Below, piece after piece: positions 1 through 64,000 of a DNA stretch of 64,000 nucleotides. The translations under genes were made by a program, and so were the position numbers. The stretch spans positions 1 to 64,000 of the forward strand of contig NZ_CALPCC010000007.1 of NCBI RefSeq assembly GCF_943192905.1, in the 5' to 3' direction. The notes beneath the pieces are model-generated. The model saw only the letters and a program-made list of their open reading frames with translations. It was not told the DNA's origin and searched no databases. Within the stretch, counting starts at the first letter, position 1. Every line of letters starts with the position of its first letter. The DNA comes from Adlercreutzia murintestinalis. GTDB taxonomy: Bacteria > Actinomycetota > Coriobacteriia > Coriobacteriales > Eggerthellaceae.

Positions 1-191
1 CAACTTTTAGCCATGGTTTTCCCATCGTGATCTGGGAATTGTTGGCCATTCCGGACACACTTTTTGAGAATTAACCCCGATTTTCAAAGCACCATCCCCA
101 TGACAATATCTTTTGAGAGAGCATTTTCTGCGAGCACGCTTTTTGCGATAGCACCCCGTATGACAACTCGTACGCGTTAGTGTTTTTCGAT

Positions 192-638
192 TTACAACGC
201 AATATCGTCGTACACGAGGCCACGCTCATCTTGCAGCTTCAACAGAACAGCTTCCGCCGTCATGGTAGGCACAGGCCCTCGCTGCATCATTTCAGAATCG
301 CGCGTGACTATGATGTCAGCACCAATATGCTTGGTTGAAGCGGCGATCAGATAATCCTCCACATCAGGCCAATCTGATTCGAGGGCCGCACGCAGATCAG
401 ATGCATACGTTCCGCAGGGCAAAAGCATGTCGAGCGTAGCCAGCAGGGCGTTCTTGACCGCCCGCTTGGATGCCTCTTTCCTGAGCACACAAAAGGCGTC
501 TGCGTACGACTGAGCGCTGACCCACAGCTGAACATCCCCGAACACTGCCGCAATGCACAACTTGCGAACATCCTCGGCATAAGGCGCCCGATCAGCAACC
601 AAATCTATGAGAATATTAGTATCAAGCAGCAGTTTCAT
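192..638 (-). CDS. PIN-domain ribonuclease toxin
   Basis: PIN-domain protein of 148 residues, the likely RNase toxin of a type II toxin-antitoxin pair. The N-terminus MKLLLDTNILIDL carries the first conserved acidic residue (Asp6). Further acidic residues follow in the SDWPDVEDYLIA stretch and in VTRDSE near the C-terminus, the usual PIN metal-binding layout. A longer frame opens at 686, but the start at 638 is preferred because it begins exactly at the PIN fold and overlaps the end of the upstream antitoxin gene by 17 bp, which suggests translational coupling. Toxicity and target RNA are inferred from the family only. Confidence 0.85.
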   Translation of the reverse strand: MKLLLDTNILIDLVADRAPYAEDVRKLCIAAVFGDVQLWVSAQSYADAFCVLRKEASKRAVKNALLATLDMLLPCGTYASDLRAALESDWPDVEDYLIAASTKHIGADIIVTRDSEMMQRGPVPTMTAEAVLLKLQDERGLVYDDIAL

Positions 639-942
639 GGCGGCTCTCTCGAGCGGCGCAGATAGCTTGCTTGTCATACGAGACATCTGCGGGAATGCTC
701 ACGTTCAGCGTGCAATCGTGAAGGAAACCTTTCAGGAAGTCAGCCTTCTCTTTCGAGAGAGTGCGCGCGTTTGCGTCGACTGCGTTGGCGCCCGAGGCTG
801 CACAAGGGAGCGTTTGCTCTTTGAGCACGTATTCAAATGCTGAGGTTATCAGCTCGCTAACCGTGGCGCCCAGCGCTTCCAGCTGCGCGCTACCGCGTTC
901 GTAGAGCGCATCCGAGACGCGTGCCGACACCATCTTGCTCAT
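622..942 (-). CDS. RHH/RelB-like antitoxin partner of the PIN toxin
   Basis: A 106-residue protein directly upstream of and overlapping the PIN toxin. The N-terminus (MSKMVSARVSDALYERGSAQ) looks like a ribbon-helix-helix DNA-binding segment of the RelB/DinJ type, followed by a helix (LEALGATVSELITSAFEYVL). The C-terminal half would be the toxin-neutralising tail. An ATG with an AAAGGAGAT-type ribosome binding site supports the start. By analogy with other pairs it probably represses its own operon. The family assignment rests on sequence pattern and gene order. Confidence 0.7.
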   Translation of the reverse strand: MSKMVSARVSDALYERGSAQLEALGATVSELITSAFEYVLKEQTLPCAASGANAVDANARTLSKEKADFLKGFLHDCTLNVSIPADVSYDKQAICAARESRHETAA

Positions 943-1163
943 ACCGATCTCCTTTGTATGACGTATGACACATTATATCAGAAATTTGGGATTTCCGATC
1001 TACCACTATCGAGGGTGCAAGACAGGGACGATTACGCCCTGATCGACCTATAGGAGCGATCAAGCGGCTATCCGTTCGAATGAATGGACGAACGGGCAGT
1101 TAGGCGGCTAACAGGCGACCGAGCGGTTCACCAAATGAGCGACCAGGCAAATGGCTGAAAACC

Positions 1164-1183
1164 GATCGGCTGGCTGGCCGATC
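1164..1183 (-). terminator. Candidate terminator after the ACT-domain gene
   Basis: Perfect 7-bp stem (GATCGGC at 1164-1170, GCCGATC at 1177-1183) with a 6-nt loop. On the minus strand it is followed by GGTTTTC. It lies about 20 bp beyond the stop of the ACT-domain gene. The short U run makes it only moderately convincing. Confidence 0.45.
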
Positions 1184-1204
1184 TAACGGTCGAGCGAATA
1201 ACCG

Positions 1205-1480
1205 TTAGATCTCGTGCATGAAGCGGAACACGTCTTCGCGCTGAATGGTGATCTGCGTACCCAGTTCGCGCCCGGCAGCGTTCAGGCGCTCCTGCACCGT
1301 GTTGAAATCGGCTGCTTCGGGTACCAACGTCACCAACATGGTCATGCTGAATATTTCATCCTCACCCAAAATGGTCTGGTTGATATCGTCGATGTTGGCA
1401 CCGCATTCAGTCAACACGGTGGCCACGGCCGCCACGATGCCGGTGCGGTCCTTGCCCAGCACAGAGATGACGCATTTCAT
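1205..1480 (-). CDS. ACT-domain protein (UPF0237 type)
   Basis: A 91-residue single ACT domain beginning MKCVISVLGKDRTGIVAAVA, which matches the UPF0237 / GcvR-like family of small amino-acid-sensing proteins. The glycine-containing loop between first strand and first helix (GKDRTGIVA) is the usual ligand site of ACT domains. In other bacteria this family often sits beside a DUF711 (PFL-like) gene. No such partner is present here, so the role is unclear. The stop codon lies inside an 8-bp inverted repeat (1183-1190 with 1201-1208). Confidence 0.85.
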   Translation of the reverse strand: MKCVISVLGKDRTGIVAAVATVLTECGANIDDINQTILGEDEIFSMTMLVTLVPEAADFNTVQERLNAAGRELGTQITIQREDVFRFMHEI

Positions 1481-1585
1481 GATTCAGCCTTTCGGTTGGT
1501 TTCGCATCGTCCCATTATACGATGGACGCGCGGCGCCACGGTCTGACCTTGCGGCACGCATGCAGCAACCGAGCCGCGCAACAAC

Positions 1586-2146
1586 CTAACCGCGCAACAG
1601 CGACAGCGCTTCGGCGCGCGTGTCCGAATGAGTGGCGAACGCCCCGCGCACCGCACTGGTCGTGGTCAGCGCACCCGGCTTCTTCACGCCACGCATGCTC
1701 ATGCACAGATGCTCCGCTTCCATTACCACGATGACCCCGCGCGGCGTCAGCTGCTCCATCAGCGTGTCGGCGACCTGCGTAGTCAGCCGTTCTTGCACCT
1801 GCGGACGCTTCGCGAACGCATCCACCAGGCGCGCCAACTTCGACAGTCCACAGATGCGGCCGCTCGACCCAGGGATGTACGCGATGTGCGCATGCCCAAA
1901 GAAGGGTACTAGGTGATGCTCGCACATGCTATAGAATGGAATGCTGCGCACGAGCACCATCTCTTCGTGCCCCTCATCGAACGTTTTCAGGAAATGGTTG
2001 GTGGGGTCCTCGGCCAGCCCTGCAAACACCTCTTCATACATGCGCGCTACCCGCGCCGGGGTCTCGCGCAGTCCTTCGCGGTCGGGGTCTTCGCCTACCC
2101 CTTCCAGAATCAGCCGCACACCCTCTTCGATCTTGCGTGTATCCAT
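1586..2146 (-). CDS. folE: GTP cyclohydrolase I
   Basis: GTP cyclohydrolase I converts GTP to 7,8-dihydroneopterin triphosphate, the first step to tetrahydrofolate (and in some bacteria to queuosine). The 186-residue protein has the family's zinc-site motifs [12 protein letters not shown] and HLCMSMRG and the expected length. The frame is open for another 79 codons upstream, but the ATG at 2144-2146 is preceded by an AGAGGAAC ribosome binding site and matches the normal N-terminus ([20 protein letters not shown]). No other folate gene is adjacent. A queuosine-precursor transporter (queT) lies far away at 47.7 kb. Confidence 0.96.
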
Positions 2147-2220
2147 GTGAGTTCCTCTTCTCTTCATGAGCGCACCCGAGCGGCGGCCCGGCACGCACGC
2201 GCGTTCAACATTGCCGCCCG

Positions 2221-3006
2221 TCACAGTTCCAATTCCAGCCCAACTGGGCAATGATCGCTGCCATACACCTCGTCGTAGATGCTCGCATCCGCGATGCGGG
2301 GCGCAAGGCTCTCGCTTACGAGGAAGTAGTCGATGCGCCAGCCCGCATTCGTGCGCCGCGCTTTGCGCAGGTAGCTCCACCACGTATAGCGGCCGGTCGC
2401 GTCAGGATGTACGCGGCGGAACGTGTCCACGAAACCGGCTGATTGCAGCTCGGTCATCTTGCCGCGCTCTTCATCGCTGAAACCCGACTTGCCGCGGTTG
2501 GGGCCGGGATTCTTCAGGTCGATATCGTTGTGCGCCACATTGAAATCGCCGCACATGACCACCGGCTTGCCCACCGTGTGCGTGCCATCGGGCAGCGTAC
2601 CTGCCTCCAGGCCCTTGCAGAAGTCGCGGAAGGCGTCGTCCCATTCCATGCGATAGTCGATGCGCGCCAACTCGTTCTGCGAATTGGGCGTATAGCAATC
2701 CACGAACCAGAAGTGGTCGAATTCGCACGCCACGATGCGGCCTTCGCAATCGAAGTGCGGGATGCCCAGGCCGTGCAGCACGCGCAGCGGCTCTTCGCGG
2801 CAGAACACCGCCGTGCCGGAATAGCCCTTCTTTTCGGCGTAGCTCCAATATTGGTGGTAGCCAGGCAGGTCAAGTTCCACTTGGCCCGCCTGACATTTCG
2901 TCTCTTGCAGTGCGAACACATCGGCACCGAACTGGTCGAATGTTTCCATGAAGCCCTTGCCCAGCACCGCTCGAATGCCGTTTACGTTCCACGATATGAA
3001 CCGCAT
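2221..3006 (-). CDS. xth: Exodeoxyribonuclease III
   Basis: Exonuclease III / AP endonuclease of 261 residues, acting in base-excision repair by cutting 5' to abasic sites. It starts [18 protein letters not shown], has the catalytic region [12 protein letters not shown], and ends with IDYFLVS and the GSDHCPV motif containing the catalytic histidine. Length is normal for the ExoA/XthA family. An AGGAGGCG ribosome binding site precedes the ATG. It is followed downstream by folE with a gap of about 70 bp. Confidence 0.96.
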
Positions 3007-3135
3007 GCACGCCTCCTTGGACGCCTCTCCGTTTTGACTGCGTTCGCCTCGTGGTCGCTGAGCTGTCTTGACGTCTCAACCGTTCTCGTCGTTCGCGACC
3101 ATTTCGCCTTCTTCATGGTTTCGCAGCCAAAAGAA

Positions 3136-3151
3136 TGCTTCACGTGAAACA
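3136..3151. promoter_or_regulatory. parS-like site, one mismatch
   Basis: TGCTTCACGTGAAACA, differing at one position from the bacterial parS consensus TGTTTCACGTGAAACA, the centromere site bound by ParB. Intergenic, and first of five such sites within 2.6 kb. Confidence 0.8.
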
Positions 3152-3230
3152 TTCTACACGCAGCGAACGCGGCCGCGCGTGAAGCGCGTTGGCTTTCGCT
3201 GGCTTCATTCTGCCGTGGCCACATGTGGAA

Positions 3231-3291
3231 CGCGCCGCTTTGCCGCCTCATCTCAGCGTGCCTGAACGTGAAGCGCGCCGCTTTGCCGCCT
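3231..3291. repeat. 18-bp direct repeat
   Basis: The 18-mer CGCGCCGCTTTGCCGCCT occurs exactly at 3231-3248 and 3274-3291, spaced 43 bp, just beyond the 3' end of rlmH. Function unknown; it may be a simple local duplication. Confidence 0.7.
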
Positions 3292-3311
3292 TTCACCGCT
3301 CTTCGCCATCT

Positions 3312-3782
3312 TCATTTGTGGTACGGTTCGCCGCGATTGATCTTGAAGGCGCGGTAGAGTTGTTCGAGCAGCACGACGCGCGCAAGGTTGTGCGGCAGCG
3401 TGATAGGACCGAAGGACACGCGCATGTCGGCTCGGGCTTCCACCGTGCGCGCCACTCCGTGACTGCCGCCGATGATGAACGCGATGGTGCTGCGACCCGA
3501 AAGCGCTAGGTCGTCCAACTTGGCGGCCAGCTGCTCGCTTGAGAACTCCTTCGCGCGAATGGCGAGCAAAATGGTGAACGCATCGGAGGGAACGGCGCGC
3601 AGAATGGCGTCGGCCTCGCGATCGAGCGCCTGTGCAACGCCGCAATGCGAAGGATCCACGTCGGGGATTTCAACCACCGCCACCTCGGCATATGCGCTCA
3701 AGCGCTTGAGGTACTCGTCGCACGCTTGCGCCCAGAAGCGCTCTTTCAGCTTGCCGACCGCCACGATGTTGATGCGCATCAT
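3312..3782 (-). CDS. rlmH: 23S rRNA (pseudouridine-1915 N3)-methyltransferase RlmH
   Basis: RlmH is a SPOUT-fold methyltransferase that methylates pseudouridine 1915 in helix 69 of 23S rRNA. The protein has 156 residues (normal), starts MRINIVAVGKLKERFW after one extra Met, has the SAM-binding knot motif FIIGGSHGV, and ends LYRAFKINRGEPYHK, all hallmark RlmH features. Its ATG overlaps the stop of murT-gatD (ATGA at 3779-3782), implying translational coupling. rlmH is commonly near the replication origin, which fits the parS cluster. Confidence 0.96.
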   Translation of the reverse strand: MMRINIVAVGKLKERFWAQACDEYLKRLSAYAEVAVVEIPDVDPSHCGVAQALDREADAILRAVPSDAFTILLAIRAKEFSSEQLAAKLDDLALSGRSTIAFIIGGSHGVARTVEARADMRVSFGPITLPHNLARVVLLEQLYRAFKINRGEPYHK

Positions 3783-6526
3783 CGGCCGGGTCCCTTTGCG
3801 ATCTCCTGCTCGATCTTGCGCTCGATTCTACGCTCAGACGCACCGAGCTCTTGCTCGACGCGCTTGAGCTTTCTCTGCACGCCCATCTCAGTACCTTTAG
3901 GAATCAGCTTGGCGGCTAAAGCGGCGTTCGCGGCTAGCTCGACCGCGTCATCAAGCGGCTCGATGATGGGCGTGGGGGCGCCGGTACGCAGAGCATTGTG
4001 CGAGAGCGCGCGTTCCAGCAGCCAGTCGGCAACCTCCGGGTTTTTCGCCAACAACGTGCCATGTAGATAGGTGCCCAGTACGTTGCGATAGAGCGCGCCG
4101 TCAGCGTGGTCGGCGTCGTTGTTGCCATGACCCGTGCGGCTGATCACGCGGCCGAACGGCTGCACGCCTGCGCCCAAATAAGTGCGGCTCGCATGGTTCT
4201 CGTAGCCGATGACCGGGTGCTCGGCGGTCGGCGATGCCAGCGCAATGTTGTCGATCAGGCGATCAGTGGAGGTGCCCGCGCGGCGCGTTTCGATATCGAG
4301 CACGCCCAAGCCAGGCGCTTCGCCGTCGGGAGACAACCATGTATGGCCCAGGATCTGATAGCCGCCGCAAATGGCGAGCACCGGGCCGCCCTCTTCCACA
4401 TAGCGCGCGATGCCCTCGCGCATGCCCATCAGCTGTTCGGCTGCCAGCGTTTGCTCGCGGTCGGGACCGCCCCCCAAGAACAGCAGGTCAACCTCGTCGA
4501 AATTGATGGTCTGGCCGTGCTCCACGCGCCGCACCTCTACCGGAATGCCGCGCCAGCGGAGCCGCTGTTCCAGAATGCGCACGTTGCCGCCATCGCCATA
4601 CAGGTTCAGCAGGTCGGGGAATAGGTGCGCGATGACCACCGGTTCACGCTCGCGTGCTCCCCTTGCGCCTTCGCACGTCCCTAATGTTTCACGTGAAACA
4701 TGTTCAGCATTCTTATTATGTAATAGTTCGTCTACTGTGCTGTAATTCACCTCAGTTGATGTTTCACGTGAAACACTCGATTGGGCAGCATTGAATTGAA
4801 CAGCTGGGCGCTCTTTCTGCAAACGCTCAAGTTCGGCGCGCACGGGCGCCAGCGCAGTGTAGTTGGCGATCGCATACACATCGGCGTCGGTCGGCATGCA
4901 GCTTGAAGTGGCAGCTGCGTTCGCACCGCCACCGGCCGTTCGGCCTAGCATGTCCTCGCCGTTCACTCCGTCGGCCATGCGGGTTCTCTCGTCCACGCGA
5001 ACGGCCCCACGCTGCGCAGTATTCTCGATGGCCGCGAACACATCTTCCATGGTCTCTATCAGCTCGGCCTGCACGCCTGCATATTTCAGGCGCACCTGCA
5101 AATCGTGCTTGCGCTCGCCCCCCGCGAACACGCGTGCGTGCGGCAACCGGCCTAACTCTTCAAAGTCGATATCCCAGATCCACGAGATGTCATGCCCGTC
5201 CACATCGCGATCGTTGATGAAGAACGCGATGGCACAGGCGGGCGACTCGCTCGCACCCGTTGCAGCCGCGTCCGGTACGATCGCACTGGGCGCAATCGTA
5301 CCGGACGTAGGCGCGCTAGGCGCAGGCGCACCAGACGTAGGCGCATCAACCGCAACCACATTAGACGCAGTCGTGTCGGACGCAGGCGCATCCATCGCAG
5401 GTACAGCAAGCGCCTGCTGCACCACGATGCGCAGATTCTGGTTGAAGCCGGTCGGATTCTTCGCCAGATTCAACAGCGTGCGATGACTGCCCACCGAGAA
5501 CTCTTGCAGCCGCCCGTTATGCGGGTCAAACGCATCGATCGCAGCCTGAATATCGGCAGGCGAGCACCCCATGCAGGTGGCCGCAGCAGCCACCGCCAGC
5601 ATGTTGTACACCATGTAGCTGCCCGCAAGGTGCGTATGCACGGGGAACACCACCGCAGATGTTTCACGTGAAACATTTTCTGCTGTATGCAAACGCTGTT
5701 CTCCCGTTTCATCTGCGTGGGTCTCGCATGTTTCACGTGAAACATCGAAGGTCAAGTCGGTTGCGGTGAAGCGAATGTTCGTGGCGGCGAAATCCAGCGC
5801 GGGGCGCGCAAACCCGCACTGCGGACACCGATACGCGCCCAACTGGCCATACTGGCGAAACTCGTACTGCAACATGCTGCTGCACCGCTGGCACATGGTG
5901 GTATCGCTGACCGCGTTCTGCTCAAGATGCATCGGCTCGGCCGTGCCGAACGCCACCGACCGTGTACCCTCGCGCCCGGGAAGCGCCGCCGCCCGCTCGG
6001 CCACCATGGCACACAGCGGATCGTCCGCATTGAAGATCAGCACCGTATCGGGGCTTTTCCCCAACGCCTCCACGATGACATCTTGAATGTGGTCGATCTC
6101 GCCACAGCGGTCCAGCTGGTCGCGAAACAAGTTCAACAGCACCAAAAAGCGGGGCTGCAGCGCTGGCAGGCTCTTGCCCAGCCACAGCTCATCGCTTTCG
6201 ATAACGCCCCAATCGGCGCCACGGCATTCCAGAAGCGCGCTTGCCACCCCATATGCCAAATTCGCGCCCGTACGATTGCAGCACACCGACGCGCCGGATC
6301 GCTGCATGCAATCGGCGAGCAGATTGTTCACCGTGGTCTTGCCGTTGGTGCCGGTCACCATGATCGCGCCCCGCCGCAACACGCCACGCGCCTCTGCGAT
6401 CGCCTGCGGGTCCAGCTTCAACGCCACTTTGCCCGGCAGGTTCGCACCCGGGCGCCGCGCCACATGCGTCAGCCCCCAATGGAGTCCGCGCGCCGTCGCC
6501 TTCGCTATGCCGAACCGCACACTCAT
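3779..6526 (-). CDS. murT-gatD: MurT-GatD fusion: lipid II isoglutaminyl synthase in one chain
   Basis: A single 915-residue frame combines two proteins that are normally separate. Residues 1 to about 560 are MurT: Mur-ligase P-loop VTGTNGKTT (57-65), zinc ribbon with Cys212, Cys215, Cys234 and Cys237, DUF1727 motif INDRDVDGHD (437 on), and NYTAL (555). Residues about 628 to 860 are GatD, a glutamine amidotransferase with nucleophile Cys720 (LAICGGYQ) and the later TYLHG histidine motif. The complex amidates the D-Glu of lipid II. Three stretches look inserted: 261-291 and the linker 576-626, each with two parS sites encoding VSRET, and a Pro/Ala/Ser/Thr-rich stretch at 377-429. The start at 6524-6526 has a GGGAGC ribosome binding site and fits the MurT N-terminus; the frame is open to 6688. 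It overlaps rlmH by ATGA. Confidence 0.9.
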   Translation of the reverse strand: MSVRFGIAKATARGLHWGLTHVARRPGANLPGKVALKLDPQAIAEARGVLRRGAIMVTGTNGKTTVNNLLADCMQRSGASVCCNRTGANLAYGVASALLECRGADWGVIESDELWLGKSLPALQPRFLVLLNLFRDQLDRCGEIDHIQDVIVEALGKSPDTVLIFNADDPLCAMVAERAAALPGREGTRSVAFGTAEPMHLEQNAVSDTTMCQRCSSMLQYEFRQYGQLGAYRCPQCGFARPALDFAATNIRFTATDLTFDVSRETCETHADETGEQRLHTAENVSRETSAVVFPVHTHLAGSYMVYNMLAVAAAATCMGCSPADIQAAIDAFDPHNGRLQEFSVGSHRTLLNLAKNPTGFNQNLRIVVQQALAVPAMDAPASDTTASNVVAVDAPTSGAPAPSAPTSGTIAPSAIVPDAAATGASESPACAIAFFINDRDVDGHDISWIWDIDFEELGRLPHARVFAGGERKHDLQVRLKYAGVQAELIETMEDVFAAIENTAQRGAVRVDERTRMADGVNGEDMLGRTAGGGANAAATSSCMPTDADVYAIANYTALAPVRAELERLQKERPAVQFNAAQSSVSRETSTEVNYSTVDELLHNKNAEHVSRETLGTCEGARGAREREPVVIAHLFPDLLNLYGDGGNVRILEQRLRWRGIPVEVRRVEHGQTINFDEVDLLFLGGGPDREQTLAAEQLMGMREGIARYVEEGGPVLAICGGYQILGHTWLSPDGEAPGLGVLDIETRRAGTSTDRLIDNIALASPTAEHPVIGYENHASRTYLGAGVQPFGRVISRTGHGNNDADHADGALYRNVLGTYLHGTLLAKNPEVADWLLERALSHNALRTGAPTPIIEPLDDAVELAANAALAAKLIPKGTEMGVQRKLKRVEQELGASERRIERKIEQEIAKGPGR
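4685..4700. promoter_or_regulatory. parS site, perfect, inside murT-gatD
   Basis: Perfect TGTTTCACGTGAAACA in the MurT-GatD linker, read as Val-Ser-Arg-Glu-Thr. It pairs with a second copy 75 bp away (25 codons). Confidence 0.92.
4760..4775. promoter_or_regulatory. parS site, perfect, inside murT-gatD
   Basis: Perfect TGTTTCACGTGAAACA in the MurT-GatD linker, again in the VSRET frame, 75 bp from the neighbouring copy. Confidence 0.92.
5660..5675. promoter_or_regulatory. parS site, perfect, inside murT-gatD
   Basis: Perfect TGTTTCACGTGAAACA in the stretch that appears inserted in the MurT central domain, in the VSRET frame. Confidence 0.92.
5729..5744. promoter_or_regulatory. parS site, perfect, inside murT-gatD
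   Basis: Perfect TGTTTCACGTGAAACA 69 bp (23 codons) from the copy at 5660, at the other end of the same apparent insertion in MurT, also in the VSRET frame. Confidence 0.92.
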
Positions 6527-6633
6527 GCCGCTCCCGTCTTCGCCGTACCGCAGCGCCGTACCGCCCTCGCGCACATGCCCGCCAGACACGTCCGCACCAG
6601 GCAGCCGCCGCTGGAAATGCTTTCGTGACAATA

Positions 6634-6664
6634 AGTATAACCGGGCACTGCGAACATTTATAAT
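6634..6664. promoter_or_regulatory. Divergent promoter elements between murT-gatD and the transporter gene
   Basis: A perfect -10 hexamer TATAAT lies on the plus strand at 6659-6664, 43 nt before the transporter start. On the minus strand TATACT (6634-6639) could be the -10 for murT-gatD, giving a leader of about 100 nt. The -35 boxes are weak, so this is only a suggestion. Confidence 0.4.
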
Positions 6665-6706
6665 CCAAGCAACCTGCTGACCGCCCACCCAAAGATCGGA
6701 CGCCGC

Positions 6707-7981
6707 ATGGACGTTGCCCAGATCACCTCAGTCGCCATCTTCCTGATAGCGCTGGCCGTCATCATCTCTGAGAAGGTGCACCGCGCCGTGGTAGCCCTGA
6801 CCGGTGCCGCGCTCGTGCTCATGCTGGGCCTCATGCCCTTCGACGAGGCGCTCACCCATGTTGACTTCAACACGCTGGGCGTACTGTTCGGCATGATGTT
6901 GTTCATCGGCGTGGTGAAGCTGTCGGGATTGTTCGAGTTTTTGGCGGTAGAATGCGCGCATCTGGCGAAGGGCGACCCATGGCGCATCATGCTGCTGTTC
7001 GTGCTGTTGACCGCCCTGCTCTCGGCATTTTTGGACAACGTGACCACCGTGCTGCTGATCGGCCCCATGACACTCAACATCTGCAAGATGCTGAAAGTGA
7101 ACCCTGTGCCGTTCTTCATGACCGAGATCATGGCATCGAACATCGGCGGCACCGCCACGCTCATCGGCGACCCGCCCAACATCATGATCGGCTCGGCAGC
7201 GGGCTACACGTTCGTGGACTTCATCGCTGTTGACGCACCTGCGGTCGCCATCATCTTGGTAGTCATGCTGGCCGCGTTCTATCTGATGTACGGCCGCACC
7301 ATGACCGTGGCGCCGCAGGATGTGAGCGAAGTGCTGACGCTACGCCCAGCCGATTACGTGAAGGATCGGCGCCTCATGAGCATATCCATCGGCATGGTGG
7401 CCGTCGTGGCCGCTGGCTTCATGTTCCATGGGGCGCTGGGGTGGGAATCGTGCGTGATCGCGCTGGGTGCCGCCGCGCTGATCTTGCTGATCTCGCGTGC
7501 GCCCATCGACCAGGCGCTGGCACAGGTGGAATGGACCACGCTGGTGTTCTTCGCCGGGCTGTTCATCATCGTGGGCGCCATGACGGCAACCGGCGTCATC
7601 GACATGCTGGCCGATTGGCTCGTGAACGTAACAGGCGGCAATGTGTTCCTGACCATGCTGGTGTTGCTGTTCGGATCGGCCATCATCTCGGCATTCCTGG
7701 ATAACATCCCGTTCGTGGCCACCATGATCCCCATTCTGCTAGCACTGGGCGCCGATGGGATGGACGTCACGCCGCTGTGGTGGGCGGTGTCGCTGGGCGC
7801 CTGCCTGGGTGGCAACGGCACGCTCATCGGCGCGAGCGCGAACGTGGTGCTTAGCGACATTTCGCGCAAGAATGGTCACACCATCACCTTCGCGCAGTAC
7901 TTCAAAACCGGATTTCCGCTGATGTTGATGACGGTGTGCATCGCGGCGGTGTATCTGGTCTTGCGCTTCCCGCCCGCGTAA
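6707..7981 (+). CDS. ArsB/NhaD-superfamily transporter
   Basis: A 424-residue inner-membrane protein with about 11-12 hydrophobic segments arranged as two similar halves. The first half has GGTATLIGDPPNIMIG and the second GGNGTLIGASANV, the paired re-entrant-loop signatures of the ion transporter (arsenite/anion permease, Na+/H+ antiporter NhaD, P protein) superfamily. Substrate cannot be told from sequence. No arsenic-resistance genes are near, so arsenite export is not claimed. The ATG is preceded only by a weak ribosome binding site. The gene is divergent from murT-gatD. Confidence 0.85.
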   Translation: MDVAQITSVAIFLIALAVIISEKVHRAVVALTGAALVLMLGLMPFDEALTHVDFNTLGVLFGMMLFIGVVKLSGLFEFLAVECAHLAKGDPWRIMLLFVLLTALLSAFLDNVTTVLLIGPMTLNICKMLKVNPVPFFMTEIMASNIGGTATLIGDPPNIMIGSAAGYTFVDFIAVDAPAVAIILVVMLAAFYLMYGRTMTVAPQDVSEVLTLRPADYVKDRRLMSISIGMVAVVAAGFMFHGALGWESCVIALGAAALILLISRAPIDQALAQVEWTTLVFFAGLFIIVGAMTATGVIDMLADWLVNVTGGNVFLTMLVLLFGSAIISAFLDNIPFVATMIPILLALGADGMDVTPLWWAVSLGACLGGNGTLIGASANVVLSDISRKNGHTITFAQYFKTGFPLMLMTVCIAAVYLVLRFPPA

Positions 7982-8033
7982 AGGTTTTCGCGCAGGATTC
8001 CCCCAAGCGCCTGTTCAGCCGCCCGCCGCAACC

Positions 8034-8039
8034 TATAAT
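8034..8039 (+). promoter_or_regulatory. Candidate -10 element of the HTH regulator
   Basis: TATAAT about 90 nt upstream of the HTH gene; no good -35 is visible at the proper spacing. Confidence 0.35.
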
Positions 8040-8127
8040 TGCGGCCAGATTCCAACTAAAGACGGTCGCGCAACCGGCATGCTTGTCGTAATCTGCCAAG
8101 GCGAAGACCGAGCAGAAAGGTACGAAC

Positions 8128-9036
8128 ATGAATGTCGATATGGCGGAACGATTGGCAAAGCGCCGACGCCGCGCAGGGCTTTCGCAAGAAGCGCTGGCTG
8201 AGCGGCTGGGCGTCAGCCGTCAGGCGGTCTCGAAGTGGGAACGATCAGAGTCGTCGCCCGATACCGACAATCTGATCGCCCTAGCAAACCTGTATGGCGT
8301 ATCGCTTGATGATCTTCTCTATGCGGAGCCTGCAGATCAGACGGACCCCCTCTCCGACGAAACCGCACGCGATTCGAACGAACGTGATCCTCAAGCCGAA
8401 AGCGATGCAGGTTCCGCCGCCGATTCAGCTGAGAGCGCTGGCTTCGGATGGCAGCACCCCAACGATCCTCATGAGAAAGTGCACATCGGCCCTGATGGTT
8501 TTTTCGCCCAAGATGGCAAGGACCACGTGCGCATCAACTGGCGCGATGACGTGCATGTGGTTGACGGCAAACGGGGTGACACCGTGCATGTCGGTTGGGA
8601 TGGCGTGCGCGTGAACGACCGCTCCTTCGACAGCATCCACGATCTCCATGAAGAATTCCCGCACTGCAGGCATAACGATATAAAGCCGGAACGTCTCCGC
8701 CGGTGGCGCGCGTGGATGCGCTTCCCCTTTCCCGCTGTGGCGCTGCTCGCCTACTTGATCGTAGGATTGGCATTCGGGCAGTGGCTGGAAGGTCTCCTGC
8801 TCATCTTCGCCATCCCGTTGTATTACGTGATCGGCACCTTCGTGGGCACGCACAGCGTGGGCGCCTTGGTCGGAGGTCTGTATTCGGTGGGAGCTTTAGC
8901 ATGGTTCTGCTATATGGCATTCGCACTGAACCAGCCACATCCCGCTTGGGTGGCGCTACTGACCATTCCGCTCGCGTGCGCGCTGACCGCATGGGCATCG
9001 CACGCCCGCAAGCGCAAACGCCATTGCGCTGAATAA
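8128..9036 (+). CDS. Membrane-anchored XRE-family regulator
   Basis: A 302-residue protein with an N-terminal Cro/C1-type helix-turn-helix (residues about 5-62; LSQEALAERLGVSRQAVSKW is the recognition region). An acidic linker follows, then a segment of short beta-like repeats rich in HVxxGxDG patterns (about 118-165), then hydrophobic segments from about residue 196 to 290. This is a common architecture for membrane-tethered XRE regulators in Actinomycetota and Firmicutes. The ligand, if any, is unknown. It starts with an ATG after an AGAAAGG ribosome binding site. Targets could be neighbouring genes or its own promoter. Confidence 0.8.
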   Translation: MNVDMAERLAKRRRRAGLSQEALAERLGVSRQAVSKWERSESSPDTDNLIALANLYGVSLDDLLYAEPADQTDPLSDETARDSNERDPQAESDAGSAADSAESAGFGWQHPNDPHEKVHIGPDGFFAQDGKDHVRINWRDDVHVVDGKRGDTVHVGWDGVRVNDRSFDSIHDLHEEFPHCRHNDIKPERLRRWRAWMRFPFPAVALLAYLIVGLAFGQWLEGLLLIFAIPLYYVIGTFVGTHSVGALVGGLYSVGALAWFCYMAFALNQPHPAWVALLTIPLACALTAWASHARKRKRHCAE

Positions 9037-9086
9037 GGAAACACCTGCCGACCCCGCGCGCAGCCCGTGCATGCGCCCGCGCGTGC

Positions 9087-9122
9087 GGCCAGAGCGTACG
9101 GCCCATGTGTGCGGCTCTGGCC
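9087..9122. other. Inverted repeat downstream of the HTH regulator
   Basis: Perfect 9-bp arms GGCCAGAGC (9087-9095) and GCTCTGGCC (9114-9122) around an 18-nt loop, about 50 bp after the stop codon at 9036. No T run follows, so it is a weak terminator candidate. The surrounding 290 bp (9037-9326) show no gene. Confidence 0.4.
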
Positions 9123-9326
9123 TTGTACGTGCGCGCTGTGCGCGCTAGCGCCTTTCGGCGATAGAGCAGCAGCCCACCTGGTCTGACCGGACCGTATCTG
9201 CACGCTGCGAGCTCGCGCTACCTTAGCTGCCAGCTAATGAAATGGCATATCAGCTTCCCTACTATGGCATGCGTATTCAGGAACGCAGCCCGATCTGCTG
9301 CGTTCTCCGCAACCGAAAGGGAAACC

Positions 9327-10169
9327 ATGGACCAGCAGCCTTACCAACAACCCGCCAACGCGCCGCAGCCGACGCCTAGCCAGCAACCCACCAACCCGCA
9401 GCAGGTGCCGCCAGACCAAAGCCCGCAACCCGCAACGCCACCGACCAGCACATCAACCTCTGCACTGGGCATCACGGGTTTGGTGCTCGGCATCATCGCG
9501 TTGCTCACCTCGTTTTTGCCCATCATCAACAATCTGGCCGCGCTTTTGGCCCTCCTTGGTCTGGTCCTCGCCATCATCGGTCTGGTGCAGGTCACGCGCG
9601 GCAAACGCAGCGGCAAGGGCATCAGCATCGCGGGCATCATCGTCAACGTGATCGCGTTCATCGTTGTGCTGGGCACGCAGGCGTTGTTCTCCGCCGCGCT
9701 CGACGATGCTCTGTCAACGAACAGCCCCACCTCGATCGCCAGTTCATCCTCGGAGTCGCAGGCGAGCAGCGCGAACGATGAGAGCGCGAACGCCCCCGAG
9801 AGCTTCGAGAACCTTGCCCTTGGAACAGCCGTGGAACTGGACAACGGCATGACGGTGCAGGTTGACGCCGTGCAGCCGGGCCTTGCGAACTACAACGGCG
9901 CCGAAGTGACCGGCATCACCGTCACCTACACCAACAACGGCACCTCCAGCCAGTCGTTCAACGTCTACGACTGGAAGGGCGAAGACGCGCAGGGCGCACA
10001 GCGCTCCACTACGTACTATTCGGAAGCTGAGAACGAGCTGAACTCGGGCAGTCTGGCCGCTGGCGGCTCGGTGACCGGCAACGTCTACTTCGACGGCGCC
10101 ATCTCGAAGGCTGTCTACGAGCAGCTCATCTCCTTCGATGATGAGGTTATTTCGTGGACGCTCGCCTGA
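9327..10169 (+). CDS. DUF4190-like membrane protein with extracytoplasmic beta domain
   Basis: A 280-residue protein. Residues 1-45 are Gln/Pro-rich and probably cytoplasmic. Two hydrophobic segments separated by a basic KRSGKG turn (about 47-118) match the DUF4190 layout. A Ser/Asn/Glu-rich linker and a C-terminal domain of about 110 residues follow, with features of a DUF4352/DUF5067-like Ig fold (ITVTYTNNGTSSQSFNVYD). A frame opens 90 nt earlier, but the ATG at 9327 has an AAAGGG ribosome binding site. Function unknown. The HTH/kinase pair directly downstream on the same strand may belong with it. Confidence 0.75.
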   Translation: MDQQPYQQPANAPQPTPSQQPTNPQQVPPDQSPQPATPPTSTSTSALGITGLVLGIIALLTSFLPIINNLAALLALLGLVLAIIGLVQVTRGKRSGKGISIAGIIVNVIAFIVVLGTQALFSAALDDALSTNSPTSIASSSSESQASSANDESANAPESFENLALGTAVELDNGMTVQVDAVQPGLANYNGAEVTGITVTYTNNGTSSQSFNVYDWKGEDAQGAQRSTTYYSEAENELNSGSLAAGGSVTGNVYFDGAISKAVYEQLISFDDEVISWTLA

Positions 10170-10258
10170 TCTTTTGATCTTCGATCGGCAGGGCGCGCCG
10201 AGCATTCGGCCTTACAATGACCAGTGTCAAGAAAACGCACAAAAGGAGGAAGCGGCGG

Positions 10259-10678
10259 GTGAAAGAGCCTCTGACAGACGAGTTGCTGCAAGAGCTGCTG
10301 GATGCTCCCAACCCGCACGCTTTCACCAGCGCCCACAAGCTGAAGGAACGCACGCTTTCCGGCTACTTGCAGCAGCTGCTCGATGAGCGCGGTTTGAAGC
10401 GTGCAGCGGTCATTCGCGAGGCGAATATCAACGAAACGTTCGGCTACCAGATCTTCATGGGCGAGCGCGGTGCCGGGCGCAACAAGGCCATCCAGCTTGC
10501 CTTCGCCATGAAGCTGAGCCTGAAAGAAGCGAACCGCCTGTTGCAGGCATCGGGCAACAACGAGCTGTACTGCAAATGCCGCCGCGATGCCATCATCATC
10601 TTCTGTCTGACGCATGGAGCAAGCCTCCAAGAGGCCAACGAAGAGCTGTACCGATTCGGCGAAGAGACGCTCTGCTGA
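10259..10678 (+). CDS. Helix-turn-helix protein upstream of a kinase
   Basis: A 139-residue mostly helical protein. Residues about 40-95 (LSGYLQQLLDERGLKRAAVI, then GYQIFMGERGAGRNKAIQLA) resemble an XRE-type DNA-binding fold, and the C-terminal third has a CKCRRD segment. The GTG at 10259 is chosen because AAAGGAGG sits 8-9 nt upstream; an ATG 42 nt earlier lacks a ribosome binding site. It is followed after about 80 bp by a Ser/Thr kinase gene on the same strand, suggesting a signalling pair. I cannot place it in a named family. Confidence 0.7.
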   Translation: MKEPLTDELLQELLDAPNPHAFTSAHKLKERTLSGYLQQLLDERGLKRAAVIREANINETFGYQIFMGERGAGRNKAIQLAFAMKLSLKEANRLLQASGNNELYCKCRRDAIIIFCLTHGASLQEANEELYRFGEETLC

Positions 10679-10761
10679 CCCGCCGATCGCACGGCCGCCG
10701 CGCCATCGCCGGGCTCGGCGTTTGCCCGTCACTGGATTCGGCGTTTGCTACTATGCCATCT

Positions 10762-12066
10762 ATGCATGAGCAACTGGAAGAATACTTGGACGCGCTGGCC
10801 CGCGACGATTGCTATCGCGTGGATGCGGTGCTGAAAGCAAGTCCGCACGAGACGACCGAGCGCGTCTTCTTCGTGGGGTCGAACGGGGCCGAGCATGGCC
10901 CGCTGATCCGCAAGCGTCTGGACGTCGATTGCGGAATGGGGTCGGCCTACATGCGGCTCTGGGAGGCGCAGCGCGCAGGGCAGCGATTCTTGCACGTGCC
11001 GCGCATCGTCGATTGTTATTCCACCGGAGATGCGTTCACGGTCATCATGGAGTTCGTAGAAGGCGAGACGCTGGCCGATGCGGTGTGGCGGCTCGATCCG
11101 TCGCTCGAACTAGCGCAGCGGCTGTTCGAGCCTTTGTGCCGTGCCGTGAGGGAGCTGCATGAGCGCTTCGATCCGCCTATGATCCACCGGGATCTGAAGC
11201 CGTCGAACATCATGGTGTCGCCCGGTGGGAATGTGACCATCATCGATTTCGGGATCGCGCGCGAGTACCGCGATGACGCGCTGAGCGACACGCACCGTTT
11301 CGGCACACGTAGCTACGCGCCGCCTGAGCAGTTCGGGTACGGGCAAACCGATGAGCGCAGCGACGTGTACGCGCTGGGCATGATTCTGTTCTACTGCTTG
11401 ACCGAGCAGACCGCCGATGCCGCTTTGGTTCGCAGCGGATTTGTTGATGCGCAGGTGCCCGAGGCGTTGCGACCCGTGCTGGCGAAGGCGACGGCATTCG
11501 ATCCGAGCGACCGGTTTTCCAGCGCGCGCGAGCTGCAGGAAGCATTCACCTGCGCTCTGGAGCAGACAGCGTGTGCGTCTCAGGCGCCACCGCGCGATGC
11601 GGGCGATGCTGGCGCTGGTCAGCCCGCACTAGCCCTCAAAGTCCCAGCTGGTCAGCCCGCACAGGGCCGCAGCAACCCGGTCAAGCAACCCGCGCTGTTC
11701 CGCGTGCTCACCGCGGCAGAGGCGCCCCGGGCCCTACGCACCCGCATTCCACGCTGGGCAGGGCTCATCTGGAACGTGCTCCTTGTTGCCACCTGGCTGC
11801 TCTTCACTGCTGCTACGACGTCGCTCGTGCTCGAGCCGACCGACTCCCTGGCTGATTTCGCTCCGTGGGGCCGCGTACTGTTCGGCTATGCCACCGGCAG
11901 CGTTTCCCCCGGTGCGCTCGCCTACCTTCTCATGGACAAGCGCGACATCCAGCGGCGCTTCCCCCGCGTCCCCACGCTGCGAACAACGCGTTCTCGAGTG
12001 CTCTGTCTTGGTTTCGCGCTCGTCTTTCCGTTCGTTGCGTACGGTATCGCCACGCTGTCCCTTTGA
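10762..12066 (+). CDS. Membrane-bound Ser/Thr protein kinase
   Basis: A 434-residue Hanks-type kinase. Visible motifs are the candidate ATP-binding Lys51 (LIRKRL), catalytic loop HRDLKPSN (142-149), DFG (162-164), and the substrate loop APPEQFG (186 on). A clear Gly-rich loop is not evident, so the N-lobe is divergent. After residue 270 there is an Ala/Gln-rich linker and then about three membrane segments near the C-terminus. There are no PASTA repeats. No ribosome binding site precedes either candidate ATG (10753 or 10762). A TACTAT -10-like element ends 7 nt before 10762, so a leaderless message is possible. It probably works with the HTH protein just upstream. Confidence 0.88.
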   Translation: MHEQLEEYLDALARDDCYRVDAVLKASPHETTERVFFVGSNGAEHGPLIRKRLDVDCGMGSAYMRLWEAQRAGQRFLHVPRIVDCYSTGDAFTVIMEFVEGETLADAVWRLDPSLELAQRLFEPLCRAVRELHERFDPPMIHRDLKPSNIMVSPGGNVTIIDFGIAREYRDDALSDTHRFGTRSYAPPEQFGYGQTDERSDVYALGMILFYCLTEQTADAALVRSGFVDAQVPEALRPVLAKATAFDPSDRFSSARELQEAFTCALEQTACASQAPPRDAGDAGAGQPALALKVPAGQPAQGRSNPVKQPALFRVLTAAEAPRALRTRIPRWAGLIWNVLLVATWLLFTAATTSLVLEPTDSLADFAPWGRVLFGYATGSVSPGALAYLLMDKRDIQRRFPRVPTLRTTRSRVLCLGFALVFPFVAYGIATLSL

Positions 12067-12178
12067 GGCGGCGCTCCTTTAGGGTACGGACGCATAACGT
12101 TTAGCCGCACGCACGCCACCTGCTGCGCCAGATTCGCTAGAATCGGCACATCAAAAACGCAATAAGGAGCAGACCATC

Positions 12179-13354
12179 ATGTTCAAAGCATTCCAGATCA
12201 GCCCGGATATCTATTGGGTCGGCGCCATCGAATGGAACGAGCGCTACATCCACGGCTTCAGCATGCCCTACGGCTCTACCACCAACGCATACCTGATCAT
12301 GGACGAGCAGATCACACTGATCGACACCTGCATGCCAGGTTTCGAGGACGAACTGCTTGAGCGCGTGGCCGATGTGGTGGACCCGGCGAAGATCGACATC
12401 ATCATCTCAAATCACAGCGAAAAGGACCACGCTGGCGGTCTTGCGCGCGTGTTGGAGGCAGCGCCGAACGCCAAGATCGTCACCAGCGATCCGAAGGGGC
12501 TGGCTATCCTGAAAACGTACGTGGGTGAGGATCGCACGTTCCTACCTATGAAAAACGGCGAGGACCTCTGCATCGGCAGCCGCACGCTGCGGTTCATTCA
12601 TACGCCCATGGTGCACTGGCCCGACAACATGGTCACGTACTCCGAGCTGGACCGCATCTTGTTCTCCAACGATGCCTTCGGACAGTTCTTCGCCACTTCG
12701 CAGCGGTTCGCCGACGAGGTGGACACGGGCACGCTGATGGCGTGCGCCAAGAAGTATTTCGCGAACATCATCATGCCGTTCGCCAAGCAAACGGCGAAGG
12801 CGGTCACGGCGGTGCGGCAGCTAGACCTGCGAATGATCGCGCCCGCGCACGGCTTGACCTGGCGCGGCCCGGATACCGAGCGCATCCTCGAGGCGTACGA
12901 GCAGTGGTGCACGCTGCGACCAAACGGTTCGGCTGTGGTCGTGTATGCCACCATGTACGGGTCAACCGCGCGCATGGCGCAGACCATTGCCGAGGCGTTC
13001 ATGGCGGCAGGCGTGAGCGTGCGCCTGTACGACGTGCAGGTGAGCGATATCTCCGACATCATGACGCAGGTCATGGATGCGGAATACGTAGCGGTGGGAT
13101 CGGCAACGCATAACGGCACGGTGCTGCCGCCTCTGGGGCAATTCCTGACGTACTTGAAGGGCCTTACGCCGAAGGGTCGCACCGGGGTGGCGTTCGGGTC
13201 ATATGGCTGGATGGCAGCGGCGCCCAAGGAGATAGCCGACGTGATGGCAGGCGCTGGCTTCCAGTTGCCGCTCGAGCCGCAAACGAGCGATTGGGACGAG
13301 AGCACTACCGACGAGCCCGCGCTGTTCCAGGCGATCACCGACCTGGTGCGGTAG
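12179..13354 (+). CDS. fprA: Flavodiiron protein (oxygen/NO reductase)
   Basis: A-type flavoprotein of 391 residues that reduces O2 to water (or NO to N2O) in anaerobes. The N-terminal metallo-beta-lactamase domain has the diiron ligand set HSEKDH (His79, Glu81, Asp83, His84), a further His in FIHTPMVHW, Asp in FSNDAFG, and His in APAHGLTW. From about residue 255 a flavodoxin domain follows (VVYATMYGSTARMAQTIA; FMN-phosphate loop). An AAGGAGC ribosome binding site precedes the ATG. No rubredoxin is fused or adjacent, so the electron donor is not apparent. A TAGAAT -10-like element at 12138-12143 may drive it. Confidence 0.95.
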   Translation: MFKAFQISPDIYWVGAIEWNERYIHGFSMPYGSTTNAYLIMDEQITLIDTCMPGFEDELLERVADVVDPAKIDIIISNHSEKDHAGGLARVLEAAPNAKIVTSDPKGLAILKTYVGEDRTFLPMKNGEDLCIGSRTLRFIHTPMVHWPDNMVTYSELDRILFSNDAFGQFFATSQRFADEVDTGTLMACAKKYFANIIMPFAKQTAKAVTAVRQLDLRMIAPAHGLTWRGPDTERILEAYEQWCTLRPNGSAVVVYATMYGSTARMAQTIAEAFMAAGVSVRLYDVQVSDISDIMTQVMDAEYVAVGSATHNGTVLPPLGQFLTYLKGLTPKGRTGVAFGSYGWMAAAPKEIADVMAGAGFQLPLEPQTSDWDESTTDEPALFQAITDLVR

Positions 13355-13493
13355 GGCAAAACGAGGCTTGGCATGCATCCCTCGCGCTCGTTATGCCCCG
13401 AAGCGTCACCGAGGAATTTCTTTCTCTTTGAATGACCGGGACCGAGCTGAATCAGCGGCTCAGAAAAGCAGCGAAGCAGCGTCAGTTGACTGA

Positions 13494-13628
13494 CCTACGC
13501 CCTTATTGCTCAATGGGGAAGGCATCACCTATCACGTCTTCAGTGAACGCCCGTAGCTGGCCGATCGGGTCATCAAGCTGCGAGAGATTACAGTCACAGC
13601 ATACCCGATTGCTATGATGGACACATGA
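13494..13628 (+). pseudogene. Possible gene relic before the amidohydrolase
   Basis: In one frame, 13494-13628 encodes a coherent peptide (LLNGEGITYHVFSERP, then LADRVIKLREITVTAYPIA) broken by one TAG at 13554-13556 and lacking a start. It reads like the C-terminal end of a decayed gene, but I do not recognise the family. The rest of 13355-13624 shows no gene. Confidence 0.3.
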
Positions 13629-15322
13629 TGATCGAAGCGGAAAAGGTACTGGTTTCGCACAAGGTATTCACCGGGCTGGCCGATGCGGCGGCAGCGCTCG
13701 CGGTGGGCATCAGCGGCGACCGCATCACATGGGTGGAGCCTGCTGGCCGCGTGGGTAGCAGTGTGGCGCCCGTGCGCGATGGGGCCGAGGTGCGGAATCT
13801 GGGCGATGCGTTCATCATGCCCGGCTTCCACGATGCGCACCTGCATTTCTTCCATTCAGCGCTGTATGCGTCTCCTTTGGCGGCCCGCTTCGTCGGCACG
13901 AGCGAGGCGGATTGCGTGCGGCGTTTGGCGCCTCTTGCCGCGCGGCGGCCGACCGGCTCATGGCTGCTCGCGCAAGGGTGGCGCGAGGCCGTATGGGACG
14001 TACCGCGCATGCCGTCGAAGGCATCGCTGGATGCGGTGTACCCCAACCAGCCTGTAGCGCTATATTCGGGCGATGCGCATACGCTGTGGCTGAACTCGCG
14101 CGCGCTGGCCGAACTGGGGTTGACGCGCGCGGCGCAGCCACCTGCTGGTGGCGAATACGAGCGGGATGCTGATGGCAAGCTGACCGGTATCGTGCGCGAA
14201 GCGGCAGCCATGGAGCTGATGCCGCGCATAACCGCTGCCTTCTCTGACGCCGAGCTTTTAGATGCCTACCGCAGCTTTCAGGCGCACCTGAACGCGCATG
14301 GGGTAACAGCGGTGTGCGACACGGCGCTGACGGCTACGCCCGGGCTGGATTTCGTGCGCGACGACCTGTTCGAGCAGCTGCTGAACGACGGCGAGTTGAC
14401 GCTGCGCACGCACCTGTTCCCCACTCTGTTGCCCGACACGCAGCGCTTGAAGCAGCTACAAGAGCGGCTGCGCGGTCCCTTGCTGCAAGCACGCGGGTAC
14501 AAGCAGTTCTTCGATGGCGTATCCAGCCAGCACACCGCATGGGTGCGCGAGCCGTACGCGAACGCGCGCTTTGCAGACGATTGCGGACGACCCACGGTGG
14601 AGCCTGCCGCTCTGGACGCGATGGTACGCGCGGCGGTGGTCGCAGGTGACGGTGTGCGCATCCATGCTATTGGCGATGAAGCTATCCATCAGGCGCTTGA
14701 TATCTACGAGCGGGCGCTTGCTGAGGCGAAGGCGGGGGCTGACGCTGCGCTAAGGGCGGCGGCGAAGGCGAAGGGTGAGGCGGACGCTGAGATCCGCGAC
14801 GTACCACCTGCGGTGGCGCTCGAGCATCTGGAGAACTTCCAGCCTGACGATATCGCGCGCATGGCGCAGTTAGGCGTGATCGCGTCGGTGCAGCCGCGCC
14901 ATATCACGCTGGACCCTGGCGGCCCCGAGCGCGACCTTGGCGCAGAGCGCGTTCGATTCATGTGGCCGTTTCGCTCGCTGCTGGATGCGGGCGCTTCATT
15001 GGCATTCGGCACCGATTCGCCTGTGACCGACATTGATCCTCTGGCCGTCATTTATGCTGCTGTCATGCGCAAAGACGCGCAAACACGCGAGCCAGAAGGT
15101 GGCTGGCTACCTCACGAACGCATCACTGTGGCGGAGGCCCTGCGCGCCGCTACGCAAGGCAGCGCCGCAGCCGCTGGACGCCAGCACGAACTGGGGAGTC
15201 TGCGACCGGGCATGTTCGCCGATATAACCGTGTTAGAAGCCGATCCGCTCACGATCGACCCAGAGGATATTCCCGCCATTCCCATTGCCGCCGTATACGT
15301 TGCCGGTGAGCAGGTGCGCTAA
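13625..15322 (+). CDS. YtcJ-like metal-dependent amidohydrolase
   Basis: A 565-residue protein of the amidohydrolase superfamily (Amidohydro_3 / YtcJ-AepA group). It has the metal motif PGFHDAHLHF near residue 65, IHAIGDEAI in the middle (metal ligand His), and FGTDSPV near 460 (metal Asp). The C-terminal strand GMFADITVLEADPL closes the composite beta-sandwich. The substrate is unknown. An Ala/Lys/Glu-rich stretch of about 28 residues (about 363-391) looks inserted just before the LEHLENFQPDD motif. There is no ribosome binding site. A TATGAT element at 13613-13618 ends 6 nt before the ATG, so the mRNA may be leaderless. Confidence 0.88.
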   Translation: MMIEAEKVLVSHKVFTGLADAAAALAVGISGDRITWVEPAGRVGSSVAPVRDGAEVRNLGDAFIMPGFHDAHLHFFHSALYASPLAARFVGTSEADCVRRLAPLAARRPTGSWLLAQGWREAVWDVPRMPSKASLDAVYPNQPVALYSGDAHTLWLNSRALAELGLTRAAQPPAGGEYERDADGKLTGIVREAAAMELMPRITAAFSDAELLDAYRSFQAHLNAHGVTAVCDTALTATPGLDFVRDDLFEQLLNDGELTLRTHLFPTLLPDTQRLKQLQERLRGPLLQARGYKQFFDGVSSQHTAWVREPYANARFADDCGRPTVEPAALDAMVRAAVVAGDGVRIHAIGDEAIHQALDIYERALAEAKAGADAALRAAAKAKGEADAEIRDVPPAVALEHLENFQPDDIARMAQLGVIASVQPRHITLDPGGPERDLGAERVRFMWPFRSLLDAGASLAFGTDSPVTDIDPLAVIYAAVMRKDAQTREPEGGWLPHERITVAEALRAATQGSAAAAGRQHELGSLRPGMFADITVLEADPLTIDPEDIPAIPIAAVYVAGEQVR

Positions 15323-15383
15323 CGCCCGAAGATGCAAAACCAATACCGAGACGCCTCGGTGGGTGACCGTGCGTCAAGGTCGA

Positions 15384-15406
15384 ATAACCAGTCGGTTTGT
15401 CACTGC
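15384..15406. repeat. Left copy of 23-bp direct repeat flanking the relBE-like pair
   Basis: ATAACCAGTCGG, then TT, then TGTCACTGC. The other copy at 16086-16108 differs only at the two middle bases. A second repeat, ATACCGAGACGCC (13 bp exact), occurs at 15343-15355 and 16492-16504, outside this pair. Confidence 0.75.
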
Positions 15407-15422
15407 TCCAAAACGCCTAGAC

Positions 15423-15449
15423 GAAAGGTGCCACGCTTCAGCACCTTTC
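15423..15449. terminator. Bidirectional terminator between amidohydrolase and RelE-like toxin
   Basis: Perfect 9-bp stem GAAAGGTGC / GCACCTTTC with a 9-nt loop. It lies between convergent genes, 3 bp beyond the toxin stop. On the plus strand a T-rich stretch follows (ATCTATTTATTTC). Confidence 0.65.
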
Positions 15450-15451
15450 AT

Positions 15452-15730
15452 CTATTTATTTCGATAGATCGTGCTTCTGTGACCAACCGTGATAACAAGC
15501 ACAAGAAGTTCGTTGTCATTGAGCTCGCATACGATTCGATAGTCGCCCACACGATAGCGCCAGAAGCCTCTAAGAGGGCCTGTGAGGGCCTTTCCCTTGC
15601 TCCTAGGGTCTTCGGTGCCATCAAGATCATCCAGGGCATCCATGATGCGCCCCGCAGCTTCATGTGACAGCTTCTCAAGATCCTTCTTTGCACTATCGGC
15701 GATCCTGACGCTATAGCCCAAGTTCCTCAC
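15452..15730 (-). CDS. RelE-type toxin
   Basis: A 92-residue RelE/ParE-superfamily protein: YSVRIADSAKKDLEKLSHEA at the start and GDYRIVCELND and VGHRSTIY near the end. This is the typical layout of ribosome-dependent mRNA interferases, with basic and aromatic C-terminal residues. The GTG start at 15728-15730 is chosen because it begins at the RelE fold and overlaps the antitoxin end by 20 bp. A longer frame upstream runs inside the antitoxin gene. The activity is a family-level inference. Confidence 0.85.
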   Translation of the reverse strand: MRNLGYSVRIADSAKKDLEKLSHEAAGRIMDALDDLDGTEDPRSKGKALTGPLRGFWRYRVGDYRIVCELNDNELLVLVITVGHRSTIYRNK

Positions 15731-15932
15731 GCACCTCTGCAAGAGAGTAAGTCTTCTGCTTGCCGGATCTGACCTCTTCAGCGGTGCGCAGAATATGGTA
15801 AGTCCATTCAAGATCGTCTATCTCGTTCTCAAGTGCTTGCCTGAAGTAGTACGCCTGAGACCGTCCGGTATCCTCTGCAAGCTTCCGATACCTTGCTTCC
15901 AATTCTGGTTCGAGTCTGATGGTGGTTGGCAT
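15711..15932 (-). CDS. RHH antitoxin partner of the RelE-type toxin
   Basis: A 73-residue protein starting MPTTIRLEPELEARYRKLAE, a classic ribbon-helix-helix N-terminus, with a C-terminal toxin-binding tail. The ATG at 15930-15932 has an AGGAGG ribosome binding site 8 nt upstream; another ATG 24 nt earlier does not. It overlaps the toxin gene. Like other RelB/DinJ-type proteins it probably represses its own promoter, which would lie just upstream where the sequence turns AT-rich (15955-15975). Confidence 0.85.
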   Translation of the reverse strand: MPTTIRLEPELEARYRKLAEDTGRSQAYYFRQALENEIDDLEWTYHILRTAEEVRSGKQKTYSLAEVREELGL

Positions 15933-16085
15933 ATACCTCGCCTCCTGAATACACATATTCTATGTATTCATTATAACACCAATCAGGCATCGCTAGATGC
16001 CGATCGTTGCGCAAGCGGCGATGTGCAGATCCTTCAGTGGGCGGCTTCTTGATTCGACTTACGTAAACAACAAGTCGAATGTTGG

Positions 16086-16108
16086 ATAACCAGTCGGGAT
16101 GTCACTGC
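16086..16108. repeat. Right copy of 23-bp direct repeat flanking the relBE-like pair
   Basis: ATAACCAGTCGG, then GA, then TGTCACTGC; 21 of 23 bases match the copy at 15384-15406. It directly abuts the candidate small RNA. Confidence 0.75.
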
Positions 16109-16199
16109 GAGTCAAAATACGGCATAGCCACAAATGCTTGTTCGCAAGCGCCGCGTAGGCGGCAATTTGACTCTTCAAGAGCCCTGCGGGGCTTTTTTT
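16109..16199 (+). ncRNA. Candidate structured small RNA with intrinsic terminator
   Basis: An outer perfect stem GAGTCAAA (16109-16116) / TTTGACTC (16166-16173) encloses three hairpins: GGC-ATA-GCC (16121-16129), GCTTG-TTCG-CAAGC (16136-16149, UUCG tetraloop), and GCCGC-GTAG-GCGGC (16150-16163). A terminator follows: AGCCC-TGCG-GGGCT and seven Ts (16180-16199). The multibranch fold resembles a cloverleaf, but the arms and loops do not fit a tRNA. I recognise no known family. Transcription is inferred only from the terminator. Confidence 0.5.
16180..16199 (+). terminator. Intrinsic terminator of the candidate small RNA
   Basis: Stem AGCCC (16180-16184) / GGGCT (16189-16193), a 4-nt loop and a run of seven Ts. 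Confidence 0.8.
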
Positions 16200-16543
16200 A
16201 TTGCAGTGCCGTTTCACCCTACCGCATCATCGTACCGAAGCACCAGCTCGATCATAGATCGAATCTCTTTTTTCCATGTCCCTTTTTTGGGATACCGTCA
16301 AGGCTCGTTTCTGCTACGGAGTGATTCAGAACTAAATCAGAATCGGGTCAGAATTGAGCTAAACCTGAACTAAGCTGATGCCAGAATCTATACAGAATCA
16401 ATGAGCAAAACAGCCCGAATGGAATTTGATCGACTATGCTCAAACAGAGGAAATTCCTCAAAATGCACGCATTTTAGATACCACCAGCGTGATACCGAGA
16501 CGCCAGGTGGCATGGCTATAGTGGCATCAGGTTCGGAGATGGC

Positions 16544-16643
16544 GGCGCCCCACAGCCTGACCGCTCGGGCGCCGCACGATCCTAACCTTGCAGCAACGCG
16601 AAGAAGGCAAGCCGTCCTTCTCCCCGACCTCCGGCTTGCCTTC
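16544..16643. repeat. Two inverted repeats upstream of rpsF
   Basis: GGCGCCC (16544-16550) pairs with GGGCGCC (16567-16573). GAAGGCAAGCC (16603-16613) pairs perfectly with GGCTTGCCTTC (16633-16643) across a 19-nt loop. Function unknown; they could be part of a non-coding RNA. Confidence 0.55.
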
Positions 16644-16757
16644 CGCGCTCAGCGACGCGATAACGCACTATGGCAGCATCAAACGATGCGTCAACGCACT
16701 ACGAACGGCATTGTGGATACGGAGCGGAAAAGCGCTTCCATCGGCTGACAACTCTGC

Positions 16758-16807
16758 TACAATGGGCAAGTTGTCCTGCCCCGGGAACATCTGACACCTA
16801 TCCGGGG
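16758..16807 (+). promoter_or_regulatory. rpsF operon promoter and leader hairpin
   Basis: A TACAAT -10 element at 16758-16763 is followed by a leader with a CCCCGG (16779-16784) / CCGGGG (16802-16807) stem ending 26 bp before rpsF. rpsF leaders in many bacteria carry a structure bound by the S6:S18 dimer. The position fits, but the identity is not shown. Confidence 0.45.
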
Positions 16808-16833
16808 CCGTTTAGACCAAAGGAGGTGAGCTG

Positions 16834-17127
16834 ATGAAGGCTTATGAACTGCTGTTCTTTGTCGCTCCGACCATTGACGAAGAGGCTCGCGCTGGCGCCA
16901 TGAAGCGCATCGAGACCGCTATCGCCGATGGCAAAGGCACCATCGACAACATTGACGATTGGGGCAAGCGCAAACTAGCTTATGAGGTGAATGGTCTGGC
17001 CGAGGCCGACTACACCCTCATCGATTTCCACGCTGACCCGCAAAGCATCGCAGAGCTTGATCGCGTGCTGCGCATTAACGATGCGGTAGAGCGTCACATG
17101 ATCGTGAACCGCCCTGACCGCGATTAG
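16834..17127 (+). CDS. rpsF: 30S ribosomal protein S6
   Basis: S6, 97 residues, binds 16S rRNA in the platform together with S18. It has the typical start MKAYELLFFVAPTIDEE and the WGKRKLAYEVNGLAEADYTL core, and ends with RHMIVNRPDRD. A strong AAAGGAGGTGA ribosome binding site precedes the ATG. It opens the rpsF-ssb-rpsR-rplI-dnaB cluster, with ssb starting 18 bp later. Confidence 0.98.
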   Translation: MKAYELLFFVAPTIDEEARAGAMKRIETAIADGKGTIDNIDDWGKRKLAYEVNGLAEADYTLIDFHADPQSIAELDRVLRINDAVERHMIVNRPDRD

Positions 17128-17145
17128 CGAAGGAAAGAGGAGACA

Positions 17146-17601
17146 ATGAGCATCAACCGTGTTGTGATATCTGGGAACCTGACCCGCGACCCCGAAGTGC
17201 GCACCACCGCATCGGGCACATCCATTCTCTCGATGGGCGTAGCCGTGAACGATCGCCGCAAGAACAATCAGACCGGCGAATGGGAAGATTACGCCAACTT
17301 CATTGATTGCACGATGTTCGGTACGCGCGCAGCCAACGTGGCACAGTATCTGACGAAGGGCACCAAAGTGACCATCGAAGGCAAGCTGCGCTGGAGCCAG
17401 TGGGAGCGCGACGGTCAAAAGCGGTCCAAGATCGAAGTGATCGTGGACGACCTGGAATTCATGAGCCGCGCCAACGGTGGCCAAGGCGGCCAGGGCGGTC
17501 AGGGGAGCTACGCTTCTCACGATCCCTCCGCATACAGCGCCCCGGCGATGCCCGCTGTCGACACCAATGCTTCGGTTTACGACGAAGACATCCCATTTTA
17601 G
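17146..17601 (+). CDS. ssb: Single-stranded DNA-binding protein
   Basis: SSB, 151 residues, coats single-stranded DNA at forks. The OB fold spans residues 1 to about 105 (MSINRVVISGNLTRDPEVR; WSQWERDGQKRSKIEVIVDD). A short Gly/Gln-rich linker and the acidic protein-docking tail DEDIPF follow. It lies between rpsF and rpsR as in most bacteria and is preceded by an AGAGGAG ribosome binding site. Confidence 0.98.
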   Translation: MSINRVVISGNLTRDPEVRTTASGTSILSMGVAVNDRRKNNQTGEWEDYANFIDCTMFGTRAANVAQYLTKGTKVTIEGKLRWSQWERDGQKRSKIEVIVDDLEFMSRANGGQGGQGGQGSYASHDPSAYSAPAMPAVDTNASVYDEDIPF

Positions 17602-17618
17602 AAAGTTGAGAGGTTAAC

Positions 17619-17882
17619 ATGGCCGATTACGCTAAGCAGCCTCGTCGCAAGCAGTGCCAATTCTGCAAAGAAGACGTGGAGTTTATCGACTACAAAGATA
17701 CTCAGATGCTGCGCAAATACACGACCGACCGCGGCAAGATCAAGCCGCGTCGCGTCACGGGCGCGTGCAACCAGCACCAGCGCGATCTGGCGCAAGCCAT
17801 CAAGCGCGCACGCACCATGGCGCTCATTCCCTATTCGGTGCCTGCGGTCAGCGGGCGTGGCGATCGTCGCCGCAACAGATAG
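17619..17882 (+). CDS. rpsR: 30S ribosomal protein S18
   Basis: S18, 87 residues. It retains cysteines in QCQFCKED and in [10 protein letters not shown], consistent with the zinc-binding (C+) form of S18. The basic C-terminus and the motif [18 protein letters not shown] are typical. It sits 17 bp after ssb and 11 bp before rplI, in the conserved cluster. Confidence 0.98.
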
Positions 17883-17893
17883 GGGGCATTCAC

Positions 17894-18499
17894 ATGCAGG
17901 TTATCCTTCTTAAAGAAGTGCGCGGCCGCGGCGGCGAAGGCGACGTCATCGACGTCTCCCGCGGTTTCGCGAACAACTATCTGCTGCGCCAGGGCTATGC
18001 CGTCAAGGCCACGCCTGGCAATTTGAAGCAGCTGGAAGAGCGCCGCAAGAACATCGAGAAGCGCGAGGAAGTGCGCGTCGCCGACGCTAACGCACTCGTG
18101 GAGAAGATGGACGGCGCCACGGTGCGCGTGGAAGTGCAGCTGGGCGAAGAGGGCCAGCTGTTCGGTTCGGTCACCGCTCCCATGATCGCTGATGCCATCA
18201 AGGATCAGCTGGGCATCGAGGTGGACCGCCGCCGCATCGAGCTGGGCAAGCCCATCAAAGCAACTGGCAGCTATCCGGTGCCTGTGAACATCTACCGCGC
18301 CATCAAGGCTACCCTCAACGTGGTAGTGGAAGGCGACGCTGCGAGCCGTGCCGCTCTGACCGAGCAGGAAGGCGAAGCTGTGGCGGAAACGGTTGAGGAA
18401 GCAACCGAAGAAGCAGTCGAGGCTGCCGAAGAGGTTGTTGCTGCCGAGGCCGTAGCGGACGTCGCTGACGAAGTGGTCGCTGAAGAGACCGCTGAGTAG
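17894..18499 (+). CDS. rplI: 50S ribosomal protein L9 with long acidic C-terminal tail
   Basis: L9 of 201 residues, against about 150 normally. The N-terminal domain (MQVILLKEVRGRGGEGDVID, NNYLLRQGYA) and C-terminal domain (to about residue 148) are standard. The last 50 residues are almost only Glu, Ala, Val, Thr and Asp, a low-complexity tail that is not part of the L9 fold. The frame is open further upstream, but the ATG at 17894 has an AGGGGG ribosome binding site and the expected start. dnaB begins at the next base after its stop codon. Confidence 0.96.
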   Translation: MQVILLKEVRGRGGEGDVIDVSRGFANNYLLRQGYAVKATPGNLKQLEERRKNIEKREEVRVADANALVEKMDGATVRVEVQLGEEGQLFGSVTAPMIADAIKDQLGIEVDRRRIELGKPIKATGSYPVPVNIYRAIKATLNVVVEGDAASRAALTEQEGEAVAETVEEATEEAVEAAEEVVAAEAVADVADEVVAEETAE

Positions 18500-19912
18500 G
18501 TGCCCGCGAACGCAGACAACACGAGCTACCAGGCGATTCCCATGGTGGAGTCGCCTGGTAAGCACGCACAGCTCCCCAGCGATATAGAAGCAGAGCAGTC
18601 GGTATTGGCTGCCTGCATCCTCAATGCAGACGTGGCCGACGAGATCGCCATCGCTCTGAAAGCGGAGAACTTCTTCCGCACTTCACATCGTATCATCTTC
18701 GAATCCATCTTCGAGATGGTGCGCGACGGTCAACAACCTGACCCCATCTCGCTCGCAGACAAACTGAATGCCAAAGGCCAGCTTGATGCTGCGGGCGGCC
18801 GCATGTACCTGGCCGATCTGAACGCGAACACGTTCGCCTTGACTAACTGGCAGCGCCACGTGCACATCGTGAAGCGCACAGCTATTCAGCGCGAGCTCAT
18901 TCGTGCAGCCGCCGAGATCAACGCCCTTGCCTACGACGCACCCGAAGACCTCAACGAAGTGGTCGAGGAAGCCGAGCATGCCCTCTTCAACGTTACCGAG
19001 AAGCGCGTATCGTCCAGCTTCACCCGCATGGATGCTCTCGTAGGCGAGGCCTTCGAGGAACTCAGCCGTCTCTCGCAACAGGGCAACAGCATCGTGGGCG
19101 TGCCAACGGGCTTCCGCGATGTTGACGAGCTTTTCCACGGGCTGCGCGGCGGAGATCTGGCCATCATCGCGGCACGACCCGGTGTTGGCAAAACCTCTTT
19201 CGCGCTGAATCTGGCAACCAACGCGGCAAAACTGGGAACCGCCGTCGCCTTCTTCAGCTTGGAGATGAGCGCCGGACAGCTCACCCAGCGTATCCTAGGC
19301 AGCGAAGCGCGTGTCAGCCTGTCGCGCATTCGCAGCGGCAAGGTGTCTGAGGCCGATTGGGGCATGATCGCCGACGCTTCCGCTAAGCTGAGCAAGCTGG
19401 AAATGTTCATCGACGACACGCCCGGCCTCTCCATCATGGAAGCGCGCGCGAAGGCGCGCCGCGAACTGCGCCACGTCATCGGCACCGACAAAGAGGGCCT
19501 CATCATCGTGGACTACCTGCAACTGATGCAGCCGCCGCAAGTGCGCCGCGACGGCAATCGCGCGGTGGAGGTGGGCGAGATATCGCGCGGTTTGAAGATC
19601 ATGGCGAAAGAGATGGACATGCCCGTGATCGCGCTCTCGCAGCTGAATCGCGCAGTGGAGATGCGCGGCAAGAAGCGTCCCATGCTCGCCGACCTGCGCG
19701 AATCGGGTTCCATCGAACAGGACGCCGATATCGTCATGTTCATCGACCGCAGCATGGACGAGACCGAAGCCGAAGAGAACGGGCGGCCCGAACTAGGCAA
19801 AGCCGAGTTATTAGTGGCGAAGCACCGCAACGGCGCACTGCGTGACATCCCGCTGTCCTTCAACCCCGAGTTCACCCGCTTCGGGGACTGGTTCGACGAA
19901 TCGCGAGTATGA
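18500..19912 (+). CDS. dnaB: Replicative DNA helicase DnaB
   Basis: Hexameric fork helicase of 470 residues. The N-terminal domain covers residues about 20-125 (LPSDIEAEQSVLAACILN), then a linker, then the RecA-like motor with Walker A ARPGVGKTSFA, Walker B LIIVDYLQLMQP, and sensor LSQLNRAVEMR. No intein is seen. The GTG start directly abuts the rplI stop, so translation is probably coupled. Its final codons overlap the next gene by ATGA (19909-19912). Confidence 0.98.
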   Translation: MPANADNTSYQAIPMVESPGKHAQLPSDIEAEQSVLAACILNADVADEIAIALKAENFFRTSHRIIFESIFEMVRDGQQPDPISLADKLNAKGQLDAAGGRMYLADLNANTFALTNWQRHVHIVKRTAIQRELIRAAAEINALAYDAPEDLNEVVEEAEHALFNVTEKRVSSSFTRMDALVGEAFEELSRLSQQGNSIVGVPTGFRDVDELFHGLRGGDLAIIAARPGVGKTSFALNLATNAAKLGTAVAFFSLEMSAGQLTQRILGSEARVSLSRIRSGKVSEADWGMIADASAKLSKLEMFIDDTPGLSIMEARAKARRELRHVIGTDKEGLIIVDYLQLMQPPQVRRDGNRAVEVGEISRGLKIMAKEMDMPVIALSQLNRAVEMRGKKRPMLADLRESGSIEQDADIVMFIDRSMDETEAEENGRPELGKAELLVAKHRNGALRDIPLSFNPEFTRFGDWFDESRV

Positions 19913-20343
19913 CCGTGGACGGTCATCGCCAAGAGCACCACGAATCTTCGCAACCGCCCGCAGCGGCCGACCCTTGCACGGGCCAAACTCAACGGCCGCC
20001 CGCGCAGCAACTGCCCACACAGCAGCCGCCAGTTCAACATCTGCCGACACCGCATGCAGCCGAGAGCCTTCCACAGCCGCAGCAACCGGTGGCGAACCTG
20101 CCCGCAGCGGCCGACCCCGACAAGCCTATTCGCGTCCATTACTACGTGAAGATCGCCGTGTGCACCTTCCTGTGCGCGCTGCTGCTCCTGGTCGGCGTGC
20201 CCGTCTTCATGGAAAGCCGCGTGACCGGTAGCCTGGCCTACACAGCGCTCGGCGTGGTCATGGTGGCCTTCGGCCTGATTCTAGCGCTCGCCGTTCTGGT
20301 TCTTCTGTTCAAACCGCCATTCCGGTCTAGAATGAGCAAGTAA
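19909..20343 (+). CDS. Pro/Gln-rich small membrane protein
   Basis: A 144-residue protein overlapping dnaB by 4 bp. Residues 1-70 are Pro/Gln/Ala-rich and presumably unstructured. After VHYYVKIAVC there are two membrane segments (about 80-100 and 110-135) and a short basic tail. No family recognised. The overlap with dnaB suggests co-translation. A role in replication cannot be claimed. Confidence 0.7.
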   Translation: MTVDGHRQEHHESSQPPAAADPCTGQTQRPPAQQLPTQQPPVQHLPTPHAAESLPQPQQPVANLPAAADPDKPIRVHYYVKIAVCTFLCALLLLVGVPVFMESRVTGSLAYTALGVVMVAFGLILALAVLVLLFKPPFRSRMSK

Positions 20344-20371
20344 GGCAACGAACCCGCTGAAAGGACTTCAG

Positions 20372-21712
20372 ATGCCATCCACAGTATTGGTAGGCACGCA
20401 ATGGGGCGACGAGGGAAAAGGTAAGATCACCGACCTCATCTCCCGCGACTTCGACTACGTGGTGCGGTTCCAGGGCGGCAACAACGCCGGGCACACCGTC
20501 ATCCACGGCGACACCAAGCTCGCCCTTCATCTCATGCCCTCTGGCGTGGTGCACCCCGACGCGGTGCCGGTCATCGGCAACGGCGTCGTGGTAGACCCCG
20601 GCGTGCTGGTGAAGGAAATGGCGCTGCTGGAAGGCGAGGGCATCAGCTGCGACAAACTGCGCATCAGCTGCGACGCGCACGTCATCATGCCCTATCACAA
20701 AGCGCTCGACGGCGCCGAAGAGAAGCGCCTCGGCACCAATCAGATCGGCACCACCAAACGCGGCATCGGCCCGTGCTATCAAGACAAGGCGGCCCGGCGC
20801 GGCATCCGCATGCAGGACCTGCTTGACGAGAAGATCTTCCGCCTCAAAGTGGAAACGGCACTGGCCCAGAAGAATCCCATCCTCTCGAAGATATACGGCC
20901 TGCAAACCTACACCGTGGAAGAGATCTGCGAAGAGTACCTGCCCTACGCTCGCATCCTGCGCGACCACGTGTGGGAAACCGCCCAGCTTCTCAGCAAAGC
21001 GCTACGCCAGGGTAAGAACATCCTGTTCGAGGGCGCGCAGGGCACCATGCTCGACATTGACCATGGCACCTACCCCTACGTGACCTCTTCCAGCTGCGTA
21101 GCAGGCGGCGCCTGCACGGGCGCCGGCGTGGGCCCGGGCGAGATCGGCCGCGTGCTCGGCATCCAGAAGGCCTACGTCACGCGCGTGGGCGGCGGCCCCT
21201 TCCCCACCGAATTGAAGTTCGCCGAAGACGGCGGCACCGGCCAAGACGCCGCTGACGGCGAAACGCTCTGCCAAGAAGGTCACGAGTACGGCGTGACCAC
21301 GGGACGCAAGCGCCGCTGCGGCTGGTTCGACGCGGTCATCGCGCGCTACGCCGCCCAGGTGAACGGCCTGACGCACGTGGCGTTGACCAAGCTGGACGTG
21401 CTCTCGGCCTTCGACACCATCAAAGTATGCGTGGCCTACGAATGCGACGGCAAGGAATACGACTACTTCCCCATGCAACAGAGCGTGCTGTTCCACGCCA
21501 AGCCGGTCTACGAGGAACTGCCTGGCTGGAAGGGGCACGACCTCAGCGGCGTGCGCGATTACATGGAGCTGCCCGTGAACACGCGGCGCTACATCGAATA
21601 CCTGGAAGAGCTGGGCGGCGTGCCCATGAGCCTGATCAGCGTGGGGCCCGACCGCGACCAAACGATCATCCGCGAAGATTGGCTCGAGGCCGAAGCGGAT
21701 ATGGCAAGATAG
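20372..21712 (+). CDS. purA: Adenylosuccinate synthetase
   Basis: Joins IMP and aspartate with GTP to form adenylosuccinate, the first committed step to AMP. The protein has 446 residues, starting MPSTVLVGTQWGDEGKGKIT, the diagnostic P-loop-like GDEGKGK motif. It also has NNAGHTV, GTTKRGIGPCYQDK and TTGRKRRCGWFD. A GAAAGGAC ribosome binding site precedes the ATG. purD follows on the same strand after 48 bp, so the two probably form a purine operon. Confidence 0.98.
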   Translation: MPSTVLVGTQWGDEGKGKITDLISRDFDYVVRFQGGNNAGHTVIHGDTKLALHLMPSGVVHPDAVPVIGNGVVVDPGVLVKEMALLEGEGISCDKLRISCDAHVIMPYHKALDGAEEKRLGTNQIGTTKRGIGPCYQDKAARRGIRMQDLLDEKIFRLKVETALAQKNPILSKIYGLQTYTVEEICEEYLPYARILRDHVWETAQLLSKALRQGKNILFEGAQGTMLDIDHGTYPYVTSSSCVAGGACTGAGVGPGEIGRVLGIQKAYVTRVGGGPFPTELKFAEDGGTGQDAADGETLCQEGHEYGVTTGRKRRCGWFDAVIARYAAQVNGLTHVALTKLDVLSAFDTIKVCVAYECDGKEYDYFPMQQSVLFHAKPVYEELPGWKGHDLSGVRDYMELPVNTRRYIEYLEELGGVPMSLISVGPDRDQTIIREDWLEAEADMAR

Positions 21713-21760
21713 ACCACAGCAGCAACACCGCAAGAGCGATCACGCACGGTCCTGGAGGAT

Positions 21761-23056
21761 ATGAGCATGAACATTTTGGTTTTGGGAAGCGGCGCCCGCG
21801 AACATGCCATCGCGAAGGCGCTGAGCGAGTCTGAGCTCGCTGATGCCCTCTTCGTGGCACCCGGCAACGGCGGCACCAGCGCGGTGGCTGAAAACATCGC
21901 GCTCGATCCGGAAGATGCCGCTGCTGTGCTGGACTTCGCGCGCAACCACAACGTGGGGCTGGTCGTCATCGGGCCGGAAGCGCCGCTGGTGGCAGGCGTG
22001 GCCGACGAACTGCGCGAAGCTGGCATCGCCGTGTTCGGCCCCGATCGGGGAGGCGCCATGCTAGAGGGCTCCAAGGAGTTCGCCAAGCGCTTCATGGAAG
22101 TGAACCAGATACCCACGGCTGCCTACGCGGCGTTCGAGGCGCTCGAACCGGCGCTGGCATACATCCGCGAGCAGGGCGCGCCCATCGTGGTGAAAGCCGA
22201 CGGCCTAGCTGCGGGCAAGGGCGTCGTGGTTGCCGAAACGCTCGAAGATGCCGAAGAGGCGGTGCGCGCGTGCTTCAACGGCGCGTTCGGCGATGCAGGC
22301 GCGAAGGTGGTCATCGAGGAATGCATGCGCGGCCCAGAATGCAGCATGCTCAGCTTCGTCACCAACGGCCGCAGCTTCCCTATGGCGCCGTCGCAAGACC
22401 ACAAGCGCGCCTACGATGGCGATACCGGCCCAAACACCGGCGGCATGGGCGTGTACAGCCCCGTGCCCATCGTGACCGATGACGAGATGGCCACCATGGT
22501 TGACATCATGGCGCGCGCGGCAGCCGCAACGGGCGCCGATGGTGAAGCGCACGACTACCGCGGCACGCTCTACGGCGGTTTCATGCTGACCGAAGATGGC
22601 CCGAAGATCGTCGAGTTCAACGTGCGCTTCGGCGACCCGGAAACGCAAGTGGTGCTACCGCGCCTCAAGAGCGACCTGGGGCATGTGATGCTGGCGGTGG
22701 CCGAAGGGCGCGCCGACGATATCGACCTTGACTGGGCTGACGACTGGGCCGTTGGCGTGGTGCTGGCAGCCGAGGGCTACCCGGGCAGCTATCCGAAAGG
22801 CGACGTCATCCTTGGCATCGAAGAGGCCGAAGAGATGCCGGGCGTCACCGTCTACCACGCTGGCACCACCCACAATGCCGACGGTGAACTGGTCACCAAT
22901 GGCGGACGCGTGCTCACCGTGGTCGGCACCGGGCCTTCTTTCGAGGAAGCGCGCGACCTTGCCTACGAAGCGTGCGAGAAGATCAACTTCCGCGGCAAGC
23001 AACTGCGCCACGATATTGGCCTGAAAGCCCTGCGCGGCCGCTCATCCTGGGAGTAA
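21761..23056 (+). CDS. purD: Phosphoribosylamine-glycine ligase
   Basis: GAR synthetase, the second step of purine synthesis, an ATP-grasp ligase of 431 residues. It starts with NILVLGSGAREHAIA, has VKADGLAAGKGVVVA (ATP-grasp loop), PSQDHKRAYDGDTGPNTGGM, and EFNVRFGDPETQ. An ATG at 21767 is an alternative start; 21761 has a GGAGGAT ribosome binding site. The radical SAM gene follows 9 bp later. Confidence 0.97.
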   Translation: MSMNILVLGSGAREHAIAKALSESELADALFVAPGNGGTSAVAENIALDPEDAAAVLDFARNHNVGLVVIGPEAPLVAGVADELREAGIAVFGPDRGGAMLEGSKEFAKRFMEVNQIPTAAYAAFEALEPALAYIREQGAPIVVKADGLAAGKGVVVAETLEDAEEAVRACFNGAFGDAGAKVVIEECMRGPECSMLSFVTNGRSFPMAPSQDHKRAYDGDTGPNTGGMGVYSPVPIVTDDEMATMVDIMARAAAATGADGEAHDYRGTLYGGFMLTEDGPKIVEFNVRFGDPETQVVLPRLKSDLGHVMLAVAEGRADDIDLDWADDWAVGVVLAAEGYPGSYPKGDVILGIEEAEEMPGVTVYHAGTTHNADGELVTNGGRVLTVVGTGPSFEEARDLAYEACEKINFRGKQLRHDIGLKALRGRSSWE

Positions 23057-23065
23057 GGCGCCGCC

Positions 23066-24418
23066 ATGCTCTCTGAAAAGCTGTTGACCACCGTCGTGCG
23101 GAAGACCACCGATCAGTATCTGAAGCTCAAGCAAACGGCCGACACGCGCATGCCCGCACCGAAACCGGGCCAGCCCTACATGCTCTACATGCACGTGCCT
23201 TTCTGCGAGCGGCTGTGCCCGTATTGCAGTTTCAACCGCTTCCCCCTGCAGGAAAGCAAAGCGCGGCGCTACTTCGAGAACATGCGTACCGAGATGCTGA
23301 TGCTGGCTGATGCGGGCTACGATTTCGAGAGCGTCTACATCGGCGGAGGCACGCCCACCGTGCTCATCGACGAGCTCTGCCGCACCATCGACCTGGCGCG
23401 CGAGACCTTCCCGAGCATTCGCGAAGTTTCAAGCGAAACGAACCCGAACCATCTGACGCGCGACTATCTGGAAAAGCTGCACGGGCGCGTGCAGCGGCTC
23501 AGCGTTGGCGTGCAAAGCTTCGATGACGGGCTGCTGCGCCAGATGGATCGCTACGAGAAGTACGGCAGCGGCAGCCAAATACAGGAGCGTCTGGCCGAAG
23601 CCAGCCCGTATTTCACCAGCTTGAACGCCGATATGATCTTCAACTTCCCCGCGCAAACCGAAGATATCCTGATCAGCGACATCGAGCGCGTCATCGCAAG
23701 TGGCGTCAGTCAAACCACGTTCTACCCGCTGATGGCAAGCCCCAGCGTGCAGAAGAGCCTGGCAAGCACCGTGGGCGCGGTGGACTACGCGCGCGAGCAG
23801 CGCTTCTACGAGATCATTTGCGAACTGCTGACCGGCGCGCTGCCCGGCGTTGCCACCGGTGCGCTCGGGCCGCACGGCGAAGCGGGGCTGTTCACGTTCG
23901 GCAGCGCCTGGACGTTCAACCGCAAAGGCGCCGATGCGGGTGACGATGCCATGATCGACGAGTACGTGGTGGACTACGAAGAGTACCCGGCCATCGGGTC
24001 GGGCGGCATCACATATCTGGGCGACACCCTGTATGTGAACACGTTCAGCGTGAACGACTACAACGATGCCATCGAAGGCGGCTCCATGTCCATGATGGGG
24101 GCCACGCGCTTTAGCCTGCGTGACCGCGTGCGCTATCGCTTCATGATGCAGCTGTTCGGGTTGCGCCTTGACAAGCGCCAGTTCAAGCGAGATTTTGGCA
24201 TGAGCGTTGAGCGAGGGCTACCTGTTGAGATGGCTTTCATGCGCGCCAGTGGTGCGTTCGCTACCGACACCGCCGACGAACTGACCTTGACGCCGAAAGG
24301 CCGCTACCTGACCGTGGTCATGATGCGGCAGTTCTTCATCGGCGTGAACAACCTGCGCGATCAGGCGCGCGCGGCGCTGACCGGCGAAGAGCGCGAACTG
24401 CTGTTCTCCTGCCTGTAG
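23066..24418 (+). CDS. Radical SAM protein of the HemN/HemW family
   Basis: A 450-residue coproporphyrinogen III oxidase-like radical SAM protein. The iron-sulfur motif CERLCPYC (CxxxCxxC) is near residue 50, followed by YIGGGTPT, SSETNPNHLT and RLSVGVQSFD, all typical of HemN/HemW. The C-terminal domain resembles the HemN_C region. Whether it oxidises coproporphyrinogen, acts as a heme chaperone, or has another substrate cannot be decided. A Cys just before the catalytic motif, used by true HemN, is not evident. It is probably co-transcribed with purD. Confidence 0.88.
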   Translation: MLSEKLLTTVVRKTTDQYLKLKQTADTRMPAPKPGQPYMLYMHVPFCERLCPYCSFNRFPLQESKARRYFENMRTEMLMLADAGYDFESVYIGGGTPTVLIDELCRTIDLARETFPSIREVSSETNPNHLTRDYLEKLHGRVQRLSVGVQSFDDGLLRQMDRYEKYGSGSQIQERLAEASPYFTSLNADMIFNFPAQTEDILISDIERVIASGVSQTTFYPLMASPSVQKSLASTVGAVDYAREQRFYEIICELLTGALPGVATGALGPHGEAGLFTFGSAWTFNRKGADAGDDAMIDEYVVDYEEYPAIGSGGITYLGDTLYVNTFSVNDYNDAIEGGSMSMMGATRFSLRDRVRYRFMMQLFGLRLDKRQFKRDFGMSVERGLPVEMAFMRASGAFATDTADELTLTPKGRYLTVVMMRQFFIGVNNLRDQARAALTGEERELLFSCL

Positions 24419-24440
24419 AGCGCCGGGAGCTACCGCTACC

Positions 24441-24920
24441 ATGAACCTGCCGCTGCTTGATGGGGCTGCCCTGGTGGCGCTCACTGCGCTGCTGATCGTT
24501 GCAAGCGCGGTCGATCTGCGGCAACGCATCATTCCCAACGGCGTGGTCATTGGGCTGGCAGCGGTGTGGGCTGCCTGGCAGGCAGGGCGCCTGCTCCTAG
24601 GCGTCGGTTGGCAGCCAGTGATAGATGGCCTGGTGGGCGCGGCGATCATTGGCGGCGGCTTGCTGGTGTTCACCCTGCTCTACGAGCGCATCACCCGCAA
24701 GCAAGCCATGGGCGGCGGCGATATCAAGCTGATGGCCGCCTGCGCGCTGTACCTGGGCCTTGAGCGAGGTGCCCTGTGCCTGCTGATCGCTTGCGCGCTG
24801 GGCGTGCTGCTTGCTGCTATCATCCCGCACACGCGCTTCGCCCGCGCCGACGAACGAGCCGCCATGCCATTCGGCCCCGCCATCGCGCTGGCAACGCTGG
24901 GCTGCCTGCTGATCCCCTAG
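24441..24920 (+). CDS. Prepilin peptidase (A24 family)
   Basis: A 159-residue membrane aspartyl peptidase. The two catalytic aspartates are in SAVDLRQRIIPNGVV (about residue 23) and GGGDIKL (the GxGD motif, about residue 94). There are about five to six hydrophobic segments. It lacks the N-terminal zinc/methyltransferase domain of full-length PilD, so it is the short type that cleaves type IV pilin or Tad/Com-type prepilins. No pilin genes are near. Confidence 0.9.
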   Translation: MNLPLLDGAALVALTALLIVASAVDLRQRIIPNGVVIGLAAVWAAWQAGRLLLGVGWQPVIDGLVGAAIIGGGLLVFTLLYERITRKQAMGGGDIKLMAACALYLGLERGALCLLIACALGVLLAAIIPHTRFARADERAAMPFGPAIALATLGCLLIP

Positions 24921-24941
24921 CACGCGAGAATCGCGCAGCAT

Positions 24942-24970
24942 TTGCACGGAATCCGTGAAACGTTTAGAAT
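24942..24970 (+). promoter_or_regulatory. tRNA-Phe promoter
   Basis: TTGCAC (24942-24947), a 17-bp spacer and TAGAAT (24965-24970), placed 13 bp before the mature tRNA 5' end; good match to a housekeeping sigma factor promoter. Confidence 0.75.
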
Positions 24971-24982
24971 ATTCGTGCTTTT

Positions 24983-25058
24983 GGTCGGGTAGCTCAGTTG
25001 GTAGAGCAGCGGACTGAAAATCCGCGTGCCGAGGGTTCAAGTCCCCCTCCGACCACCA
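24983..25058 (+). tRNA. tRNA-Phe (GAA)
   Basis: The sequence folds as a cloverleaf. Acceptor stem GGTCGGG / TCCGACC has one G-T pair; the D arm is GCTCAGTTGGTAGAGC. The anticodon arm GCGGA-CTGAAAA-TCCGC reads anticodon GAA, and the T loop is TTCAAGT. The discriminator base is A and CCA is encoded. One A-C mismatch lies in the T stem. Confidence 0.97.
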
Positions 25059-25067
25059 GAAACAGTC

Positions 25068-25091
25068 AAAGGCCTCCGTCCGGGGGCCTTT
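25068..25091 (+). terminator. Terminator after tRNA-Phe
   Basis: AAAGGCC (25068-25074) pairs with GGCCTTT (25085-25091), followed by TGTGCTT. It lies 9 bp after the tRNA. Confidence 0.7.
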
Positions 25092-25430
25092 GTGCTTCTC
25101 ACGCCAGCACCACCCGAGCGCCTCCGGATCCCGTTTCGCGCAACAGGGATACCCGAGCGCGCTGCACTCTGTTACAATCCACCATGCCAGAAAAGCGTTC
25201 TTCATTGAAGGAATGCGAGAGAGAACTTAATAGCTCGTGTGAGCACGCGCGGGAATTTAAACAGCGCTCAGGAGGGCATCTGCCTTTCAAGGCTGTTTTG
25301 ATTCATGCGCTTGTGCTCATGCTCTTACATTCTTGCTTTTCTGGCGAACTGTGGCGGATGCCCTCCTTGTCGCCAGGATAGTGCGTGGGCCTCTTCCACA
25401 ACCATAGAAATTGGGGACGAAAGGAACACT
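25092..25430 (+). other. Long leader of the surface protein gene
   Basis: No gene is supportable in these 340 bp. A TACAAT -10-like element lies at 25173-25178. AGGAGGGCATC (25270-25280) is perfectly complementary to GATGCCCTCCT (25357-25367), a long-range 11-bp pairing upstream of the ribosome binding site at about 25420. If transcribed from near 25185 the leader would be about 245 nt. Confidence 0.5.
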
Positions 25431-26906
25431 ATGCACGCAAGAAGAACGGCGCAGTGGCCAAAACGGATACTGTCCATCCTCTGCGCGATCGCGCTGACGG
25501 CAGGAGTGGCACTTCCCTGTGCCGCTTTCGCTGGCGCTGACGAAGCAGAAGGGCCCACAGCCCTAGAGGTCAGCGACACCACCGAGCCCACCACGGAACA
25601 GCCGGATGTGACCGCGCCGATCAGCGAGGGAGATACTGCTGACACCGATGCTGAGACCACGGACACGGACGCCACCGAGTCCACCGATGCTGCCGATACC
25701 GATGCGGACGCCGACGATGAGGCCGCAAATACAACCGTAGACGCGGATACTGCTGATACCACGACGACCGATGCTGACAAAGCTGATGATCCTCAGACGA
25801 TACCAAGTCTTCCTGCGAGCGCCGAGACGATAACGAGCGCCCCGGGCACATGGCAGGATATCCCCGTCTACTCCTATCCTTTAGCCAATGGAAAGAAATC
25901 CCTTGATGTGACGGTGCGTGCAAAGCTGAATGCGAGCATTGCCCCAGCAGGATCCACGGTATTCGCAACGCTTGAGTACGGCGGATTCGATGACGAAAGC
26001 GAAGTTACAGACGTCTTGAACGGCTTCAATACGTGGGCATTCATCACGCTGTTTGTTAATGGATCTGCTATCGATGGCAAGGGTTTCGACGAGGTTGAAG
26101 TGACGCTTCTTCGCACTCCGATCAGCTGGAAGTCCATCTATGAAGAGCCCACATACGCGACCGCTTCTAACCCCATCTATGTGTATATCACCGATAGCAC
26201 GGGAACTTTGGCACGGTTTATCGCTAATGGTTCGCCCATCACGTTCGCACCCCTGAATTCCGGCCGTGCCGGAGCCACCGCAGAGTTCACCATTTATACG
26301 GGCTATCCCGTTAAGGACGATACAACGAGCGATGCAGGCTCCGATGCCGCGAACAACCTGACCGTGACCGGCAACACCGGCATCAAGGCCAGCGGCGACC
26401 TACAAGGGCCGAACATCCCTGAGAACGCTGACATCGAGATCGCCACTTCGGTGGTCACCTCCGGTGCTGCCTTCGACGACCTCAACGATACCATGGGTGA
26501 CAGCCGCATCAGCGACGTGTACGAGATCACGCTGCTGGTGAACGGCAAAGAGGTGCACGACGGATTCGGCACGCTGACCATCTCCATGCCCATCGATGCC
26601 CAGTACAACGGCCATATCATCATCATTTACCACCGTCATCAAGACGGCTCCATCACCACCTCGCACGCACTGGCGAAAGATGGCTACGTCACCTTCACCG
26701 TGACCGACCTGTCCTCGTTCGCACTGGCTGACGGCGGCCTGCCGGAAGCTGAGGCCGAGCAGACTTCCAATGTGGGCGCTACGCTGACCCAGACCGGCGA
26801 CGAGGCTCCCTTCGCTGTGCTGGCGCTGGTCGCTTGCCTAGCCGCCTGCTGCATGGTTGTGGCTCTCCGCTTCGGCTTCAAGCCGAAAGGCCAGCACGTG
26901 AAATAG
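25431..26906 (+). CDS. Cell-wall-anchored surface protein with Thr/Asp-rich stalk
   Basis: A 491-residue secreted protein. It has an N-terminal signal peptide (basic start, hydrophobic core, cleavage near CAAFAGA). A Thr/Asp/Ala-rich low-complexity stalk (about 45-125) and a beta-rich region follow. The C-terminus is a sorting signal: LTQTGD, a hydrophobic segment and a basic end. LTQTG departs from canonical LPxTG at the Pro position. No sortase gene is in the window. The frame is open upstream, but the ATG at 25431 has a GAAAGGAAC ribosome binding site and starts the signal peptide. The ligand or function is unknown. A fragment of a second copy lies at 28511-28594. Confidence 0.85.
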   Translation: MHARRTAQWPKRILSILCAIALTAGVALPCAAFAGADEAEGPTALEVSDTTEPTTEQPDVTAPISEGDTADTDAETTDTDATESTDAADTDADADDEAANTTVDADTADTTTTDADKADDPQTIPSLPASAETITSAPGTWQDIPVYSYPLANGKKSLDVTVRAKLNASIAPAGSTVFATLEYGGFDDESEVTDVLNGFNTWAFITLFVNGSAIDGKGFDEVEVTLLRTPISWKSIYEEPTYATASNPIYVYITDSTGTLARFIANGSPITFAPLNSGRAGATAEFTIYTGYPVKDDTTSDAGSDAANNLTVTGNTGIKASGDLQGPNIPENADIEIATSVVTSGAAFDDLNDTMGDSRISDVYEITLLVNGKEVHDGFGTLTISMPIDAQYNGHIIIIYHRHQDGSITTSHALAKDGYVTFTVTDLSSFALADGGLPEAEAEQTSNVGATLTQTGDEAPFAVLALVACLAACCMVVALRFGFKPKGQHVK

Positions 26907-26996
26907 CGCGCTGCCTGGCGGCATGCCTCAGTGGCACACCGCCGAAGGCATTGCTGGTACCGTAAGGGCTCGCCTCATGCGAGCTGAACCCTGATA

Positions 26997-27028
26997 GCGG
27001 GACTGGGAACGAGCGTTTCCAGTCCCGC
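26997..27028. terminator. Strong bidirectional terminator
   Basis: GCGGGACTGG (26997-27006) and CCAGTCCCGC (27019-27028) form a perfect 10-bp stem that can extend inward, followed by TTGCTTT. It lies between the convergent surface protein and DUF4143 ATPase genes. Confidence 0.8.
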
Positions 27029-27033
27029 TTGCT

Positions 27034-28368
27034 TTACTCTCCCTTTGCGGCCAGGTCCAGCAAATGCGTCAAGCGACCGGCCATGAAGAGCGGGACATTC
27101 AGAAGGCCATCGTCATAGGAAAGATTCTTCAGGGAGAAGCGCACAGCAACCGGCGTCTGCGGGCCAAATTTCTCGCGATACTTACGCAAGCTCTTGGCAC
27201 GCACGTTCTCGCCCGCTTTCACCTCAACGGGCACGATGTCGTTCTCGTGCTGGATCAGGAAATCAACTTCATAGCGCGGATTGTCCACCGCCCAGTAGCG
27301 CGGCTCCCCATCCAACTGCGGCCGCAGCTCTTGCATCACGTAGTTCTCCGCCAGCGCCCCCTTGAATTCCGTGAACAGCCGATCCTGCTCCGTGATAGCC
27401 GACGGCGCCAGCGCACAGAACCGCCGCAGCAGCCCCACATCTAGCAGGTACAGCTTGAACGCCTGCGGCTCGTCGTAGGCTGAAAGCGGTAGCCCTGGCT
27501 TGCTGGCCCGTTTCACCTTCGCCAGCAGATCGGCATTGACCAGCCACTGAACGGCGTCCTCGTATTCGCGGGCTCGCGCGCTCTCACGCACCAGGCTGTA
27601 CAGGAACTTCTTATTCTCCCGCGCCAGCTGCGACGGCATCGACTGCCACACCAGCTGTATCTTCGGGAACAGGCTGTGGGCCGCATGCTTCTGGAAGTCC
27701 AGCGCGTACAGGTTCAGCAGATCGCTCAGGATGTTCTGCAGCGCCGTCACATCGCGCGCTTCCACCCAACTGAGCACCGCCTCGGGCATCCCGCCGGTCA
27801 GGAAGTACAGCCGCAACTTCTCGAGCAACGGATTGAAGAAGGCATCCGGCAGCGGTTCAAGCCGATCCACGCCGCGCAGATAGGCCGCCAAATGCCCGTC
27901 ACCATTCGCATCCAAGAATTCCTCGAAGGACATCGGGTACAAGTCAAGCACATTCACCTTCCCGACCGGAAACGACGCGGGGTGCGAAAGCGCCAGCCCC
28001 AGCAGCGACCCCGCGCAGGCCACGTCGTATTCGGGCGCGTCCTCGCAGAAGTATTTCAGCGCCGCGATGCAATCCGGGCACGCCTGGATCTCATCGAACA
28101 CGATGAGCGTCTTGCCGGGGAAGATGGGCTGCGCGCTGGCTGCTGTCAGGTTCTCGATGATGCGTCGCGGGTCTTTGGTAGTTTGGAAGAACTGGTGATA
28201 TTCCGTGTTCAGGTCCAAGTTGAAATAGGCTAGGTTCTCGTAGGTCCGACGGCCGAATTCCATCAAGGCCCAGGTCTTCCCCACCTGACGCGCGCCCCGT
28301 AACAGCAGCGGTTTATGGTGCGGATCCTGTTTCCAATCCGCCAGCCGATCCAAGATGAGCCGTTCCAT
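27034..28368 (-). CDS. AAA+ ATPase with DUF4143 domain
   Basis: A 444-residue protein of the ATPase/DUF4143 family: AAA domain with Walker A GARQVGKT (25-32), Walker B LIVFDEIQ, and sensor CAGSLLGL. The C-terminal DUF4143 half has a restriction-endonuclease-like core (YEVDFLIQHENDIVPVEVKAG). Members are widespread, often patchy and of unknown role. The ATG at 28366-28368 has an AAAGGAGC ribosome binding site; the frame is open to 28521. It is preceded by a striking palindrome at 28401-28464. Its position between a surface protein gene and a fragment of a duplicate suggests late arrival. Confidence 0.88.
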   Translation of the reverse strand: MERLILDRLADWKQDPHHKPLLLRGARQVGKTWALMEFGRRTYENLAYFNLDLNTEYHQFFQTTKDPRRIIENLTAASAQPIFPGKTLIVFDEIQACPDCIAALKYFCEDAPEYDVACAGSLLGLALSHPASFPVGKVNVLDLYPMSFEEFLDANGDGHLAAYLRGVDRLEPLPDAFFNPLLEKLRLYFLTGGMPEAVLSWVEARDVTALQNILSDLLNLYALDFQKHAAHSLFPKIQLVWQSMPSQLARENKKFLYSLVRESARAREYEDAVQWLVNADLLAKVKRASKPGLPLSAYDEPQAFKLYLLDVGLLRRFCALAPSAITEQDRLFTEFKGALAENYVMQELRPQLDGEPRYWAVDNPRYEVDFLIQHENDIVPVEVKAGENVRAKSLRKYREKFGPQTPVAVRFSLKNLSYDDGLLNVPLFMAGRLTHLLDLAAKGE

Positions 28369-28400
28369 AGGCTGCTCCTTTCCTCGCTGCTGGCACCACG

Positions 28401-28464
28401 ATATCACGGAAATATACAAGATTCCGTGATGGAAATCACGGAATCTTGTATATTTCCGTGATAT
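28401..28464. repeat. Perfect 30-bp-arm palindrome with four half-sites
   Basis: Arms 28401-28430 and 28435-28464 are exact reverse complements separated by GGAA. Each arm is itself near-palindromic: ATCACGGAA, about 10 AT-rich bases, then TTCCGTGAT. This gives four copies of the 9-bp half-site (28403-28411, 28422-28430, 28435-28443, 28454-28462). It lies 33 bp upstream of the DUF4143 ATPase start and is AT-rich relative to its surroundings. It could be an operator or the end of a mobile segment. Confidence 0.9.
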
Positions 28465-28510
28465 TTCGGGAAAATGATGCGACCGCTGCCCTTCTTCGCT
28501 CAGTGGCTGC

Positions 28511-28594
28511 ATCACGTTCACCGTGACCGATCTATCCTCGTTCGCGCTGGCCGACGGTGCCCCTACGCTTCAGCCCGCTCACCTACTGCGGTAA
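28511..28594 (+). pseudogene. Remnant of a second surface-protein gene
   Basis: This frame reads ITFTVTDLSSFALADGA before a stop at 28592-28594. The nucleotide sequence is nearly identical to 26690-26745 of the surface protein gene (VTFTVTDLSSFALADGG), with mostly synonymous differences. It has no start codon or anchor. It appears to be the decayed 3' part of a former tandem copy. The rest of 28595-28746 holds no recognisable gene. Confidence 0.8.
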
Positions 28595-28746
28595 CCCATG
28601 GGGTTTCTGCACAATGAGCACACAGCAGCGCGGCGAAACAAGTAAACTACTGGGTACGGATTCTACGCGTTGGTTCGCGCCATACCGCTGGCTGCGGAAC
28701 CGCAACGCGCAACGGGCATCTCAAGAAGGGGCAGGCTGATCTGAGC

Positions 28747-31092
28747 GTGGATGCTGGGAACAAGATGCGGGCGAGCGACTGGCTGCTGCTGATCGTGATA
28801 GCGCTGGTGGTGGCCACGTGCGGCGTGGTGGGCACCTCGTATGTTTCCGGCCAAGGCGAGCCCACGTTCGACCTGACCGAAACAGCCATCCTGATCGGCA
28901 TCTTCACCGTGGTAGCCGCCGTGGTCATCTTCCTGGTGGACAAACTGTTCGCCTGGGTCTTTCGCACGCGCCATGCGGAGTTGCCGCCCGAGAGCATGCC
29001 AGCTCCCCTGCCTGATGGCGCCCCCTACCCCTATCCCGCCGACTTCTTCACGGAATACATCGTGGTGGATGAGCACGGCACCGAAGTGACAGTGCGAGAG
29101 ACGTTCGACGACGCTGACGCGCACGGCTTCATCGAGGCCATCGAAGAGGTGCCGTTTCCCGAGCCTGACGAGCCGAACGCGGCGGGCGCACCCCGCGTGT
29201 CGGTCATCTGTTTCGGCCCGAAGGATAAGACCGAGCGACGGCCCATTCGCGATCTGGCCCGCTACCCGCTTTACGAGTTGGACCATGTGGCACAGCGGCA
29301 ATTCAGCGTTGCGCCCGAGCAGGTGATGGCACACGCCCTTGATGCGGCAATGGGCGCGCCTGTTGACCCGGCGTTGTTGGATGACTCCGTACCGCTGCAC
29401 GCTCCGGCCGCCGACGCCACTGTGGCAGCAGATGCCGCAGTTCCCCTGCCCGATCCCGCTTTCACAGCGGGTGCACCCGCACATGCGGCACATGCAGCGC
29501 AGGCCGCCGCTGCCGCACCACAGCCGAAACGCACCTTCCTGGGCCGCATCACTCCGGCATGGCGCCCGACCAGCATCATCATCTTCTGCGCGATCATGGC
29601 TCTGTTCTGGGCGCCGTGGTTCATCGCCAATTTCCCCGGCGGCACCTATTGGGACACTTACTATCAGATCTTCCAGATCTACCCCGAGAACCACCCCATC
29701 GCCATCATTCCCTGGGCCGAGATCTACGACCAAACGCTGACCGATGCATGGCTGGTCGATCATCATCCGGTGCTGACCACGCTGTTGTACGGCGCGTTCG
29801 GCTGGGTTTCCGACCAGCTCACGGGCAATTGGATGGCTGGCGTGGCCGCCTTCTGCGTACTGCAAGGCATCGCGACCATCGTGGCGTTCACCTGCGCGAT
29901 AGCCTACCTGCGCCAGCGCGGCTGCCCGATCGTGCTGTGCTTTCTGGCCTACGTATTCTTCTGCATCATGCCGTTCATCAGCACGTGGGCCATGTGCATG
30001 GTGAAAGACAGCCTGTTCGGTGTGCTGTGCGTGCCGTACTTCATCATGCTGTTCGAGGCGGTGCGCACGCGCGGTCAAAGCCTGAGCAGCGTGCGGGCTA
30101 TCGTGCTGTTCGTGATCGTAGGGCTGCTGCTCTGCCTGACGCGCAAGATGGGCATCTTCATGGTGGTGCCCACGGCGCTGATCGCCGCTCTTACGCTGCG
30201 ACCGCCGAAGGGCATGACAGCGGCGAACTTCGCGGGCATCTACCCCGACGCGGCCGCGGTGCCGCCGACGAAACCGCGCAGCGCCGCGGTGGCCTGCTTG
30301 GCGCAAGCGCTCACGTGCGTGCTGGTCATGGGGCTGCTGCTTCCCTACGTCATCTTCCCGCTCGCGCACATCGCGCCGGGCGGCGCCCAGGAGACGCTGG
30401 GACCGCTGTTCCAACAGACCGCCCGCTATCTGCGCGACCACGGCGACGAGATCTCCGTGCAGGAGAAACGCGCCATCACCGCGGTGCTGGACTACGACAA
30501 GCTGGCCGATCAGTACCAGTACGACTTCGCCGACAGCGTGAAGTATCGCTATAACTTGGATGCCACCCCTGAGCAGCTCGTGGATTACCTGCATGCCTGG
30601 GCCACCATGGGCGCGCGGCACCCCGATTCTTACCTGGCAGCGTTCGCGTCGCTGGCCGGGTTCTACGTGGCGCCCACCGCGTATGCCAACATCCGCATGG
30701 TCACGGTGGACACGCACATGGGCCCCGACGACCGCTACATGCTGTGGAACCCGCCCGAGTTGGACGAGCTGCGCCATGGCCTTGACGACGCCTATACCGC
30801 AGTGGCCGAAATGCCCGGCGTTGACCTGCCGCTTCTCATCGTGACGTATGCGTTCTGGCTGCCTGCCTGCCTGATATTCATCTGCGCACGGCGACGCCTG
30901 CGCGCGGGCACGCTGCTGGTACCTTCGCTGATCATGTTGGGCTTCGTTCTGATAAGCCCGGTGTATGATGCCCGCTATTGCGTGCCTATCTTCGATCTTG
31001 CGCCGCTTCTGATCTGCGCGTTCGGCGCCATTGGCGCTACAATGTATAGCAAGTATGCTGCAACGATGGATTGGACGAGAAACACCCGATGA
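28747..31092 (+). CDS. Large polytopic membrane protein (DUF6020-like)
   Basis: A 781-residue membrane protein. Two N-terminal segments (about 10-65) are followed by a cytoplasmic region of about 200 residues with an Ala/Pro/His-rich stretch (about 215-260). At least nine more segments follow. The conserved-looking loop [20 protein letters not shown] and the following [11 protein letters not shown] motif match what I recall of DUF6020 proteins, which resemble GT-C glycosyltransferases. Substrate unknown. The GTG at 28747 and an ATG at 28765 are alternative starts, neither with an ideal ribosome binding site. The stop overlaps purE as ATGA. Confidence 0.65.
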
Positions 31093-31559
31093 ACACGCCT
31101 TCAGAACAGCCGCTTGTCGGCATCATCATGGGGTCCCAAAGCGACATGCCAGCCATGGAGCCCTGCATGGCACAGCTGGAAGAGCTGGGCATCCCGTATG
31201 AAGTGAAAGTTGCCAGCGCGCACCGCAAGCCCGACGAAGTGCATGCGTGGGCCGCGAGCGCCGAAGAACGCGGCATGCGCGTGATCGTTGCGGCGGCGGG
31301 CAAAGCGGCGCATCTGGGCGGCGTAGTGGCTGCCTACACGCCTCTGCCCGTGGTGGCGGTGCCCATGAAAACCAGCGACTTGGGCGGCCTGGACAGTCTG
31401 TTGTCCATGGTGCAGATGCCCAGCGGCGTTCCGGTGGCCTGCGTTGCCATCAACGGCGCGAAGAACGCAGCCATCCTGGCCGTGCAGATGCTCGGCTGCG
31501 GCGATGCTGCGATGCGCGACAAGATTCGCGCGCTGAAAGAACACATGGCGAACGCCTGA
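31089..31559 (+). CDS. purE: N5-carboxyaminoimidazole ribonucleotide mutase
   Basis: PurE, 156 residues, converts N5-CAIR to CAIR in purine synthesis. Signature elements are [23 protein letters not shown] and [22 protein letters not shown]. The ATG at 31089 overlaps the stop of the membrane protein gene (ATGA), a coupling arrangement; a TTG at 31071 is less likely. No purK is adjacent; purA and purD are 8-10 kb away. The mix of class I and II features (GKAAHLGG) leaves the exact substrate form open. Confidence 0.95.
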
Positions 31560-31597
31560 GTGCGAGCCTGAGCGAAAGGGCTTGAAGGGAACGTAGG

Positions 31598-34507
31598 ATG
31601 ACGAAGAAGCTGCTCATGGGCAACGAAGCCTTCGCGCACGCGGCGCTGGAAGCTGGCGTCAGCGTGGTGGCGGGCTATCCGGGCACTCCCTCGTCAGAGC
31701 TGGTGGAAACCGTGGCGCGTCTGCAAGGAAACGGGCGGGCACAGGGCGTGCACGTGGAATGGTCCACCAACGAAAAAGCCGCCCTTGAGGTGTGCGCCGC
31801 GGCAGCCATGAGCGGTGCGCGCGCCCTGTTCACCTGCAAGCAAGTGGGCTTGAACGTTGCCAGCGACGCCCTGCTCAGTCTGAATTATGTGGGCGTGCGC
31901 GGCGGCCTGGTGCTGTTCGTGGCCGACGACCCCGGCCCCATTTCGTCGCAAACCGAACAGGACACGCGGCGTTTCGCCAGCTTCGCGAAGGTGCCCGTGT
32001 TCGATCCAGCTACGCCCGAACAGGGCTTCGCCATGATGAAGACCGCCTTCGAGCTGTCCGAAGAGTACGGCACACCGGTGATCGTGCGACCGACCACGCG
32101 CATCAATCACGCTTCCACGTTCTTCGATGTGGAGGACACCACCGCAGCTCGCCCGCTGATCGGCGGCGGCTTCAAGCACGACCCGGATCGATGGGTCATC
32201 TTCCCCAAGCGCTCGTTCGAGGCGCACGGCCAGATCAACGACCGACTGAACAGCATGACGCGCATCTTCTCGCTGGACCCGCATTACGCGCAGTTCTTCC
32301 CATCGTTCGAGAAGATGGGCGAAAGCGCGCCGGGGGTCATGGGCGAAGCGCCGTACCTGGGAATCGTCTGCGGCGGCGTGTCAACGCAGTATGCGCGCGA
32401 GGCGCTGGAGCTGCTGGAACGGCTGGCGGAGCGCGCCGGTGGTGCGGCGGCGGGCGCGAAGATCCCGCCGTATCGTTTCATGCAAATGGGCATTGCCTAC
32501 CCGTTCAACAACCGCGTTGCACGGCGCTTCATGAACGGCCTGTCGCACGTGCTCGTGCTGGAAGAGCTTGATTCCACGTTGGAGGAAAGCCTGATGGTGG
32601 CCGCGTCAGGCGGGTTCCTGTCGGCGCACATTCACGGCAAGCTGACCGGAGAGGCTCCCACGCGGGGCGAGAACTCCACCGAGAACATGGCGTACGCCAT
32701 CGCGCATTTCTTCGACGAGTACACGAAAGCGCCCGTGCCGACCCCGACTCCTACGCCTACGCCTACGGCTACGAGCAAGTCCGAGCCGCGCGAAGACGAA
32801 CAGGCGGACACCGCGGATGCGACCAGAGCGGCAGAAGCGAAGGAAGGCCGCCGCGGCTCCACCAGCCATGAGCGGCGTGGCGCGCATCGCGTTCCCGATC
32901 ACGTGCGCGACGAACCGCCCGAGCCAGAGCGACGAATCGGGCTGATCGGCGTGGCGGCCGAGCTGCAAGCGCAGCAACCGGAGCCCGCTGCTCCCGAGCG
33001 CGTTGCGCAGCGGCACGCTCAAAGCGCGGCAAGCCGCCGCCAGGCACAGAGCGCCGCGCGACGTCGACAGGCCCATGCTGCACGGTATCGTTCACCTGCG
33101 TCGAAGGTGGCTACGGGCGACCTTGGCGCGAGTGCTGCCCAAGAAGCCGCACCAGCAGAGGCGCAAGCAGCCCCCACTCCTGCGATGCCGCGCGTATCGC
33201 TCGTATCGCTGGTCGATACGCAGTTGGGTCCGGATGCTCTGCTGCACTACCAGGGGGCTCTACCTCCCCGCCCACCAGTGCTCTGCGCAGGATGCCCGCA
33301 TCGCGGGGCTTTCTACGCAGTGAAAGGCGCGCTCGACAAGATGGGAGTGCGCCGCGACGATGCCATCTTGTGCGGCGATATCGGCTGCTACACCCTGGGC
33401 AATGCCCTGCCGCTTGCCGCCGTTGATACGTGTTTGTGCATGGGGGCGGGCATCACCATGGCACAAGGGTTCGCCGCCGTTGAGCCCGGCCGCAAACAGG
33501 TGGCGTTCGTGGGCGACTCCACGTTCTTCGCCAGCGGCATGACCGGCATCGTGAACGCCGTCTACAACGGGCACGATATCACCATCGCCGTGCTCGATAA
33601 CGCAACCACCGCCATGACCGGCAGCCAGCCGCACCCCGGCACAGGCCTCACGCTGATGGGCGAGCGGCGCGAACCGGTGCGCATCGACGCCATGCTGGAG
33701 GCCATGGGCGTGGACATGATCCTGTACGCCGATCCGCTCAACCGCGCGCAGGCTGAGGAGATGACGGTGCGCGCGCTGCGACACGCGGGGCCTTCGGCGA
33801 TCATATTCCAGAGCCCCTGCGTGTGGATGAAACCGTTCGGCATTCCCGCCGAGGTTGACCCTGAGGCATGCACGGGATGCAAGCGCTGCATCACCGACAT
33901 CGGGTGTCCGGCCATTGCCTTCAACCCGGACGCGCGCGGGCGCAAGAGCGGTCTGCGCGGGCAGGCGGTGATCGACCCGAGCCTGTGCAACGGCTGCGGT
34001 CTGTGCACGCAGGTGTGCCCCTTCGGCGCCATCAGCGTGCCGAACATGCTCGATTACGCCGCGCGCGACCTGGGTAGCGTGCGCGTGGGCAGCGGCACCG
34101 CCCGTACGCTGACGAGCAAGAAGGCGGCGGCCGAGCTGCTGGCTGATGAGCGCTCGAACATCGAAGAGGTGGGCGATACCATGCCGCCCGAAGAAAACGA
34201 GGCCGCCCCTGAAGAGGCTGCTGACGCGGTGGCAACAGCGGCGCCCGATGAGGCCGATCCGCTTCCCGAAGAAGCTGAACTGGCGGCAGAAGTGACGACC
34301 GAGCGGGCTGCTGCCGACGAAGCTGCCGAAGCCGAGGACGCGGTTGATAGCGATGTTCCTTCCCAGCCCGAGGGCGTGGTGCGCACCAAGGAAGTGGGTT
34401 CGGTGGAGCTTGATCCGCTGGCCTTGTTCGGTGGCGCGCTGACCTTGAACATCGGCGACGAGCGAGCAGGCGCAGATGACACGGGAAGCGAGGAAGTCCA
34501 TGGTTAA
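31598..34507 (+). CDS. iorA: Indolepyruvate:ferredoxin oxidoreductase alpha subunit, enlarged
   Basis: IorA oxidatively decarboxylates aryl-pyruvates to aryl-acetyl-CoA, reducing ferredoxin. The N-terminal pyrimidine-binding domain (LLMGNEAFAHAALEAGVSVV; GYPGTPSSEL) and TPP domain (CPHRGAFYA; GDIGCYTLG; GDSTFFASGM) are intact. Two 4Fe-4S motifs lie near 757 (CTGCKRC) and 797 (CNGCGLCTQVCP). The protein has 969 residues against about 600 usually. About 150 residues of Pro-Thr repeat and Arg/Ala/Gln-rich sequence (about 380-530) separate the two large domains, and an acidic Ala/Glu tail runs from about 840 to the end. It overlaps iorB by 8 bp. Confidence 0.93.
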   Translation: MTKKLLMGNEAFAHAALEAGVSVVAGYPGTPSSELVETVARLQGNGRAQGVHVEWSTNEKAALEVCAAAAMSGARALFTCKQVGLNVASDALLSLNYVGVRGGLVLFVADDPGPISSQTEQDTRRFASFAKVPVFDPATPEQGFAMMKTAFELSEEYGTPVIVRPTTRINHASTFFDVEDTTAARPLIGGGFKHDPDRWVIFPKRSFEAHGQINDRLNSMTRIFSLDPHYAQFFPSFEKMGESAPGVMGEAPYLGIVCGGVSTQYAREALELLERLAERAGGAAAGAKIPPYRFMQMGIAYPFNNRVARRFMNGLSHVLVLEELDSTLEESLMVAASGGFLSAHIHGKLTGEAPTRGENSTENMAYAIAHFFDEYTKAPVPTPTPTPTPTATSKSEPREDEQADTADATRAAEAKEGRRGSTSHERRGAHRVPDHVRDEPPEPERRIGLIGVAAELQAQQPEPAAPERVAQRHAQSAASRRQAQSAARRRQAHAARYRSPASKVATGDLGASAAQEAAPAEAQAAPTPAMPRVSLVSLVDTQLGPDALLHYQGALPPRPPVLCAGCPHRGAFYAVKGALDKMGVRRDDAILCGDIGCYTLGNALPLAAVDTCLCMGAGITMAQGFAAVEPGRKQVAFVGDSTFFASGMTGIVNAVYNGHDITIAVLDNATTAMTGSQPHPGTGLTLMGERREPVRIDAMLEAMGVDMILYADPLNRAQAEEMTVRALRHAGPSAIIFQSPCVWMKPFGIPAEVDPEACTGCKRCITDIGCPAIAFNPDARGRKSGLRGQAVIDPSLCNGCGLCTQVCPFGAISVPNMLDYAARDLGSVRVGSGTARTLTSKKAAAELLADERSNIEEVGDTMPPEENEAAPEEAADAVATAAPDEADPLPEEAELAAEVTTERAAADEAAEAEDAVDSDVPSQPEGVVRTKEVGSVELDPLALFGGALTLNIGDERAGADDTGSEEVHG

Positions 34508-35198
34508 TATCCTGCTGACCGGAGTGGGCGGTCAAGGCACCGTGCTGGCCGCGAAGGTGCTTGCCATGGCGGCGGCGGCCAAGGGTTGGCAGGTGCGCAC
34601 CGCTGAGACCATCGGCATGGCGCAGCGCGGCGGCAGCGTGGTCAGCCATGTGCGCATGGGCAACAACGGTGAGGATGTGCACGCGCCGCTCGTCACCCAC
34701 GGAACCGCCAACCTGATCGTCGCGTTCGAGCCCGGTGAGGCTGCGCGGTGCCTGGATTACCTGGCGCCCGGCGGCACTGTGGTTACCGCCACCACCGTGG
34801 TAGAGCCCATTTCCGCAGCGCTTGATTCCGCGCCGTATCGTTCGGCTGACCTGGTCGAGGGCATCAAGCTGACGTTCTACAACCACGTGGCGGCGCGCAT
34901 CGCCTCCACCTCTGACACCTTCGCCACGTCCAGTATGCGCAGTCGGCGCAACGCCGCGCCGCATCATCGGCTGATCGCCGTGAACGACATGGCCGTGACC
35001 GACGCGCTGGGCGACAACCGCAAGGTGCTGAACAGCGTGCTCTTGGGAGCAGCAGTGGCGCAGTACTGCATGCCGCTTTCCATTGACGAGCTGAAAGGTG
35101 CGGTGCGCGCATGCGTCAAGCCGCAGTTCGCGCAGATGAACATCGATGCCATCGACGAGGTGGCCGAAGGGATTGACCGCTATGCACATGAAGCCTGA
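34500..35198 (+). CDS. iorB: Indolepyruvate:ferredoxin oxidoreductase beta subunit
   Basis: A 232-residue gamma-domain subunit starting MVNILLTGVGGQGTVLAAKV, the GxGGQG motif of the 2-oxoacid:ferredoxin oxidoreductase family, followed by AQRGGSVVSHVRMG. It completes the IorA catalytic unit. The ATG at 34500 overlaps the end of iorA and has a GAGGAAG ribosome binding site; an earlier in-frame ATG (34476) lies inside iorA. The aryl-CoA ligase gene begins inside its end (35182), so the three genes form one operon. Confidence 0.93.
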   Translation: MVNILLTGVGGQGTVLAAKVLAMAAAAKGWQVRTAETIGMAQRGGSVVSHVRMGNNGEDVHAPLVTHGTANLIVAFEPGEAARCLDYLAPGGTVVTATTVVEPISAALDSAPYRSADLVEGIKLTFYNHVAARIASTSDTFATSSMRSRRNAAPHHRLIAVNDMAVTDALGDNRKVLNSVLLGAAVAQYCMPLSIDELKGAVRACVKPQFAQMNIDAIDEVAEGIDRYAHEA

Positions 35199-36423
35199 GC
35201 AACTTGAGCTGATCCGCGAGCAGCTGCGCACCATCAAGGATCGGTCGCAATTCTACGCGAAGAAGTTCGACGGGCTGGACGTGGCCGACGTTGCCAGCCA
35301 AGCCGATTTCGAGCGGCTGCCGTTCAGCGAGAAGGACGACCTGCGCGCCGCCTATCCGCTGGGGCTGCAAGCCGTGAGTGATGCCGAGATCGTGCGCATC
35401 CACTCATCCAGCGGCACCACGGGCACCCCGGTCATCATCCCCTACACCGCACAAGACGTGACGGATTGGGCTGTGCAGTTTGCGCGGTGCTTCGAGATAG
35501 CGGGCGTAGACGTGCTGGACCGCATACAGATCACCCCGGGCTACGGCCTGTGGACCGCCGGTATCGGCTTCCAGGCAGGTTGTGAGCGCTTGGGCGCTAT
35601 GGCCATTCCCATGGGTCCAGGCAACACCGAGAAGCAATTGCGCATGATGAGCGACCTGCAGTCCACGGTGCTATGCGCCACGTCGTCGTACGCGCTGCTG
35701 CTGGCCGAAGAGATCACCAAGCGGGGCATGCGCGACAAGCTGGCGCTGCGCAAGGGCGTGATCGGCAGCGAGCGCTGGGGCGAGAAGATGCGCCAGCGCA
35801 TCCAGAACGAACTGGGCATCGAGATCTACGACATCTACGGCCTGACCGAGATATACGGCCCGGGCATCGGCATCAGCTGCGATGCGCACCACGGCATGCA
35901 CATCTTCGAGGACTACTGCTACATCGAGATCGTGGATCCCGAGACCGGCGCGGTGCTGCCCGACGGTGAAGAGGGCGAGCTGGTGATCACCACGCTGCGC
36001 AAGCAAGGCGCGCCGCTGATCCGCTACCGCACGCACGACCTGACGCGCATCCTGCCCGGCAGCTGCACCTGCGGGCTGGGCGAGCACCATCCGCGCATCG
36101 CCACGCTGACCGGCCGCACCGACGACATGTTCAAAGTGAAGGGCTGCAACATCTTCCCCGCGCAGGTGGAGGAGGTCATCGCCATCACCGACGGCACCTC
36201 AAGCGAGTATCAGGTGATGATCGAGAACATCAGCGGCACCGACGTGATGACCGTGCTGTTCGAGACGCCGCTTGAGGGTGAGGCGCGCGAGGCCGCCGAA
36301 CAACAGCTGGCCACCATCTTCAAGGCGAAGATCGGCTGCACCCCCGAGGCGAAGGGCGTGCCGGTAGGCGAGCTACCGCGCAGCGAGAAGAAGACGAAGC
36401 GCATCTTCGACAGCCGCTATTAA
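35182..36423 (+). CDS. paaK: Phenylacetate-CoA ligase family protein
   Basis: An adenylate-forming ligase of 413 residues. AMP-binding motif HSSSGTTGTPVI, then YDIYGLTEIYGPG, YRTHDLTRILPG, and the C-terminal hinge and Lys region (GRTDDMFKVKGCNIFP, RSEKKTKRIFD) are typical of PaaK. In the iorAB context it may interconvert arylacetates and aryl-acetyl-CoA, in the fermentative direction to conserve energy or in the reverse direction to activate acids. Which one is not decided by sequence. The start at 35182 overlaps iorB; a second ATG lies at 35188. Confidence 0.93.
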   Translation: MHMKPEQLELIREQLRTIKDRSQFYAKKFDGLDVADVASQADFERLPFSEKDDLRAAYPLGLQAVSDAEIVRIHSSSGTTGTPVIIPYTAQDVTDWAVQFARCFEIAGVDVLDRIQITPGYGLWTAGIGFQAGCERLGAMAIPMGPGNTEKQLRMMSDLQSTVLCATSSYALLLAEEITKRGMRDKLALRKGVIGSERWGEKMRQRIQNELGIEIYDIYGLTEIYGPGIGISCDAHHGMHIFEDYCYIEIVDPETGAVLPDGEEGELVITTLRKQGAPLIRYRTHDLTRILPGSCTCGLGEHHPRIATLTGRTDDMFKVKGCNIFPAQVEEVIAITDGTSSEYQVMIENISGTDVMTVLFETPLEGEAREAAEQQLATIFKAKIGCTPEAKGVPVGELPRSEKKTKRIFDSRY

Positions 36424-36490
36424 TTCCGCCGACCTCAGAGGTCCTCGCTGATTTCCCTGGACGAATCTGATCGCCTTAAGGCTCTACAAA

Positions 36491-36598
36491 AAAGCCCCGA
36501 TGTCATCGCAGCGCGATTCTGCAGCGCTAGAAAAATGCGCTATATCTCATCGCATTTTTCGACGCGCGAAGCCCAGCGCAAGATGAAGTCGGGGCTTT
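36491..36598. terminator. Nested bidirectional terminator element
   Basis: The inner stem AAAAATGCG (36531-36539) / CGCATTTTT (36551-36559) is a good bidirectional terminator. It is enclosed by an outer perfect 10-bp pairing, AAAGCCCCGA (36491-36500) / TCGGGGCTTT (36589-36598). It lies between the convergent paaK and symporter genes. Confidence 0.7.
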
Positions 36599-36612
36599 CT
36601 CCGAAGAGCCCT

Positions 36613-38250
36613 TTACGAGCTTCTCACCGTGTCGATAGCCTCCTGCACTGCCGGTGCGATACCTTCACGTGCGCCATCCTCAGCGCTGCCCGGCACCGGT
36701 TCGCCAGCTGCTTCTTGGGCCGCCACTTCGGCCTCGAACGCACGGTCGCCCGCCGACAGGCGCGAGGGCGGATCGAGCGGGAACTCCTTCGCGGGCGTGA
36801 CCAGGCTGACCAGCGGCACCACCGCCAGCGACAGCAGCATGCACAGCGCACCGCAGTTGATGGGGCTGGCGATGAGCGGCGTGCCCGCGAAACCCATGAT
36901 CATGTTCACAGCGGTCAGGCCCACGCCAATGGCGAACGAGCACCACACGGCCGCCTTCGACACCTTCTTCTTGTACAGGCCCCACAAAAACGGCCCCAGG
37001 AACGCGCCAGCCAACGCACCCCACGAGTAGCCCATCAGCTGCGCGATGAACACGATGGACGAATGGTATTGCAACAGCGCGATACCCGCCGATATGGCAA
37101 TGAACAGCACCAGCAATGCGCGCATGCTGACCAGCTGCTTCTTCTCGTCCATATCTTTTATGAAGTTGCCTTTGATCAGGTCGATGGTCAGCGTGGATGA
37201 CGAGGTGAGCACCAGTGAGCTCAGCGTGGACATGCTCGCCGACAGCACCAGCACGATGACCAGGCCGATCAAGATATCGGGCAGCGTGGAGAGCATGGTG
37301 GGGATCACCGAGTCGTAGATGGGCGTGCCGTTCGCGGCGTATTCGATCTGGCCTTCGTACAGCCGCCCGAACCCGCCGAGGAAGTAGCTGCCGCCCGCCA
37401 CTACGAACGCGAACAGCGTAGAGATGATGGCGCCTTGTTTCACCGCCGGGCCGCTCTTGATGGCGTAGAACTTCTGCACCATTTGCGGCAGGCCCCACGT
37501 GCCCAGCGACGTCAGGATCACCACGCCGAGCAGATTGAACAGGTCAGGCCCGAAGAAGCTGACGAACGGCCCTTGCATGGCGCTGCTCTCGGCTGGTATC
37601 TGCGAGAGCGCCACGATGGCTTCGCTGAAGCCGCCGTTGCTCATAAGGACCGCCACGATGACCGCCGTGATGCCCAGCAGCATCACGATGCCCTGGATGA
37701 AGTCGTTCATCACGGTGGCCATGTAACCGCCAACCACCACATAGATGCAGGTGATGACCGCCATGCCGATCACGCACACATCGTAGGGCAGGTCGAACGC
37801 CATGCCGAATAGCCGCGACAGGCCGTTGTAGACGCTGGCGGTGTAGGGGATCAGAAACACGAAGATGATGGCCGCCGCCGCGATGCGCAGCGCCTTCGAG
37901 TCGTAGCGCTTGCCGAAGAACTCCGGCATCGTCTGCGCGCCCAGACGATGCGTGATCTCGCGCGTGCGGGGGCCGAGCACCCACCATGCCAACAGACTGC
38001 CCAAAATGGCATTGCCGATGCCAGCCCAGGTGGCCGCAAGGCCATACTTGAAGCCGAATTGCCCGGCGTAACCCACGAACACCACCGCACTGAAATAGCT
38101 GGTACCGTACGCGAATGCGCTCATCCAGGGGCCCACTTTGCGCCCGCCCAATACGAAACCGTCCACGGTCTTGGTCGACCGGTTGCAGTAGATGCCCACG
38201 CCCACAGCCACTGCCACGAACACCAGCACCAGCACTATTTTCGCTATCAT
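36613..38250 (-). CDS. Sodium:solute symporter (SSS/SLC5 family)
   Basis: A 545-residue secondary transporter with about 13 membrane segments. The region around residues 40-60 (GGRKVGPWMSAFAYGTSYFSAVVFVG), GTWGLPQMVQKFYAIKS, and SASMSTLSSLVLTSSST (Na+ site region) match SSS transporters of the PanF/PutP/DhlC type. The substrate (proline, pantothenate, a carboxylate) cannot be assigned. The C-terminal tail of about 50 residues is Ala/Glu-rich. An AAAGGG ribosome binding site precedes the ATG. Confidence 0.9.
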   Translation of the reverse strand: MIAKIVLVLVFVAVAVGVGIYCNRSTKTVDGFVLGGRKVGPWMSAFAYGTSYFSAVVFVGYAGQFGFKYGLAATWAGIGNAILGSLLAWWVLGPRTREITHRLGAQTMPEFFGKRYDSKALRIAAAAIIFVFLIPYTASVYNGLSRLFGMAFDLPYDVCVIGMAVITCIYVVVGGYMATVMNDFIQGIVMLLGITAVIVAVLMSNGGFSEAIVALSQIPAESSAMQGPFVSFFGPDLFNLLGVVILTSLGTWGLPQMVQKFYAIKSGPAVKQGAIISTLFAFVVAGGSYFLGGFGRLYEGQIEYAANGTPIYDSVIPTMLSTLPDILIGLVIVLVLSASMSTLSSLVLTSSSTLTIDLIKGNFIKDMDEKKQLVSMRALLVLFIAISAGIALLQYHSSIVFIAQLMGYSWGALAGAFLGPFLWGLYKKKVSKAAVWCSFAIGVGLTAVNMIMGFAGTPLIASPINCGALCMLLSLAVVPLVSLVTPAKEFPLDPPSRLSAGDRAFEAEVAAQEAAGEPVPGSAEDGAREGIAPAVQEAIDTVRSS

Positions 38251-38407
38251 CTCAACCCTTTCCGAATGCGCCCCTACCAGGCCCGCTCAACATGTCTTCC
38301 CGTCCGTGACGTTTGTCCCAGCTGGGTTCACGCTCGCTGCCTCAAGGCCGCCCATCTGCTGCCTCAAGCCCGCTCAACGTGCCTTTTCACCGATGACGCA
38401 CGCGACC

Positions 38408-38444
38408 TTTTGCCCCAGGGCATAAAAAATGGCCCGGGGCGAAA
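38408..38444. terminator. Hairpin, possible terminator
   Basis: TTTTGCCCC-A-GGGC (38408-38421) pairs with GCCC-G-GGGCGAAAA (38432-38444) around an AT-rich loop. It lies just downstream of the small minus-strand frame and could end its transcript, but no clear T run follows in either direction. Confidence 0.4.
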
Positions 38445-38459
38445 ACCCGCGTGCCACTA

Positions 38460-38675
38460 CTATCGGTAGATCTTCTTTTGGGAAATGGCCACCACGCAGC
38501 ACTCGGCCAAGTGCTCGCTCATGACGGCGCACGCCGTATCGCAGCTCTTCTGCGCGAAATGCTGCGTCATGATGGCGCAGTCGTCCGCGGCGATCAGTGC
38601 GATATGTCTTCCCGTAAGATTCACGGGCGCTACTTTACCACAATGGAGCAGCGGCGCAGGGCAGACTTTGCTCAC
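38460..38675 (-). CDS. Doubtful small Cys-rich protein
   Basis: A frame of up to 71 residues with a hydrophobic/Cys-containing C-terminal half (HIALIAADDCAIM, SCDTACAVMSEHLAECCVVA). It starts at a GTG without a good ribosome binding site; an internal GTG is also possible. The composition is more protein-like than the opposite strand, and a hairpin follows it. I do not recognise a family, and it may not be real. Confidence 0.3.
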   Translation of the reverse strand: MSKVCPAPLLHCGKVAPVNLTGRHIALIAADDCAIMTQHFAQKSCDTACAVMSEHLAECCVVAISQKKIYR

Positions 38676-38727
38676 CTTGAGTGAATGAGCGGGCTATTAA
38701 CCTGCGTGGTTTTGACAACTGCCCGCA

Positions 38728-39099
38728 TCAGCTCTCCCCTGCTTCCATCTGCTTTTCCAGCCACTCTTTCAAGATGATGGCGTGATTGATCTTCGGATCG
38801 CGCGCAGCGTAGAGCAACGTGAGGGTCTGCGGGTTCGCTTCGCGCAGCTTCTGCGCATAGGCGATCGCCTCCGGGTTGGAGTTCAACTCGGCCAGATAGC
38901 GTGTCTTGAAGCGATCGAAATTCTCGGCTTTGTGGCCGAACTCCTTGCGCGCATCCGTGGACGGCGCGAGCACTTTCGCCCAATCGTCCATCTTCAAATC
39001 GACCTTCTTGATGCCGCGCGGCCACAGACGATCCACCAGGATGCGCATTCCATCGCCCGGTTCTGCCGGTTCATATACACGCTTGATCTGCACATTCAT
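38728..39099 (-). CDS. DUF488 family protein (YeaO-like)
   Basis: A 123-residue protein with the DUF488 signatures VQIKRVYEPAEPGDGMRILVDRLWPRGIKK near the start (shown here only as motif: RILVDRLWPRG), then FDRFKTRYLAEL and LTLLYAARDPKINHAIIL. The biochemical function of this family is unknown. The ATG at 39097-39099 fits the family start; the frame opens 54 nt earlier. It is divergent from bacterioferritin. Confidence 0.88.
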   Translation of the reverse strand: MNVQIKRVYEPAEPGDGMRILVDRLWPRGIKKVDLKMDDWAKVLAPSTDARKEFGHKAENFDRFKTRYLAELNSNPEAIAYAQKLREANPQTLTLLYAARDPKINHAIILKEWLEKQMEAGES

Positions 39100-39294
39100 A
39101 AGAGTCGCCACCTCACTAATCCGCAGCCATTGCAGCCATGCTAGCACCCGCATATGAGAACGAGCAAACGAACCGGTTGCATGAAAGTAACAGCGCGCGC
39201 AGCACTCCGGCTCCCTGCGTCAAACGGCCTAGAATCGCATACATCGAAGGTTCGATCCGGTGCTGAGCCGGAGCTGAGAGAAAGGGATTGCGCC

Positions 39295-39759
39295 ATGAAG
39301 GGCAACGAGAAGCTGATCGATAAACTGAACTATCTGCTGGAAGGCGAGCTGACCGCCATCAACCAGTACATGCTGCACGCCGAGATGTGCGAGGACTGGG
39401 GCTATGGAAAACTCTCCAAGAACTTCAAGGACCGCTCTATCACCGAAATGCACCATGCCGAACGCCTCATGGAGCGCATCTTGTTCCTGGAAGGCACGCC
39501 TATCGTCTCGAAGCTGGACAAGATGACCATCGGGTCCACAGTGCCTGAGCAGGTTGACAACGACCACGACCTGGAAACGAAGACGATCAAGGACTACAAC
39601 GACGCCATCAAACTGGCAAGCGAGGTGGGCGACAACGCCACGCGCGACATCTTGAAGCAGATTCTGATGGATGAGGATCGTCACGAGGATGAACTGGAAG
39701 AGCTCCAGGATCAGATCGACCAGATGACGTTGCAGATCTTCCTGTCAACGCAAGTGTAG
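39295..39759 (+). CDS. bfr: Bacterioferritin
   Basis: Bacterioferritin of 154 residues: a four-helix iron-storage protein forming a 24-mer. Ferroxidase ligands are visible in LEGELTAINQY (Glu), ITEMHHAERLMER (Glu and His) and MDEDRHEDEL (Glu and His). It likely stores iron and limits Fenton chemistry, in line with the flavodiiron protein elsewhere in the window. The ATG at 39295 has an AAAGGGA ribosome binding site; the upstream frame (from 39154) is not family-like. No Fur or DtxR box was recognised. Confidence 0.95.
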   Translation: MKGNEKLIDKLNYLLEGELTAINQYMLHAEMCEDWGYGKLSKNFKDRSITEMHHAERLMERILFLEGTPIVSKLDKMTIGSTVPEQVDNDHDLETKTIKDYNDAIKLASEVGDNATRDILKQILMDEDRHEDELEELQDQIDQMTLQIFLSTQV

Positions 39760-39782
39760 TCGAGCATACGAAACCAAGCCGC

Positions 39783-41387
39783 TCAGAACTGGTCGATCAG
39801 ATCGACCAGTTCCTGGCGCTTATGGATATCAAGCTTGGCGTAGATGCGCTTTGAATGCGTGCGTATGGTGTTCTCGGATACCACGAGCATCTCCGCGATG
39901 CGCGCCACCGAATTCCCGCGCGCCATCAACTCCATCACCTCCGCCTCGCGCGCTGAAAGACGAAAGTGCCCTTGGATGCGCTTGGCCTGCACAGCGATCC
40001 GATCAACAGCCGCAACAGCGCTTTCCATCTCACCGGTAGCCAGTTCGCGTCGTCTCTGTTGAGCGCGATCATCTCCGATCGGCACCTCATCGCCCTCGGC
40101 GAGCGGGGCGGCCACCTGCTGCATGACCTTGCGCACCTCCGTCGGCATCGGCTGCGGTGGCCGCAGCGCCATCAGCTCAATGGCCTCGGGCTGCACTGTG
40201 CTCGCAAGCGCCGACGTAAAACCGCCCGATCCGATGAAATGCATGAGCCCGAGCGCCCACAGCGCCGCCAGCGCCACCACGGCCAAAGGATCGATCCCCA
40301 TGATGCGCACGTCCTCGCCGAAGGTGCCCGCCAGAAATCCCACGCTGTGCAGCGTGTACACGATGGCGCCGAAGAACCCGTAGATGAACACGGGATTGAT
40401 GCCGCGGTCACGCGAGATCTGCGCGCACTGCATCATCATCAGCATGATGGCCGCACTGTAAACGGCATACAAAATGGCCGCCAGCCACCGCGCGTACTCG
40501 GCTGGCAACAGCGGCAGCCCTACCAGCGAGGTGATCAAGAAGGGGAACACCATCCGATACGAATCGGTGATGGACAGCCGCACGTCCTTCAAGCGCCACA
40601 GCCACATAACGATGACCGCCGCCAGCAGCATGCCGATCATAGACAGCGCATTCACGTACACGCCCAACGACGGATCGGCCACCGCGATGGAACGCATGAT
40701 GCCCGCGCAGAACCCCACCGCGCCCACGCACAGCGCACCGCGCCAATGGTCCTCGAGCGCTTGCCGGTAGACGTGCGGATGCTCGCGCGGCACGTCGGCG
40801 AACATCGGCTGATCGGGATTGATCGTACGGCTGCGCAGCGTCATGCACAGCGCGAACAGCGGCAGGAACACCAAAGGGATCAGATACGCAGTGATAGCAT
40901 GCGGGATCAGGTACAGCGCGAAATACATCACCGCGCCCCATGCGCTGCCCACCAGAAGATCGCGGTTGCCCGCATCGGCGTCCTGCCCCGCGAACAGTCG
41001 CTGCCAAAGCATATAGAATCCTGCCGACCCCAGCCCCAGCAGCGCGCCACCCACGCACACGAGAGCCAGCGCGGCCGCGTCAAGGTAGATGGCCGCGATC
41101 AAACAGCACCATCCCACGAAATAGAAGGAACTGGTCAACTTCACCAGAAAACTGCGCGTGGGACCCGGCATGAAATACACGCCGATGCAACTGGCGGCAT
41201 AGCTGGCCGAGAACACCAGCGACTGCATCAAGAAGAACCAGAAAATGATCGTGCGCGTTTGGAACTCAATGGGCAAAAACGGAAACACCCCGCCCCACAC
41301 GCCAGCCGCATTGATAGCCAAGAACAGCGCGTAGCCAAGCGACGCCACATTGGGAACGAGCATCCGGGATATGCTAGATCTGTTCAT
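39783..41387 (-). CDS. LuxR-family regulator with multi-pass membrane domain
   Basis: A 534-residue protein with about 12 hydrophobic segments (residues about 10-400), an Arg/Gln-rich linker, and a C-terminal LuxR/FixJ DNA-binding domain (LSAREAEVMELMARGNSVARIA and NTIRTHSKRIYAKLDIHKRQ). This architecture is common in Eggerthella/Slackia-type genomes, where such regulators often sit beside molybdoenzyme operons. It is divergent from dmsA across 361 bp, so it likely controls the dms genes in response to a membrane-sensed ligand. The Met at 41385-41387 is chosen as start; the frame opens at 41480. Confidence 0.88.
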   Translation of the reverse strand: MNRSSISRMLVPNVASLGYALFLAINAAGVWGGVFPFLPIEFQTRTIIFWFFLMQSLVFSASYAASCIGVYFMPGPTRSFLVKLTSSFYFVGWCCLIAAIYLDAAALALVCVGGALLGLGSAGFYMLWQRLFAGQDADAGNRDLLVGSAWGAVMYFALYLIPHAITAYLIPLVFLPLFALCMTLRSRTINPDQPMFADVPREHPHVYRQALEDHWRGALCVGAVGFCAGIMRSIAVADPSLGVYVNALSMIGMLLAAVIVMWLWRLKDVRLSITDSYRMVFPFLITSLVGLPLLPAEYARWLAAILYAVYSAAIMLMMMQCAQISRDRGINPVFIYGFFGAIVYTLHSVGFLAGTFGEDVRIMGIDPLAVVALAALWALGLMHFIGSGGFTSALASTVQPEAIELMALRPPQPMPTEVRKVMQQVAAPLAEGDEVPIGDDRAQQRRRELATGEMESAVAAVDRIAVQAKRIQGHFRLSAREAEVMELMARGNSVARIAEMLVVSENTIRTHSKRIYAKLDIHKRQELVDLIDQF

Positions 41388-41748
41388 GGAAGCTGCCTGA
41401 AAACCTCGGAACGAACGCACTCTGGAGCATGACACGATATTCATGAGTATAGCCAAACCGCGGCGCTGCAGCATCCTCAAAGCGCATCTGTTTTCAGGCG
41501 TGCGGCTCTCAACAAGCCTTCTGAACGGGCATTCTTGAAAAAATCACCCACTTTATGTGACACCGCGCAACCCCACCGCGATACAGTTTTTCACAAGCTT
41601 GCTGACGGTAGAGAGGAACCGTTGGCAAAGCGGGCATAAGAGAGGCGCTGCTCCGACGAGGGATCGGAGACTGGCGGTGTGGGGTGCGCCGCCTCAACCG
41701 AAACGACCGCCTCCTTTCTGCCCGTTATCAAAGAGAAGGAGGATTTGC
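41388..41748. promoter_or_regulatory. Divergent control region between LuxR-type regulator and dmsA
   Basis: 361 bp without a gene. The ribosome binding site of dmsA (GAAGGAGG, about 41735-41743) is at the right edge. A short hairpin CTCCGA / TCGGAG lies near 41650-41670. No confident promoter or LuxR box could be assigned by eye. Confidence 0.5.
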
Positions 41749-44151
41749 ATGATCGACACGAATGTGAGTCGCCGAACGTTCCTCAAGACCAGCGGGGCCT
41801 TAGGTGCCCTGGCCGTCGCGGGAACAGACGCCGTCACTGCCGACTCGCTGTTCGGGGCGGGCGTGACAGTGGCGGACGCCGAGCCGGAAGAGAAGATCGT
41901 CTGGAACCACTGCGCGATCAACTGCCCGGGGCGCTGCGCGATCAAGATGCACGTCAAAGACGACGAGATCACCCGCGTTGAAACCTATTCGCTGGATTCC
42001 AAGGACATGAACGACATCCAGCCGCGCGCGTGTCTGCGCGGACGCGCCTATCGCGCCTGGGTGAACCATCCCGACCGCATCAACTACCCCATGAAGCGCG
42101 TTGAGGGAACGAAGCGCGGCGAAGGCAAGTACGAGCGCATCAGCTGGGAAGAAGCTGTTGACACCATCGCCAAGAATCACAAGGAAGTCATGGAGAAGTA
42201 CGGCCCCGAGGCCATCTACATGAACTACTGCACGGGCAACTACGGGGTCACCGCGCGCCCGTGGTTCCGCTTCCTGAACTCCACGGGCGGCTATCTGCCG
42301 TTCTACGGCAACTACAGCCTGGCTCAGCTCATGTGGATCACCCCCTACATCTACGGCAGCAAGGTGGGCGCTGGCTCGTCGCTGAACGCCGCCAATGACG
42401 CCAAGCTGATCTTGATGTTCGGCACAAGCCCGGTGGAAACGCGCCAGGGCGGCGCGGTGTCCCATCACGACTACGTGGCCATGCGCGAGCAGACGCAGGG
42501 CAAGATCTACGTGATCGACCCGCGCTTCAACGATTCGCTGTCGGGCCATTCGGACGAGTGGATCCCCATCAACCCCGGCACCGACGCCGCGCTCGTCAGC
42601 GCCATCGCGCATGAGCTCATCAAGAACGACCAGGTGGACCTGGACTTCCTGCACACCTACTGCGTGGGCTACGACGAAGAGACGCTGCCCGAATCGGCGC
42701 GCGGACAGAACAAGTCGTACCATGACTACATCATGGGCACCGGCTATGACCTGGTGGAGAAGACCCCCGAATGGGCCGCGCCCATCACCGGCATCTCGGC
42801 TGACAAGATTCGCAGCCTGGCGCAGGAGATCGGCACCACCAAGCCCATGTTCGTCGATCAGGGCTGGGGCCCGCAGCGCCGCAGCAACGGCGAGATGACC
42901 GGCTGGGCCATCTGCATGTTGCCCATCCTCACGGGCAACATCGGTCTGCCTGGCACCAGCAACGGCCTGCGCGAGGGTTCGTACTCGGTGAACCTGACGA
43001 GCCTGCCGGACGGCAAAAACCCCGTGAAGGCCAAGATCTCGGTGTTCTCCATGGTGGACGCCATCGACCGCGGCAGCCAGATGACCGAGAAAGCCGACGG
43101 CGTCACCGGCGTCGATCAGCTGCCCCACGATATCAAGTTCGTCATCAACTACGCGGGCAACTGCATCACCAACCAGAACAGCGATATCAACTGGGTCCAC
43201 GACGTGATGTCCGACGAGAGCAAATGCCAGTTCGTGCTGGGCTCCGATATCCTGATGACCGACTCGCTCAAGTACTCCGACATCATCCTGCCCGACCTGT
43301 TCCGCCTGGAGCAGCCCTCCATGATCGGCACGGGCGGCGACGGCGCCTACATGCTGGCAGGATCTGAACCCTACGCGCCCAAGTTCGAGCGCAAGTCAGC
43401 CTATGATGCCGCCGCGCTGATCGCCAAGGCGCTCGGCAAGGAGCAGGAGTTCACCGAGGGCAAGTCCCAAGAGGACTGGCTTAAGAGCTGCTACGAGCAG
43501 TCCCGCGCGAAGGACCCCCAGCTTCCCACCTACGAAGAGGCCATGGAAATGGGCGTCTACACGCGCCAGAACCCCAAGGGCGCCGTGGTCGTCATGGACA
43601 AGTTCCGCGAAGACCCGGTGGCCAATCCGCTGGACACGCCGTCCGGCAAGATCGAGATCTACTCCGAAGACTTGGCGAACTACATTGCGACCCACGAGTT
43701 CAAAGAAGACGACAAGGTCGCTCCCATTCCCATCTACGCGCCCGAATGGTACGGCGTGGAGACCAAGGACGAGAAGTACCCGTTGCAGCTTTCAGGCTTC
43801 CACTACCGAGGGCGTCTGCACTCGTCGTGGGGCGACGTGGACATCTTGAAGGAGCTCAACCCGCAGGAGGCCTGGATCAACCCGGCCGACGCGGAGAAGC
43901 GCGGCATCGCCTCGGGCGACAAGGTGCGCGTGGAGAACGAGTTCGGTAAAACGGAGCTGCTGGCGAAGGTGACCCCGCGCGTGATCCCGGGCACCGTAGC
44001 CATGGCCCAGGGCGCGTGGCACGACGCCGATATGTCAGGTGACCGCGTGGACAAGGGTGGCTGCATCAACACCCTGACCACCCACCGCCCCTCTCCCTTC
44101 GCCAAGGGCAATCCGCAACATACCAACATCTGCGAAGTCAAGAAGGCATAA
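41749..44151 (+). CDS. dmsA: DMSO reductase-family molybdoenzyme, catalytic subunit
   Basis: An 800-residue bis-MGD oxidoreductase. It has a Tat signal (SRRTFLKTSG) for folded export. An N-terminal iron-sulfur motif begins CAINCPGRC, with a fourth Cys in RACLRGR. The Mo-ligand region YGNYSLAQ matches E. coli DmsA, whose ligand is the serine. The C-terminal cofactor domain has INPADAEKRGIASGD. Substrate may be DMSO, TMAO, another oxide or, in gut relatives, a catechol-type compound; sequence alone does not tell. The ATG at 41749 has an excellent AGAAGGAGG ribosome binding site. It leads the operon dmsA-dmsB-dmsC. Confidence 0.93.
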   Translation: MIDTNVSRRTFLKTSGALGALAVAGTDAVTADSLFGAGVTVADAEPEEKIVWNHCAINCPGRCAIKMHVKDDEITRVETYSLDSKDMNDIQPRACLRGRAYRAWVNHPDRINYPMKRVEGTKRGEGKYERISWEEAVDTIAKNHKEVMEKYGPEAIYMNYCTGNYGVTARPWFRFLNSTGGYLPFYGNYSLAQLMWITPYIYGSKVGAGSSLNAANDAKLILMFGTSPVETRQGGAVSHHDYVAMREQTQGKIYVIDPRFNDSLSGHSDEWIPINPGTDAALVSAIAHELIKNDQVDLDFLHTYCVGYDEETLPESARGQNKSYHDYIMGTGYDLVEKTPEWAAPITGISADKIRSLAQEIGTTKPMFVDQGWGPQRRSNGEMTGWAICMLPILTGNIGLPGTSNGLREGSYSVNLTSLPDGKNPVKAKISVFSMVDAIDRGSQMTEKADGVTGVDQLPHDIKFVINYAGNCITNQNSDINWVHDVMSDESKCQFVLGSDILMTDSLKYSDIILPDLFRLEQPSMIGTGGDGAYMLAGSEPYAPKFERKSAYDAAALIAKALGKEQEFTEGKSQEDWLKSCYEQSRAKDPQLPTYEEAMEMGVYTRQNPKGAVVVMDKFREDPVANPLDTPSGKIEIYSEDLANYIATHEFKEDDKVAPIPIYAPEWYGVETKDEKYPLQLSGFHYRGRLHSSWGDVDILKELNPQEAWINPADAEKRGIASGDKVRVENEFGKTELLAKVTPRVIPGTVAMAQGAWHDADMSGDRVDKGGCINTLTTHRPSPFAKGNPQHTNICEVKKA

Positions 44152-44177
44152 CCGGAGCAGCGTAAAGGAGGAATACT

Positions 44178-44798
44178 ATGACCCAACAAGCTTTTTACTT
44201 CGACGGCACGCGCTGCACCGGTTGCAAGACCTGCGTGTTCGCGTGCAAAGATAAGAACGACCTGGACGTGGGCGTTGCCTATCGCAAGGTGTACGAGGTG
44301 ACCGGCGGCGAAACCAGCAAGGACGACAACGGCTGCGCCACCACCTCGTGCTACAGCTACTACACCTCGGTGGCGTGCAACCACTGCGACGACCCCGCAT
44401 GCGCGAAGGTGTGCCCCACCGGCGCCATGCACAAGGACGGTGACACCGGCCTGGTCACCGTGGATGCCGACAAATGCATCGGCTGCGGCTACTGCCACAT
44501 GGCCTGTCCCTATAACGCCCCGAAGGTGGACCGCGAAAAGGGCCACTCCGTCAAGTGCGACGGCTGCGCCGATCTGGTGGCGAAGGGCGAAAAACCGTCC
44601 TGCGTCATGGCATGCCCGGCGCGCGCCCTGGACTTCGGCACGGCCGACGACATGGCGAAGCTGGGCGAGCAGGCCGATTCGGCTCCGCTGCCGGAGAAGT
44701 CCTACACCAAGCCCAATCTGTACATCAAGCCTTCCCGCGATGCCAAGCCCGCCGGTGACGCATCCGCGAAGGTCGCGAACCCCCTGGAGGTGAAGTAG
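44178..44798 (+). CDS. dmsB: Four-cluster ferredoxin subunit DmsB
   Basis: A 206-residue electron-transfer subunit with four Cys groups for 4Fe-4S clusters: CTGCKTCVFACK, CNHCDDPACAKVCP, CIGCGYCHMACP, and CDGCADLV...CVMACP. It passes electrons from the membrane subunit DmsC to DmsA on the outer face. There is no signal peptide, so it should be exported with DmsA through Tat as in E. coli. An AAAGGAGG ribosome binding site precedes it, and dmsC starts one base after its stop. Confidence 0.96.
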   Translation: MTQQAFYFDGTRCTGCKTCVFACKDKNDLDVGVAYRKVYEVTGGETSKDDNGCATTSCYSYYTSVACNHCDDPACAKVCPTGAMHKDGDTGLVTVDADKCIGCGYCHMACPYNAPKVDREKGHSVKCDGCADLVAKGEKPSCVMACPARALDFGTADDMAKLGEQADSAPLPEKSYTKPNLYIKPSRDAKPAGDASAKVANPLEVK

Positions 44799-44799
44799 C

Positions 44800-45675
44800 A
44801 TGGCAACTGCAATGGCTGAGCTGCCTTTGGCGCTCTTCAGCACGCTGGCGCCCATGGGTGCCGGGGCATTCGTCATCTTGGCTGTTCTGTTCAGCACCGC
44901 GAAGATCGACGGCGACGCCCTCAAGCGCATCGACAAGATGACCGCCATTCCGGTGGCGCTCGTGATCGTCGGCTTCATCGCGGCGTTCTTCCACCTGGCA
45001 AGCCCGCTGAACGCCTTCGGTGTGTTCGCTGGCATTGGCGCTTCCCCGCTCTCGAACGAGCTGGTGGCTGGCTGCGTGTTCGCAGTGGTCATGCTCGTGT
45101 ACTGGATCTGGGCGATGACCGGCACCATGAGCGCCGGTGCACGCAAGGGCCTTGCATGGGCCACCGCTGTGCTCGGGGTCGTGTTCGCTTGGTTCACGGG
45201 CATGGCTTACATGATCGACACCATCCCGTCGTGGAACACCCTGGCCGGGCCGATCCAGATGGTCGGATTCGCCTTGGTCGGCGGTGCAGCGGTTGCCATT
45301 CTGACCCTCACGCTGGCGAAGAGCGCTGATGCGCTGAAGGCTGGCACTATGAAAACGACGGTGCTCGTGGTGCTCGTGGCGGGCATCGTGCTGGGCCTTG
45401 GTGGCTTGGCGGCCCAAGCAGCAGCCACGAGCGGTATGGGCAACGCGCTGGTGAGCGGCGCTGACCTAGTCGGCGGCGCGCTGATGATCATCATCTGCGG
45501 CGCCATCTGCCTAGTCGGCACCGGCGTCTGCGATGCCTTCGCCGTGCGCGGCGCACAGGAGGGCGCGCTGGTGGGCATCAGCTGCGGCGCTGCCGTGCTC
45601 GCCATCGTGGGCATCCTGTTGCTGCGATTGGCGTTCTACGCCATGCAGCTTTCCGTCGGCCTGAGTATCATGTGA
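44800..45675 (+). CDS. dmsC: DmsC-type membrane anchor and quinol oxidase
   Basis: A 291-residue membrane protein with eight hydrophobic segments and the DmsC family pattern: LPLALFSTLAPMGAGAFVIL at the start, HLASPLNAFGVF, SPLSNELVAG. It anchors DmsAB and oxidises menaquinol. It is immediately downstream of dmsB (1-bp gap). A strong terminator follows (45723-45754), separating it from the chaperone gene. Confidence 0.94.
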   Translation: MATAMAELPLALFSTLAPMGAGAFVILAVLFSTAKIDGDALKRIDKMTAIPVALVIVGFIAAFFHLASPLNAFGVFAGIGASPLSNELVAGCVFAVVMLVYWIWAMTGTMSAGARKGLAWATAVLGVVFAWFTGMAYMIDTIPSWNTLAGPIQMVGFALVGGAAVAILTLTLAKSADALKAGTMKTTVLVVLVAGIVLGLGGLAAQAAATSGMGNALVSGADLVGGALMIIICGAICLVGTGVCDAFAVRGAQEGALVGISCGAAVLAIVGILLLRLAFYAMQLSVGLSIM

Positions 45676-45722
45676 GCGACCGGAATATCGAACGACGCGC
45701 TGCGCGTCTGATGGAGTAATGG

Positions 45723-45754
45723 AACGCCCCGGGTCGCACGTCTCGGGGCGTTTT
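45723..45754 (+). terminator. Terminator between dmsC and the chaperone gene
   Basis: AACGCCCCG (45723-45731) pairs with CGGGGCGTT (45744-45752) and is followed by TTTT at 45751-45754. It would reduce or stop read-through into the TorD-family gene. Confidence 0.85.
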
Positions 45755-45805
45755 GCTCGGCCCGCGGTTTTCGCCGCTGGCAGCACCACCGAAGGAGAGC
45801 AGAAC

Positions 45806-46498
45806 ATGCACGATACGAATGAGCACACCGAGGAACGCACGAGCGAACCTACCCTGGATGCAACGGTGGATGCAGTGGCGTTCCTAGGCGAAACGCTGGG
45901 ACCGCTGTTCCTGTACGAACCGACCGAGGCCGCAGTGCTGCCGATCTATGGCGCGCTGCGCAACCTTGAGAACACGGCCGCTTCCGAATGGCCCTTCGCC
46001 GACGCCACCGAAGCGCAGCGTGCTCTTGAGCTGATCGCGCAGGGGCTGGCGCCCACCGCTGATGGCGTAGACGATCCCGATGATGCGCTGCTCTGGGAAT
46101 ACCGGCGGCTGTTCGTAGGGCCCGCGAAGAAGGCAGCGCCGCCGTGGGGCTCGGTGTACACCGACCGCGAATGCGTGGTCTTCGGCGTGACCACCCTTGA
46201 ACTGCGCCAGTGGATGCGCAGCAAGGGCATCTCTCGCCCCGATCACGATGGGGGCCCTGAGGACCACATCGGGCTCATGCTGCTGCTGATGGCATGGATC
46301 GCGCGCAATCGTCCGGAACTGCTCGATGAGTACCTGGCCGAGCACTTTCTGACCTGGGCGCCGCATTTCCTGGAGATCGTCCAGCGCGAAACCACCCATC
46401 CGTTCTTCGAGGGTTTGGCGCTGCTCACCCGGGCGTCTGCGCTGGGAGTGCAAGATGCGCGCGGATTGGAAGTGGCCGTGCCCCATTTTTATCGCTAA
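45806..46498 (+). CDS. TorD/DmsD-family molybdoenzyme chaperone
   Basis: A 230-residue helical protein of the TorD family, cytoplasmic chaperones that hold the molybdoenzyme until cofactor insertion and guard its Tat signal. Typical motifs: LLWEYRRLFVGPAKKAAPPWGSVY (as EYxRLFVGP...PWxSVY) and the PEDHIGLML / LAEHFLTWAP region. The ATG at 45806 has a GAAGGAGAG ribosome binding site; the frame opens earlier across the terminator, which argues against an earlier start. The likely client is DmsA upstream. Confidence 0.88.
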   Translation: MHDTNEHTEERTSEPTLDATVDAVAFLGETLGPLFLYEPTEAAVLPIYGALRNLENTAASEWPFADATEAQRALELIAQGLAPTADGVDDPDDALLWEYRRLFVGPAKKAAPPWGSVYTDRECVVFGVTTLELRQWMRSKGISRPDHDGGPEDHIGLMLLLMAWIARNRPELLDEYLAEHFLTWAPHFLEIVQRETTHPFFEGLALLTRASALGVQDARGLEVAVPHFYR

Positions 46499-46534
46499 AG
46501 GAGTTGAGTTGCGCATATGCACCGATGACGACGT

Positions 46535-46568
46535 GTCAGATGCCTCTGAGATGCCAAGCGCATCTGAC
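46535..46568. other. Inverted repeat between chaperone and second dmsC
   Basis: GTCAGATGC (46535-46543) pairs perfectly with GCATCTGAC (46560-46568). No T run follows. It could be an operator or RNA hairpin ahead of the second dmsC-like gene. Confidence 0.45.
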
Positions 46569-46637
46569 AGCTTGGAGCGCTCAGACGGTATGCGCGCCCG
46601 TCATTGGCACAACAGTCATTTGAGATAATACCTTGCT

Positions 46638-47510
46638 ATGGAAACCGCACTGAATGAGATCACGCTCGTCCTGTTCACCACGCTGGCACCGGCCGGTGCG
46701 ATGGCCTACGTGCTCATGGCACTGCCCTTCATCATGCGCGGCGCCTCGATGGATGCGGCGGCGCGTCGTCGGCTCGACAACTTCCTGAGCTTGCCGGTGG
46801 TGGTGGCGATGGTCGGCCTGGTGGCCTCGGCCACGCATCTGGGGAATCCCGCGAATGCGCTGTATGTGGTGTCCGGCTTTGGCCGCAGCCCGCTTTCAAA
46901 TGAAGTGGTCTGCGGGGTGGCGTTTCTGGGATGCGCGGGCGTTTTCTGGCTCACCTCGTTCGCCGAAGAAGCGCGTCATCTGACGCTCCGGCGCGTGATG
47001 GCCGCCATCATATCCCTGCTTGGACTGGTGTTCATCGGCACCATCTCGCTTGCGTACAACGCCAGCACGATCATTGCTTGGAACGTGCCCGTCGCACCGA
47101 TATCGCTATGGCTGAACGCGCTGGCGAGCGGGCCGCTGCTAGCCATTCTGGGCTTTCGCATGGCGCGCTTCTCTACGCCAGGGCACACGTGGGGGCGCAT
47201 CCTGGTGGCACTTGCGGCCTGCGCGGTCATCGCAGATGCGATCGTGTATGCGATGTGGGGCGCGCTGTTGCCCACCCTGCAGAACGCGCTCACCTCAGCG
47301 GCCGATCTGGCTCCGGCGTTCGGACCGACAACCGCTCTGTTCGCCATGCTCAGCGCAACGAGCGTGATCCTGGGAGCCAAGAGCGCCGCCTGGGATGGCC
47401 CGGCACCGCTGTGGCTCCCCATCACTGCCGCTGGCATCATGCTGGCTGGCATTTTCTTGATGCGCTTCATGTTCTACATGACGCATATGACCGTGGGCCT
47501 GGGCGTGTAG
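46638..47510 (+). CDS. Second DmsC-family membrane protein
   Basis: A 290-residue eight-segment membrane protein, paralogous in pattern to the dmsC at 44800 (ITLVLFTTLAPAGAMAYVLM; HLGNPANALYVVSGFG; SPLSNEVVCGVAFL). It has no dmsA or dmsB of its own here. It may replace DmsC under some conditions or serve a molybdoenzyme encoded elsewhere. No ribosome binding site is seen. TTGGCA, 16 bp, TAATAC ends 6 nt before the ATG, so the message could be leaderless. Confidence 0.85.
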   Translation: METALNEITLVLFTTLAPAGAMAYVLMALPFIMRGASMDAAARRRLDNFLSLPVVVAMVGLVASATHLGNPANALYVVSGFGRSPLSNEVVCGVAFLGCAGVFWLTSFAEEARHLTLRRVMAAIISLLGLVFIGTISLAYNASTIIAWNVPVAPISLWLNALASGPLLAILGFRMARFSTPGHTWGRILVALAACAVIADAIVYAMWGALLPTLQNALTSAADLAPAFGPTTALFAMLSATSVILGAKSAAWDGPAPLWLPITAAGIMLAGIFLMRFMFYMTHMTVGLGV

Positions 47511-47563
47511 AGCAGAGCGTCTTCGATCGACGAGGGCAAGGTCGGGCGGCGCGGCTGCGGTCA

Positions 47564-47641
47564 ATCGCGCGACCGCCCAAGTTCATGTCGGCATATCATC
47601 GCGCGACTGCCCAAGCCCACACCGGCACATCATCGCGCGAC
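47564..47641. repeat. 34-bp tandem repeat, about 2.3 copies
   Basis: ATCGCGCGAC recurs at 47564, 47598 and 47632 with an exact 34-bp period. Intervening sequence is also similar: GCCCAAG, then about CA-CGGCA-ATC. It lies between convergent genes. Function unknown. Confidence 0.75.
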
Positions 47642-47664
47642 AAGAGCAGTTTCGGCTGCGGCGC

Positions 47665-48261
47665 CTAGCGTGCGTTGAACTTCTGGATGGCCTTCAAGAG
47701 CGGCAGCCCCAGCACATAGATGACAAGCGCCTCGCCAATGCCGGTAGCGACGACACCGAACAGATACATGGGCAGATACGCGCCATCGAGTGCGATGTCG
47801 GTGAAGGGAATAGTGTAGAATCCGAGCCCTTGCAACAGCAGCGGCAGATACGCTGGCACGATGAGCGCATTGGTCAGCACGAAGCTGCCGATGGCGAGCG
47901 CCGGACGCTCGCGCAGGCGCCAGCACAAGAGCGAACCGATCAGGGTAGCTGCGCTACCGAACACCACATCGAGCAGCCCCAAGGCGCCGGTGCCGCTGAT
48001 GACCAGGTTCACCAGGTTAGCGATGATGCAGCCGATGGTAAGCCCGGGAATGGCCGCCGGTGTTAGCACCGCCACCACGCAGATGGCCTCTGAGATGCGG
48101 AACTGCACCGGACCCCATGCAAGGCCTTGCAAGAGCAGCATGCAGATCAGTGTGGCTGCCGCATAGAGCGCAGCGATCATGCCCGCCTGCGCCACATAGC
48201 GCGAGCGCGGCATATCCGCAATGGTCGATCGTGTTTTGGACAGAGTGGCAGAATCATTCAT
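47665..48261 (-). CDS. queT: QueT-type transporter (queuosine precursor ECF S component)
   Basis: A 198-residue membrane protein with about six segments: AQAGMIAALYAAATLICMLL, VQFRISEAICVVAVLTP, and GLTIGCIIANLVN are the QueT family features. QueT is the substrate-specific subunit of an energy-coupling factor transporter, probably for queuosine precursors. The shared EcfAAT genes are not in the window. The ATG at 48259-48261 has an AAGGAAG ribosome binding site. A TATAAT -10 lies on the minus strand at 48354-48359. No preQ1 riboswitch was recognised in the leader. Confidence 0.85.
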   Translation of the reverse strand: MNDSATLSKTRSTIADMPRSRYVAQAGMIAALYAAATLICMLLLQGLAWGPVQFRISEAICVVAVLTPAAIPGLTIGCIIANLVNLVISGTGALGLLDVVFGSAATLIGSLLCWRLRERPALAIGSFVLTNALIVPAYLPLLLQGLGFYTIPFTDIALDGAYLPMYLFGVVATGIGEALVIYVLGLPLLKAIQKFNAR

Positions 48262-48353
48262 GATGACTTCCTTTCCACACGGCACGATGCCGAGGGTCAT
48301 GGGCAACTAATAGAGATGCGCGGACAGGGCCCATCGGTGCACGCGCGCTGGTG

Positions 48354-48359
48354 ATTATA
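48354..48359 (-). promoter_or_regulatory. -10 element of queT
   Basis: TATAAT on the minus strand, with TCGACG 17 bp upstream as a partial -35. It would give a leader of about 85 nt. Confidence 0.5.
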
Positions 48360-48390
48360 AACCTCCTGCACCTCAACGTCGATGCTGAAT

Positions 48391-48406
48391 TATTTCACGT
48401 GAAACA
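48391..48406. promoter_or_regulatory. parS-like site, one mismatch
   Basis: TATTTCACGTGAAACA differs from the parS consensus at the second base. It is intergenic, between rsgA and queT, about 42 kb from the cluster at 3-6 kb. Confidence 0.75.
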
Positions 48407-48416
48407 GTTTGCGAAA

Positions 48417-49391
48417 CTACCGGCGGCGCCTCTTCCACGCTGCCTGTTCGCGGCGCTGACGGGTAGCTGCCGTCTCCTGGCGAAGCTGCTGGTACGCTTC
48501 AAGACGCTCGGCGGAAAGTTCGCCGCTCTCCACCGCCGCACGCACGGCGCATCCCGGCTCACGCTGATGCTTGCAGTCGCGGAATCGGCACTGCTCGGCC
48601 ATGCGCTCGATATCGGCGAAAGCCGCATCGATCCCCGCATCGGCGTCCCACAGCCCCAAGCCCCGCACGCCCGGCATATCCACGATATCGCCGCCGCCAG
48701 GGATGGAGATGATCGCGCGGTTCACCGTGGTGTGACGCCCCTTGCCATCCGTCTGCCGCACGTGAGCGGTACGCCGCGCCTCGGTGCCCACCAAAACGTT
48801 GATCAGCGTTGACTTCCCCACGCCCGAGCGCCCGATCAGCACCGCGGTGGTGCCCGCTGGCACCAGATGGCGCACCGCCTCCACCGACGCCGCATCGTCG
48901 GCTGCCATGACCACCACCGCCACCTGCGCGCCCGCCATCTCCTGCACGCGCTGGCGCATCCGCTCGGCCACCGCATCGTCGGCTGCCAGGTCGCCCTTCG
49001 TCAACACCACGGCTACCTGCGCGCCCGTCTCGAAGGCCAGCACCAGCTCGCGCTGCAGGCGACGCAGGTTCACCTCGCTCACCGGCTGAGCCACTATCAC
49101 CGTGTCGAAATTCGCGGCCAGCACCTGAGCCATGGTGCGATCGGTGGGGTCTTTGCGCACCAGCTGCGTGCGACGCGGCAAGATCCTCTCGATGACACCC
49201 ACCTCGTGCGACGCAGGTATGCGCACGCAGGCCATATCACCAATGACCGCGCGATGCTCACCTGTCTTCACCAGCTCGGTGGCATGCTCGCAGCGCAAGT
49301 GGGAGCCATCTTCCAGCGCAAGCTCTGGCAGTCCGCGATCGAGCTTCACCACCCTGCCCGTCATACGAGCCTCTGCGCGCACGTCGGCCAT
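48417..49391 (-). CDS. rsgA: Ribosome small-subunit-dependent GTPase RsgA
   Basis: A circularly permuted GTPase of 324 residues that helps late 30S maturation. The OB domain comes first, then G4 (LTKGDL), G1 (GRSGVGKSTLIN) and G3 (DMPG) in permuted order. A zinc finger follows (CRFRDCKHQREPGC) with a basic tail. Its ATG directly abuts the stop of the lipoprotein gene, indicating one operon with trkH upstream. Confidence 0.97.
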   Translation of the reverse strand: MADVRAEARMTGRVVKLDRGLPELALEDGSHLRCEHATELVKTGEHRAVIGDMACVRIPASHEVGVIERILPRRTQLVRKDPTDRTMAQVLAANFDTVIVAQPVSEVNLRRLQRELVLAFETGAQVAVVLTKGDLAADDAVAERMRQRVQEMAGAQVAVVVMAADDAASVEAVRHLVPAGTTAVLIGRSGVGKSTLINVLVGTEARRTAHVRQTDGKGRHTTVNRAIISIPGGGDIVDMPGVRGLGLWDADAGIDAAFADIERMAEQCRFRDCKHQREPGCAVRAAVESGELSAERLEAYQQLRQETAATRQRREQAAWKRRRR

Positions 49392-50036
49392 CTATCGCCT
49401 GCGCTCACTGAGGTGTCGATACACGAGCGTCAGCACCACCCCCACGCACACGAGCAACACGCCCGGAATGAAGCGCATGATGTCGAACGGGGTCTCGATC
49501 AGCGATCCGCGGCTGACGATGGCCACATGGTTCGCATGAATGTCGGTCAAGCCATCATGATCAACACAGGCCAGCGTGAAGGTGCCCCGCACCTGCAACG
49601 TGGTGCCGCGCTTGCCATACGCGCCGTACGTGTCGATCAGCTTCGACTGCGACAGCGGCATGCTCACCGTGATCTCCGCGTCGGTGCCGTCGTTGGCTTG
49701 CAGGGTGATCCAGCATTCGTCGGGGCTGTAGTCGGAGAGGATCAGATCGCCGATGACCTCGCCGGTCACCTGCACGGTCTGGCCTTCCATGTACGAATCG
49801 GCCGTTTGCAGGTCCATGATGCTGGCATCGTAGATGAACGAACTGTCCGGCAGCTGCGACGGATCGATCAGATTCGGCGACGCATCCGGCGTTGCATTGC
49901 CTGCCGTGCCACTGGCCCCCGCACCCGTTGGCGCCGGTCCCGCGCATCCAGCGAGCGCACCCGCGCATCCCAGTGCCAACGCACCCATCAGCACGCCCGG
50001 CAGCAGCACGCGCGCTATGACACGAAGCGCCCTCAT
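49392..50036 (-). CDS. Putative lipoprotein with C-terminal membrane segment
   Basis: A 214-residue protein with a lipoprotein-like signal peptide (LAGC around residues 28-31) and a Gly/Ala/Pro linker. A beta-rich OB-like domain follows (GQTVQVTGEVIGDLILSD, then VRGTFTLACVD). A C-terminal transmembrane helix and basic end close it. It overlaps trkH by ATGA (50033-50036) and directly precedes rsgA. No family is recognised; it might be an accessory of the potassium transporter, but that is only context. Confidence 0.75.
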   Translation of the reverse strand: MRALRVIARVLLPGVLMGALALGCAGALAGCAGPAPTGAGASGTAGNATPDASPNLIDPSQLPDSSFIYDASIMDLQTADSYMEGQTVQVTGEVIGDLILSDYSPDECWITLQANDGTDAEITVSMPLSQSKLIDTYGAYGKRGTTLQVRGTFTLACVDHDGLTDIHANHVAIVSRGSLIETPFDIMRFIPGVLLVCVGVVLTLVYRHLSERRR

Positions 50037-51556
50037 TCGGCAACCTTCGGTCGGTGACGCGGCACCACGCTGATAGCCACCTGGACCAGCAGCGCCAGAA
50101 GCGCGATGAACTCAAGACGGCCCACCCACATCTGGAAGATGTAGAAGAGCTCGAGCGTCCAGGGCATGCCCGGCGACGCGATGCCGGTGATGATGCCGCC
50201 ATTCGACGTCATGGCAACGCTCTCGAACACGCTCTGCACCGCATCGTAGCCATGCGCGATGCCCACCAGCGACCCGAGCACGTATGTGATCACGTACAGA
50301 ATGAAGACCGTCATGGCTTCCTTCACCCGATCCGACGTCAAAATGCGCCGCCCCAGATGATTGTACGCCACCACCACGCGCGCGCTGTCGGGCGCAAGCG
50401 TCTCTTTGATGGTCTGCAAAATGGACTTCGCGATGATGCCCACACGATACAACTTGATGCCGCCCGCGGTGCTCCCGGCGCCCGCGCCCACCGCCATCAC
50501 CAGCGCCAGCGTCAAGAATGCGCCGGAGGTGAACACAGAGAGCAGCTGGTTCACCGTGACGATGGAAAACCCGGTGGTGGTCATGGCCGACACCAGCATG
50601 AACGTGCCGCGATGCAGCATGGCCGCCACATTGCTGAACAACGTGCTGGCCGCCAGCGCCGCCGTGAACACGCACAGCATGACCGCCATCCAGATGAGCG
50701 CGGTGCGCGTCTCGATGTCGCGGAAGAAGCTCTTCGTCTCGCCTTTCACCACGTCGGCGTAGATGACGAAGCTGACCGAGCCCATCAGCATGAGCACCAT
50801 CAAGATGAATTCGATGGGCGCCGAATGGTAGTACATGATGGATTGCTGCATGGGCGTGAAGCCGCCCGTGACGAAGCCGGAGACCGATGTCCAGAGCGCG
50901 TGCAGGATGGCGCGCGCGGGTTCCATGCCGTCAAGCAGCATGAGCACCGTGATGATGCCGGTCGCCACCACCACCACGATGGCGGTGATGCGTGCGATGA
51001 ACTGGGTGGTTTGCACCACGTTGGGAACTACGTGCTCGTTGCGGCCTTCGCTGGTGTAAAGCGTGCTGCCGGTGCGCTTGCCGAAGATGCCCAGGCTGAG
51101 CGCCACCACGATGAGCCCCAAGCCCCCCAACAGATGCAACGTGAAGCGGAACATATTGTCGGCGTTGCTCAGGTGGTCGAGATCCACGATCAGCGCAGCG
51201 CCGGTGGTGGTCAGGCCCGATACGCCGTCGAACACCGCATCAAGATAGGTGGTGTAGTGCCCGCTCAGGTACAGCGGCAGCGAGGCGAACAAGCCCAGCA
51301 CCACCCACGCCAGCCCGACGACAGCCAGCGCCTGCTGATGGTTCAGCTTGCCCGGCGTGATGCGGCAAAACCGCAGCGCCGAACCAACGACCAGCGTGAT
51401 GCCAATGGCGAACAAGTAGCGTGAGGCTGGGTCCCATTCTTGGAATGCGATGGCGGTCACCAGCGGCACCACCATGAGCGCGGCAGAGAACAGCACCAAC
51501 ATGCCCAGATAATGGCCGATGACTTGAAGGTCGTAAAATGTGAAGCGCTGCCACAT
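50033..51556 (-). CDS. trkH: TrkH/KtrB-type potassium transporter
   Basis: A 507-residue potassium-translocating membrane subunit. The four selectivity-filter-like loops of the family are visible: SGLTTTGAAL, SGFVTGGF, AMTTTGFS and TSNGGIITG, each after a pore helix. It needs a regulatory TrkA/KtrA partner, which is not found in the window. It overlaps the following lipoprotein gene by 4 bp and is preceded 9 bp upstream by a 47-residue membrane protein gene. Confidence 0.94.
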   Translation of the reverse strand: MWQRFTFYDLQVIGHYLGMLVLFSAALMVVPLVTAIAFQEWDPASRYLFAIGITLVVGSALRFCRITPGKLNHQQALAVVGLAWVVLGLFASLPLYLSGHYTTYLDAVFDGVSGLTTTGAALIVDLDHLSNADNMFRFTLHLLGGLGLIVVALSLGIFGKRTGSTLYTSEGRNEHVVPNVVQTTQFIARITAIVVVVATGIITVLMLLDGMEPARAILHALWTSVSGFVTGGFTPMQQSIMYYHSAPIEFILMVLMLMGSVSFVIYADVVKGETKSFFRDIETRTALIWMAVMLCVFTAALAASTLFSNVAAMLHRGTFMLVSAMTTTGFSIVTVNQLLSVFTSGAFLTLALVMAVGAGAGSTAGGIKLYRVGIIAKSILQTIKETLAPDSARVVVAYNHLGRRILTSDRVKEAMTVFILYVITYVLGSLVGIAHGYDAVQSVFESVAMTSNGGIITGIASPGMPWTLELFYIFQMWVGRLEFIALLALLVQVAISVVPRHRPKVAE

Positions 51557-51565
51557 TGCGAGCGA

Positions 51566-51709
51566 CTACCCCACCGGCAGGATCACGCGCACCAGGGTCA
51601 TGAGCACCCAGAGTCCCACGATGAACGTAACGAGCGCAAGGATGAGCAAGGCCATGCCGCGCAAGGCAGGCATAGCCTTTGACCGTATGTCCGCAAGCGA
51701 AGTTCGCAT
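51566..51709 (-). CDS. 47-residue single-span membrane protein upstream of trkH
   Basis: The frame encodes an amphipathic N-terminus (MRTSLADIRSKAMPALRG) and one hydrophobic helix (ALLILALVTFIVGLWVLM) ending LPVG. It ends 9 bp before trkH. There is no ribosome binding site, but TACAAT on the minus strand (51716-51721) ends 6 nt before the ATG, consistent with a leaderless start that would also serve trkH. No family recognised; possibly a small subunit or leader peptide. Confidence 0.6.
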   Translation of the reverse strand: MRTSLADIRSKAMPALRGMALLILALVTFIVGLWVLMTLVRVILPVG

Positions 51710-51733
51710 GCGGGTATTGTACCGCTTGAAACG

Positions 51734-54460
<2,727 letters not shown>

Positions 54461-54510
54461 AATCTCTTCCTATCTTCTACCAGGGATACCCTGCAACGCG
54501 CATCCGGCTC

Positions 54511-54957
54511 TTACCGGATGCCGCCGTGCACTTCCTTGGAATAGAAATGCACGGTTGCCGAAGGGTTGTTCAACCAGTGCCACGCGGGGGGCAGGTCGCG
54601 GATGCTCATGAGCGCGTTCACCGGCGCTCCGGGCGAAAGCTCGCTGACGCGCCGTGCCAAGCGCTGCACTCGTTTATGCAGGTTGACCAGTTCGTCCTCG
54701 CGCGCCTCAAGGCGCACCTGCAGATCAAGGATGCGCATCACGCCCGCAAGATTGATGCCTTCGGCGGTCAATTCGTTGATGAGCTCGAGCCGCTCGATGT
54801 CGGCCTGCGAATACATGCGAGTGCCGCCGGATGTGCGCTGCGGGTTCAACAGACCCTTCTGCTCGTAGGCGCGCAGCGTTTGTGGGTGCACGCCAGCAAG
54901 CTCGGCCGCCACGCCTATCATGTAGAGCGGCCGGTCGCGATCCTCGTGTCCTACCAT
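54511..54957 (-). CDS. hspR: HspR heat-shock repressor (MerR family)
   Basis: A 148-residue MerR-type repressor of the dnaK operon in Actinomycetota. The winged HTH starts [20 protein letters not shown] and continues [14 protein letters not shown]; a helical effector/dimer part follows ([15 protein letters not shown]). HspR usually binds inverted repeats (HAIR) with DnaK as co-repressor. It overlaps the dnaJ end by 7 bp and is followed by clpB, a typical order. Confidence 0.95.
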
Positions 54958-55931
54958 GGCCGCACCTCTTCTTCGGTGGCAGCCTGGAATGCCTCCAGCG
55001 CTTTCTTCTGGTCTTCGTTCAGTTCGGTGGGCACCTTCACCTGCACTTGGATCTTCAAGTTGCCGTTCGTACCCTTCTTCTTGATGTCGGGGGCGCCCTT
55101 GCCCTTGATGGTCAGCACTGTGCCGTCTTGGGTGCCCGCGGGCACGGTCACGCGCACCTTCTTGCCATCAGGCGTGGGAACCACCACTTTCGCGCCCAAC
55201 GCCGCCTCAGCAATGGTCACCGGCATATCAACGACCACGTCCGCTTTGTCGCGGCGGTAATACGGATGCTCGGTGATATGCGTGGTGATCAGTAGATCGC
55301 CTGGCTCGCCGCCGTTCTGGCTAAGGCCGCCCTTCTTCTTGAAGCGCAGCCGACCGCCTTCTTGCGCGCCCGCTGGCACCTTCACGTCAAGCGTATCCGC
55401 CTCGGATTTGCCCGGGATGCGCACGGTCACGCGCTTGGTGGTGCCGTTGAAGGCCTCGTCGAAGGTGACGTCCAGCGTCACGTTCATGTCCTGACCCTTC
55501 GTGGCGCGCGCACGGCCGCCGCCCAAATCGCCGAAGTCCCAGTCGGTACCGAAAGCGCCTTCACCCGAGCGGATGCTCTCCAGGATATCGGCCCAACTGC
55601 CGCCGAACCCGCCACCACCGTTGGTCGTATAGGTGTAGGTGCCTCCATTGCCGCCGAAGATGTCCTCGTAGTTGAAACCGGCGCCACCCTGACCGCCCCA
55701 CGGTATTTGATTCTCGTTGGCCGTGCCGTACTGGTCGTACAGGTCGCGCCTCTTCTCGTCCGAGAGCACCTCGTATGCTTCGTTGATCTCCTTGAACTTC
55801 GCCTCATCACCGCCCGCATCGGGGTGATGGGTGCGTGCGAGCTTGCGGAATGCCTTCTTTATCTCGTCTGCCGACGCGGTGCGTGGAACGCCCAGCGTCT
55901 TGTAATAATCCGGTGTGGTTGTTGCTGCCAA
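54951..55931 (-). CDS. DnaJ-family co-chaperone lacking the zinc finger (CbpA-like)
   Basis: A 326-residue J-protein. The J domain (residues about 8-70) has the HPD motif in [10 protein letters not shown] Gly/Phe-rich region (about 80-130) and two C-terminal beta domains follow. There are no CxxCxGxG repeats, so it is the CbpA/class B type although it occupies the dnaJ slot of the operon. The start is a TTG at 55929-55931 with a very strong AAGGAGGTGG ribosome binding site. It overlaps hspR. Confidence 0.92.
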
Positions 55932-55958
55932 CGTTCCACCTCCTTACTTTATTCTGCG

Positions 55959-56041
55959 AAGGTGTTTGGGGCGCCTTCGCTCGCTCAGACAATCCTCGCT
56001 TCGCTGCGGAACTCGCTTTGAGAAGATGCCCCGAACACCTT
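55959..56041. other. 14-bp inverted repeat between grpE and dnaJ
   Basis: AAGGTGTTTGGGGC (55959-55972) and GCCCCGAACACCTT (56028-56041) pair with one G-T across 55 nt. In the mRNA it lies between the grpE stop and the dnaJ ribosome binding site, so it may affect processing, attenuation or dnaJ translation. Confidence 0.65.
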
Positions 56042-56084
56042 ATGCGAACTCCTTGCGGTGGACTGTGCTGTCAGCGTTCCTTGG

Positions 56085-56771
56085 TTACTCTTCTTCCGGC
56101 TTCTCGCGCTTCGGGCCGCCGGTCGTCACCGTCACCATGGCGGGGCGAAGCACCTTCACGCCCATCTTGTAGCCCTTCTGGTACACCTCGTTGACGGTCT
56201 CGTCGGGCTGGCTCGGGTCGTCTACCGTACCGACCGCCTGCGCTTCCAGCGCGTCGAAGGCCTGGCCTACCGGGTCGAGCACTTCCACGCCGTCCTTCTT
56301 CAAGGTGTCGACGAACTTCGTGAGCACTGCTTTGACGCCGTCGAGAAGTCCGCTGCTTGCATCAGCGTCCGAGTTCTTCTCTGCGTAGTCGATGGTGCGC
56401 TCAAGGTCGTCGATCACGGGAAGCAGGCTTACCACGAGCTTCTCAGCTGCGCGAGCCTTCTCTTCTTCGCGCTGCTCCTTCGTGCGGCGGCGGTACGTGT
56501 CCCACTCCGCATGAAGGCGCATGTACTTGTCTTTCCATTCGGCCACCTGCGCCGCTGCGGCTGCTTCGGCTTCCACTTGGTCCATCGCGTTGTCCACGAT
56601 GGCAGCTGCTTCGGCTTCCAGCACCGCATCGGTGAGATCATCGGCGCTGTTCGCGTCTGCCGCCGTTGCCGTTGCGCTTTCCGGCGTTTCGGCATCGGGT
56701 GCGCCCGTTGGCGCACCCTCTGTCATATCCTCAGCGGCCTGGGCCGCTTTCGTTTCGTTCTGCTCGACCAT
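56085..56771 (-). CDS. grpE: Nucleotide exchange factor GrpE
   Basis: GrpE of 228 residues. An acidic Ala/Glu-rich N-terminal tail (about 70 residues) leads into a long helix, then WKDKYMRLHAEWDTYRRRT, the hallmark GrpE region, and the beta-domain GVEVLDPVGQAFDALEAQAV with VYQKGYKMGVKVLRPAMVTV. It exchanges ADP on DnaK. It starts 2 bp after dnaK ends. Confidence 0.96.
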   Translation of the reverse strand: MVEQNETKAAQAAEDMTEGAPTGAPDAETPESATATAADANSADDLTDAVLEAEAAAIVDNAMDQVEAEAAAAAQVAEWKDKYMRLHAEWDTYRRRTKEQREEEKARAAEKLVVSLLPVIDDLERTIDYAEKNSDADASSGLLDGVKAVLTKFVDTLKKDGVEVLDPVGQAFDALEAQAVGTVDDPSQPDETVNEVYQKGYKMGVKVLRPAMVTVTTGGPKREKPEEE

Positions 56772-56773
56772 GC

Positions 56774-58711
<1,938 letters not shown>

Positions 58712-58734
58712 TCAATCTTTTTGTTGTGCTTGCT

Positions 58735-58763
58735 ATTATTTAATCTAAGTCTATACGTGTCAA
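58735..58763 (-). promoter_or_regulatory. dnaK operon promoter
   Basis: On the minus strand TTGACA (58758-58763), a 17-bp spacer and AATAAT (58735-58740). It lies about 55 bp upstream of the dnaK start in an AT-rich patch. Confidence 0.8.
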
Positions 58764-58782
58764 GTTTTCTTATAAAGAAACT
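58763..58782. promoter_or_regulatory. Imperfect palindrome upstream of dnaK promoter, possible HspR operator
   Basis: AGTTTTCTT / AAAGAAACT arms around ATA, abutting the -35 box. It does not match the published HAIR consensus (CTTGAGT, N7, ACTCAAG) closely; only CTTGA-like half elements are present at the edge. A regulatory role is inferred from position. Confidence 0.4.
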
Positions 58783-58886
58783 CTAAACTCGCACGCTGGC
58801 ACACAGCTTACACACATTTGAGATGGGCTGCTTCGAGAGCGCGTAAGGTGTTAATGCCTAGTAACCATGCGTTACGCAGGCGAAAG

Positions 58887-58909
58887 AAAAGCCCCGGACG
58901 GGGCTTTTT
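58887..58909. terminator. Bidirectional terminator after the toxin gene
   Basis: GCCCC (58891-58895), loop GGAC, GGGGC (58900-58904) with flanking AAAA and TTTTT. It lies 24 bp beyond the toxin stop. Confidence 0.8.
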
Positions 58910-58932
58910 GAAGCATACGCGTTCGGTTCGTC

Positions 58933-59268
58933 TTACCAATCTATGAGCGAGCGATCGATGCTTGAGAAGCGGGCGTTCGGGTCTGCCCGTTGGTATTCCA
59001 CGCAGAAGATGACGATGCGACGCTCTTCTTCCTCTTTCAGATAATACAGGGTGAAGGGCGTGTCCGGAACGGGAAGCTCTCTGCATGCGAATGGCGTACG
59101 CGCGGCCGGATAGTCAGGATCATATGACCGCCCCAGATCGGGTACGGTTTCCAACAGCGTGCGATACTCAAGAATCTTCTGAAGAACCCACTTGCTTTCC
59201 ACATGTTCGCTGATGAAGTCGATGGCGTATTGCGTATAGACGACCGACCATGGCTCAGATGCGCTCAT
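58933..59268 (-). CDS. RelE/ParE-superfamily toxin
   Basis: A 111-residue protein overlapping the upstream antitoxin by ATGA (59265-59268). The pattern of helices followed by strands (YAIDFISEHVESKWVLQKIL, TPFTLYYLKEEEERRIVIFC) fits the RelE/ParE fold. It lacks an obvious basic RelE C-terminus, so the mechanism (mRNA cleavage or gyrase poisoning) is open. The assignment also rests on its Phd/YefM partner. Confidence 0.75.
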   Translation of the reverse strand: MSASEPWSVVYTQYAIDFISEHVESKWVLQKILEYRTLLETVPDLGRSYDPDYPAARTPFACRELPVPDTPFTLYYLKEEEERRIVIFCVEYQRADPNARFSSIDRSLIDW

Positions 59269-59555
59269 GCCCAGCCCTTCGCGGCAAGGATCTGCTGTTC
59301 CGCTGTGGCAGCATTGACCACATTCCCGTCAATGACGTCCGCGTAGCCGCGCATCAGGCTGTTGTAGACGCGCATCTCGTTCGCACAGGCGCTGGCGCGA
59401 TAGGAGATTTCCCTATCGAACGCCTCCGCATCCATTACCACAAGGGCAGCGCTACCGTTTCGCGTCAAATACATGGGCTGGCGCGTTTCGTGCAACTCTT
59501 TTATAACAGCGGATTGATTCCGGTTGAACTCAGAGAGCGACTTGACCACAGGCAT
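59265..59555 (-). CDS. Phd/YefM-family antitoxin
   Basis: A 96-residue antitoxin starting MPVVKSLSEFNRNQSAVIKE and continuing with TRQPMYLTRNGSAALVVMD, a clear Phd/YefM DNA-binding domain. The C-terminal tail would neutralise the toxin. An AAAGGAGC ribosome binding site supports the ATG at 59553-59555; a longer open frame upstream runs antisense-like through the ferredoxin gene. It probably represses its own promoter. Confidence 0.9.
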   Translation of the reverse strand: MPVVKSLSEFNRNQSAVIKELHETRQPMYLTRNGSAALVVMDAEAFDREISYRASACANEMRVYNSLMRGYADVIDGNVVNAATAEQQILAAKGWA

Positions 59556-59725
59556 GATGGCTCCTTTCAATGCTAGGCTCATCCTAGCCTGTTCACATTT
59601 CTTATGCAATGAAATCACTGCATATTTACTGTTCTGTAGAGAAGACGGGAGCGCAATATGAAAGAAGCCGCCAGCGGATGTGCTGACGGCTTCTCGATCA
59701 TATGACTCGCGAGAGCAGCGGAGAG

Positions 59726-59914
59726 TTAGTCCTCCACGATCTCGGGGATGGCACCCATCGGGCACTCTTCCAGGCAGTCGCCGCACGCGATGCAGGCGTC
59801 CTCGTTCACCACATCGGCCACGCCACCGACCACTTCCAGAACCTCCTGGGGACAAGCATCCACGCAGATGCCACAGCCGATGCACTCATCGGCAACAATA
59901 ACAGGATGGGACAT
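59726..59914 (-). CDS. 2[4Fe-4S] ferredoxin
   Basis: A 62-residue ferredoxin with two cluster motifs, CIGCGICVDACP and CIACGDCLEECP, each binding a 4Fe-4S cluster with a swapped proline-preceding Cys. It is a likely electron carrier for ferredoxin-dependent enzymes such as IorAB. The ATG at 59912-59914 has a GAAGGAGCG ribosome binding site; the upstream open frame is not ferredoxin-like. Confidence 0.96.
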   Translation of the reverse strand: MSHPVIVADECIGCGICVDACPQEVLEVVGGVADVVNEDACIACGDCLEECPMGAIPEIVED

Positions 59915-60093
59915 AATCGCTCCTTCTCTACTAGGGTTGCGGACCCGCGCCGGAGCGCGCCTCGTTGGCCCGTTGCTTGCACTAGGCGCACGATAACACG
60001 ACGCGCGCGCATTGCAAACCCCCATGCGCACTTTTCAGACGGACGGACGAAGAGGATAGAACGCGCAGGTTTGCCTGAGGAAGTCAGCGGAAG

Positions 60094-61248
60094 CTAACAG
60101 ATGCGCGGAAGCTGCTCGCCCACCAGCATATCGAGGATGCGCGTGCTGCCGAAGGCGGTGCGCAACATGACGCGCGGGGCGCGATCGGCAGGCGCGGCGG
60201 CCACTTCGCCGATGATGGCAGCATCGGCACCGTATTCGTTCGCGCGCATGGCGGCTAGCGCAGCTTCGGCCTGATCGGGTGCCACCACGCACACCATCTT
60301 GCCCTCGTTCGCCACCTGAAGCACATCGTAGCCGAGCATCTCGCACGCCCCCTGTACGGTCGGGCGCACGGGTATGGCCGTTTCGTTCACGAAGATATCC
60401 GCGTTGGCCTGCGCGGCCAGTTCGTTGAGCGTGCTGGCAAGGCCGCCGCGCGTAGGATCGCGGAAGCAGCGCACGTCGGGCGCCGCCGCCAGCACCTCGG
60501 CGATCAGGTGGTTCAGCGGTGCCGCGTCGCTTTCCACCGCCGCGCTGAAGCCCAGGCCTTCGCGCTGGCTCATGATGGTGATACCGTGGTCGCCCAGCGT
60601 GCCGCTGACCAGCACCGCATCACCTGGACGACACTGCGCGCCGCCCAGCTGCACGCCCGGTGCCAACACGCCCACGCCACTCGTGTTGATGAAGATGCCA
60701 TCGCCATGACCGCGGTTGACCACCTTGGTGTCGCCGGTGACGATGCGCACGCCCGCTTCGGCGGCCGCATCGGCCATGCTCTGGCAGATGCGCCGCAGGT
60801 CATCCATGGGAAAGCCCTCTTCCAAGATCATGCCGCAGCTGAGCGCCACGGGCACAGCGCCGCTCGTAGCCACATCGTTCACGGTGCCGCAGACAGCAAG
60901 CCGCCCGATATCGCCCCCGGGAAAGAAGTGCGGAGTCACCACGAATGAGTCCGTTGAGAACGCCAGCTGTAAACCGCCATTTACATTCTGCTCAAGGGAG
61001 ACGCATTGGTCTTCCCGATCGGATGTTTCACGTGAAACATTCTCAACGAACACTCGCTGCGACGAGGCTTGTTGTGCAGCATGTGACCGGGCTTGTTGCG
61101 CAGCGAGTGCGATCGGGTCCAGCACCGCGGCATCATCCCCCGTGGCCAACACGTCGTTGCCATACGCATCCATGAACACTTCGTCGATGATCCGCTTCAT
61201 CATGGATCCGCCGCTGCCGTGTCCTAGCATCACCTGTTCGTCAGCCAT
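60094..61248 (-). CDS. hypE: Hydrogenase maturation protein HypE with parS-bearing insertion
   Basis: HypE, 384 residues, dehydrates the thiocarbamoyl group on its C-terminal Cys to the cyanide ligand of NiFe hydrogenase. Seen: MLGHGSGGSMMKRI near the start, FSTDSFVVTPHFFPGGDIGRLAVCGTVND (as STDSFVV and GGDIGRL), TRGGLAS, and the terminal PRIC with the catalytic Cys. Residues about 45-92, between GDDAAVLD and LQLAFSTD, appear inserted: they contain a duplicated AAQQA element and VSRET (71-75) encoded by a perfect parS. A GTG 9 nt earlier is an alternative start. Other hyp and hydrogenase genes are not in the window. Confidence 0.93.
   Translation of the reverse strand: MADEQVMLGHGSGGSMMKRIIDEVFMDAYGNDVLATGDDAAVLDPIALAAQQARSHAAQQASSQRVFVENVSRETSDREDQCVSLEQNVNGGLQLAFSTDSFVVTPHFFPGGDIGRLAVCGTVNDVATSGAVPVALSCGMILEEGFPMDDLRRICQSMADAAAEAGVRIVTGDTKVVNRGHGDGIFINTSGVGVLAPGVQLGGAQCRPGDAVLVSGTLGDHGITIMSQREGLGFSAAVESDAAPLNHLIAEVLAAAPDVRCFRDPTRGGLASTLNELAAQANADIFVNETAIPVRPTVQGACEMLGYDVLQVANEGKMVCVVAPDQAEAALAAMRANEYGADAAIIGEVAAAPADRAPRVMLRTAFGSTRILDMLVGEQLPRIC
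61024..61039. promoter_or_regulatory. parS site, perfect, inside hypE
   Basis: Perfect TGTTTCACGTGAAACA within the apparent insertion of hypE, read in the VSRET frame like the four copies in murT-gatD. Confidence 0.92.
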
Positions 61249-61307
61249 GCCTCTCACCCTTCATCTGCATCCGAATGGCATTCACTCGGATGGTGTCGCA
61301 GTCAAAA

Positions 61308-61323
61308 TGTTTCACGTGAAACA
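61308..61323. promoter_or_regulatory. parS site, perfect, between hypE and nikR
   Basis: Perfect TGTTTCACGTGAAACA in the intergenic region, 284 bp from the copy in hypE. Confidence 0.92.
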
Positions 61324-61426
61324 TTCGTTCGCAAAATATGCTGCGCCCCGTAGAGCGCCGCCGCGCGTCGCGCGCCTTGCCTCGCGATCCTCCTTGCGAT
61401 CCTGCATTGCGATCCTGCAGTGCGCA

Positions 61427-61849
61427 TCAGAGGTGCTGGCCGGTCGGCGTGAGCACCAGTTTGCCAGTCTGCACGCCTTTGGTGCCTAAGATCAGGTTGG
61501 AGATATCCTGCACCAGCCCAATCTCGCCACGTAGCACGATCACTTCCAAACACGTATGCGCATCCACATGAACGTGCACCGTGCTCACCATATTCTCGAA
61601 GTAGTCATGCTGAATGGTGTGTAGCTTTTCCTGCAAATCGCTGGAATGGTGGTTGTACACGATGGTCAGCGTGCCCATGACGATGCTACCCGGCGCACTG
61701 CACTTCTGTTCCACCAGTGCCTCGCGAACCAGGTCGCGCACCACCTCGCTGCGGTTCTTGGCCAACCCGCGGCGCGCCACCAGCTGATCGAACTGCACCA
61801 AAAGCTCTTCGGGCATCGCCACCGAGAAGCGCATGAGATCGTTCTTCAT
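61427..61849 (-). CDS. nikR: Nickel-responsive regulator NikR
   Basis: A 140-residue ribbon-helix-helix repressor of nickel uptake. The DNA-binding start (MRFSVAMPEELLVQFDQLVA; NRSEVVRDLVREAL) is followed by an ACT-like metal domain. The nickel ligand set sits in LHTIQHDYFENMVSTVHVHVDAHTCLEV (ligands: the His after IQ, the two His of HVHVD and the following Cys). It adjoins hypE, linking nickel sensing with hydrogenase maturation. The nickel transporter it would control is not in the window. Confidence 0.95.
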   Translation of the reverse strand: MKNDLMRFSVAMPEELLVQFDQLVARRGLAKNRSEVVRDLVREALVEQKCSAPGSIVMGTLTIVYNHHSSDLQEKLHTIQHDYFENMVSTVHVHVDAHTCLEVIVLRGEIGLVQDISNLILGTKGVQTGKLVLTPTGQHL

Positions 61850-61954
61850 CGTGTTACCTCTCGATCAAGCACCGTGCTTGCCCTGATCCACCATGCCTCT
61901 GGTGCGCCTCTTGCATGCGCCTGACGCACTTCTGATACCGATCATACATGCAGC

Positions 61955-62209
61955 TTATACCAAACTCACCGTGACGCCGTCTGCCGCCTCACTGTCATCC
62001 TCGATGGCGTCTTTCGCCTCGTCGAGCAGCGCCCGCACATCGTCGAGCAGATTCTGCGCCGCATGCAGCTTCGCCCCTACCGTGGCGAACCCAGCATCTT
62101 CGGCATTATGCGCAAGGTTATGCGCCCAACGACGCTCCAGCTTTACATGGTCATCTATCTGATCGATCATCAGTTCAAGCTGCCCCGTGTTCACGCCATT
62201 CGTGCACAT
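61955..62209 (-). CDS. Small helical protein of unknown function
   Basis: An 84-residue protein that looks entirely alpha-helical, with heptad-like spacing (LELMIDQIDDHVKLERRWAH, then LHAAQNLLDDVRALLDEA) and an acidic C-terminus. The ATG at 62207-62209 has a GAAAGGAAG ribosome binding site. No family recognised. It is divergent from the repeat tract at 62256-62390. Confidence 0.7.
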   Translation of the reverse strand: MCTNGVNTGQLELMIDQIDDHVKLERRWAHNLAHNAEDAGFATVGAKLHAAQNLLDDVRALLDEAKDAIEDDSEAADGVTVSLV

Positions 62210-62255
62210 TGTGCTTCCTTTCTCAAACGCGCCACCACCTGTGACGCGCGCTGAC

Positions 62256-62420
62256 CACATGGTACGCCGCCTTGGTTCCGTTTCGAGCTATGCAGCCTAC
62301 CGTGACGTTCCTCATTCTGGCCATACGATGTACCGCATTGCTCCCATTCCTGATCATACGATACGCCGCATTGGTTCCGTTTCTCGCACTGCGTTGCATC
62401 TCATACCACGTGCATCTGTG
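62256..62420. repeat. Degenerate 33-bp tandem repeats
   Basis: Units starting at 62256, 62289, 62322, 62355 and perhaps 62388 share a 33-bp period. CATACGAT recurs at 62322 and 62355. ACGCCGC(C/A)TTGGTTCCG recurs exactly 99 bp apart (62264 and 62363). The unit at 62289 is the most diverged. The tract lies between a small helical-protein gene and an unrecognised gene. Confidence 0.7.
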
Positions 62421-62498
62421 CGCTGCCTTGCGCGCATCGTGCACGCATTTGGTATATTCATTTGTAATGGGGCATATCGGTTTCCGCAAGGGGTAGGT

Positions 62499-62969
62499 GT
62501 GAAGAATCCTGCGAATAGTAACATTTACGAGGTCAATGCTCGAAGCGTATTGGACGCCTACGCGGGATACGTCGAAGGTGATCCAGAGGACCTGCTCTTA
62601 GTGCTCGCGAGCACCGCCGTCTCCAACGAAACGCAATCGGCGCTCACTCGAACGGCTGAACGCCTGGGATACGGCAATGCGGTAGCTTGGCTCAACATTG
62701 CAGGCGATGATATGCCGCTCGGCGCTCGTGAACTGTTCACCGTGGTAGAAGGGCTCGATCCGCTAGCCTTAGTTGCCTTAGACGACCACAGCGTTGCATT
62801 GCTTGCAGAAGCCTATCGCTGCCCGGTAGCCACCGATTCACTCAATCGTGTATTCGGACGACCTCTTGTTGCGTTTTCCCATTTCGCCACTCTGTTGGAA
62901 AGCGACGAGCGCAAACAGCGTGCGTGGGCCCTGCTGAAGCACCTCGACCAACCCCTGCATGCGCGCTAG
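62499..62969 (+). CDS. Unrecognised helical protein
   Basis: A 156-residue soluble protein: NIYEVNARSVLDAYAGYVEG, GDPEDLLLVLASTAV, LTRTAERLGYGNAVAWLNIA, and a C-terminal helix RKQRAWALLKHL. The GTG at 62499 is chosen because GGGGTAGG lies just upstream and the protein-like composition starts there. The frame is open back through the repeat tract, which is less likely to be coding. I do not recognise the family; it looks like a compact alpha-helical domain, perhaps related to short uracil-DNA-glycosylase-neighbour proteins, but that is not claimed. Confidence 0.65.
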   Translation: MKNPANSNIYEVNARSVLDAYAGYVEGDPEDLLLVLASTAVSNETQSALTRTAERLGYGNAVAWLNIAGDDMPLGARELFTVVEGLDPLALVALDDHSVALLAEAYRCPVATDSLNRVFGRPLVAFSHFATLLESDERKQRAWALLKHLDQPLHAR

Positions 62970-63124
62970 CGTGCGCGTGCTTAACCGTAAGGCCTCATAG
63001 CTTGCGTCAAGAGCGTGCAGAAGCACCACATTAGCGTACGCGCGTTACGAGCGCGTGCTACGCGCTATCAAGCGTACGCGTGCCTTGCGAACGTGCGCGA
63101 GCGCGTGTGCGGTACGAATGTGCG
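62970..63124. other. GC-alternating intergenic tract between convergent genes
   Basis: About 155 bp rich in GCGTGC, CGTACG and GCGCGT motifs. The 12-mer GCGCTAGCGTGC occurs at both ends (about 62963 and 63122), each containing a stop codon of the convergent genes. No gene seen. Confidence 0.5.
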
Positions 63125-64000
63125 CTAGCGTGCTTGCAGCAGGTCGGTGATCTGGCCCAAGATCAACTCGAAGCTAACGCCGCGCTCGCGGAAATGAGGT
63201 TGCTTCGCCGAGACCAACATGGCATCGTGCACGAAATCGCCCGCGAAAGCCGCCGCATCCACCAGCGAACGCCCGGCCATCACCGCAGCGAGCACGCAGC
63301 TTGCGTACACATCGCCTGTGCCATGCAGCATGTACGGCAGGTACTCGTTCTGCACTTCCACGATCTGCGAGCATGCTGTGCTACCCACGTAGTTGCGGAT
63401 AACCGGCTTGCCCTGCTCGTTCAACTCGCCTTCGCGCTGGATGCCCTTCAAAATGACGTGCTTGGCCCCCCGCGCGAGCAACGCACGCACCAACCGCTCA
63501 GCCTCTGCATCCGAAATATCAGCCCCAGCCCATTCATCACCAATGGGCTCGCCCAAAATGATGGTCGCTTCCGTCAGATTCGGCGTGAGAATGTCCGCAT
63601 CCCCCGCCAGATCAGCCATAGCAGCACACAGCTCCGGCGTATACGTGGGATACACCTGGCCGTGATCGGCCATGACCGGATCTACCATGCGAATGGCCTG
63701 CGGAAACTGCTCATAGAGCGACCGGATGACCTCAACCTGCTCTGGCGCGCCCAAAAACCCACTGTACACAGCGTCTATCTGCACATCGATCCCGCGCCAT
63801 GCATCCAGATAGTCACGCAGGATATCGGTGGTGTCGTGCATATACCACCCCGGGAAAGCCGTATGGCTGCTGAACAAGCCGGTGGGCACCGGGCACACAT
63901 CGCACCCCGCCGCGCTCAGCACCGGAATGGCCACCCCCAACGAACACTTCCCATACCCGCACAGGTCGTGCACGGCGGCCACCCGTGGAATGTAGTCGGC
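63125..64000 (-). CDS. pdxY: Pyridoxamine kinase (5' end beyond the window)
   Basis: A ribokinase-fold B6 vitamer kinase. The visible part begins IPRVAAVHDLCGYGKCSLGV, typical of the N-terminus of the PdxY/PdxK family in gut Actinomycetota and Firmicutes. It continues with PTGLFSSHTAFPG, VDPVMADHGQVYPTYTPE, ILTPNLTEATIILGE, and HGTGDVYASCVLAA (GTGD catalytic base). It phosphorylates pyridoxal, pyridoxine or pyridoxamine for PLP salvage. The frame is still open at the window end, and only about 5-10 N-terminal residues appear to be missing. Confidence 0.92.
   Translation of the reverse strand, partial: ADYIPRVAAVHDLCGYGKCSLGVAIPVLSAAGCDVCPVPTGLFSSHTAFPGWYMHDTTDILRDYLDAWRGIDVQIDAVYSGFLGAPEQVEVIRSLYEQFPQAIRMVDPVMADHGQVYPTYTPELCAAMADLAGDADILTPNLTEATIILGEPIGDEWAGADISDAEAERLVRALLARGAKHVILKGIQREGELNEQGKPVIRNYVGSTACSQIVEVQNEYLPYMLHGTGDVYASCVLAAVMAGRSLVDAAAFAGDFVHDAMLVSAKQPHFRERGVSFELILGQITDLLQAR

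Follow-up and report, generated by a model that had tools for sequence, protein, structure and literature searches.

The perfect palindrome that precedes a DUF4143 ATPase gene in Adlercreutzia murintestinalis is one instance of a rule that runs through the PDC-S01 family, and not a peculiarity of this locus. The geometry of the upstream repeats is common to the members of the family, and the sequence of the array is private to each gene. Judging from sequence comparisons, we consider it probable that the palindrome is a private operator array of the ATPase, which would bind it and repress its own gene.

The palindrome occupies positions 28401-28464 of the stretch that we analyzed (64,000 nucleotides, positions 1 to 64,000 of contig NZ_CALPCC010000007.1; hereafter the window). 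As the initial annotation had it, the arms (28401-28430 and 28435-28464, 30 nt each) are 100% complementary; they flank a 4-nt centre, GGAA, and chance would not be expected to produce an inverted repeat of 30 bp without a mismatch. The symmetric array of four 9-bp half-sites described there could be located in full: ATCACGGAA is read on the plus strand at 28403-28411 (half-site 1) and 28435-28443 (half-site 3) and on the minus strand, i.e. as TTCCGTGAT on the plus strand, at 28422-28430 (half-site 2) and 28454-28462 (half-site 4). These form two inverted pairs with a 32-bp period, same-strand half-sites (1 and 3, 2 and 4) being exactly 32 bp apart. The palindrome does lie upstream of the ATPase start, at a distance from the ATG (first base 28368, minus strand; MERLILDRLADW) of 32 bp rather than the 33 bp originally given. 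A possible -10 box, TATATT, falls inside it (28411-28416, minus strand) with a poor -35 (GTGATT), and a stricter standard scan returned no sigma-70 promoter in the window array, with no convincing -35. In the 2.04-Mb genome, no second copy of the half-site pair was found, whether up to 3 mismatches or a spacer of variable length was allowed.

The gene itself (27034-28368, minus strand) encodes an ATPase of 444 aa with the predicted architecture AAA_14-wHTH-DUF4143 (PD-(D/E)XK), AAA_14 and DUF4143 being the domains matched. The protein fits the PADLOC profile PDC-S01 over nearly its full length (E=1.3e-174, residues 2-435), in keeping with the earlier hint at toxic or defence genes, and every other protein class tested matches PDC-S01 as well (E<=1e-56). 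The structure model (pLDDT 93) contains an AAA+ core, a segment that resembles a winged helix (about residues 234-308, as read from the secondary structure of the model) and a PD-(D/E)XK fold, the D, E and K residues of which are invariant or nearly so; modelled fold and conserved residues indicate an AAA+ ATPase with an intact PD-(D/E)XK nuclease in addition to a winged helix. The nearest solved folds are the archaeal ATPases 2qen and 2fna, the latter matched by sequence too, followed by ORC/Cdc6 and NLR-type ATPases; Orc1/Cdc6 bound to origin DNA is among them. A terminator-like stem-loop (26996-27029, minus strand) directly follows the stop codon, and several of the family's genera have sequences 80-87% similar to it, in some cases at contig ends.

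We surveyed a total of 192 related genes: 97 DUF4143 ATPase genes from Coriobacteriia genomes and 95 further genes that two collection scans, with the window's clade as seed, retrieved from 80 bacterial loci in eight phyla and 16 viral contigs. As a control, 198 neighbouring genes were processed identically. Upstream direct repeats (score >=10) were found in 71% of the 97 Coriobacteriia genes and 63% of the 95 further genes, compared with 10% of the 198 neighbours. The spacing of the repeats was 23 bp, 32/33 bp or the double of these in 62 of 69 and 48 of 60 cases, respectively, versus 5 of 20 in the controls, and direct counting of 12-mers gave peaks at 23, 46 and 69 and at 32/33, 64-66 and 99. 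The arrays consist of 2-5 copies, with about 47 bp between the end of the array and the ATG. No recognised array was present in approximately 22% of the non-redundant genes (36 of 161), and none was clear at the one archaeal DUF4143 case that we looked at.

A tree of 161 proteins accounts for the period with 9 changes, compared with 44 when the labels are shuffled. One half of the tree has 23-bp (or palindromic) arrays and the other 32/33-bp arrays; the window gene, with its 32 bp, belongs to the latter. The core in the window's clade (class I) is AAA(A/T)GTGTGAT or AATGTGAT, often GTGAT-N4-ATCAC, repeated at 32/33 bp, and is present in Bacillota, Bacteroidota, Synergistota, Fusobacteriota, Omnitrophota and others; the core of the window's TTCCGTGAT-GGAA-ATCACGGAA is identical to it. 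Relatives of one class-II gene carry one motif in 3 to 5 copies at 23 bp, e.g. CTCGAAAATCGAGT. Elsewhere, two near-identical upstream regions (loci L256 and L257) differ by the gain or loss of one 23-bp array unit, which shows that arrays gain or lose copies within short times.

Within a genome, the motifs are different. The expectation that the window's half-site would recur before other DUF4143 genes of the same genome did not hold: the two other full-length genes have repeats directly upstream, unlike the window's in sequence (GGGTAAAATAC-N9-GTATTTTACCC in one case and a GTTTGCAAAATAC-like word in four copies in the other). Overall, 1.3% of same-genome paralogue pairs had a common motif, the null value being 0.6%. 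One complete genome contains 25 DUF4143 matches; there, four copies of TCCCATTTCGTGAT, spaced by exactly 33 bp, precede its own gene and one more site is found elsewhere, and two other motifs of that genome occur at their own gene only. Between genomes, the motif is inherited with the protein. It is common to about 1% of pairs at <30% protein identity and to 57-68% at >70%; relatives above approximately 45% identity often have it in common, even across phyla, and those below 40% do not. Among cross-phylum pairs, scored at a looser threshold, the fraction was 47% at 45-55% identity versus 6% at 30-45%.

The same motif in different hosts, different motifs in the same host and the absence of a recurrent neighbour gene in the 16 annotated plasmid loci together point to a binder encoded by the gene itself, and the ATPase's own winged helix is, from these sequence relations, the likely one. 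The initial annotation had proposed a cooperative operator for a dimeric repressor. A dedicated operator-like array is strongly supported; a separate dimeric repressor is unlikely, since there is no conserved neighbour gene to encode it and the motif goes with the ATPase from phylum to phylum. We also looked for covariation between motif specificity and the winged helix. It was positive on all pairs; the mapping of specificity to the winged helix was dropped, as the signal became weak after removal of near-copies (rank 20 of 430) and the best window of the protein lay elsewhere.

A promoter could be recognised for 72 genes. The array overlies the predicted -10/start in 40 of these, precedes it in 28 and follows it in 4, which argues that the site acts as DNA. 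In the self-control that we propose, the winged helix of the ATPase would contact the array of its own gene, with one protomer or dimer per repeat and probably as an ordered oligomer on the array DNA; cooperative binding would repress its own gene, and an invader would lift the repression or turn the nuclease on. We infer all three steps, namely the ATPase as the binder, repression by binding, and relief or nuclease switch-on by an invader. A lead, and only that, comes from the DUF4143 gene TT_P0211 of Thermus thermophilus, which is reported to go up 6.6-fold with a plasmid in an Argonaute strain (PMC4406477). On pTT27 of T. thermophilus HB27 (L194, around 1470-1488), the palindrome TGAATGACTATCATTCA is located directly before the start of a DUF4143 gene that may or may not be TT_P0211.

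Class-I repeats with the same spacing also occur in phage contigs. Pairs of AAAGTGTGAT at 32/33 bp were found in 10 IMG/VR contigs (about four families), compared with 0 and 0 at the control spacings, and pairs of AAATGTGAT in 25 contigs versus 6 at the control spacing. All 6 control matches are inside long ORFs, whereas among the 25 about 15 lie between genes; the ATPase gene was present on only 2 of the 25 within the contig stretch examined. Neither the exact window motif nor one 23-bp class motif was found in IMG/VR phage contigs. Contigs with intergenic class-I pairs at 32/33 bp and no DUF4143 gene in the stretch examined are L284-L294, L297, L299, L301-L306, L312, L314 and L317. Some of the phage pairs stand directly before replication-type genes, as identified from sequence, and in L294, L301, L306 and L312 the gene that follows one common repeat block (AAATGTGATAAAACATATAAAAAGTCATTAGAAAAATGTGAT) changes from contig to contig, as if a promoter cassette had been reused. 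It is possible that these pairs are decoys, targets or phage operators. A bolder and rather unlikely extension is that PDC-S01 is a single-gene immunity with a private DNA barcode, in which the ATPase oligomer on its own array would be the self or resting state and matching phage arrays would act as titrating decoys or nuclease triggers.

The array and the ORF travel together. In four gene pairs from different genomes, with 89-92% DNA identity, only the array and the ORF are common, with no similarity in the 600 bp on either side; DNA common to different genera begins at the array and ends within approximately 30 nt of the stop codon. One pair (L109/L114) was partly withdrawn as a clean transfer because a 64-bp upstream stretch is also common to it. 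A general claim that the 3' end of the cassette lies inside the ORF was dropped too: class-I tails after ...GLALE vary, and class II ends at a conserved stop. In L098-L130, the tails after ...DRLIGLALE differ in length and sequence among close relatives, looking as if flanking DNA had supplied the stop codon. In the window, the ATPase and its array belong, together with a surface-protein-like ORF, to an accessory segment (25092-28603) adjoining a tRNA-Phe gene (24983-25058, plus strand); the segment is absent from a congeneric genome, a sister species, where the flanks are 84 bp apart. The surface-protein-like ORF (25305-26906) has a signal-like N-terminus and a C-terminal QTGDE motif with a hydrophobic tail.

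These borders, and the absence of the segment from the sister species, would suit a reading in which the array is a mobility or attack site, i.e. the nuclease acts at its own repeats, either as the end of a single-gene mobile cassette or as a target of the homing type, with regulation in a secondary role. The conserved catalytic residues and the phage contigs that have the same-spaced repeats without the gene speak for it as well. However, the gene's own motif is found downstream in 5% of cases against 1.5% in the control, almost never, so the repeats do not mark two ends; same-genome paralogues are at most 61% identical among the genes collected, unlike those of a replicating transposon; and the arrays track promoters. 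We therefore regard a mobility or attack site as unlikely. The same downstream figures (5% vs 1.5%) led us to reject a two-ended DNA transposon, as related terminal repeats at both ends were not seen, and a type II toxin-antitoxin module was rejected as the two adjacent genes are missing, with no recurrent neighbour in the 16 annotated loci.

A serious rival to be weighed is binding by a host CRP/FNR-type regulator. The core of the window's clade reads TGTGA-N6-TCACA, which is the classical CRP consensus, and the window has CGTGATGGAAATCACG. A CRP-like palindrome (<=1 mismatch) occurs in 31 of 76 class-I genes compared with 0.3% of shuffles, and the genome to which the window belongs contains 16 copies of CGTGA-N6-TCACG, compared with 3 of the reversed control. 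A host regulator of this type nevertheless seems improbable, given that same-strand GTGA pairs at 31-34 bp are present in 63 of the 76 class-I genes, 38 of them having no CRP palindrome, that the motifs of other classes are unrelated and yet just as regularly spaced, that paralogues in one host differ in motif, and that the full window motif is unique in its genome. Very improbable, in our estimate, is an action of the palindrome in RNA, as a leader hairpin, attenuator or terminator. A perfect 30-bp stem would fold strongly, and a promoter/terminator scan labels the palindrome terminator-like on the plus strand; against this, most relatives have direct repeats of the same period that form no hairpin, many arrays are upstream of the promoter, and Rfam gives only sub-threshold matches to eukaryotic miRNAs, models that fit any perfect hairpin.

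In the accessible portion of the report that names it, PDC-S01 is a predicted single-gene defence candidate, the fourth most common system across prokaryotes, with the ATPase fused to a PD-(D/E)XK domain and with validation pending for most such candidates (PMC12988326). As far as that portion goes, it is treated as a single-gene system with no mention of a DNA array (PMC12988326); in the present survey, most of the genes have one. Within the accessible parts of the little open-access literature naming DUF4143, COG1373 or PDC-S01, we found no DNA array tied to any of them. For a family that is among the commonest reported defence candidates and mechanistically uncharacterised, the private, travelling array is a first mechanistic handle: it predicts the ligand (the ATPase's own array) and the geometry (a unit every 23 or 32/33 bp). 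Private arrays would also give a reason why dozens of paralogues coexist with no cross-talk, and make the family a naturally occurring collection of many protein-operator pairs that are insulated from one another.

The best overall fold matches to the window ATPase, the archaeal AAA+ ATPases 2qen (PABY2304) and 2fna (SSO1545), agree with it at a low level (TM ~0.4-0.5). Orc1/Cdc6 initiators and their origin recognition boxes resemble the window family in combining an AAA+ ATPase and a winged helix with repeated sites; unlike them, the window family has an added nuclease domain, sites at its own promoter and one motif per paralogue. Autoregulated toxin-antitoxin operators and plasmid iterons are private promoter repeats with one motif per module and insulated paralogues. 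The window family is like them in its private repeats at the promoter and its insulated paralogues, and differs in consisting of one gene with no antitoxin partner, in its presumed binder, an ATPase-nuclease, and in a period that is set by the protein clade.
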